From an uncultured Mollicutes bacterium (GTDB lineage: Bacteria > Bacillota_I > Bacilli_A > Acholeplasmatales > Anaeroplasmataceae), in contig CAMWSQ010000002.1 in assembly GCA_947177025.1 (NCBI GenBank), positions 1 to 41,088 of the forward strand: a stretch of 41,088 nt of DNA, written 5' to 3'. The notes beneath the pieces were generated by a model that saw only the letters and a program-made list of their open reading frames with translations, was not told the DNA's origin and made no database searches. This document shows positions 1 through 41,088 of this stretch, in pieces. How positions within the stretch are numbered: position 1 is the first letter of the stretch; each line of letters begins with the position of its first letter. The position numbers and the translations under genes are program-made.

Positions 1-30
1 GATGTAGCTGATGATGATTTACCATTCTAA
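1..30 (+). CDS. ssb: Single-stranded DNA-binding protein, C-terminal tail (partial)
   Basis: Reads DVADDDLPF* in frame; DDDLPF is the classic SSB C-terminal tip, and rpsR follows directly as in rpsF-ssb-rpsR operons. Confidence 0.85.
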   Translation, partial: DVADDDLPF

Positions 31-51
31 AACTAAAAGGAGGAATTAATT

Positions 52-297
52 ATGCAACAAAATCGTAAACCTGAACGTGGCGAACGTCGTGGTCGTAAAA
101 AGGTATGTTATTTTACACAAAACCATATTGAGCATATTGATTTTAAAGATGTTGATTTATTAAAGAAATTTGTTACTGATAGAGGCAAAATCTTACCTCG
201 TCGTATCACAGGAACATCTGCTAAATATCAAAGAAAGTTAGCAATTGCTATTAAGCGTGCTCGCCATATGGCTTTATTACCTTTCGTAAAAGACTAG
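52..297 (+). CDS. rpsR: 30S ribosomal protein S18
   Basis: [64 protein letters not shown] matches bS18; RBS aggagg upstream. Confidence 0.97.
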
Positions 298-311
298 TAT
301 AAACAATAATA

Positions 312-347
312 AAAAGACTATGAGTTTAAAATCCATAGTCTTTTTTG
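312..347 (+). terminator. Rho-independent terminator after rpsR
   Basis: aaaagactatg ... catagtctttttt stem followed by T-run. Confidence 0.85.
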
Positions 348-361
348 TTTTATATTATATT

Positions 362-910
362 TTAAAGATGCAAAGAATTAAAATAAGCCTCTGTCATTTC
401 AATAGGAGTTTCCTTACAACCTGTAGTTATCCAATAATAAATTACATTATATAATGCTCCAGCGTAAGAATAAAATGGATATTTATAAAGCTGTTTTTCG
501 TGTTGAAGATTTGTACTGGTTATGATGTATTCATTTATTGCATCTAAAAACATTTGTCCTAATTTTGCTTGAAATAATGATCTTAATTCCATTTGATAGG
601 TGAGTACATAAGTGAAAGTTCTAAGAACATTATCATATCTGGCAATATGGGCTAAATCTGCGGAGTATTTTTTCTTGTATTGCAGAAGAAGCGTATTTAA
701 AAAATAGAGGATGACATCTTCCTTAGATTTAAAATTCCGATAAAAGCTGGCTCTAGCAACTCCAGCCTTTAATACAATTTCTTTTATCGTCATCTCTGAT
801 AAAGCTTTTTGTTCTAATAAAATAAATAATGCTTTTACAATAGAGTTTTTCACTTCTAAATTTAATTCTAAACGCTTATCCATAGACAAATACCACCTTT
901 TATGTCTCAC
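362..910 (-). CDS. TetR/AcrR family transcriptional regulator
   Basis: N-terminal HTH: KNSIVKALFILLEQKALSEMTIKEIVLKAGVARASFYRNFKSKEDVILYF; an internal Met (MDKRLELN) is the likelier start. Confidence 0.85.
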   Translation of the reverse strand: MRHKRWYLSMDKRLELNLEVKNSIVKALFILLEQKALSEMTIKEIVLKAGVARASFYRNFKSKEDVILYFLNTLLLQYKKKYSADLAHIARYDNVLRTFTYVLTYQMELRSLFQAKLGQMFLDAINEYIITSTNLQHEKQLYKYPFYSYAGALYNVIYYWITTGCKETPIEMTEAYFNSLHL

Positions 911-911
911 A

Positions 912-948
912 TATGTTATGTATAATTTACATGTTTTATTATAACATA
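912..948. promoter_or_regulatory. Inverted repeat in the divergent intergenic region (candidate TetR operator)
   Basis: TATGTTAT (912-919) and ATAACATA (941-948), perfect 8-bp arms between divergent genes. Confidence 0.5.
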
Positions 949-961
949 GAGGAGTACTTAT

Positions 962-2161
962 ATGAAGAAGAAAATCATTAAAAGAGTTTTGCTAATTGTT
1001 TTATTTGTTATTTTAGGTATTACACTTGTGGGAACAATTACAGTATATTCTGTTTGGCACAATGAAATCAATACAGCATTTTCTTTCAAAAAAATTAGAA
1101 ATAGAAATGAAGCTCATAAGGATGGAGCATTATATGAAATGACTGTAAGTGGAGATTATTATTTTGAAGAGTTCAAGGAAAAAGGAGCTAGTTCAGATTC
1201 CGAATTAATCAGCTATATTACGAGTCATATTACAAAGGGATTAATTCCAATGAAGATTAGTGAAAGTGAAATTGGATGTTCCGCATTTACAGCCGAGTTA
1301 GAAAATGGCGATCGTATCTTTGGTAGAAACTATGACTTCGCAAGAACAAATACTTGTATTGTGAAAACAAATCCATCACATGGATATAAATCTGTTTCAA
1401 CTATTGACTTACAATTCTTAGGATTGGCAACAGATAAGGATGTGAGCGGACTAATGAATACAATAACTGCATTAGCTGCACCATTTGTACCATTAGATGG
1501 AGTAAATGAAAAGGGAGTAGCATGCTCCATCTTTATGTCTTACCAAGGAGATAAAGAAACGGTTGCTACTAACCAGAAAACGGATAAGCCAGATATTACT
1601 TCCACTACAATGCTTCGTTTGATTTTAGATTATGCTGCAACTGTAGAAGAGGCTGTGGCTTTAGTAGAAAAGTATGATTTGCACGATTCAGCTCAAACAA
1701 GCTATCATTATATGGTTGCGGACGCAACAGGCAGAAGCGCCATCCTAGAATGGGTAAACGGAACAGATAAAACAGATAATGATGGTTCTGCAAGAAAACT
1801 TGTAGTTACCTATAATGATGCTGATCAAAATATTGGGCCAAGAGAAGCTGCAGCAGATTATCAGTGGATAACAAATTTTATCGTTTTACCAGAGTATTAT
1901 GAAAGTGATGATGATAAGCCTGGTTTTGATAGATATAATATCATTTATGATGGATTAAGCAAAACCAATGGAAAGCTTAAGGATGAACAATCTGCAATGG
2001 ATATTTTACAAAGCGTGGGACAAAGATATTACAAGGAAGGTCATGATGGGTGTACTGTGCATAGTGTTGTTTATAATTTGACACAACACACTTCCTATTT
2101 TATTCCAAATGAAAATTATAGCGATGATACTGCAAGGTTTTATTATAAGCTAAATAAATAG
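962..2161 (+). CDS. Membrane-anchored linear amide C-N hydrolase (choloylglycine hydrolase/penicillin V acylase-like Ntn hydrolase)
   Basis: N-terminal TM helix, then GCSAFTAELENGDRIFGRNYDF and later ACSIFMSYQGD/ATGRSAILEW motifs typical of the C-N hydrolase family. Confidence 0.75.
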   Translation: MKKKIIKRVLLIVLFVILGITLVGTITVYSVWHNEINTAFSFKKIRNRNEAHKDGALYEMTVSGDYYFEEFKEKGASSDSELISYITSHITKGLIPMKISESEIGCSAFTAELENGDRIFGRNYDFARTNTCIVKTNPSHGYKSVSTIDLQFLGLATDKDVSGLMNTITALAAPFVPLDGVNEKGVACSIFMSYQGDKETVATNQKTDKPDITSTTMLRLILDYAATVEEAVALVEKYDLHDSAQTSYHYMVADATGRSAILEWVNGTDKTDNDGSARKLVVTYNDADQNIGPREAAADYQWITNFIVLPEYYESDDDKPGFDRYNIIYDGLSKTNGKLKDEQSAMDILQSVGQRYYKEGHDGCTVHSVVYNLTQHTSYFIPNENYSDDTARFYYKLNK

Positions 2162-2167
2162 AAAATG

Positions 2168-2197
2168 AAAAGTAGACGATTTTGTCTACTTTTTTTG
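2168..2197 (+). terminator. Rho-independent terminator
   Basis: aaagtagac gatttt gtctacttt followed by T-run. Confidence 0.8.
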
Positions 2198-2265
2198 TGC
2201 TTATAGGATTGAAAAAAAGGAGGACAAATGCTATAATTTTTTCGTTTGTGAGGAGTAATTATAAG

Positions 2266-3648
2266 ATGGAAGAAAGTAAAGTAGATAAAAAAGATTTGAC
2301 AACTGGATCTCCGTTTAAAAAAATGCTTCTTTTTAGTTTGCCTTTAATGCTTTCTAATTTACTGCAGGTTTTATTTAATATGTCTGATATTGCAGTAGTA
2401 GGACAGTTTGGCAGTAAGGAAGCACTAGGCTCTGTTGGTTCTACATCCATCTATGTTGTTTTATTTACGGGATTTGTGATTGGATTAGGAAGCGGAATTA
2501 ATGCTCTTACTGCAAGGCATTTAGGCTCACAAGATTATGGAAGGGTATCACGTATAGCCCATACTGGTCTTTTAGTTAGTCTCATCTTTGGTATTATATT
2601 ACTTGGATTGGGTATTGGATTAGTTCGACCTATTTTAATTTTGCTAAGTACAAAGGCTGAACTTTTAGATGGTGCAGTACTCTATGTATACATTTTATTT
2701 TTAGGATTACCTGCTTTAGCAATATATAATTTTGGAAATGGTATTTTAAGTGCTGATGGAGATACCAAACGTCCTTTAATTTTTTTGGCAACGGCTGGTG
2801 TCATTAATGTTTTATTGAATTTATTGTTTGTGATTGTATTTAAATTGTCTGTTGTAGGTGTAGCTCTTGCAAGTATTATTTCACAATATTTATCAGCAAC
2901 ATTTATTTTAATTACTTTATTTAAAACCAAGCGGCCATACAAACTAATTTTTAAAAGCTTTAGATTAGATAAAAAGGAAGCAAAGGGAATTATTGCGTTA
3001 GGATTACCTGCAGGAATACAAAATGCAATCTTTTCTATGGCGAATTTATTTATTCAGGCAGGAGTGAATAGCTTTGATACAGTAGTAGTAGAAGGAAATG
3101 CAGCTGCAGCAAATGCAGACTCCTTAGTCTACGATGCAATGTATGCCATTTATATGGCTACTGCTAGCTTTATTGCTCAAAATTATGGTGCTGGAAAGAA
3201 AAAGAATATTTTAAGATGTTATTTTATTGGATTATTATATTCTTGTGCTTTAGGTCTAGTTTTGGGGTTGCTTCTTGCTTTCTTTGGTAAAAACTTCTTA
3301 TCCATTTTTTCAAGTGATAAGGATATTATTGATGCTGGAATGGAGAAATTGTTTATTATGGGATTATCGTATTTCATTTCATCCTTTATGGATAATACAA
3401 TAGCAGCCTTACGTGGTTTAGGAAAAACTATAATTCCAGCAGCAATTCTTATTTTAGGATCATGTGTTTTTAGAATTATTTGGGTGTATACTGTATTTGA
3501 GCAGTTTAAAACAATTACGGGATTATATTTACTATATCCAGTCTCTTGGGTTTTAACTGGAATTGCCGAAATAGGATATTTTATTTACATTTATCGACAA
3601 TATTCTAAAAAAATGGATAGAAATTTAGAAGAAATATTAGTAGCGTAA
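2266..3648 (+). CDS. MATE family efflux transporter
   Basis: LTTGSPFKKMLLFSLPLMLSNLLQVLFNMSDIAVVGQFGSKEALGSVGSTS is typical MATE; start moved to the ATG at 2266 preceded by aggag. Confidence 0.92.
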   Translation: MEESKVDKKDLTTGSPFKKMLLFSLPLMLSNLLQVLFNMSDIAVVGQFGSKEALGSVGSTSIYVVLFTGFVIGLGSGINALTARHLGSQDYGRVSRIAHTGLLVSLIFGIILLGLGIGLVRPILILLSTKAELLDGAVLYVYILFLGLPALAIYNFGNGILSADGDTKRPLIFLATAGVINVLLNLLFVIVFKLSVVGVALASIISQYLSATFILITLFKTKRPYKLIFKSFRLDKKEAKGIIALGLPAGIQNAIFSMANLFIQAGVNSFDTVVVEGNAAAANADSLVYDAMYAIYMATASFIAQNYGAGKKKNILRCYFIGLLYSCALGLVLGLLLAFFGKNFLSIFSSDKDIIDAGMEKLFIMGLSYFISSFMDNTIAALRGLGKTIIPAAILILGSCVFRIIWVYTVFEQFKTITGLYLLYPVSWVLTGIAEIGYFIYIYRQYSKKMDRNLEEILVA

Positions 3649-3667
3649 AATAGCATTTTAATTATCT

Positions 3668-3703
3668 GAAAAGTGAAATTCTTTATGATTTCACTTTTAT
3701 TTT
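3668..3703 (+). terminator. Rho-independent terminator
   Basis: gaaaagtgaaat ... atttcacttttatttt hairpin. Confidence 0.7.
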
Positions 3704-3740
3704 TAGAAAATTAGGTGTATGATAATGAAGAGGTGTTATT

Positions 3741-4697
3741 ATGAAGAAGTTATTTTTAATATTGTTATTTATTTTTAGTTTCGGATTTGTTTCTTGTACG
3801 CAGGAAAAAGCTCCAAATGAGGTAAACATATATATGCCAGATGGAACTCCAGCATTAGCTATGGCTAGTGTATTGGATGAGGGCTTTTCTTATAAGGATA
3901 CATCAACAAAATTCAATATCGTACCAGCTGGAGAAATTACTACAAGAGTTGGATTGGATTCTTGTGATTTGGCAATTCTACCAACTACAGCTGCTGCACA
4001 GCTATATAAAAGAGGCACTGAATTACAATTGGCCACTGTAAATGTATTTGGTAATTTATATATTGCAGGAACAAATGAAATCTCATCTTTAGAGGATTTA
4101 AAAGGAAAGGTGATTTTAACTACAGCAGCAACAACTATTCAAATGGTTCAGTATGTTTTAGATGGAAATCATATTTCTTATGAAGAATCAGGTGAAGCTA
4201 TTGAAGGAAAGGTTGCGTTATCCTCAGTAGGTGATGCATCTGAAATTATTCCCTTATTGAAAAAAGCAGTAACCCAGGGAACAGAATGCTATGGTGTTTT
4301 AGGAGAACCTCAGGTTACTAAAGCTCAAAGTATGATTTCTGGATTGAAAATCACAGTAGATTTACAAAAGGAATATCAAAAGATTACAACATATGAGGGC
4401 TATCCTCAAGCTTGTTTAATTGTTAAAAAGGAATTTGCAACTGCATATCCTGGATATGTTAAGGCATTGATAAAAAAACTAGAGGGTAATGGGGAATATT
4501 TAAATTCTCATTTGGAAAGCTTGCCTGAGGTTTTCAAGAAATATGAAAGTAATCTAGCAAATATGACTTTCACTGCAGATACGATTGCTCGTTCTAACAT
4601 TCGAGTAGAAAAAGCAGAATCTGTAAAAGAGTCTGTTAAGGGCTATGTAAAAGCCTTAACTAATTTAGATTTAGATGATGCATTCTTTTTAGAATAA
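3741..4697 (+). CDS. ABC transporter substrate-binding lipoprotein (SsuA/ThiY/NMT1-like)
   Basis: Lipobox FVSC; MPDGTPALAMASVLDEG and DLAILPTTAAAQLYKRG; followed by permease and ATPase genes. Confidence 0.8.
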   Translation: MKKLFLILLFIFSFGFVSCTQEKAPNEVNIYMPDGTPALAMASVLDEGFSYKDTSTKFNIVPAGEITTRVGLDSCDLAILPTTAAAQLYKRGTELQLATVNVFGNLYIAGTNEISSLEDLKGKVILTTAATTIQMVQYVLDGNHISYEESGEAIEGKVALSSVGDASEIIPLLKKAVTQGTECYGVLGEPQVTKAQSMISGLKITVDLQKEYQKITTYEGYPQACLIVKKEFATAYPGYVKALIKKLEGNGEYLNSHLESLPEVFKKYESNLANMTFTADTIARSNIRVEKAESVKESVKGYVKALTNLDLDDAFFLE

Positions 4698-4712
4698 CAG
4701 GAGGAAATCTTT

Positions 4713-5462
4713 ATGAAGAAGCTGCTAGTTAATTTAATATATCCACTAGTAGTTATTCTTGTGATTTTATTCATTTGGTATCTTGCTTGTATGTGGATTA
4801 ATGTTGATTTGATATTACCATCTCCAGCACAAGCATTTATTCATTTAGGAGAATACTTAAGGGAAAAGGAATTTTGGGTTTCCTTGGGATGGACATATTT
4901 AAGATCTATTGAAGGCTTTCTCATAGCATTTGGTATAGCCTTAGTATGTAGCGTTTTAGCCTATGCTTTTGCTGAGGTAGAAAAATTTATGAATCCATTT
5001 ATGGCAATTGTTCGTGCAATTCCAACGATGGCGATTTTATTGATTTTGATTATTGTAATTCATCCAAGTCAAACTCCGCTTGTGGTAGCAGGGATTGTGA
5101 TTTGTCCTACTTTATACCAAGCCTTTTTATCAGGATTTCATCAAATTGATAAGAAACTGATTGAAATGGTCAATGCTTATCATGTTTCAAAAAAAGATCA
5201 AATCTTTAAGTTTTATATTCCTAGTATGAAACCTGTAATTTTAGAACATACTGCAACAACATTTAGTTTAAATATTAAGCTTGTGATTGCTGCTGAGGCA
5301 CTTGCTCAAACAAGAAATAGTATTGGAAAATTAATGCAGTTTGCCAAAATAAATATAGAAATTGAAAAGCTATTTGCTTTAACTATTATTGCCGTAATCC
5401 TAAGCTTAATTAGTGAAGCGGCAATACATGCATTGAAGAAGGTGATGTGTTCTTATGATTAA
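4713..5462 (+). CDS. ABC transporter permease (SsuC/ThiX-like)
   Basis: Multi-TM protein with the binding-protein-dependent permease region; overlaps the downstream ATPase gene by 8 bp. Confidence 0.87.
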   Translation: MKKLLVNLIYPLVVILVILFIWYLACMWINVDLILPSPAQAFIHLGEYLREKEFWVSLGWTYLRSIEGFLIAFGIALVCSVLAYAFAEVEKFMNPFMAIVRAIPTMAILLILIIVIHPSQTPLVVAGIVICPTLYQAFLSGFHQIDKKLIEMVNAYHVSKKDQIFKFYIPSMKPVILEHTATTFSLNIKLVIAAEALAQTRNSIGKLMQFAKINIEIEKLFALTIIAVILSLISEAAIHALKKVMCSYD

Positions 5463-6126
5463 GCTAACAGATATAACTAAAAGATATGAAGAAAAGATTA
5501 TCTTTGATCACTTTAGTTTAGAACTTCCAGAGAATAAAATCACTTGTATATTAGGAGAAAGTGGAGTAGGAAAAACGACACTACTTAATATGATTGCAGG
5601 TTTAACAGCATTTCAAGGTCACATAGAAGCTCCAGAAAAAATTTCTTATATTTTTCAGGAACCTAGACTAATCCCAAATTTAACAGTTAAAGAAAATCTA
5701 AAGCTTGTTTCTAAACTTTCAGAAGATGAAGAAATTCATACGTTACTTTCTATTCTAGAAATTGAAGATAAGATAGATACTTATCCAAATCAGTTAAGTG
5801 GTGGAGAAGCACAGAGAGTTTCTATCGCAAGAGCGTTCTTATATGATGGAGATATGATTTTAATGGATGAGCCATTTTCTTCATTAGATTTATCTTTGAA
5901 ATATCGGTTGATATGCTATTTTTCTTTTCTTTGGAAACAATGCCCAAGGACAGTTCTTTTTGTTACACATTCCATTGAAGAAGCAGTTCTTTTAGCAGAT
6001 AATATCTTATTGTTACGTAATGGAAAAATTGAAAAGGAATATTCTATAGAAGCTTCATTGCCAAGAAAATTAACCGATCAGGAGAATATTAGGAATTGCA
6101 TTATTCAAGATGTAATAGGAAAATAA
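5455..6126 (+). CDS. ABC transporter ATP-binding protein
   Basis: Walker A GESGVGKTT, signature LSGGEAQRVSIARAF, Walker B MILMDEPFSSLD. Confidence 0.92.
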   Translation: MIKLTDITKRYEEKIIFDHFSLELPENKITCILGESGVGKTTLLNMIAGLTAFQGHIEAPEKISYIFQEPRLIPNLTVKENLKLVSKLSEDEEIHTLLSILEIEDKIDTYPNQLSGGEAQRVSIARAFLYDGDMILMDEPFSSLDLSLKYRLICYFSFLWKQCPRTVLFVTHSIEEAVLLADNILLLRNGKIEKEYSIEASLPRKLTDQENIRNCIIQDVIGK

Positions 6127-6141
6127 TTTTTAAAATTTAAG

Positions 6142-6175
6142 GTATGTTCAATGCGTTTTGAGCATACTTTTTTAT
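6142..6175 (+). terminator. Rho-independent terminator
   Basis: gtatgttca aatgcgttt tgagcatac followed by ttttttt (one G-U pair). Confidence 0.7.
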
Positions 6176-6185
6176 GTCTACACCT

Positions 6186-6228
6186 GGGGGGGGGTATATT
6201 GACAAGAATAAGAAGAAAAGAGTATAAT
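6186..6228 (+). promoter_or_regulatory. Consensus sigma-A-type promoter with a G9 tract just upstream
   Basis: G9 at 6186-6194; TTGACA 6199-6204; 18-bp spacer; TATAAT 6223-6228. Confidence 0.75.
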
Positions 6229-6309
6229 ATTCTTGAAAGTTTTGTCATTTTTTGCAGGTGATAAAAACATTCAATTTTTAATGAGTAATAGCATTTGAGG
6301 AGGGTAACT

Positions 6310-7206
6310 ATGAATAGAGGATGCGTAACTTATTTTAAAGAGGGAATTAAAGGTGCAGTGAATGCATTAAAAAAGGATAAGAAGAATTATTTTAAATACT
6401 ATATGTTTTTAATTGCTTCTGCCTTAGGAAGTTTATTTTTGATAACCATACCAATTTTTCTATTAGCAAATATACGTATGGCACGATATGCTAAGGAGAA
6501 TGAAGACATTGAAGTTCATAAGAGCTTTACAGGGGCAGAGAATCCTAAGAGATGGCTATTGGTTTTATTAACTAATTTATTAGTAGGATTGATATTAGCA
6601 GGAGGATCTCTAGCAATTGCATTGCCATTTGCAACAGGAATACCATTCATTATGTCATTAGTTCGTGTACATGCAATTATTCCTACAGTATTAATGGCTT
6701 TACTTTATACAGTGTTGTATGCCTTATTATTGGTATTTTCAATTCTTACAACATTAAAGTATGTTCCTGTCAACTATATTATCGATAAGAACTCTTCACT
6801 AAGTGTATCTGAGGTTCTTCAAGTTTCACATGATTCTATGGGTAAGGATGGGAAAATTACTTATTTTGGACTTGAAATTTTCTATTCTATTTTAATCGGA
6901 ATAGTAACATTTTTCTTAATGATTCCAATTCTACTTATTGTAATATTTAATGAAAATACTGCAGTTTTCATTGTTGGTTCTTTATTCTTAGGAGGTATAT
7001 TATTAATTATTTTACTCCTTTTACCAATTTTTGTTTTAGGAAACCAAATATCAATTATTTCTTTGTTTGATGATGTGATTGAAATGAATACTGCTGAAGA
7101 AAGTAGTTCTACACCAAATGTAACGCAGGTAACAGAAAGTTCAAATCCAGAACCCGAAAGAGAATTAAGTACAGAGGAACTTCTAAATTCTATATTTGAA
7201 GAATAG
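6310..7206 (+). CDS. Multi-pass membrane protein (DUF4013/DUF975-like) with acidic C-terminal tail
   Basis: Several hydrophobic segments; start moved to the ATG at 6310 preceded by gaggagg. Confidence 0.6.
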   Translation: MNRGCVTYFKEGIKGAVNALKKDKKNYFKYYMFLIASALGSLFLITIPIFLLANIRMARYAKENEDIEVHKSFTGAENPKRWLLVLLTNLLVGLILAGGSLAIALPFATGIPFIMSLVRVHAIIPTVLMALLYTVLYALLLVFSILTTLKYVPVNYIIDKNSSLSVSEVLQVSHDSMGKDGKITYFGLEIFYSILIGIVTFFLMIPILLIVIFNENTAVFIVGSLFLGGILLIILLLLPIFVLGNQISIISLFDDVIEMNTAEESSSTPNVTQVTESSNPEPERELSTEELLNSIFEE

Positions 7207-7216
7207 GAGTGAAAAT

Positions 7217-10200
7217 ATGAAAACAAATAAAATAGATTTAAATGCTTTAGATGATGAACCTGTTTCACAAGAAGAAACACCCAACACAGAAGAAGAGATT
7301 TCAGAAGCTGAAGAGCTTGTTTCACAGGAAGAAACACCAATCGTAGATGAAGCTCCAAAAGTTGAAGAACTCGCTTCAGAGGAACCTATTTCTACACAAG
7401 ATCCTGAAATCATTGAAGATAATAGACCTTCTGATGCAGAAGAAGTTTGTCAAGTGATTCGGTCTACTTTATCTAAAAAGTCTTGTACAATTAAGAATTT
7501 TTTCAAAAACTTTTTAGAGGCTATTGATTCTCATGAAGATTTATCTATGACAGATTACAAGCAATTTCTAAATTTAATCTGTGAATTGGTTAAAGAACAA
7601 GAAGTTGAAGAATATAAAAAGATTTTTGCTAAGGTATTGGTTGGCAGAAAAAATAGAATTAAAGCCCATGATCAAAGAGTTGCTCTTGAGCAAACTAAAA
7701 AAGAAACTTTAAAACAGCTCCAGGAAACAATGGATGCAATAGAGGAATCAAACTATCGGCAAAAGGAATTAGATTCTATTGAGCATAAATATGAAACAGC
7801 GAAAGCTTCTGTTGATGCTTTGGATAAGGAGCCTAACTTTGTTACCTCATCAAAGAAAATTTTAAATAATTTTACTACAAAAATTAAAGCAACAAAAACA
7901 AAAAAGCAGTTTCGAAAAAGAAAACGTATTGGCATAATTGCAAGTATAAGTTTTGTTGTATTATTAGCAGGTTTATTTTGTATAGGTGCAATTCCAAAGG
8001 TTACATATAGTGCTGCTAGAATGAATATGTTTACTGAAGAAGTAATGGAGTATGAAGTAAGCGGAATATCTGGATTATTTATGCCTTTCCATTTTCCTAT
8101 GAGTGATGTTAAAGTAGAAGAAATGCATAATGGTCGACGTGTAACTGCCATAGCTGATTCTGCATTTGAGAAAGAAGGAATTCGTTCTATAACTCTTCCA
8201 GCTACAGTCAGGACTATAGGTAAGGAAGCTTTCAAAGATTGTAAAAATTTAAAATATATCTATAGTGCATCAGATACAAATGAAGAAAAAGTGAGCATTT
8301 TATTGGATGTAACTAGCGTGAAGAGTAATGCTTTCTCAGGCTGTGTAAGCTTAGAGGAGTTAAAGGTATCATCCCGAATAGTTGATATTGCTTCAACTGC
8401 ATTTACAAATGTGGGTCCCGATTTCAAATTAAAATACCAAGGAACGGCAGCTTCTTGGAGAGGTAAGAACATTTGGCTCAATGGAGTGAATGTAAGCTTT
8501 GAAATTTATACGATTACAATCAAGGATACAATTTATACAATAGATGTTAGATATGGAGATTTTTTTATACTTCGTAATATTGCTCCTAAGACTGGATATA
8601 CAGCAGATGGATATTATTTTGGGAATGTTAAGATTACTTCTGCAAATGGTACGTCACTATCTACATTTAAATATACTTATGATATAACAGTAGAAGCACG
8701 ATACATTCCCAATGTATATACGATCACTTGTGATACCTCAGGGCAAAAGGTGCCAGTAAGATATGATGCTGATTATACGTTGCCAAAATTAGGAACTAGT
8801 AATCAGGGAGTATTTATCGGTTGGTACCATAATGGCATAAAGTTAACAGATGAGGAAGGAAAATCTTTATCTGAATACACTTATTCAGGTGATATTATTG
8901 TTACAGCGCAATATAAAAAAGATTTTAAAGCTTATGTAGGAAATCCTATAACGGTTTCTTTTGATACAGGGGCTGGTTCACAAATTCCTGATCAAGTTTT
9001 GGATGCAGCAAATCCCGAACTTGTGTATCCTGCAATTCCTACTCAAACAGGGTATATCTTTGCTGGTTGGTATGAGAATGCAGCTTGTACAAGATTATAT
9101 GATTTTAATCAAGCATTAGATCAAGATAAGACTTTATATGCAAAATGGATTAGTATATACAACTATGAGGGAATCGCATTAATAAATCAAACAAGCGGAC
9201 AGTCATTTACTGCAACCTATACAGAAGCATATTATGCATTTGTTCCATTAGTTACTCAGGAAATTGCCATTTATTCTACTGGAGATAATGATCTTGTAGG
9301 ATATTTGCATGATAGTTATGGATATGCATTAGAGAGCAATGATGATGGCGGTGAAGGAGGCAATTTTAGAATTGTTTATTCTGTTACTGCAAATACTTTA
9401 TATTACATCGGTGTAAGAACTTATGGATCTACAAATACAGGCGTTCCATATAGACTTTTTGTCACAGGTGAACAAAGTGTTCCTGAAGTTTCTGTAAGTC
9501 TAAAAGAATTTATGCAGCAAGATGTTGAATATGGTAGTAGCTATATTCTTTCATATAGTACAAAAGAGGGTTATTCATTTGATGGCTATTATTCAGATGA
9601 AGAATTTCAAAATCAAATAACAGATAATAAGGGTGTTTCTTTGAGTCCTTGGACTTATGCGAAAGATATGCAGGTATATCCAAAATATACAAAGATAAAT
9701 TATACAATTGCATATTACCTATATGGTGGCACGCTATCAACAGGAGAAACTAATCCTACAGACTACAATGTAGAATCTTCTACAATCACTTTAAAAAATC
9801 CTTCTAAACCAAATTACATCTTTGAGGGCTGGTATAAAAATTCAAACTTTACAGGTGACAGCATTACTACTATACCTACTGGATCTACAGGAAGTATGGT
9901 ATTGTATGCAAAGTATAATGGTGTAGATTGTAGTGTGAAAATAGATGGCTATACAGGTGGAAGTGCAGTTGTAACATTTAATTCTAATGGGGGAACAAAT
10001 GTATACAGTCAAACTTTAACTGGTTCAAATCGGACATTAACTTATCCAGCTGTTCCAACAAGATCTGGGTATATATTTAATGGATGGTATACAGATATAT
10101 CCTGTACAAAGAAATTTGATTTTACAGAAAGTATTAACTCAAGTATGACTTTATATGCAGGTTGGGAATATATATATGGCAGTGGAACAAGAGTGGGAAT

Positions 10201-10762
10201 CGTCTCCTCAAATTATATGAACTCCAATTATTATACCTTATCTGCATCAGGTACGGGAACAACTTCAAGTGGAACTAAAAATTATGCCTATTTCTATGCA
10301 GAAGCAGATTCCTTTACAATATACTTGAAAAATTCTCAAACCTCTGGTACTTCAAGTTATAGAGTATATTACTCAATCTATAATGTGACAAAGGCTTCTT
10401 ATATTAGAAATGATTTTTCACTAGATCCAAGTAGTTATTATACACAATTGAGCATTTCAAATGTAGAAAAGGGAGATTTACTATATATTTCTGTACGTAG
10501 ATATAGTTCATATTATGATCCAAAAGTACAATTTTATTTCAGTGGTATAAGCAAACCAACCTCAACTTCAGAATATGATCCTAAGTTTACAATTGAATAT
10601 GGAAGTATTGTGACATTCCCAATTGCTACAAATTCAGGATATACATTTGAAGGCTATTATTTAGATGCTGATCTTACTATAAAGATTACAGATGAAACAG
10701 GTAAACTTTTAGAAGGTTGGGAGTATACAGAAGAACAAACGTTATATGCAAAATGGTCATAA
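7217..10762 (+). CDS. Signal-anchor protein with BspA-type LRR and multiple InlB B-repeat-like domains
   Basis: About 200-aa charged cytoplasmic region, one TM (IGIIASISFVVLLAGLFCIGAI), LRR_5-like stretch, then repeats of the form VTFNSNGGTNVYSQTL...YPAVPTRSGYIFNGWYTD...TLYAGW. ATG at 7217 with aggag. Confidence 0.8.
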   Translation: MKTNKIDLNALDDEPVSQEETPNTEEEISEAEELVSQEETPIVDEAPKVEELASEEPISTQDPEIIEDNRPSDAEEVCQVIRSTLSKKSCTIKNFFKNFLEAIDSHEDLSMTDYKQFLNLICELVKEQEVEEYKKIFAKVLVGRKNRIKAHDQRVALEQTKKETLKQLQETMDAIEESNYRQKELDSIEHKYETAKASVDALDKEPNFVTSSKKILNNFTTKIKATKTKKQFRKRKRIGIIASISFVVLLAGLFCIGAIPKVTYSAARMNMFTEEVMEYEVSGISGLFMPFHFPMSDVKVEEMHNGRRVTAIADSAFEKEGIRSITLPATVRTIGKEAFKDCKNLKYIYSASDTNEEKVSILLDVTSVKSNAFSGCVSLEELKVSSRIVDIASTAFTNVGPDFKLKYQGTAASWRGKNIWLNGVNVSFEIYTITIKDTIYTIDVRYGDFFILRNIAPKTGYTADGYYFGNVKITSANGTSLSTFKYTYDITVEARYIPNVYTITCDTSGQKVPVRYDADYTLPKLGTSNQGVFIGWYHNGIKLTDEEGKSLSEYTYSGDIIVTAQYKKDFKAYVGNPITVSFDTGAGSQIPDQVLDAANPELVYPAIPTQTGYIFAGWYENAACTRLYDFNQALDQDKTLYAKWISIYNYEGIALINQTSGQSFTATYTEAYYAFVPLVTQEIAIYSTGDNDLVGYLHDSYGYALESNDDGGEGGNFRIVYSVTANTLYYIGVRTYGSTNTGVPYRLFVTGEQSVPEVSVSLKEFMQQDVEYGSSYILSYSTKEGYSFDGYYSDEEFQNQITDNKGVSLSPWTYAKDMQVYPKYTKINYTIAYYLYGGTLSTGETNPTDYNVESSTITLKNPSKPNYIFEGWYKNSNFTGDSITTIPTGSTGSMVLYAKYNGVDCSVKIDGYTGGSAVVTFNSNGGTNVYSQTLTGSNRTLTYPAVPTRSGYIFNGWYTDISCTKKFDFTESINSSMTLYAGWEYIYGSGTRVGIVSSNYMNSNYYTLSASGTGTTSSGTKNYAYFYAEADSFTIYLKNSQTSGTSSYRVYYSIYNVTKASYIRNDFSLDPSSYYTQLSISNVEKGDLLYISVRRYSSYYDPKVQFYFSGISKPTSTSEYDPKFTIEYGSIVTFPIATNSGYTFEGYYLDADLTIKITDETGKLLEGWEYTEEQTLYAKWS

Positions 10763-10781
10763 AAAGAAAATAGATTCTTTT

Positions 10782-10815
10782 AGAATCCTCTCAAATAAGA
10801 GAGGGTTCTTTTCTT
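10782..10815 (+). terminator. Rho-independent terminator
   Basis: agaatcctctc aaataa gagagggttct followed by tttc/ttt. Confidence 0.75.
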
Positions 10816-10905
10816 TAGTTTGAAAAAAATCTTTTAGAATTCAGATAAAGCTCGAAAAGAATCAAAATATACCTATAAAAGATGATGGATAAACGCATAA
10901 GTCAA

Positions 10906-10934
10906 TTGATTATTTGCAAATATTTTGATATAAT
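10906..10934 (+). promoter_or_regulatory. Promoter for gdpP-rplI
   Basis: TTGATT 10906-10911, 17-bp spacer, TATAAT 10929-10934 with extended TGA. Confidence 0.65.
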
Positions 10935-10952
10935 GATAAATTAGAAAAGAGG

Positions 10953-13400
10953 GTGATGAATTTGAAAAAATTTATAGCTACACTTATTTCTTTAGCAATT
11001 ACAATTGTATTTGCATATCTTTCGTATAATTACTTTGACAATGTTGTATTGTTTATTGTATATTTATCTTTAGCTATTGCGTTTATGATTTGTACTGTTG
11101 TGCTAGTTATGCTAGTATTAAATCAGAAAAATGTTGAAAAGATAACATGGTTAGAAAATAGATTGAATGTATGGAACTCTATTTCCCATCACGTTTCAGC
11201 TGCAGGAGATGAAGCATTCACAAAGCTTCCTATTGGAATCGTAGTTTATGATGCAAATATGGAAGTAAAGTGGGCAAACGATTATGCTAGACAGGTATTT
11301 AAGGATAATTTGATTAATAGCTCTTTGGATTCTATTACAGAAGGCTTTATTGCTGAACTGAATGATGGTAAAGAAAAATTGCTGATTTCAGCGTATGATT
11401 TGAAATTTGATGTTATACATAATGTAGAAAATAAGATTCTTTATTTCTTTGATGTTACACACAGAGAAGCAACAATTCAAAAGTATAATGACAGAATCAC
11501 AGCATTTGCATTAATTGATTTTGATAATCTAGAGGCTTCCTTGAAGCGATATGATATGCAAGAGCAAGCAAACATAAGAGGTCAGCTTTTGGGTGTTATT
11601 TCTGATTGGCTTCAAAGTCATGGTTGTTGTTTAGAAACATTATCTAGTAACCAAATGTTTATTGTTTTAGACCACGAAGCATTGGATAGAATGATTGCAG
11701 ATAAATTTTCAGTTTTAAATGAGGTTCGTGAGATTTCTAATAAGAACCACTTAAAAGCAAGTATGTCTATGGGCGTTGCTTGTTTCGATGTTGAGGCATC
11801 AGAATTAATTGTTCTTGCTCAAAATGCAATTGAGCTTGCTGAAAAGCGTGGTGGAGACCAGGTTGTTGTTAATATTCAAAATCAAAAGATTCAATATTTC
11901 GGTGGAAATAGTAATTCTTTAGAAAAGAACACATTGGTTGAAGCGCGTAGTCAAACTATGGCTTTAAGAGAAGCAATAGAATCTAGTAGTAATGTATTAA
12001 TTATGTGTCATGATTTAGCAGACTGTGATGCGATTGGTTCTATGATTGCAGTATGGTATTTGGCTAGTACCTCTACCAAGGATTGTAAAATGGTTTTCGA
12101 GCCTAAGCTTGCAGACGCTACGGTACAAAAGGTTTTTGAAAAATTAAAGAATCATACAGATAAATCCATTTATAATGCATTTATTAGTAAAGCACAAGCA
12201 AAAGAAATGCTACGTCCAGAAACGCTTTTGATTATGACAGATACCCAATCTCCAAGATTGGCAATGTTCCCTGATATATTATCACAAGCAAGTAATGTCT
12301 CAGTAATTGACCATCACCGTGCAAGTGATGCAGGGTATACTCAGACAGTTTCTTATTATGTAGAAACTTCAGCTTCTTCAACAGTTGAGCTTGTTTCTGA
12401 AATGTTCCTATTCTATAATAAGACATTTGAGATTGATCCATTAATTGCATCTATTATGTTAGCGGGTATTGTTGTAGATACAAATAACTTTACTTACCGT
12501 ACTCGTACGAGAACATTTGAAGCGGCATCTACCTTGAATACAATGGGTGCAGATATGGTATTGGTTCGTAGATTATTAAGAGATTCCTATGAAGAAGAAC
12601 GCACCCTAGCAGAAGCTATGGTCAATGCATTCATTTATGAAAAACGATTTGCAATTGTTGCAGAGCCTGAGGATAAGGTCATTCCAGACCGTACCACTCT
12701 TGCGAAGATTTCAGATAAGCTTCTTACAATTGAAGGTATTGAAGCATCATTCACGATTGGGCGTATTGATAAAAATACAATTGGTATATCTGCAAGAAGT
12801 ATTGATATTAACGTTCAAATTATTATGGAAGAAATGGAGGGTGGTGGACACTTTAATGCTGCTGCTACCCAAATGAAGGGCATTACAATTGCCGAAGCCA
12901 AAGAGCGTTTGATAAATATTTTGAAACGAGATTATATTGATTTAGGAGATGGTAAAATGAAGGTAATTTTAACTGCAGATGTGAAAGGTAAAGGAAAGAA
13001 AAATGACATCTTAGATGTTGCAAACGGATATGGAAACTTCCTTATCACAAACAAGCTTGCTATTCTAGCATCTGAAGAAAATTTAAAGAAGCTTGCTCAA
13101 CAACAAGAACAAGAACGTATTGAAAACGAAAACAGAAGAAACGTACTTGAAAAGCTTAAGACAGAAATTCAAGATAAGTTCATTTCTGTTGGTATTAAGG
13201 TTGGTGCAGAAGGAAAGAACTTTGGTCACATTACTACAAAATATATTTGTGAAGAGTTTGAAGCACAAACAGGAATTCATCTAGATAAGAAGAAGGTTGA
13301 ATTACCTGCAGAAATTAATTCTGTTGGTATCTTTACAGCCAATGTAAGATTAGATAAGGATATAATTGCAACATTTGAGATAAACGTTATTGAGAAATAA
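10953..13400 (+). CDS. gdpP-rplI: Fusion of GdpP-type c-di-AMP phosphodiesterase (PAS-like, degenerate GGDEF, DHH/DHHA1) with 50S ribosomal protein L9
   Basis: Two N-terminal TMs, DCDAIGSM, DHHRASD, VVDTNNFTYRTRTRTFEAA and GGGHFNAAA motifs; the last ~148 aa (MKVILTADVKGKGKKNDILDVANGYGNFLITNKLA...) is bL9. Confidence 0.93.
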   Translation: MMNLKKFIATLISLAITIVFAYLSYNYFDNVVLFIVYLSLAIAFMICTVVLVMLVLNQKNVEKITWLENRLNVWNSISHHVSAAGDEAFTKLPIGIVVYDANMEVKWANDYARQVFKDNLINSSLDSITEGFIAELNDGKEKLLISAYDLKFDVIHNVENKILYFFDVTHREATIQKYNDRITAFALIDFDNLEASLKRYDMQEQANIRGQLLGVISDWLQSHGCCLETLSSNQMFIVLDHEALDRMIADKFSVLNEVREISNKNHLKASMSMGVACFDVEASELIVLAQNAIELAEKRGGDQVVVNIQNQKIQYFGGNSNSLEKNTLVEARSQTMALREAIESSSNVLIMCHDLADCDAIGSMIAVWYLASTSTKDCKMVFEPKLADATVQKVFEKLKNHTDKSIYNAFISKAQAKEMLRPETLLIMTDTQSPRLAMFPDILSQASNVSVIDHHRASDAGYTQTVSYYVETSASSTVELVSEMFLFYNKTFEIDPLIASIMLAGIVVDTNNFTYRTRTRTFEAASTLNTMGADMVLVRRLLRDSYEEERTLAEAMVNAFIYEKRFAIVAEPEDKVIPDRTTLAKISDKLLTIEGIEASFTIGRIDKNTIGISARSIDINVQIIMEEMEGGGHFNAAATQMKGITIAEAKERLINILKRDYIDLGDGKMKVILTADVKGKGKKNDILDVANGYGNFLITNKLAILASEENLKKLAQQQEQERIENENRRNVLEKLKTEIQDKFISVGIKVGAEGKNFGHITTKYICEEFEAQTGIHLDKKKVELPAEINSVGIFTANVRLDKDIIATFEINVIEK
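12944..12959 (+). promoter_or_regulatory. rplI: Internal Shine-Dalgarno and in-frame ATG at the L9 domain boundary
   Basis: aggag at 12944-12948, 8-nt gap, ATG at 12957, in frame with the GdpP ORF (codon 669). Confidence 0.6.
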
Positions 13401-13420
13401 TAATTTAGGAGGAGTATAGT

Positions 13421-14776
13421 ATGCAACAGCAGATGCCTAGTATACCAGCCAATACAGAAGCTGAAATTGCTTTAATTGGTTGTATTTTAATGGATGAAAA
13501 TTTAATGATTGAATTGTCTGATTTACTCATTCCTGATGACTTTTATGATGCGAAGAATCGTTTGATTTATCGTACAATGCTCAATTTATCTAAGGAAGGT
13601 AAGAATATAGATATTACAACAGTAGTATCTGCGTTAGAAGCAAATCATTTATTAGATCAATGTGGTGGAATAGAATATTTATCTTCTATTGCTGACCGCA
13701 GTTATTCTACATTGAATTTTGAGACCTATTGTGATTTGGTAAGTGAAGCTTCTATGAAGCGTGCTACCATTCAAAAGCTTACAAAATTAGCTCAGGATGG
13801 CTATGACAGTAAGGTAGAAGCCTTTGATTATGTAGAGCTTGTTGAAAAGGAAATTTTTGAGTTATCTAAGCGTAGAAAGGTTGATAGCTTTAAGACGATT
13901 TCTGAAGTAAGTAAAACAGTATTAACGAATACAGAACAAAACTCTACTAGAACAGATGAAGTAGTTGGTTTAGATACAGGCTTTGGATCTTTAAATAAAT
14001 ATACCCAAGGCTTCCAAGGAGGACAGCTCATTATTTTAGCTGCACGTCCTGCAATGGGTAAATCAGCTATGGCAATGAACTTAGCTGTTCGTATGGCAAG
14101 AGCCAATAAGGGTGGTCACGCAACAGTTGCTATCTTTTCATTGGAAATGTCTGCTGAGCAATTGGTAGAAAGAATGATTGCCTGTGATAGTAATATTCGT
14201 TTAAATAATATTAAGAATGGTCGAATTGGAACAAAGAATGATTGGACTCGTTTTAATACGGCTTGTAATAATTTAGGACAGTTGAACTTATACTTTGATG
14301 ACTCCTCTGATTCTAGTATTGCTTCCATTCGTGCAAAATGTCGAAAGCTTGCTAGTGATGCAGGACTAGATTTTATTGTTATTGATTATTTACAATTGAT
14401 TGATAGTGATAATGGAAACAGTAGAGCTACGCAACAAGAGCGTGTTTCAAAAATATCTAGAAGTCTTAAATTAATGGCAAGAGAATTAAATGTTCCGGTT
14501 TTAGCTTTATCACAGCTATCTCGTGAAGTTGAAAAAAGAGATGACAAAAAACCAATTATGGCAGATCTACGTGATTCAGGTTCTATTGAACAGGATGCAG
14601 ATATTGTTATGTTCTTATATCGTGAGGATTATTACAATAAAAATTCAACACGTAAGAATGAAGCAGATTTGATTATTTCTAAGAACCGTTCCGGTTCTAC
14701 CCATAGTGGTTTGCCATTTATGTTTACAGGGGAGTATTCTCGATTTACAGAAATTACAGAAAAGAAAGAAGAGTAA
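13421..14776 (+). CDS. dnaB: Replicative DNA helicase
   Basis: MPSIPANTEAEIALIGCILMDE, Walker A AARPAMGKSA, DFIVIDYLQLI, LSQLSREVEKRDDKKPIMADLRDSGSIEQDADIVMFLYR. Confidence 0.97.
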   Translation: MQQQMPSIPANTEAEIALIGCILMDENLMIELSDLLIPDDFYDAKNRLIYRTMLNLSKEGKNIDITTVVSALEANHLLDQCGGIEYLSSIADRSYSTLNFETYCDLVSEASMKRATIQKLTKLAQDGYDSKVEAFDYVELVEKEIFELSKRRKVDSFKTISEVSKTVLTNTEQNSTRTDEVVGLDTGFGSLNKYTQGFQGGQLIILAARPAMGKSAMAMNLAVRMARANKGGHATVAIFSLEMSAEQLVERMIACDSNIRLNNIKNGRIGTKNDWTRFNTACNNLGQLNLYFDDSSDSSIASIRAKCRKLASDAGLDFIVIDYLQLIDSDNGNSRATQQERVSKISRSLKLMARELNVPVLALSQLSREVEKRDDKKPIMADLRDSGSIEQDADIVMFLYREDYYNKNSTRKNEADLIISKNRSGSTHSGLPFMFTGEYSRFTEITEKKEE

Positions 14777-14782
14777 AACAAT

Positions 14783-15859
14783 ATGCTAGATCGTTTAAAG
14801 ATAATGGATGAAAGATATGAAGAAATAAATAAACTTTTATCTGATCCAGAAATTGTTTGTGATGTAAAAAAATTGACAGAGTTATCGAAGGAACAAAGAT
14901 CTTTAGAAAAGCCAGTTATGCTTTATCGTGAACAGATGAAATTAGAAAACTCTATTCCCGATTTAAAAGAAATGAAAAATTCTTCCGATGCAGAAATGGC
15001 AGAAATGGCAACTTTAGAATTAGAAGAAACAACATCTAGAATTGCTGAAATTGAAGAAGAGGTTAAAATCCTATTACTTCCAAAGGATCCAAATGATGAT
15101 AAGGATGTCATTGTAGAAATTAGAGGAGCTGCAGGTGGAGATGAAGCAAACATCTTTGCAGGAGATTTATTCCGTATGTATTCTAAATATGCTGAATCTA
15201 GAGGCTGGAAGATAGAGGTTCTAGATGCAATGCCTTCAGAAATGGGTGGATATTCTCAAATCCAATTTAAGGTAAGTGGAGAAATGGTGTATTCCTACTT
15301 AAAATATGAGAGTGGCGCTCACAGAGTTCAGCGTGTTCCTGCAACAGAAGCACAAGGAAGAATTCATACTTCTACCTCAACAGTGCTTGTTATGCCAGAG
15401 GCTGCAGATATTGATTTTGAATTGGATATGGCAGAAATCCGCGTTGATACATTCTGTTCTTCAGGACCTGGTGGTCAGGGAGTAAATACAACCTATTCTG
15501 CAGTTCGTGTCACACACATACCATCAGGAATGTATGTAGCTTGTCAAATTCATCGTTCTCAGCATGAAAATAAAGCTACAGCTTTAGCACTTTTGAAAAC
15601 AAGAATGTATGATCAAATGATGCAGGAAAAGGAAGAAAAGGATGGAGCTACAAGACAATCCTTAATTGGTCGTGGAGATCGTTCTGAAAAAATTCGTACG
15701 TATAACTACCCACAAAATCGTGTTACAGACCATCGTATTGGATTTACAATCAATCGTTTGGATGCTGTAATTGACGGTAAGCTAGATTTAGTCATTGAAC
15801 AACTGATTAATGAGGATCAAAAAAGAAAGCTTTCTAGTGGAGAATCCATTAAATTGTAA
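14783..15859 (+). CDS. prfA: Peptide chain release factor 1
   Basis: SGPGGQGVNTTYSAVRVTH (GGQ motif) and RF1-type RVPATEAQGRIHTSTSTVLVMPE. Confidence 0.96.
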   Translation: MLDRLKIMDERYEEINKLLSDPEIVCDVKKLTELSKEQRSLEKPVMLYREQMKLENSIPDLKEMKNSSDAEMAEMATLELEETTSRIAEIEEEVKILLLPKDPNDDKDVIVEIRGAAGGDEANIFAGDLFRMYSKYAESRGWKIEVLDAMPSEMGGYSQIQFKVSGEMVYSYLKYESGAHRVQRVPATEAQGRIHTSTSTVLVMPEAADIDFELDMAEIRVDTFCSSGPGGQGVNTTYSAVRVTHIPSGMYVACQIHRSQHENKATALALLKTRMYDQMMQEKEEKDGATRQSLIGRGDRSEKIRTYNYPQNRVTDHRIGFTINRLDAVIDGKLDLVIEQLINEDQKRKLSSGESIKL

Positions 15860-15866
15860 AGAAAAT

Positions 15867-15897
15867 AAGACTTGGTAGTACTCTACTAGGTCTTTTT
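15867..15897 (+). terminator. Rho-independent terminator after prfA
   Basis: aagacttggtag ... ctactaggtctttttt hairpin (two G-U pairs). Confidence 0.75.
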
Positions 15898-15919
15898 CGT
15901 GTTTTACGGAGGCGATAGC

Positions 15920-18900
15920 TTGGAAATATATCCATTTTTACTTCATAAATCCCAACTCAATGAATACTTTTCTAAATCAAAAGTAAGATTGGGTGGGACT
16001 TGTGATGATTTTAATATGATGATGGTGGCTTGTGATTTTTATCGAGGAATTTCAAGCATTTTTGTCGTTTTGCCGAACCTCTATTTAGCACAAAGATATT
16101 ATGATGGTTTATTAGGCTTTGTTAAGGAAGAGGATGTTTTATTTTTCCCTGCAGATGAATTAATTTCAGCAACTATGGTTGCTGCCACAGGAGATTTCCT
16201 ATTTGAAAGAATTCAAACTATTTGCACGCTTTTAAAGGAAGAAAAAAAGATTATTATTTTAAATATGCATGGGGCAATACAATATGAGCTTCCTAAGGAA
16301 ACGTGGAATGCAAATGTTTTTACAGTTAGAAAGGGTATGACAATAGAGCTTCATGATTTATTAGAACGATTAATTCGTTTAGGATATGAAAATGTCTATA
16401 CCTTAACCAAAACAGGAGAGTTTTCTAGAAGAGGTAGTATTGTGGATATTTTTCCATTAGGTCAAACACAGCCTATTCGACTTGACTTCTTTGGAGATGA
16501 GGTTGATACAATTAAGACCTTTGATATGGAAACACAACGTTCTAATGAAGAAATCTTGAATTGTGCAATTCTTCCTGTTACAGAGTTTATGTATGACCAA
16601 AAGGATTTGAAGCAAGCAAAGACAAAAATATTGAACTTTATGGATCAATACAAATTATCTGCAATAGAACAGGAGCAATTGAATAAAGATTTGTTTTCCT
16701 TAGACAATCATTCAAATCTAAATCATATCTCTAGGTATTTAGAATTTTTTAATCCGAATATTACCACTATTTTTGATTTTGTAGAATTAAAAAGAATTTA
16801 TATTATTGATCCTGCAAAATCTAGAGAAATGTTTGAACAATTAACCTTAGATTTAAATGAATACTGTGGACGAATTGGCGGGTATAGTATTGCCAATATG
16901 AAGCTATTTGAAAATCTTGAGGTTTTATTATCCAAAAGCAATGTAACTATTGAAGGACTACGTTCTATAGGGGCTTTAGATTATACTGTAGCTGCAAAGG
17001 AGATTTCAGCCTATCGTGCTAAAGAAAAAGCCATTCTTGATGATTTTAAGCGATATAAGGATAATAAGTATATTATTTTTAGCTATAAGAATGAGGAACG
17101 CTTAAAAAGGTTAAGAGAGGTTTGTTTAGAAGAGCATTTGTTTTTAGTCCAAGTTAAGGATGCTAGTCAAATTGCCTACGGACAAATTAACTGTATTCAA
17201 GGAGATTATCCAGCCTTTGATTTGATTCAGGATGGAATTCTATTTTTGAATGAAGCCTCCTTATTTGAGGTATCCTATGCTCCTAGAAAGGCTCGCTACA
17301 AATCTATTTACAAAAATGCCATAAAGATTTCTAAATATGATGAGCTTGAGGTTGGCGATTATGTTGTTCATTATGATTATGGAATTGGAAAATATTTAGG
17401 AATGAAAACAATGGAAAGTGGAGGCATTAAGCGAGATTTCTTATATGTAATGTATAATAATGGCTCTAGTCTTTATATTCCACTAGAACAGATTTCTTCC
17501 ATAATGAAGTATGCCTCAAAGGATGTTGAAGGAGTTAAACTACATGAGATTGGTTCAACTGCTTGGGCTCGTACAAAAGCACGTGTACGTAAAAGAGTTC
17601 ATGATATCTCAGGTGCTTTAATCCAGCTTTACGCAGCAAGACAAAACGCAAAAGGCTTTGAATTTTTGCCAGACTCTACTGAGCAAATTGAGTTTGAAGC
17701 AGACTTTAAATATGAGCTTACACCTGATCAAAGAAGTGCAATTGAAGCAGTAAAAGCAGATATGGAATCTCCTAGACCAATGGACCGTTTAATCTGTGGA
17801 GATGTTGGATATGGAAAAACAGAGGTAGCTATGCGTGCAGCCTTTAAGGCAGTATACAGTGGAAAGCAGGTAGCTATGCTTGCGCCAACAACGATTCTTT
17901 CTCGTCAACATTATCAAAACTTTAAGGAACGCATGGAAGAATATGGGATTCGTGTTGAATTGTTTAACCGCTTTGTTCCCCAAACAAAACAAAAACAAAT
18001 CCTAGAAGATTTAAAAAAGGGTGGCGTAGATGTCATCATCGGAACACATCGTCTTTTATCCAAGGAAGTTGTGTATAAGGATTTGGGTTTACTTATTGTA
18101 GATGAGGAACAGCGCTTTGGAGTAACACATAAGGAAAAAATTAAAGAATTAAAGGTAAATGTAGATTGTATGACCTTATCTGCAACACCTATTCCTAGAA
18201 CATTACAGATGTCTATGCTAGGATTAAGAGATTTATCTATGATAGAAACTCCACCTAAAAATAGATATCCAGTTCAAACCTATGTATTGGAACGTAATGA
18301 TAGAATTATTGCAGATGCCATAGAAAGAGAACTATCTCGTGGAGGTCAGGTTTTCTATTTATACAATATGGTGGATAGTATAGAAGAAATGGAAGTAAAA
18401 CTAAAAAAGCTTGTTCCAATGGCCAAAATTTGTATAGGTCATGGAAGACTTTCTCATGATCAGCTAGAGAACCGAATTCAAGCTTTTATCAATCATGAAT
18501 ACGATGTACTTTTATGTACAACGATAATTGAAACAGGAATTGATATGCCTGATACAAATACACTCATCATTCATGACGCAAACCGCTTAGGCTTAGCTCA
18601 GCTATATCAGATTCGAGGACGTGTTGGAAGATCAAGCAAAATTGCTTATGCATATATGATGTATGAACCAAGAAAGATGCTGACACCAGAAGCAGAAAAG
18701 CGATTAGAAACTATAAAGGAATTCAATGAATTGGGAAGTGGATTTAAAATTGCTATGCGAGATTTGTCGATTCGTGGAAGTGGAGATTTACTAGGAGAAG
18801 AACAATCTGGTTTTGTTGAATCTGTTGGTTTAGAAATGTATTTAAAAATTTTAAATGAGGAAATTCATCATATCTCTTCTCATTCTGAAGAACTAGTAGA

Positions 18901-19351
18901 TATTTCTATTTCAACGCCTCTTGTTTCTAGAACAATTTCAAAGGAATATATAGAAAACGAAGATGTTCGTATAGAAATTCATAAAAAGATAGATCAGCTA
19001 AACTCATGGGATGACGTTCAAAAGCTGGAACTAGAACTGCTAGATCGTTTTGGTCAAATAGAGGAAGAGCTTTCCTTATATATGTATGAAAAGCTAATGA
19101 AGAATTATTGTAAAAAGCTATGTATTTACAAAATAGATACTACAAATAATCGATACTATGATTTTATCTTTACAGAAGAGAAGACAAACCAAATGGATGG
19201 CAATTTCTTGTTTACGGAGTTATTAAAATATGAGAATTTAAAATTGACGTATAAAAGAAATGAAATACATATTTTATTAGATATCCAAGGAAGAAATAAG
19301 CTAGACTACTTTAAAGAAATATGCAGATATTTTAATGATATAGATAAATAA
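15920..19351 (+). CDS. mfd: Transcription-repair coupling factor
   Basis: GDYVVHYDYGIGKYLG (CarD/RID domain), RLICGDVGYGKTEVAMRAAFKAV, LLIVDEEQRFGVTHKEKIK, RIRGRVGRSSK-like motif. Probable TTG start at 15920 after ggagg; the ORF-track start at 15899 overlaps the terminator. Confidence 0.95.
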   Translation: MEIYPFLLHKSQLNEYFSKSKVRLGGTCDDFNMMMVACDFYRGISSIFVVLPNLYLAQRYYDGLLGFVKEEDVLFFPADELISATMVAATGDFLFERIQTICTLLKEEKKIIILNMHGAIQYELPKETWNANVFTVRKGMTIELHDLLERLIRLGYENVYTLTKTGEFSRRGSIVDIFPLGQTQPIRLDFFGDEVDTIKTFDMETQRSNEEILNCAILPVTEFMYDQKDLKQAKTKILNFMDQYKLSAIEQEQLNKDLFSLDNHSNLNHISRYLEFFNPNITTIFDFVELKRIYIIDPAKSREMFEQLTLDLNEYCGRIGGYSIANMKLFENLEVLLSKSNVTIEGLRSIGALDYTVAAKEISAYRAKEKAILDDFKRYKDNKYIIFSYKNEERLKRLREVCLEEHLFLVQVKDASQIAYGQINCIQGDYPAFDLIQDGILFLNEASLFEVSYAPRKARYKSIYKNAIKISKYDELEVGDYVVHYDYGIGKYLGMKTMESGGIKRDFLYVMYNNGSSLYIPLEQISSIMKYASKDVEGVKLHEIGSTAWARTKARVRKRVHDISGALIQLYAARQNAKGFEFLPDSTEQIEFEADFKYELTPDQRSAIEAVKADMESPRPMDRLICGDVGYGKTEVAMRAAFKAVYSGKQVAMLAPTTILSRQHYQNFKERMEEYGIRVELFNRFVPQTKQKQILEDLKKGGVDVIIGTHRLLSKEVVYKDLGLLIVDEEQRFGVTHKEKIKELKVNVDCMTLSATPIPRTLQMSMLGLRDLSMIETPPKNRYPVQTYVLERNDRIIADAIERELSRGGQVFYLYNMVDSIEEMEVKLKKLVPMAKICIGHGRLSHDQLENRIQAFINHEYDVLLCTTIIETGIDMPDTNTLIIHDANRLGLAQLYQIRGRVGRSSKIAYAYMMYEPRKMLTPEAEKRLETIKEFNELGSGFKIAMRDLSIRGSGDLLGEEQSGFVESVGLEMYLKILNEEIHHISSHSEELVDISISTPLVSRTISKEYIENEDVRIEIHKKIDQLNSWDDVQKLELELLDRFGQIEEELSLYMYEKLMKNYCKKLCIYKIDTTNNRYYDFIFTEEKTNQMDGNFLFTELLKYENLKLTYKRNEIHILLDIQGRNKLDYFKEICRYFNDIDK

Positions 19352-19389
19352 TTTGTCGTAAATTGTTGCATACTATGATTGGTGATAGT

Positions 19390-20052
19390 ATGAAAAAAGT
19401 ATTTTCATTGATATGTTTACTATTATTAACGTTTTCTTTGACTGCTAGTGCAGCAGGGGAAATACTTTATCATGGGGATACAAATTCAAATCATATTTAT
19501 TTGACCTTTGATGATGGACATTCGTATAAGAATACTAGAGATATATTAGATATATTAAAAGAAAAGAGTGTTCCAGCAACATTCTTTATTGAAGGAGACT
19601 TTTTGACTCAAAACCCAATCCTGATTAATCGTATTGTAAAAGAACAAACTCTAGGAAATCACACAATGTGTCACAAGGATATAACGAGATTGACAAATCA
19701 GCAATTTCGAGAAGATATAGCAAAATATGAAAAAGCAGTTTATGATATTACAGGGCAGTCTGTAACGAAATATTTTAGACCACCAATGGGGAAAATTAAT
19801 AAAAACAAACAAGCAATTTTAAATGAATTAGGCTATACTATATTTAAATGGGATGTCAGTTATTATGATTATGTTTACTTTGATGATCGAGGAGTAGACT
19901 ATGCTTTAAATAATATTTTAAAACAAACCAAGAATGGATCTATCATTTTAATGCATACTCTTACGAAATCAAATGTAAAAGTATTAGGCACAGCGATAGA
20001 CAAACTAAGAGAAAAGGGATTTGTTTTTAGTAGTTTAGATGAGTTGGTCTAA
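19390..20052 (+). CDS. Polysaccharide deacetylase (NodB domain, PdaA-like)
   Basis: Signal peptide; YLTFDDGHSYKNTRDILDILKEKSVPATFFIEGDFL; GNHTMCHKDI; RPPMGKINK; ILMHTLTKSNV. Confidence 0.88.
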   Translation: MKKVFSLICLLLLTFSLTASAAGEILYHGDTNSNHIYLTFDDGHSYKNTRDILDILKEKSVPATFFIEGDFLTQNPILINRIVKEQTLGNHTMCHKDITRLTNQQFREDIAKYEKAVYDITGQSVTKYFRPPMGKINKNKQAILNELGYTIFKWDVSYYDYVYFDDRGVDYALNNILKQTKNGSIILMHTLTKSNVKVLGTAIDKLREKGFVFSSLDELV

Positions 20053-20121
20053 TCGTATTCATTAATCAAACTCTTGTGAAGTAGACTCAAAATAAAAAAT
20101 GATTTATAAATGATATAACAG

Positions 20122-20155
20122 GGTCGGTAGTAGAAAAATGCTACCGGCCTTTATT
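20122..20155 (+). terminator. Rho-independent terminator
   Basis: ggtcggtag tagaaaaatg ctaccggcc followed by tttatttt. Confidence 0.8.
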
Positions 20156-20203
20156 TTATTTAAGAAATTCTTAAGGATTCCTTAAGGACTTCTTTTCTTT
20201 GAT

Positions 20204-20224
20204 ATGATATAATCGCGATATCAT
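20204..20224 (+). promoter_or_regulatory. Extended -10 promoter overlapped by an inverted repeat
   Basis: TGATATAAT at 20205-20213; ATGATAT (20204-20210) and ATATCAT (20218-20224). Confidence 0.5.
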
Positions 20225-20269
20225 AGGATAAGTGTTTTATTGCAAAACACAGTTAAGAAAGGAGTCATT

Positions 20270-20527
20270 ATGAATAAATCAGGTTTTATAGAAGAATTAT
20301 ATGAAAAATCTAAATACACAGTAGAGGAGTGCACAATCATAAACGATGTTTTGGAAAACCACTTCATTTTTCGTAAGAAAAACAAGCCTGTTGTTGTTAC
20401 TGAGATTGCACAACGACTTTCTGTAGAAGAGGTCGAAGCAGATAACATTTATGAGCTTTGCATGAGCATAATTCATGCTGAAAAAAAACGTGTTTTAAGA
20501 CATCCATTCGGCTCAAATAAAAAGTGA
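20270..20527 (+). CDS. Small 85-aa protein with HU/IHF-like N-terminus, otherwise unknown
   Basis: MNKSGFIEELYEKSKYTVEECTIINDVLENHFI resembles the start of HU-family proteins; ATG at 20270 with aaaggag. Confidence 0.55.
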   Translation: MNKSGFIEELYEKSKYTVEECTIINDVLENHFIFRKKNKPVVVTEIAQRLSVEEVEADNIYELCMSIIHAEKKRVLRHPFGSNKK

Positions 20528-20624
20528 TGATAAATACTTTGTTTCTCCTAAAATATGAATTGAGTTTTATATGGTTTTGTAAAATAGTATTACTTCATGG
20601 CATTGAAGGGATCTAAAGGCATAC

Positions 20625-20653
20625 TTGAAGAAATTAGTAGTTGATGATATAAT
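20625..20653 (+). promoter_or_regulatory. Promoter for the PAP2 gene
   Basis: TTGAAG 20625-20630, 17-bp spacer, TATAAT 20648-20653. Confidence 0.55.
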
Positions 20654-20708
20654 TATCTAAATTCAAAAAAGGTTTTTCATCTAAAAAATAAAGGAGAAAA
20701 AATAGAAG

Positions 20709-21380
20709 ATGTTGGAATTTGATTTAACAATTGCACGGTTTTTTGCATCATTGAGAGAAGGAGCTGGTGTGTTTTTTACGCCCTTTTTTAAAGTTATAAC
20801 TTATTTTGGAACAGCTGGATTAGGATTTATCATAACTGCCCTTATTTTGCTTCTTTTCCGAAAAACAAGAAAATTAGGAATAACATCTTTGGTTGCTTTA
20901 TTATTTGGAGCAATACTAACAAATCTAATGCTTAAAAATATTGTTGCAAGACCAAGGCCATTTGCTGATGAAGCATCTGAGTTTTATACCATTTGGAAAA
21001 ATGCAGGCAGTTTATGGGAAAGTGGATATTCCTTCCCTTCAGGGCATGCCACTGCATCTATGGCATTTGCATTTGGGCTATTTCTTGTTTGCAATAAAAA
21101 GTATTCGTGGGCATTTTTATTTATTCCTATAATTATGGGAATTACAAGAATCTATTTTTGCGTTCATTATACTACTGACGTTATTGGCGGATTATGCGTA
21201 GGAATCTTATCTGGGACACTTGCATTCTTTGCTGTAAAGGGTTTAATGCATTGGAAATTATTTGTAAAGTTTATGAATGCAAAAGGTATTACAGAGCTAA
21301 TTCAAAAGAAATCCTTACAAACCGAAACACAAACTCCAGTAAATGAGAATTTAAATCATAAAGAAGAGAGTGAGAATTGA
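20709..21380 (+). CDS. PAP2 family (phosphatidic acid phosphatase-like) membrane protein
   Basis: KNIVARPRPF, SGYSFPSGHATASMAFA and RIYFCVHYTTDVIGG are the three PAP2 motifs. Confidence 0.93.
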   Translation: MLEFDLTIARFFASLREGAGVFFTPFFKVITYFGTAGLGFIITALILLLFRKTRKLGITSLVALLFGAILTNLMLKNIVARPRPFADEASEFYTIWKNAGSLWESGYSFPSGHATASMAFAFGLFLVCNKKYSWAFLFIPIIMGITRIYFCVHYTTDVIGGLCVGILSGTLAFFAVKGLMHWKLFVKFMNAKGITELIQKKSLQTETQTPVNENLNHKEESEN

Positions 21381-21405
21381 GTGATTCAATTTTGCTCTCT
21401 TTTTT
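21365..21405 (+). terminator. Rho-independent terminator overlapping the PAP2 stop codon
   Basis: agagagtgagaattga ... tcaattttgctctct followed by T-run; imperfect stem. Confidence 0.6.
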
Positions 21406-21452
21406 CGATTCTTACGCAGGTATGAATTTACTATACTTCTAGAATAGACTAT

Positions 21453-21460
21453 GCTATAAT
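21453..21460 (+). promoter_or_regulatory. Extended -10 promoter for the GNAT gene
   Basis: gcTATAAT preceded by TG (TGCTATAAT, 21452-21460). Confidence 0.45.
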
Positions 21461-21495
21461 GTTTGTACATGAGCTATATTCATTGGAGGCTATAT

Positions 21496-21954
21496 ATGAA
21501 TCTACAAATAATAAGATACACAAAAGATAAAATACAGGATGTATTAAGCTTTGAAAAAAGATTAAGAGAAGAAGAAAATTTTTGGGGCTGGGAAATTAAC
21601 GATGCATATATTGAGGCTGTGAAAAGGAGCTTTGATGATATTGTTTTTAAAGATTCTATTTCATTGTTAGCTTATGATGCAAATATCGTAATTGGGAGAA
21701 TTGATTCTACAATAATTGCAAGCCATTTTGATGGTTCTAAAAAAGCATATTTGGACTGGATTTGTGTCATCAAAAGCTACAGACATCATGGTGTAGCACA
21801 AAAGATGTTAGAAGCCTTAAGAAAAGAATTAAAGAAGAATAATATTGATACTTTAATTGCATTAACCGCTTCAAATGAAGAGGCACAGAACTTTTATAAA
21901 AACATTCCAGATTCTAAAATGCAAGATATAGGAATTTGGATAGATATAAAATAA
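21496..21954 (+). CDS. GNAT family N-acetyltransferase
   Basis: YLDWICVIKSYRHHGVAQKMLEALRKELKKNNIDTLIALTASNEEAQNFYKNI; start moved to the ATG at 21496 after ggagg. Confidence 0.82.
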   Translation: MNLQIIRYTKDKIQDVLSFEKRLREEENFWGWEINDAYIEAVKRSFDDIVFKDSISLLAYDANIVIGRIDSTIIASHFDGSKKAYLDWICVIKSYRHHGVAQKMLEALRKELKKNNIDTLIALTASNEEAQNFYKNIPDSKMQDIGIWIDIK

Positions 21955-22010
21955 ATTTTTAAGCTTTTTAAAAGATGTTGTAAGAAAGAAAATTGAAATA
22001 TTCAAAATTA

Positions 22011-22057
22011 AGTCATTAGGCATAAGGAAATCCCTTATATGTAATGGCTTTTTCTTT
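22011..22057 (+). terminator. Hairpin/terminator A at the left edge of the accessory block
   Basis: AGTCATTA ggc ATAAGG aaat CCTTAT atg TAATGGCT followed by ttttcttt. Confidence 0.7.
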
Positions 22058-22130
22058 CTATTTATAGTATTTAACCAATGAGGAGAAGACAGCTATTTAT
22101 GATACAATACTTCTAAAAAAGGAGTATCAA

Positions 22131-23060
22131 ATGAAACTAAAAGAATTATTACAAAATTGGGTAGATAAATATGCAAAACTTGCTTTAAAGGAAAGAAGCT
22201 ATAATGGATATGCAGATGTAATAAGATTACATATCAATCCAATCTTAGGTAATTATGACATTCAAGATATTACACCTACTATATTACAAGATTATGTAAT
22301 TGAAAAACTAAAATCAGGTAATCTTATCACACATGAACCCCTAGCTTCTAATTCAGTATGTAGGATTGTGTCCGTCTTAAAACAAGCATTTCATCTTGCT
22401 TTAAATCTTGATTTGATTTCTAAGGATCCAACTACTACTATTAAACTTCCAACGACTAGTGAAAAAGAAGTATTGGCCCTTACTAGAGAAGAACAAAAGA
22501 TAGTAGAAGAATACTGTCTTAAAAGTAATAAAAACAATTATATTGGAATTATTATTTGTCTTTATACAGGGATTCGATTAGGAGAACTTTTAGCCCTTAC
22601 ATGGGAAGATATAGACTTTAACAAAAAGTATCTTTACATAAAAAAGACTTCTTATACAATTAAAAGGAATGGGAAAAATACGATTGTCACAGATACACCT
22701 AAGACAAAGAAATCAAATCGGTTAATTCCTATTCCAGCTAAACTCATACAGCTTCTAGCCATCTACAAATCTAAATCCTCTTGTAAGTATATTATTCATA
22801 CCTACAAAAATAAAATGGTAGAAACAAGATCCTACCAAAGAACATTTGAATCCATCCTAAATAAATGTAAAATCAAGCATTATAATTTTCATTGTCTAAG
22901 ACATACCTTTGCAACAAGAGCATTAGAACTGGGAATAGATATTAAGACATTATCCGAAATTTTAGGACATACCAATGTAGCAATTACTCTCAACAGATAT
23001 GCTCATTCTCTACTTGAATACAAAATTCAAGAAATGAATAAAATCGTACAAATCCTATAA
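22131..23060 (+). CDS. Tyrosine-type site-specific recombinase/integrase
   Basis: Core-binding SAM-like domain; TGIRLGELLALTWEDID (catalytic R), HCLRHTFATRALELGIDIKTLSEILGHTNVAITLNRYAH (H-x-x-R, H, Y). Confidence 0.94.
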   Translation: MKLKELLQNWVDKYAKLALKERSYNGYADVIRLHINPILGNYDIQDITPTILQDYVIEKLKSGNLITHEPLASNSVCRIVSVLKQAFHLALNLDLISKDPTTTIKLPTTSEKEVLALTREEQKIVEEYCLKSNKNNYIGIIICLYTGIRLGELLALTWEDIDFNKKYLYIKKTSYTIKRNGKNTIVTDTPKTKKSNRLIPIPAKLIQLLAIYKSKSSCKYIIHTYKNKMVETRSYQRTFESILNKCKIKHYNFHCLRHTFATRALELGIDIKTLSEILGHTNVAITLNRYAHSLLEYKIQEMNKIVQIL

Positions 23061-23066
23061 CGAAAT

Positions 23067-23096
23067 TGCCATCTAGCAAAACAGGTGGCATTTTTT
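23067..23096 (+). terminator. Rho-independent terminator of the integrase gene
   Basis: TGCCATCT agcaaaac AGGTGGCA followed by TTTTTT. Confidence 0.75.
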
Positions 23097-23108
23097 AATA
23101 ATAAAAAG

Positions 23109-23132
23109 CCACCTATTATAATAATAGATGGT
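23109..23132 (+). repeat. Left arm of a 24-bp imperfect inverted repeat
   Basis: CCACCTATTATAATAATAGATGGT; the reverse complement of 23214-23237 matches at 21 of 24 positions. Confidence 0.85.
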
Positions 23133-23204
23133 TAAATATAATTTTTTATGGTTTAATTTTACCATTATCTAGAAATGTTTTCAATGAAATAGATAATTTT
23201 TCCT

Positions 23205-23231
23205 TTGAAAAAGACCATAAAATATTATAAT
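23205..23231 (+). promoter_or_regulatory. Putative promoter of the BspA-like lipoprotein gene; its -10 lies inside the right IR arm
   Basis: TTGAAA 23205-23210, 15-bp spacer, TATAAT 23226-23231; RBS aaggag 23245-23250, ATG 23258. Confidence 0.5.
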
Positions 23232-23237
23232 AGGTGG
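23214..23237 (-). repeat. Right arm of the 24-bp imperfect inverted repeat
   Basis: ACCATAAAATATTATAATAGGTGG; inverted relative to 23109-23132. Confidence 0.85.
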
Positions 23238-23257
23238 TTATAAGAAGGAGAAATACT

Positions 23258-26200
23258 ATGAAAAAAGTAAAATCTATCTTTTTAATGATTCTATGTTATA
23301 GCATTATTATACTTATAAGTTCTTGTAGTGGTGAAAGTAAGCATACTCATTCCTATACTTACAAGAGTAATGATACACAGCATTGGCAAGAATGCAGTTG
23401 TGGTGAAAAACAATATAAAGAGGATCATGTCTTTGGACAGTGGACAACAACTCAAGAGCCAACAGTCAGTTTCCTTGGCAGTAAAAAAAGAACTTGTGAA
23501 ATTTGCCAATATGAACAAGTAGAAGAGCTAGAACTAAAAGAACCAGATGATCCTCAAGGTTTAAAATGTTCTTTAAATGAGGATAAAAAAAGCTATACTG
23601 TTATTGGTATAGATTTGGCAGCAAATGATACTATGATAGATATAATTATTCCAAGTACATATGCTGAATTACCTGTTACAAGCATTGGCAGTAGTGCCTT
23701 CTTTGAATGTAGTAGTTTAGAAAGTATCACAATCCCAGATAGTGTAACAAGCATAGGTGTTAATGCTTTTTATAATTGTAGTAATCTTAAAAATTTAACC
23801 ATAGGCAATAATGTCACAAGTATCGGTAATAATGCATTCCATAATTGTAGCATTGAAATGGCAACAATACCAACTTCCTTAATACCCTATATTCCAAAAG
23901 GTGATTTAAAAGAAGTAATCATTACAGGAGGAGAGAGTATAGGCAATAATGCTTTTATATATTCTCATGGTTTGGAAAGTATCACAATCCCAGATAGTGT
24001 AATAAGCATAGGAGAACATGCTTTTTCTTATTCCTTTCCTGATAGCTGTTTCAGTTTGACAAATGTTTATTATGAAGGAACAATAGAAGATTGGTGTCAC
24101 ATCTCATTTTATGATTCATTATCTAGTCCAATGTATTATGCAAACCATTTCTATTTAAGAAATAGTAATAATGAGTGGGAAGAAATGACAAGTATAGATA
24201 TTCCAGATACTATTACAGAAATAGGACAATATCAATTCTACGGATTTAATAATGTTACTTCTATTGTAATACCAGACAGTGTGAAAAGCATAGGTTCAGG
24301 TGCCTTTTCTTATTGTAGTAGTCTAGAAAGTATTATCATTCCAAATAATGTAACAAGCATAGAATTTGCTGTTTTTTATGGTTGTAGTAGTCTAGAAAGC
24401 ATTGTAGTTCCAGATAGTGTAGCAAGCATCGGCAATAATGCATTCTATAATTGTAGCAGTTTAAAAAGTATTAAAATCCCAGATAATGTCACCAGTATAG
24501 GGGAGTGGAGCTTCTATAATTGTAGCAGTTTGGAAAGTATCACAATCCCAGATAATGTCACCAGTATAGGGGAGCGGAGCTTCTATAATTGTAGCAGTTT
24601 GGAAAGTATCACAATCCCAAATAGTGCAAGCATAGGAAAATATGCATTTTCTAATTGTGATAATATAGTTAAAGCAACCCTTCCAATTTCAGCAATGAAC
24701 TTTATTTCATCAACATCAGAAAAAAAATTAAAAGAAGTAATTATAACAAGTGGAACGAATATAGGAAAATATACCTTTTCTAGTTGTAGTAGTCTAACAA
24801 GTATCACAATTCCAGTTAGTGTAACAAGTATAGGAGAAGAGGCCTTCTTTCATTGTAGTTTAAAAAATATATATTATGAAGGAACAATAGAAGATTGGTG
24901 TCATATCTCTTTTTCAATTCAAGCTAATTATACAATATTTAGTTCTTTTACTTCGAATAATCATTTCTATTTAAGAAATAATGATAATGATTGGGAAGAA
25001 ATGACAAGTATAAATATTCCAGATACTATTACAGAAATAGGACAATATCAATTCTCAGGATTTAATAGTGTTACATCTATTACCATCTCAAATAGTGTAA
25101 CAAGCATTGGCAGTAGAGCCTTCTCTAGATGTAGTAGTTTAACTAGCATCACATGTCCATTTGTTGGTGCTAGTCTAAATGAAGTAGAGGATGCATTTTT
25201 GGGCTATATTTTTGGAGCCACTTCTTATCAACAAAATTTATATTTTGTACCCGAAAGCTTAAATGAAGTAATCATTACAGGGGGAGAGAGCATAGTAGCA
25301 TCTGCATTTAGTGGTTGTAGCAGTTTAGAAAGTATCACAATCACAGAAAGTGTCACCAATATAGGAAAATATGCCTTCTCTGGATGTAACAATCTAACAA
25401 GTGTTACAATAGGCAATAATGTTACTAGCATAGGAGAATCAGCATTTAGTGGTTGTAGTAACCTTGAAAATGTCTGTTATGAAGGGAATCTAGAGGATTG
25501 GTGTAATATTAATTTTTATAGTATAGGAGATTCCAATCCAATGTTTTATGCAAGCTATTTCTGTATAAGAAATAGTAATTATGAATGGGAAGAAGTAACA
25601 AGTATAGAGATACCAAATACAGTAACAGAAATAGGAACCTATCAATTCTGTGGATTTGATAATGTTACATCAATAACAATCCCAGATAGTGTAACAAGCA
25701 TAGGAAATGGTGCCTTTTATATGTGTTATAGGTTAGTTGAAATCTTTAATTATTCTTCACTTAGTATATTCAAAGGTTCAACTAATAATGGTTCTATAGG
25801 TTACTATGCAAAAGTAATATATACAATAGAAGAAGAAAGTAACCTAATAACAAAAGATAATTATGTGTTTTTTAAAGATAGTAGCAATAAATACAATTTA
25901 GTAAAATATAGTGGTATAGAATCAAATATAATTTTGCCAAAGGATATAGAAGGGAATAATTATGAAATAAATCAATCTGCTTTCCGTGATTGTAGCAGCT
26001 TAGAAAGTATCACGATTCCAAATAGTGTGAAAAGCATAGGAGAATCAGCATTTAGTGGTTGTAGCAACCTTGAAAATGTCTTTTATGAAGGAACAATAGA
26101 AAATTGGTGCAATATTTCAATTATTTCTAATCCAGTGTATTATGCAAGTCACTTCTATCTAAAAAATAGTAATGATAAATGGGAAGAAGTAACAAGTATA

Positions 26201-27730
26201 GAGATACCAAATACAGTAACAGGAATAGGAACCTATCAATTTTGTGGATTTGATAATGTTACATCAATAACAATCCCAGATAGTGTGAGAATCATAGGAG
26301 CATCTGCATTCAGTGGTTGTAGCAGTATAGAAAGTATTACAATTCCAAATAATCTCACAAGTATAGGTGAGCGTGCCTTCTCTGGATGTAGCAGTTTAGA
26401 AAGTATTACAATCCCAAATAGTGTGACAACCATAGGAATGGATGCATTTAGTGGTTGTAGCAACCTTGAAAATGTCTATTATGAAGGAACAATAGAAAAT
26501 TGGTGTAGATTTAACTTTGGTACTCTTGGTAATTTTCCTAATCCAATGAGATCTGCAAATCATTTTTATCTAAGGAATAGTAATAATGAATGGGAAGAAG
26601 TAATAAATATAGAAATACCAAATACAATAACAAAGATAGGAAACTATCAATTCTATGGATTTGATAATGTTACTTCTATTGTAATACCAGACAGTGTGAG
26701 AAGCATAGGATATGATGCCTTCGCTGGATGTAATAGTCTAACAGCTGTTACAATAGGCAATAAAGTCACAAGCATTGATTATAATGCCTTTGATAATTGT
26801 AACAACCTTGAAAATGTCTATTATGAAGGAAATATAGAGGATTGGTGTAAAATTGGCTTTGCGCCATCTATTGCGTCATCTACTTCAAATCCAATGAAAT
26901 ATGCAAGTCATTTCTATATAAGAAATAGTAATAATGAATGGGAAGAAGTGACAAGTATAGAAATACCTGATACAATAACAGAAATAGGAAACTATCAATT
27001 CTATGGATTTGATAATGTTACATCAATAACAATCCCAGATAGTGTAACAAGCATAGGAGAATCAGCATTTAGTGGTTGTAGCAATCTTGAAAATGTCTAT
27101 TATGAAGGAACAATAGAAAATTGGTGTAGAATTAACTTTGCTGTCTATTCAAATCCAATGAAATATGCAAGTCATCTCTATTTAAGAAATAGTAATAATG
27201 AATGGGAAGAAGTAACAAGTGTAGAGATACCAAATACAATAACTATAATAGGAAAATATCAATTCGAGGGATTCTCTAATATTACAACATTAACAATTCC
27301 AGACAGTGTAACAATCATAGGAGATCATGCCTTCTCGGATTGTAGTAATTTAATAAGTGTTACAATGGGCAATAGTGTAATAAACATAGGATATTATATT
27401 TTTTCTAATTGTAGTAGTCTAATAAGTATCATAATTCCAAATAGTGTCATAAACATAAGAGCAGGTACCTTTTCTGGTTGTAGTAGTCTAATAAGTATCA
27501 TAATTCCAAATGGTGTAAAAATCTTTGAATATAATGCCTTCTCTGAATGTAGTAGTCTAATATATGTCTATTATGCAAGTACATCCCATGAATGGAATCA
27601 AATTAGTATTGATTCTTCTAATGAAAATTTAACATCTGCAATAATTTATTACTATTCTGAAACTCAACCAACAGAAGAAGGTAACTTCTGGCATTATGTA
27701 AATGGTCTTCCAACTATATGGGATATATAA
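23258..27730 (+). CDS. Giant BspA-like leucine-rich-repeat lipoprotein
   Basis: Lipobox-like SSC; Cys/His N-terminal unit; many LRR_5-type units SITIPDSVTSIGxxAFxxCSSLE plus seven xYEGxIExWC...WEE cassettes. ATG at 23258 with aaggag. Confidence 0.9.
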   Translation: MKKVKSIFLMILCYSIIILISSCSGESKHTHSYTYKSNDTQHWQECSCGEKQYKEDHVFGQWTTTQEPTVSFLGSKKRTCEICQYEQVEELELKEPDDPQGLKCSLNEDKKSYTVIGIDLAANDTMIDIIIPSTYAELPVTSIGSSAFFECSSLESITIPDSVTSIGVNAFYNCSNLKNLTIGNNVTSIGNNAFHNCSIEMATIPTSLIPYIPKGDLKEVIITGGESIGNNAFIYSHGLESITIPDSVISIGEHAFSYSFPDSCFSLTNVYYEGTIEDWCHISFYDSLSSPMYYANHFYLRNSNNEWEEMTSIDIPDTITEIGQYQFYGFNNVTSIVIPDSVKSIGSGAFSYCSSLESIIIPNNVTSIEFAVFYGCSSLESIVVPDSVASIGNNAFYNCSSLKSIKIPDNVTSIGEWSFYNCSSLESITIPDNVTSIGERSFYNCSSLESITIPNSASIGKYAFSNCDNIVKATLPISAMNFISSTSEKKLKEVIITSGTNIGKYTFSSCSSLTSITIPVSVTSIGEEAFFHCSLKNIYYEGTIEDWCHISFSIQANYTIFSSFTSNNHFYLRNNDNDWEEMTSINIPDTITEIGQYQFSGFNSVTSITISNSVTSIGSRAFSRCSSLTSITCPFVGASLNEVEDAFLGYIFGATSYQQNLYFVPESLNEVIITGGESIVASAFSGCSSLESITITESVTNIGKYAFSGCNNLTSVTIGNNVTSIGESAFSGCSNLENVCYEGNLEDWCNINFYSIGDSNPMFYASYFCIRNSNYEWEEVTSIEIPNTVTEIGTYQFCGFDNVTSITIPDSVTSIGNGAFYMCYRLVEIFNYSSLSIFKGSTNNGSIGYYAKVIYTIEEESNLITKDNYVFFKDSSNKYNLVKYSGIESNIILPKDIEGNNYEINQSAFRDCSSLESITIPNSVKSIGESAFSGCSNLENVFYEGTIENWCNISIISNPVYYASHFYLKNSNDKWEEVTSIEIPNTVTGIGTYQFCGFDNVTSITIPDSVRIIGASAFSGCSSIESITIPNNLTSIGERAFSGCSSLESITIPNSVTTIGMDAFSGCSNLENVYYEGTIENWCRFNFGTLGNFPNPMRSANHFYLRNSNNEWEEVINIEIPNTITKIGNYQFYGFDNVTSIVIPDSVRSIGYDAFAGCNSLTAVTIGNKVTSIDYNAFDNCNNLENVYYEGNIEDWCKIGFAPSIASSTSNPMKYASHFYIRNSNNEWEEVTSIEIPDTITEIGNYQFYGFDNVTSITIPDSVTSIGESAFSGCSNLENVYYEGTIENWCRINFAVYSNPMKYASHLYLRNSNNEWEEVTSVEIPNTITIIGKYQFEGFSNITTLTIPDSVTIIGDHAFSDCSNLISVTMGNSVINIGYYIFSNCSSLISIIIPNSVINIRAGTFSGCSSLISIIIPNGVKIFEYNAFSECSSLIYVYYASTSHEWNQISIDSSNENLTSAIIYYYSETQPTEEGNFWHYVNGLPTIWDI
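24475..24612 (+). repeat. Tandem direct repeat, 2 x 69 bp
   Basis: aatcccagataatgtcaccagtataggggagYggagcttctataattgtagcagtttggaaagtatcac twice in tandem with one mismatch. Confidence 0.9.
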
Positions 27731-27762
27731 AAATTAATACTCATTAGAGGGGAGGAAGCAAA

Positions 27763-30700
27763 ATGTTTAAAAAGTTTTTATTCACAATTGTTTGTTGCTT
27801 TACAGGATTGGTTTTATTGGTTTCCTGTGGAGGAAATCATACGCATAAATATAATCAGCTAGAAATTATTAGAAATGCAACATGTACAGAGTCTGGAATA
27901 GAAAGAGTTAGTTGTTCAGGGTGTAAAGATTTTTATGAAACATCCATACCAGCCTTAGGGCATACATACAATCAAGGTGTAATAACCAATGCTGCTACAT
28001 GTAAAGAAACAGGGAGCAAAGTATATACTTGTACAGTTTGCCAAAATACATACACAGAAATAGTTCCTATGACAGAGCATTTCAAGATAGATATTGGTAC
28101 AGCAGTGGAATCTACTTGTCAGCATTCTGGAATTACTAGCGGTTCCAAATGTAAAGATTGTGGTATAATTTTTTCAGAACAAACGATTATAGAGAAAGTA
28201 GATCACAAGTATGAAAATGGCATTTGTATTTGGTGTAAAGATGAAAAAGAATATACAATCACTTTTAAAATCAATAATGAGATAGTAAAGACAGAAAATT
28301 TTACTGTAAACACAAAAACTATAGAAGAACCTGAAATTCCTTCAAAAGATGGTTATACAGCAAGTTGGGAAAAATATGAATTGTCCAATAATGATATTAC
28401 AGTTAATGCAATTTATACGCCCATTAAATATCATTTGACACTAGAACCTTATGAGGGTAAGTTAGAAAACAATATAATTCAAGTAGAACATAATGAAACC
28501 ATATATTTACCAATTCCAGAGTATAAAGGAATGGCATTCCAAGGTTGGTTTGATAGTGATGACACTCAATTTACAGATGGGGAAGGTAAATGTATTGTAG
28601 AAGCATCTTTATTAGAGGGGAAAACTCTTTATGCACAATATGACATATTAAAATGCATAGTTACATTTGAAACAAATGGTGGAACTACAATTAATCCAAT
28701 TCAATATAATTATGGAGATAAATTAGGAGAACTTGAAATCCCAACAAAATCTGGAGTATATTTCGTAGGCTGGTATTCTTTAGATGAAGAAATTCAATAT
28801 ACTGCTGATACTATAATTGAAGAAAATTTAACTCTTTATGCGAAATGGATTAATAGTACAGCAATTTCAACTGCAGAAGAGTTGATTGCAATAGGAGAAA
28901 ATCCAACAGCAAATTATCATTTGATTAATGACATTAACTTAAATGGAAATGTTTGGGATCCTATTGATGATTTTTCTGGAATATTAGATGGTTGTGGACA
29001 TGTAATTAAGAACTTTAGTTTGAGTACCACAAGTAAGGAAGATAATTTTGCACTATTTAGAGTAAATAATGGTTCAATTAAAAATATTTCTTTTACTGAT
29101 TTTACGTTTAATTGTACCATCTTTCAAGCTAATGGCTGGACTAATTCAAATATGAGATTAGGAATTATATCTGCAACAAATAGAGGTGTTATTGAGAAAT
29201 GTAAATTACTTTATGGAAAAATACTTTTGAATTTTAATTATGAAATGGGTAAACAAATGGTTTATGACGTTTGTGCTTTTGGACAAGTCTCTAGTGTAAA
29301 TCAAGGAATAATTTCTGAATGTTCATCATATGTTGATATTTCAATGAAATTTGATTCCTACTATATTGCGGATTATCATATTGGCGGTGGGACAGATGGA
29401 AAACAACTATTTTATGTAGGTGGACTTGTTGGAATAAATGAACATTATGTTGGTGAGTCTATTTACGATGCTACGATATCTGCAAATTTAACTACTATTA
29501 GTAAAGAAGCAATGACTGGAGGTCTTCGACCTTTTAGAAATGATAGTTTTTCTTATATTGGCGGCCTGATTGGTAGTAATAATGGTGGCAGTTGTTTTAA
29601 TAGTTATGTAGATGTTGAAAATCAAGTTACTGCCCAATCTGATGGAAAATATTCTGCAAATTATATTAGATATGGCTCATTTGTTGGGCAAAACATTTCA
29701 AGTGGGGGTGTTATTAAACAATCCTATGCAAAAGGGACTATAATAGGTGGTTCAAATGATGAAAATATATTAGGCGGCTTTGTTGGATTAAATTCATCTG
29801 GAGGTCGAATAGAGAACTGTTATTCAGATGTTAAAATAGAATCTGATAAGGGTGGCTCAATAGGAGGTTTTGTAGGAGACAATCAATCTGTAATTCAAAA
29901 TAGTTATTCTTCAAGCAATATTAAAACTGATATAAGGGCAGGTAATATAGGAGGTTTTGCCGGAAAGAATGATTCATCAGGAACTATAACTAAATGCTAT
30001 TCTACAGGAGATGTTTCTACTGTAGGTGGAAATAATGGATATTTTGTAGGTCAAAGTGTAGGAGCATTATTTAAATGTTATTTCTTGCAAGGGGCAGCAT
30101 TAGTTGTTTCTGGCAGATATGAGGATAGGGTTATTGAATATGAAACGATAGAGGGAGTTCTTTATTCAAAACTATGGAGTGAAGAATTCTTAGTTGATGA
30201 ATTATACTGGGATTCCGAAGGATGGATAATTGTTACAGATGAGAATCCTCTATTGGAATGGGAGCTTACTATAGGTCATCGATTTGATACGATGATAGTT
30301 GAACCAACTTGTGAATATGGAGGATTTACAATATATAATTGTATTGATTGCAATCGCTTATTTATTAAGGATTTTATTGATCCTATAGGTCATAACTATA
30401 TTGATGTTGATACAGTTGCTCCATTATGTGAGGCAGATGGATATACTCTTCAAAAATGTAGTAACGATGGCTGTAATAGTACAAGAAAGATTAATATAGT
30501 TCCTGCTACAGGCCATAATCCAGATTCAGCAACACTAAAGAGCAAGAAAGATGCAACATGTACAGAAAATGGGATTGCAGTATATCATTGTGCTGATTGT
30601 GGAAATGATTATCATACGATATTAGAAGCCGAAGGCCATAACGGCGTGTATCAAAATACTATCAAGAAACCTACATGTACAGAAGAAGGGAAAGATGAAT

Positions 30701-32106
30701 ACTATTGTATTACTTGTGAAAATGCATATAGTGTCAGTGTCGAAATAATTGAACACACTTGGATTGATGTTGAAGGCAAAAATCCAACCTGTGGAATTAT
30801 AAAGGATAATGATGGGAATATCATAGACAGACATCCTGTAGATGGAAATAGAGCGGGTGTTAAATGTGAAGTTTGTGATTTAATACAATATGGTTGTGAG
30901 GTTATTCCTGCTCATCAATTGAATTTAATAGAAACCAAACAAGAATCTACCTGCAAAGAAAAAGGAATAGGTTTATATCAATGCTCTATATGTGAAGATG
31001 AAACAGAAGATGATATCCCAGAACTTGGACATACAGATGCAGATAGAGATAATATTTGTGATGTGTGTGGAGAGTTAGCGTTTACTTTGGTAAGTAAAGA
31101 TTTATTTGTTCATATTATAGATGTTGATGGTTTGATGAATATTAGGAATAATCCAAGTGGATATTATTGGCTAGACAATGATATTTATCTTACTAATGTG
31201 AACTGGGTCGCTTTAGGTACTGAAAAATTGCCATTTAAAGGGATATTCTATGGAAATGGACATACAATCAGTGGATTTAATTATAGTTCTAATAATTTAG
31301 AAGAAACATTTATTGCAGGATTGTTTGGATATAATTATGGAACAATTGCAAATGTCAATGTATCTGATGTGAATATTAATGCTACAAATTCTAATGTATT
31401 ATTTGGTGGGATAGCAGCATGCAATAGAGGTTCAATTATAAATTGCAATTTGAATGGCGAAAATACAATTAAATTTACTGTATCTAAAACTATAACAGAT
31501 AATAATCAAGAAATTACAATGGATTATGAATTTATTGCTGGTGGGATTATTGGAATAAATGTGCAAAATGGTACAATTGAAAATTGCACTGTTACAGGAT
31601 CAATCTCGAGTGAATTTATAAATGATTGTTCTATTAAAATAAAGACTATTACAACAATTTGGCAATTAATTGGACAATATATGATTCAATACATTTATAA
31701 AACTAAAGTAAGTACTATACAACATATATCCTTTGGTGGAATTGTTGGACGTAATGAAGGAGCAATAAATTCCTGTTCAGTGAATTCTCAAATTTCTTCA
31801 TACTCCTCTGCAAAGGCAAATCTTGGCGAAAGATTTAAAGGAGAGGCCTTTGCGTATACTCATATGTATGCAGGTGCATTGGCAGGTTATAATTCAGGTT
31901 CAATTTCTAATTGTTCTTCAACAAAGATGGTTTATAACATTCCTAATGGTTATAAATATGTAAACATCCCATATATTATCACTGGTAAATCATATTCAAC
32001 AGGATATCAAATTACAAACTATAGTAAATATGCAAATGCTATTGAAGGGATTGTGGGTAGCAGTTCTACATTTGGAAGTGTAGATAATTATGTACCTATT
32101 ACATAA
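27763..32106 (+). CDS. Giant multidomain lipoprotein: Cys-rich units, InlB B-repeat-like domains, GLUG-like repeats
   Basis: Lipobox LVSC; units like TCTESGIERVSCSGCKDFYETSIPALGH; VTFETNGGTTINPIQYNYGD...FVGWY...TLYAKW; GGFVGLNSSGGRIENCYSDVKI (GLUG-like). ATG 27763 with ggggagg. Confidence 0.85.
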   Translation: MFKKFLFTIVCCFTGLVLLVSCGGNHTHKYNQLEIIRNATCTESGIERVSCSGCKDFYETSIPALGHTYNQGVITNAATCKETGSKVYTCTVCQNTYTEIVPMTEHFKIDIGTAVESTCQHSGITSGSKCKDCGIIFSEQTIIEKVDHKYENGICIWCKDEKEYTITFKINNEIVKTENFTVNTKTIEEPEIPSKDGYTASWEKYELSNNDITVNAIYTPIKYHLTLEPYEGKLENNIIQVEHNETIYLPIPEYKGMAFQGWFDSDDTQFTDGEGKCIVEASLLEGKTLYAQYDILKCIVTFETNGGTTINPIQYNYGDKLGELEIPTKSGVYFVGWYSLDEEIQYTADTIIEENLTLYAKWINSTAISTAEELIAIGENPTANYHLINDINLNGNVWDPIDDFSGILDGCGHVIKNFSLSTTSKEDNFALFRVNNGSIKNISFTDFTFNCTIFQANGWTNSNMRLGIISATNRGVIEKCKLLYGKILLNFNYEMGKQMVYDVCAFGQVSSVNQGIISECSSYVDISMKFDSYYIADYHIGGGTDGKQLFYVGGLVGINEHYVGESIYDATISANLTTISKEAMTGGLRPFRNDSFSYIGGLIGSNNGGSCFNSYVDVENQVTAQSDGKYSANYIRYGSFVGQNISSGGVIKQSYAKGTIIGGSNDENILGGFVGLNSSGGRIENCYSDVKIESDKGGSIGGFVGDNQSVIQNSYSSSNIKTDIRAGNIGGFAGKNDSSGTITKCYSTGDVSTVGGNNGYFVGQSVGALFKCYFLQGAALVVSGRYEDRVIEYETIEGVLYSKLWSEEFLVDELYWDSEGWIIVTDENPLLEWELTIGHRFDTMIVEPTCEYGGFTIYNCIDCNRLFIKDFIDPIGHNYIDVDTVAPLCEADGYTLQKCSNDGCNSTRKINIVPATGHNPDSATLKSKKDATCTENGIAVYHCADCGNDYHTILEAEGHNGVYQNTIKKPTCTEEGKDEYYCITCENAYSVSVEIIEHTWIDVEGKNPTCGIIKDNDGNIIDRHPVDGNRAGVKCEVCDLIQYGCEVIPAHQLNLIETKQESTCKEKGIGLYQCSICEDETEDDIPELGHTDADRDNICDVCGELAFTLVSKDLFVHIIDVDGLMNIRNNPSGYYWLDNDIYLTNVNWVALGTEKLPFKGIFYGNGHTISGFNYSSNNLEETFIAGLFGYNYGTIANVNVSDVNINATNSNVLFGGIAACNRGSIINCNLNGENTIKFTVSKTITDNNQEITMDYEFIAGGIIGINVQNGTIENCTVTGSISSEFINDCSIKIKTITTIWQLIGQYMIQYIYKTKVSTIQHISFGGIVGRNEGAINSCSVNSQISSYSSAKANLGERFKGEAFAYTHMYAGALAGYNSGSISNCSSTKMVYNIPNGYKYVNIPYIITGKSYSTGYQITNYSKYANAIEGIVGSSSTFGSVDNYVPIT

Positions 32107-32122
32107 AAAATAAATCATTTAG

Positions 32123-32165
32123 CCCTTAATGTATTACATTAGTAATTTATTAAGGGTATTTTTTT
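32123..32165 (+). terminator. Rho-independent terminator
   Basis: cccttaatgtattacattagtaatttattaaggg followed by tattttttt. Confidence 0.75.
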
Positions 32166-32268
32166 ATTACTTTGATTTTTTTTGGAAATATGTTTCAAGT
32201 TAATTCCTTTTATGATAAAATGGTTGTAGGTAGAAGTATTTCTTTTAATTTTTAGGAGTGGGATAAAT

Positions 32269-32985
32269 ATGGCAATGTGGAGTCCTTGGAGAGGATGTAA
32301 AAAATGTAGTGATGGTTGTTTGCATTGCTATATTCATAAAGGTGATTTAAAAAGAAATATAAATACGAATGAAATTATAAAGACAAAAGACTTTGAAAGA
32401 CCTATAGAGAGATTAAATAATGGCAATTATAAAATGAAATCTGGACTTGTGTATTTATGTTTTTCTACAGATTTTCTGATTGAAGAAGCTGATGAGTGGA
32501 GAACGGAATGTTGGAAAATGATCAAAGAAAGACAAGACTGTACTTTTTTGTTTCTAACCAAAAGAATAGATAGATTTATGAAATGTATTCCGGTTGACTG
32601 GAAAGATGGATATGATAATGTAGTTGTTTGCTGTACGATTGAAAATCAAAAAAATGCAGATTATAGATTGTCTATATTTAAAGATCTACCAATTAAACAT
32701 AAATGTATAACAGCACAGCCATTATTAGAAAGAATAGATATTGAGAAATATTTGGATGACATTGAATTAGTCGTAGTAGGTGGAGAATCTGATATAAATG
32801 CTAGGGTATTTCATTATGATTGGGCATTAGATATTAGAGAACAATGCATAAGAAAAAATGTTAATTTTGAGTTTAGGCAATGTGGAACCTACACAATAAA
32901 GGATGGTAAACAATATAAAATACAAACAAAGGATTTGTGTAGACAAGCAAGATTGGCAAATATTGATTATAAATGTAATCACTAA
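32269..32985 (+). CDS. Phage Gp37/Gp68-like (DUF5131 family) protein
   Basis: MWSPWRGCKKCSDGCLHCYIHKG, FLTKRIDRF, VVCCTIENQKNADYRLSIFKDLPIKHKCITAQPLLERIDI, LVVVGGESDINARVFHYDWALDIREQC. Confidence 0.75.
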   Translation: MAMWSPWRGCKKCSDGCLHCYIHKGDLKRNINTNEIIKTKDFERPIERLNNGNYKMKSGLVYLCFSTDFLIEEADEWRTECWKMIKERQDCTFLFLTKRIDRFMKCIPVDWKDGYDNVVVCCTIENQKNADYRLSIFKDLPIKHKCITAQPLLERIDIEKYLDDIELVVVGGESDINARVFHYDWALDIREQCIRKNVNFEFRQCGTYTIKDGKQYKIQTKDLCRQARLANIDYKCNH

Positions 32986-33019
32986 ATTATGATAAACAAA
33001 TAGTTTATGGAGGTATCGC

Positions 33020-33796
33020 ATGAGCGCAATAGATGATAAAGAGGTTGTTCAAAAGCAATACGAAAATGCAACAAATTTGAATACAAGAATATCTATTCAT
33101 GATAAATACTCTGTGAATAAGCAAGGCTTTGGAAATTGGATTGTATCTAATTATCAAATAATCGACGGAATGAAGATATTAGAACTTGGTTGCGGCACTG
33201 GAGATATGTGGAAAAACCATATAAGTCTTTTAAATAAGTGTTCACTTGTGCTGACAGATATTTCGGAAGGAATGCTTGAAACGGCTCGTAAGAATATAAG
33301 AAATTTACATAATGTTACATATCAAATTGTTGATATTCAAGATATTCCTTTTGAATCAAACAGTTTTGATATAGTAATAGCAAATATGATGCTTTATCAT
33401 GTTCCTGATTTAAAAAAAGGATTATCTGAGGTTAAAAGAGTTTTAAAGGAAGGTGGCAGTTTTTATTGTGCAACTTATGGCGAGCATGGAATTGTACCAT
33501 TCATTGCCGATTTGCTAAAGCCTTATGGAGCAGAAGCCCAAATTAATAAAAATTTTACTCTTCAAAATGGAAGGCAAATCCTTACACCATATTTTTCATC
33601 AATAGAAATGCAGGAATATATGGATTCATTAGAAGTCACAAACATAGATGATATGCTAGATTATTTATATTCTCTCACTGGTATGACGAGTATTAATAGT
33701 ATAAATAGGGATATCATTAAAAAAGTTTTAGAACAAAATATGGTTGATGGTATTTTGAAAGTCCCAAAGGAATATGGGATGTTTATTTGCAAATAA
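33020..33796 (+). CDS. Class I SAM-dependent methyltransferase
   Basis: MKILELGCGTGDMWKNH, LVLTDISEGMLETARKNI, FDIVIANMMLYHVPDLKKGLSEVKRVLKEGG. Confidence 0.9.
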   Translation: MSAIDDKEVVQKQYENATNLNTRISIHDKYSVNKQGFGNWIVSNYQIIDGMKILELGCGTGDMWKNHISLLNKCSLVLTDISEGMLETARKNIRNLHNVTYQIVDIQDIPFESNSFDIVIANMMLYHVPDLKKGLSEVKRVLKEGGSFYCATYGEHGIVPFIADLLKPYGAEAQINKNFTLQNGRQILTPYFSSIEMQEYMDSLEVTNIDDMLDYLYSLTGMTSINSINRDIIKKVLEQNMVDGILKVPKEYGMFICK

Positions 33797-33851
33797 ATGT
33801 TTGTTTTAAGCGTTTTTTTTATAGTTAAATAAGAATTAGGAGGTATATCTT

Positions 33852-34379
33852 ATGCTTGACTTTGTTTATCATACACATCTTCAAGTTGCCACTATAATTA
33901 TTTTAATCATAATGACAGTAAATTCATTAGTTTGTTATCCTTTACAAAAGAAAAGAAATAATTACTTTAGTAAATTTGATTCGATTTGTGGATATATAGC
34001 CTTAATACCATTTGTTTCAGGTTTAATTGTTGGTATAACCTTTATGATATCTTATGTTTTATTTTATCAGGCTTTAAATCACATTATAGATAAATTATGC
34101 TTATTACATTTGATTTATTTAGGTCCTTTATTTTTTATTAGTTTATATCTATTAATTAAAAGCTGGGTTTTCAAGATGAAGCTTGAAGATGGATATTTAA
34201 TTATACGAAATGCTTTTGGTATTACATCAAAATATAATATCTATAAACTAAAATACAAAAGAAAATTTAAATTATTTACAATCTTGTATATAGATAGAAA
34301 AAGAAAAGTATTGATTCAATCTGAATATAGTGTTTATAATTTAGAGCATGTTTTAGATAGGATTCCTAGACAAAAGTAA
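33852..34379 (+). CDS. Membrane protein of unknown function
   Basis: Hydrophobic segments followed by a short C-terminal domain; RBS taggagg; no recognised motif. Confidence 0.5.
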   Translation: MLDFVYHTHLQVATIIILIIMTVNSLVCYPLQKKRNNYFSKFDSICGYIALIPFVSGLIVGITFMISYVLFYQALNHIIDKLCLLHLIYLGPLFFISLYLLIKSWVFKMKLEDGYLIIRNAFGITSKYNIYKLKYKRKFKLFTILYIDRKRKVLIQSEYSVYNLEHVLDRIPRQK

Positions 34380-34442
34380 AAAAGGCTATTTTAATGAATA
34401 GAAGATGGTTGTAATATTACACAACTTAATATTTCATAGTAG

Positions 34443-34490
34443 AGTCATTAGATATAAGGATTGTCTTATAGTTAATGACTTTTCTTTTTT
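34443..34490 (+). terminator. Hairpin/terminator B at the right edge of the accessory block
   Basis: AGTCATTA ga TATAAG gattgt CTTATA gt TAATGACT followed by tttctttttt; same architecture as 22011-22057. Confidence 0.7.
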
Positions 34491-34543
34491 GGATTTTATA
34501 AATTGTATGAAGATTAATATTGCTTACAAAATGTCGGATATAG

Positions 34544-34572
34544 TTGACATACAGATTTGAATAGAGTATAAT
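34544..34572 (+). promoter_or_regulatory. Perfect-consensus promoter of the membrane protein-XRE-ABC operon
   Basis: TTGACA 34544-34549, 17-bp spacer, TATAAT 34567-34572; RBS aggagg before ATG 34594. Confidence 0.8.
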
Positions 34573-34593
34573 TCTATTTAGGAGGTCATCCTA

Positions 34594-35238
34594 ATGAAGA
34601 AATATTTGGTTTTTATTCTAGTAAATTCTTTTTTGATGCTGGCAGATGTGGTTTTATTGATTTGCTGGTTGATAACTAAAAAAGAAGAATTCATGTATCC
34701 TTTAGGAGTATGTACAGGGTTATTTGTCTCTGTATTTCTTGTAAGTTTGATTTCTATACTGATTCGAAAAAAAACCCCTTGTCAAACACATTTTGATGAA
34801 AGACAATTAAAGAGTAGAGGAGATTGCTATTTTGTCAGCTTTTTCTTTTTACTGTTTTGTTTATTAGTTGATGGAATGTTACGTTATGTTCTAGAGTATG
34901 ATTGGTCTAGTTATTTAGTTGGTGTATTTACTTGGGGAATGCTTGCGATTGGTGTATTTGCCATAATGGCCATATGGAAGAATGCATATACAACTGAAGG
35001 AGAAAGTAAAATTAGATTTGCTATATTTTTAGGTGCTATAGGACTGTTGGATGGAATTGTAGGAGTGATTTCTATTCTGCAAAAAGATTTTATTGTTGAT
35101 GGTAAGTTGTCTACTTCATTTATAAATTTCTTTGGCGGATTAATTTTACTTGTTGTTGCAATTAACTTATTTGTAAAATATAAAATAGATAAAAGAAAGG
35201 CGGAAGAGGATGAAGAACTTAAAACTGAAGTCTGCTAG
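34594..35238 (+). CDS. Multi-pass membrane protein (DUF2178/DUF6442-like, contains a DER motif)
   Basis: TM segments with HFDERQLKSRGDCYFVSFFFLLF; overlaps the downstream XRE gene by 29 bp. Confidence 0.55.
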   Translation: MKKYLVFILVNSFLMLADVVLLICWLITKKEEFMYPLGVCTGLFVSVFLVSLISILIRKKTPCQTHFDERQLKSRGDCYFVSFFFLLFCLLVDGMLRYVLEYDWSSYLVGVFTWGMLAIGVFAIMAIWKNAYTTEGESKIRFAIFLGAIGLLDGIVGVISILQKDFIVDGKLSTSFINFFGGLILLVVAINLFVKYKIDKRKAEEDEELKTEVC

Positions 35239-35455
35239 GGCAGAGTTAGATATGTCTCAGGCAGAGCTTGCACAGGCAGTTGGTGTCACAAGGCAGACAA
35301 TCAATCAAATTGAAAGTGGAGAATATAATCCAACAATCAAGCTGTGTATTGCAATTTGTAAAACTTTACGAAAAACGTTAGATCAAATATTTTGGTTTGA
35401 TGAGGAGAAACTATTGACAGAAGAAAAAAGTATACAAGAAAGGATAAATCTATAA
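35210..35455 (+). CDS. XRE family transcriptional regulator
   Basis: ARAELDMSQAELAQAVGVTRQTINQIESGEYNPTIKLCIAICKTLRKTLDQIFW. Confidence 0.9.
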   Translation: MKNLKLKSARAELDMSQAELAQAVGVTRQTINQIESGEYNPTIKLCIAICKTLRKTLDQIFWFDEEKLLTEEKSIQERINL

Positions 35456-36228
35456 TGGAAGAAATACTAGTTGTAGACAATTTAAGGAAAACCTTTAAAT
35501 TGACAAAAAAACAAAAGAAAATCAATAAAACAGATGAGAATGTGAAGGTGGCTGTTAATGAGTTATCCTTCAAGGTGTATCGTGGAGAAATCTATGGATT
35601 ATTAGGACCTAATGGTGCAGGCAAAACAACTACATTAAGAATGATTGCTTCTCTAATTAAAGCGGATAGTGGAGATGCTATAGTAGATGGTGTTAGTGTT
35701 GTAAAGTCACCAGATCAGGTACGTGGAAAGATTGGATTTCTAACAAGCGAATTAAAGCTTGAGGATTTTTTTACACCAAACTATCTTTATGATTATTTTT
35801 CAGAACTACATAAGGTTCCTAAGGATGTTGCTGAAAAAAGAAAGAATACGTTATTTCAAAAATTTGGTGTAGACAGCTTTAAGGAAGTCAAGATTGCAGA
35901 TCTTTCTACAGGAATGAAGCAAAAGATTTCCTTAATCATTTCTATTGTTCATAATCCTGATATTGTTATTTTTGATGAGCCCACAAATGGTCTTGATGTT
36001 ATAACTGCTAAAGTTGTAACAGATTTCTTAATGGAATTAAAAAAAGAAGGTAAAACTGTTTTGCTTTCTACACATATCTTTTCTTTGGTAGAAAAGTTGT
36101 GTGATAGAGTAGGAATTATCATTAATGGTAAAATGGTTGTTTCTGATACCTTATCTGAAATTGTAAAGGATAAGAACTTAGAAGAAGTCTTCTTTGAAAT
36201 CTATGAAAGGGAAGTAGGTGAAGAATAA
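35455..36228 (+). CDS. ABC transporter ATP-binding protein (NatA-like)
   Basis: Walker A GPNGAGKTTTLRM, signature LSTGMKQKISL, DIVIFDEPTNGLD; TAATG overlap with the preceding gene. Confidence 0.85.
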   Translation: MEEILVVDNLRKTFKLTKKQKKINKTDENVKVAVNELSFKVYRGEIYGLLGPNGAGKTTTLRMIASLIKADSGDAIVDGVSVVKSPDQVRGKIGFLTSELKLEDFFTPNYLYDYFSELHKVPKDVAEKRKNTLFQKFGVDSFKEVKIADLSTGMKQKISLIISIVHNPDIVIFDEPTNGLDVITAKVVTDFLMELKKEGKTVLLSTHIFSLVEKLCDRVGIIINGKMVVSDTLSEIVKDKNLEEVFFEIYEREVGEE

Positions 36229-37379
36229 TGCGTTCTATTGGAATTATTTTAAAAAAGGAATTAAAACGGTATTTTACAGATACAAGAATGCTTATTGGAA
36301 TCATTTTACCTGGCATACTAATATTCTTTCTCTATAGTGTTATGGGAAACTTTATGAGTCAAAATAATTCGGCAGATATTAAAGAATTCTCCCTTGTTGT
36401 AGAAAATAAACCAGCTGTCTTAGATGAATTATTTGTAAAAGGATTCGAAGGGTATAAAGTCACTTATCTTGAAGAAAAATTAACGAAAGAAGAAATCTTA
36501 AATAAAATCGAAAATCAAGAATTAGAGTTATATGTTTCTTATCCAGAAGAATTCTTATCCGATTCTATGCCGTCTATACCAAATGTAGAAATATATTATA
36601 ATAGTGTATCAGATGCTTCAATGGTGGCATATACATTATACACAGGAATATTGAATGCTTTTGAGGATAGCATGTCAAATATTTTTGATATCAATAATAG
36701 TAATCAAAAATATGATTTGGCTAAAGAAGAGGATGTTACAGTTCGAATCTTTACTATGATGCTACCATTCCTTCTTATGACCTTCCTATTTTCTGGTGCT
36801 ATGGGAATTTGTTCAGAATCTATTGCAGGAGAAAAAGAAAGAGGTACAATCGCAACCTTACTCGTTACTCCAACGAAGAGAAGCCATATAGCAATTGGAA
36901 AAGTATCTGCTTTAGGAATAACAGCTTTAGTTTCTGCATTGGTGAGCTTTTTAGGATTAATTGCTTCCTTGCCGAGACTTGTTGGTACAAATCTATCTTT
37001 AGCTGCATATAATGCTCAAACAATCTTTATGCTTTTAGTAGTTATTGTATTAACGGTTTTATTCTTTACAGTGGTTCTAACTATGGTATCTACTTTTGCA
37101 AAGAGTGTCAAAGAGGCATCTAGTCTTTCTATTCCTGTTATGATTTTGGTTATGCTTTTGGGAGCGACAAGCTTTATGGGAACTACAGCTCAGACAAATC
37201 CTGCAATGTATTTGATTCCTGTATATGGGGCAATTCAGAGTTTAACAGGCATATTAAGTATGACGCTTTCTCCTGTATGCTTTACTTTGTATATTATTTC
37301 ATCTGTGGTGTATATTGGATTAGGTGTGTTTGCATTAACGAAAATGTTTAATAGTGAAAAAATTATATTCAATAATTAA
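36228..37379 (+). CDS. ABC-2 type permease (NatB-like)
   Basis: LKKELKRYFTDTRMLIGIILPGILIFFLYSVMG, AGEKERGTIATLLVTPTKRSHIAIGKV; TAATG overlap with the ATPase gene. Confidence 0.85.
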   Translation: MRSIGIILKKELKRYFTDTRMLIGIILPGILIFFLYSVMGNFMSQNNSADIKEFSLVVENKPAVLDELFVKGFEGYKVTYLEEKLTKEEILNKIENQELELYVSYPEEFLSDSMPSIPNVEIYYNSVSDASMVAYTLYTGILNAFEDSMSNIFDINNSNQKYDLAKEEDVTVRIFTMMLPFLLMTFLFSGAMGICSESIAGEKERGTIATLLVTPTKRSHIAIGKVSALGITALVSALVSFLGLIASLPRLVGTNLSLAAYNAQTIFMLLVVIVLTVLFFTVVLTMVSTFAKSVKEASSLSIPVMILVMLLGATSFMGTTAQTNPAMYLIPVYGAIQSLTGILSMTLSPVCFTLYIISSVVYIGLGVFALTKMFNSEKIIFNN

Positions 37380-37400
37380 GGGGGTATACCCCTTTTTCTT
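37378..37400 (+). terminator. Rho-independent terminator
   Basis: aagggg gtata ccccttttt overlapping the NatB stop codon. Confidence 0.7.
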
Positions 37401-37569
37401 TTGCTTAAAAAATTCTCAACAATTTTTTCTGTTAGAATTTTGTATGCCATTTAGAAAAATAATGTTTTTGTATAAAACTTGTAAATCGAATTGAAAATAC
37501 GACAGCATTTATTTTGATAAAGTGACAACTGTTCATTGTATAATTTCTAACTATAAAAGGGGAGATTAT

Positions 37570-39489
37570 ATGAAAAGCTTTTTGAAAAAAAGCTGTTATA
37601 AAATATGTTTACTCACTTCAGTTTTGCTCACAGTATTTAGTTTCGTGATGATATTATCCTGTGATAAAAAGGAACATATCCATTCCTTGAATCATATGAG
37701 TAGAATTGAACCAAATTGTTTAAATGAAGGGTGTATAGAATATTGGTATTGCAAGGAATGTGAAAAAGTATTTAGTGATTCCATTGCCAAAACAGAGATT
37801 TTGCTATCTTCCACTAGATTGCCAAAGCTTGAGCATGTGATTGTGGAGAGTGAAGGCGTTCTTCCTTTATGTGAAGAAGTAGGAAAAACTGCTGGCAAAT
37901 ATTGTTTAAATTGCAATCAAATCTTTGAAAATGCAGAGGATATTCCTGAAATAGGACATAGATATGATAGCACTCAATATACTTGGAAGTGGAATGATTT
38001 TACATCTGCTAAATTACAAATGAGTTGTTTAAATGATTCTTCACATATAAAAGAGTATGATGCAACAATTACAAGTACAACAATTGAACCGACTTGTGAT
38101 AGTTCAGGCAAAACTATGTATACAGCAAGTGTAGTTGTTGATAATTTCGCATATTTTGATTCCAAGGAGGAATTATTACTGCCTTTAAATCATCAGTTTG
38201 ATTTGGATAACATTCATTGGATTTGGAATGGGGAAACTAAAGTCTATGTCCAAATGGATTGTAATCTAGACACGAATCATTCTATAATTTATGAGGCAGA
38301 TGTTTTGGTTGAAACTCTAGAACCGACTTGTACAGAATCTGGATTAAAAACGTCTACAGCATCGATTACTATTGAAGGAAAAACCTTTACAAATCAAAAA
38401 GAGGAAGTGCTTCCTGTAACTGGACATGCCTATGATTATGATCATCCAATTTGGATATGGGATGACATTGAAAATGCATCCATTCAGTTTCTCTGTAAGA
38501 ATGACTTAAGTCATCAAGATATATATGAAGCATCCATTGAAGAAGAAACAATTCCTGCAACCTGTATGACTCCTGGAAGTACAATTTATACAGCATATGT
38601 AAGCTTTGGTGACTCCAGATATTCCTATGAAAAAACATATTCTTTACCTTTAGATTTAGATAATCATGAATGGGATTATGATTCTATAGAATGGGAATGG
38701 AAATCCAATATAGATGAGTATTATGCTACAGCAACAGTTTATTGTGGTTGTGGTGCAGAAAGTAAATCAGAGGAAGCTTATGTAACAAGTGACATTGTAT
38801 ATTCAACCTTCCAACAGGAGGGAGTGAGTATATTTAAAGCGTATGCATTTGGAAACCATCAGGAAAAGAATATTATTTTACCAATAAAACAAGAGGTAAG
38901 TACAGAAACAGAATTTTTGGAGGCCATTCAAAATACATCCTTTGATCTTACTTTTACAGAGGATCTTACCTTAACAGAAGAGGTTATATTAGAAGCTGAA
39001 GTTGCAAATATTGATTTGAATGGACATACTCTTACAATTTCAGAAGGGAAACTAAGACTATGTGCAGAATTTTCAAAAATTCAAAATGGATATATAACCT
39101 TGGATGATGAAACCAAAGATTATGTTTTATTTATTAAGAATGGAACAAATGTCTTGTTGGAAAATTTAAGTATAACAGGTGGCATTGAGATAGAGGATTC
39201 TTTTGTAATTATAAAAAATGTCGCATTAAATGCAACAACCTCATATGCAATTCATGCGAGTCAAAAAGCAGAAGTGCTTTTAATAAGTGATTCATCAAAG
39301 AATTTTCTATTTCGACCGTATTTCACAAATACGATAGTATCAAAGAATGGATCAGGAAATAACAATATGTACTATTATATTGAAGAAGGAAGTCAGATTC
39401 ATCTGAATTCTATTGAACATAAATCTAAAACAGACGCAGCACTCTATGACCCTAGTGGCATAGCTCCAATAGAGGCCCAGGCACCATAG
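37570..39489 (+). CDS. Lipoprotein with Cys/His-rich and Trp-rich repeats and a beta-helix-like C-terminus
   Basis: Lipobox MILSC; repeated xIWxW...C..D.SH...EA.....T..PTC...G...YTA units; C-terminal NIDLNGHTLTI...IQNGYITL...LLENLSITGGIEI pattern. ATG 37570 with aggggag. Confidence 0.75.
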   Translation: MKSFLKKSCYKICLLTSVLLTVFSFVMILSCDKKEHIHSLNHMSRIEPNCLNEGCIEYWYCKECEKVFSDSIAKTEILLSSTRLPKLEHVIVESEGVLPLCEEVGKTAGKYCLNCNQIFENAEDIPEIGHRYDSTQYTWKWNDFTSAKLQMSCLNDSSHIKEYDATITSTTIEPTCDSSGKTMYTASVVVDNFAYFDSKEELLLPLNHQFDLDNIHWIWNGETKVYVQMDCNLDTNHSIIYEADVLVETLEPTCTESGLKTSTASITIEGKTFTNQKEEVLPVTGHAYDYDHPIWIWDDIENASIQFLCKNDLSHQDIYEASIEEETIPATCMTPGSTIYTAYVSFGDSRYSYEKTYSLPLDLDNHEWDYDSIEWEWKSNIDEYYATATVYCGCGAESKSEEAYVTSDIVYSTFQQEGVSIFKAYAFGNHQEKNIILPIKQEVSTETEFLEAIQNTSFDLTFTEDLTLTEEVILEAEVANIDLNGHTLTISEGKLRLCAEFSKIQNGYITLDDETKDYVLFIKNGTNVLLENLSITGGIEIEDSFVIIKNVALNATTSYAIHASQKAEVLLISDSSKNFLFRPYFTNTIVSKNGSGNNNMYYYIEEGSQIHLNSIEHKSKTDAALYDPSGIAPIEAQAP

Positions 39490-39497
39490 AAATAAGA

Positions 39498-39527
39498 AAG
39501 AGAACAATTTAGTTCTCTTTTTTTTCT
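39498..39527 (+). terminator. Rho-independent terminator between convergent genes
   Basis: aagagaac aattta gttctctt followed by T-run. Confidence 0.7.
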
Positions 39528-40066
39528 TCTTCATTTCGGCTTACTAGTTTTAAGTAATTATAGGTACTTGTTAAAATGGTAATAAATATTGTGATGGTCG
39601 CAGTTCTATCCTCTCGCCCTAAGGTTGGTTCAATGAAATGTCTTTTTTGTTCATAGCGTAGATATTGATGTCTAGCAGTTGGATCAAATAGAATAACGAG
39701 AATTGTTGTTAATCCAATATCGAAGGTTGTTTCTACAGGAGTCAGCTCTATAGGATCATCATTCATCCAATAATCTACGATTTCAAAGACATAATCGTAG
39801 AATACAGTTGAAAAAGCAATTACTGCAATTGGATCTAGATAAATGATGAGAAGTCCTGTTAGCATTCCAGTAGCAACAGACGCGTAATATGCTGGAAGAG
39901 TACTCACCTGAATATCTTCAATAATGATAGATTCATTAAATAGAAAAAGTGAAATAAAAATATCAGATAAAAATTGGGATACTACACCCGTTTGAGCCCC
40001 ATTTAAAATATTGGGTAAGATATGACTTCTATCTAATTGTTTGTGATACTCTAAATTATATTGCAT
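39509..40066 (-). CDS. Hypothetical protein with hydrophobic segments
   Basis: Single 185-aa ORF with flanking terminator; no recognised family. Confidence 0.45.
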   Translation of the reverse strand: MQYNLEYHKQLDRSHILPNILNGAQTGVVSQFLSDIFISLFLFNESIIIEDIQVSTLPAYYASVATGMLTGLLIIYLDPIAVIAFSTVFYDYVFEIVDYWMNDDPIELTPVETTFDIGLTTILVILFDPTARHQYLRYEQKRHFIEPTLGREDRTATITIFITILTSTYNYLKLVSRNEEEKKEN

Positions 40067-40112
40067 ACAAAATCTACCTTTATTTTTATATTATTCTTTA
40101 AAAATTGACAAT

Positions 40113-40133
40113 TTTAGGCTATAATATCCTAAA
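40113..40133 (+). promoter_or_regulatory. 21-bp palindrome covering the -10 of the XRE gene (candidate autoregulatory operator)
   Basis: TTTAGG C TAT A ATA T CCTAAA; nine of ten positions pair; includes TATAAT at 40120-40125. Confidence 0.6.
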
Positions 40134-40145
40134 GGAGTGGTTTTC

Positions 40146-40349
40146 ATGAGAAATTCTTTATATGATTTACGTAAAAGTCGAAAATATACTCAAGAAGAAT
40201 TAGCTAAGCTGCTTGGTGTAACAAGACAAACCATTATATCCATTGAACAAGGGAAATACATTGCTTCTTTACCACTTGCTTTAAAAATGGCAAAAATATT
40301 TGATGTTCCGCTAGAACAAATATTTGATTTGGAAGAAGGTGAGTATTAA
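40146..40349 (+). CDS. XRE family transcriptional regulator
   Basis: LYDLRKSRKYTQEELAKLLGVTRQTIISIEQGKYIASLPLALKMAKIFDVPLEQIF; ATG 40146 with aaaggag. Confidence 0.92.
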   Translation: MRNSLYDLRKSRKYTQEELAKLLGVTRQTIISIEQGKYIASLPLALKMAKIFDVPLEQIFDLEEGEY

Positions 40350-40801
40350 TGGATTCAAGAGAGAAATTAAAAAAAGGAATAAAAACAAGATTGATAGTAA
40401 TGAGCTTATCAACATTATTGCCTATCATTTTACTAATTGTATTTAATTTACCTTTTTTCAAAAAAGAGTTTAAGGTATATGGAGATTTATTTTTCTTACG
40501 TTATGCAATTTTTGTGTTGCTAGAAGGGTATATCGGATTTAAAATTTATCGTTATATACGTTTTTTCTGTGATCAAGAATATGCCGATTTCTTTGCCTTA
40601 AGAAAAACAGATGAGCGTTTAAACTTTATTCGTCTTAAAACAAACGCAATGGTAATTAAGATTTTCATTTATGTTTGTGGAATAGCATTAATTATTGCAG
40701 GCTTCTTTAATGCGTTTGTATTTTACACATTATTAAGTATATTGTGTGCAGTACTAGTAATTTATTTATTTGTATATATCTATTATTCTAGAAAATATTA
40801 A
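40349..40801 (+). CDS. Membrane protein of unknown function (contains a DER motif)
   Basis: TAATG overlap with the XRE gene; TM segments; ALRKTDERLNFIRLKTNAMVIKIFIYVCGIALI. Confidence 0.6.
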   Translation: MDSREKLKKGIKTRLIVMSLSTLLPIILLIVFNLPFFKKEFKVYGDLFFLRYAIFVLLEGYIGFKIYRYIRFFCDQEYADFFALRKTDERLNFIRLKTNAMVIKIFIYVCGIALIIAGFFNAFVFYTLLSILCAVLVIYLFVYIYYSRKY

Positions 40802-40875
40802 AATTTAGAAATTAGAATATTTAGTTTGGATTAATGAGTTTGGGGGAGATGATAAATATTTGTATAAAGAAAAAT

Positions 40876-40907
40876 AAGAGTTTTTTAATAAGAAACTCTT
40901 TTTTGTT
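40876..40907 (+). terminator. Rho-independent terminator
   Basis: aagagttt ... aaactctt followed by ttttgttt. Confidence 0.7.
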
Positions 40908-40930
40908 TACAAAACTCAACAAAATGTTGG

Positions 40931-40959
40931 TTGTAAAACAAAAAAAAGCATACTATAAT
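40931..40959 (+). promoter_or_regulatory. Promoter of the truncated lipoprotein gene
   Basis: TTGTAA 40931-40936, 17-bp spacer, TATAAT 40954-40959. Confidence 0.6.
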
Positions 40960-40982
40960 CAATTCGATTAGGAGGATAAAAA

Positions 40983-41088
40983 ATGAAAAAGAGATATTTA
41001 ATATTTGTATTATGTGCCTTTTTTACAGTATTCGGATTAGCATCTTGTAAGACAGATAAAAAAGATGATGACAAGACTGATCAAGTAG
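40983..41088 (+). CDS. Lipoprotein, N-terminal fragment (runs off the window)
   Basis: MKKRYLIFVLCAFFTVFGLASCKTDKKDDDKTDQV; lipobox LASC; RBS taggagg. Confidence 0.7.
   Translation, partial: MKKRYLIFVLCAFFTVFGLASCKTDKKDDDKTDQV

Follow-up and report, generated by a model that had tools for sequence, protein, structure and literature searches.

An intergenic segment of 129 bp (23109-23237), which adjoins a gene for a site-specific recombinase and precedes a gene for a surface lipoprotein, raises the question whether it is an invertible promoter and, if so, in which of its two states it was assembled. The window, that is the whole stretch of 41,088 nucleotides that was analysed, belongs to a contig of a 1.34-Mb metagenome-assembled genome (MAG, 75% complete) of a gut bacterium of the family Anaeroplasmataceae, a Mollicute family. 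We consider it highly probable that the segment is a phase-variable invertible promoter that is flipped by the adjacent recombinase, drives the lipoprotein operon when ON and is stopped by a terminator in the left core when OFF. At the level of sequence this is supported by the cores, by the conserved promoter and its direction, by the orientations found across species, and by the co-occurrence of recombinase and cores; from the same sequences we infer catalysis by the window recombinase, promoter activity and termination. The recombinase would recombine two near-palindromic cores, by which the segment would flip. In the ON state the internal TTGAAA-N17-TAAAAT promoter would fire through the right core and the ribosome binding site into the two-gene lipoprotein operon, and in the OFF state, which is the assembled one, it would fire towards the recombinase gene and be halted at once by the terminator formed by the left core and a T-run. 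The features are collected in Table 1.

Table 1. Features of the switch and its operon, numbered by position in the window.
Feature	Position	Strand	Basis
Tyrosine recombinase gene, 309 aa, probable invertase	22131..23060	+	Pfam Phage_integrase 1.3e-27 and SAM-like N-terminal domain
Intrinsic terminator of recombinase gene	23067..23096	+	Terminator scan; fold -12.2 kcal/mol
Predicted intrinsic terminator, left core and T-run, on leftward OFF transcript	23099..23131	-	Terminator scan; fold -10.2 kcal/mol
Left recombination core CCACCTATTATAATAATAGATGG	23109..23131	no strand	0 mismatches to family core
Inside of invertible segment	23132..23214	no strand	Aligns inverted to G010:C13 and G005:C7, in same orientation to seven others
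Conserved ACCATAAA just after -10	23145..23152	-	In 10/13 segments
Conserved promoter: -35 TTGAAA 23184-23179, 17 bp, -10 TAAAAT 23161-23156, TG before -10	23156..23184	-	In all 13 genus segments; also found by scan
Right recombination core, inward CCACCTATTATAATATTTTATGG	23215..23237	no strand	3 mismatches to core, inner half-site degenerate
Ribosome binding site aaggag	23245..23250	+	Sequence
BspA-type LRR lipoprotein gene, 1490 aa, first in switched operon	23258..27730	+	LRR_5 3.5e-244; N-terminus MKKVKSIFLMILCYSIIILISSC
Second lipoprotein gene, 1447 aa, List_Bact (Listeria-Bacteroides) and GLUG repeats	27763..32106	+	Pfam; N-terminus MFKKFLFTIVCCFTGLVLLVSC
Probable operon terminator CCCTTAAT...ATTAAGGG and T-run	about 32123..32165	+	Read from sequence

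Repeat, cores and recombinase

The initial annotation had described inverted arms of 24 bp (23109-23132 and 23214-23237) that match at 21/24 positions, with no mismatch in the outer 15 bp, and enclose 81 bp, and a recombinase stop codon 48 bp to the left of the repeat. These values were reproduced by recomputation, the arms being 88% complementary. The repeat alone was only moderate, as dinucleotide shuffling of the intergenic region produced one equally good in 3 of 2000 trials, and shuffling of the whole window in 6 of 30. Its significance derives from the comparison with relatives and not from its own score; a chance origin of the repeat, which that score does not exclude, was rejected by this comparison.

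Each arm holds a 23-bp near-palindromic core, CCAYCTATTANNNTAATAGRTGG. Most switches had a core-to-core distance of 115-116 bp; in the window it was 106 bp, and a switch with an insertion reached 263 bp. The central triplet, TAA in both cores of the window, varied from locus to locus (TAA, GAA, AGA, AAA, ATT, TAG) and was identical within 11 of 11 pairs, which none of 100000 permutations equalled. Tyrosine recombinases require such identity in the crossover region for strand exchange. A slightly narrower core motif, with two mismatches at most, occurred in 5 of the 11 genomes of the genus, in which the reversed motif used as a control gave no match. Among 395 genomes drawn from the class the exact paired-site pattern was detected in five, all of them in the window's genus.

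The closest recombinases were found in relatives, including named Anaeroplasmataceae MAGs. A close recombinase, defined by a best match of 47% identity or more to the protein of genus g4, was present in 11 of 56 genomes of the family, and all 11 also had cores; a core match with two mismatches was detected in 2 of the 45 genomes without a close recombinase (P 5e-10). Beside the more distant recombinase relatives (L057, L059, L102, L104 and L106) no comparable repeat pair was found. Several switches of one core type per genome were observed in the relatives G007, G009, G010, G005 and G021, with three complete switches of one core family, besides two partial ones, in G007, and a single core pair without further switches was found in the window's own genome, which is 75% complete. 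Some switches, for example G010:C15, have no recombinase gene nearby, which suggests that the recombinase may act in trans on other switches. The description of the window switch as self-contained is therefore doubtful, given the several same-core switches of relatives, some of them without a recombinase gene nearby and some preceding defence operons.

Some of the recombinase copies in relatives are damaged: both copies of G005 have a stop codon, that of G007 is split, and those of G009 are broken or fragments. Some switches in these genomes may therefore be frozen. The same could be asked of the window, where the right core has three mismatches in its inner half; together with the interrupted or fragmentary recombinase copies in G005, G007 and G009, these would fit a former switch that is now locked OFF by decay of this core. 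However, the window recombinase is, judged by its sequence, intact, with the catalytic motifs RLGE, TPKTKKS, HCLRH, LGH and NRYAH (R, K-region, HxxR, H and Y) all kept, the central triplets of the window cores still match, and inner half-sites like its degenerate one also occur in G007:C8, G007:C45 and G010:C15. We consider a frozen relic unlikely. The degenerate half-site, though common to several relatives, does count against a working inverton, as do the broken recombinase copies in some relatives and a repeat that by itself is not rare.

Three loci of G007 depart from the common layout. Of two similar genes for 149-aa lipoproteins, the second has a solitary core (L091:9013-9035, G007:C17) directly upstream, possibly a half-deleted switch. 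The switch at L088:8878-9163 (G007:C2) is 286 bp long through an insertion that resembles a small mobile repeat, with GAGTTCCCCCA and TGGGGGAACTC as inverted ends and with TTGTGTAAGAATTAT repeated. At L093:1-138 (G007:C78) the place of the near core is taken by GGGGCTGTTAAGAAACTAAAAAGTTTCTAACG, which is found behind the recombinase gene of G007:C8 as well and seems to be an inserted element.

The conserved promoter and its direction

A promoter of the form TTGNAA-N17-TAAAAT, with TG one base before the -10, was present in 13 of 13 segments of the genus, and the distance from the end of the -10 to the end of the near core was 46-47 bp in 12 of them, the exception being interrupted by inserted sequence. 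In the window this promoter is the minus-strand TTGAAA-N17-TAAAAT at 23184-23156, which the initial annotation had not named. It points at the recombinase gene and away from the lipoprotein operon, and the assembled state is therefore OFF.

The initial annotation had taken the locus to be drawn in an ON-like state, with TTGAAA (23205-23210) and, after a spacer of 15 bp, TATAAT (23226-23231) in the right arm as the lipoprotein promoter, of which inversion would swap the -35. Both hexamers are indeed present at these positions, near the ribosome binding site. However, the spacer is only 15 bp, the pair was missing from the output of the promoter scan, and the hexamers are not conserved: TATAAT is the centre of the core of the window locus, and sister core centres read TTCTAA, TTTTAA and similar. 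As the better, conserved promoter also faces the opposite way, a locus that is ON as drawn is very improbable. What stands of the earlier interpretation is a tyrosine recombinase beside the invertible promoter of a surface-lipoprotein gene; the right-arm -10 with an exchanged -35 has given way to a complete conserved promoter inside the segment.

For the invertible promoter in its OFF state, the sequence read leftward in the window is CCATCTATTATTATAATAGGTGG and then CTTTTTATTA, and the scan found two terminators in the region as compared to 0.1 expected. Also in the sister switches a T-run usually trails the core, read outward, on the side that faces away from the gene. The left-core terminator should stop the OFF transcript at once and spare the recombinase gene an antisense run, as predicted from this arrangement.

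At a distance of about 21 bp from the near core, the element ACCATAAA is similar to the outer portion of a core half-site and is perhaps an extra contact for the recombinase. It is missing from three segments, all of them in G009, the genome in which the recombinase copies are broken. A different arrangement was observed in three of three loci of genus g4 (L108, L109 and L127), where TTGACT-N17-TACAAT lies outside the gene-side repeat and reads into the segment. The TACAAT forms the first bases of the repeat, and the whole is a candidate fixed inward promoter.

Both orientations among relatives

A comparison of orientation across related genomes had been proposed, and both orientations were found at orthologous loci; this comparison is between species, with one genome per species. 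Alignment of the interior of the window switch to those of G010:C13 and G005:C7 required inversion (z 6.3 and 7.5); seven other switches aligned to it without inversion. The loci G007:C8 and G010:C13 are syntenic, with recombinase, Sel1 genes and upstream genes in common. Their flanks aligned without inversion, with 227/295 and 596/681 positions identical, and their interiors aligned, gap-free and with 71/91 identical, only with one of them inverted. Genus g4 repeatedly combines a related recombinase with a repeat pair and an Ssp-type operon, and the orthologous locus was found there in both states, with the promoter directed at the operon in G046 and at the recombinase in G023, G013 and, by sequence, G044. 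Judged by promoter direction, G010:C13, G005:C7, G009:C9 (at a contig edge) and G046 are ON, and the window, G007:C2, G007:C8, G007:C45, G007:C7 (at a contig edge), G010:C15, G009:C3 (two switches), G009:C5, G005:C3, G021:C20, G021:C3, G023, G013 and G044 are OFF.

From these orientations we infer that inversion would also occur within one population. Assemblies are prone to break at sites where the two orientations coexist, and breaks may have other causes. Five of 21 segments lay at most 150 bp from a contig end as compared to 0.23 expected, a figure based on rounded genome sizes, and in G042 one contig begins exactly at a core and another ends within a segment. This enrichment at contig ends is a hint that the orientations are mixed live.

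Although the closest solved relatives of the recombinase are chains labelled 'Int protein' and the left arm does form a terminator, it is hardly credible that the enzyme is the integrase of a mobile element, with repeats that are mere terminators or attachment remnants and with nothing being switched, as no mobile-element genes were found among the sampled neighbours, some loci have cores but no recombinase gene, paired cores of fixed spacing enclose the conserved promoter in both orientations, and the inverted syntenic orthologues argue strongly against it.

Genes behind the putative switches and known systems

In the window, the second lipoprotein gene is probably co-transcribed with the first, from which it is separated by a gap of 32 bp. 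The hairpin loop of the probable operon terminator (32123-32165) exceeds the length covered by the terminator scan. Several sister switches also precede genes of surface-protein type or related ones, namely BspA LRR genes (G007:C2, G009:C5 and G009:C9), List_Bact repeat genes (G005:C7 and G010:C15), a CotH gene (G009:C3) and Sel1 genes (G010:C13 and, by a similar protein start, G007:C8). Others precede a methylase and a Type IIG enzyme (G005:C3 and, by the same protein starts, G007:C7), a Type III restriction-modification (R-M) system (G007:C45), a Type II R-M system (G021:C20) or a methylase piece with BrxP (G009:C3). In G023 an operon of BrxP/SspD-like, SspB, SspC, SspA and Pbe genes lies behind the switch, and this Ssp/Pbe operon was recognisable by protein starts in G046 and G044. 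The joint set of targets, surface and defence, is unusual.

By mechanism the window switch is a promoter inverton, and its closest precedent is the mpl (P35) system of Mycoplasma penetrans. There, most mpl genes are believed to switch independently of one another, each through an invertible promoter beside it, and a single tyrosine recombinase acts (Horino 2003, 2009, via PMC2268961, PMC3599477, PMC8593674). Both systems belong to Mollicutes and combine promoter inversion before surface lipoprotein genes at several loci with a tyrosine recombinase, whereas the order is different here and the targets include defence operons. The likeness is drawn at the level of mechanism only. In Clostridioides difficile, the tyrosine recombinase RecV is described as flipping short upstream segments at several loci, such as cwpV and the flagellar switch. 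Known RecV switches can exert their effect within the leader, once transcription has begun, with Rho involved in the flagellar one (PMC7446863), whereas here the promoter itself lies within the segment. The invertons of Bacteroidales likewise invert intergenic promoters before surface genes, often with tyrosine invertases nearby (Jiang 2019 via PMC10333322; PMC11892184), but phylum, core and promoter are all different here. In one survey the number of invertons per genome had a median of 0 among Bacillus-like Firmicutes (PMC11892184), in contrast to G007 with its three complete switches and two partial ones. A limited literature search gave no matching report on phase variation in Anaeroplasma or on phosphorothioation with phase variation.

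Beyond the single locus, we tentatively propose, at somewhat less than an even chance, a phase-variation regulon specific to the Anaeroplasmataceae lineage. One recombinase family would act on near-identical cassettes genome-wide and diversify surface lipoproteins as well as anti-phage systems (R-M Types II, IIG and III; Ssp/Pbe phosphorothioation), with the core doubling as OFF terminator and the pair-matched triplets limiting cross-talk between loci. The results place a multi-locus promoter-inversion system in a little-studied family of gut Mollicutes. With the exact core motif and the promoter geometry, ON and OFF states can be scored by anyone in genomes and metagenomes, and a link of surface-protein and anti-phage switching to one recombinase family makes joint bet-hedging against phage and host testable. 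Elsewhere in the window, at 10953-13400, a single frame of 815 aa joins a GdpP-like c-di-AMP phosphodiesterase to ribosomal protein L9.
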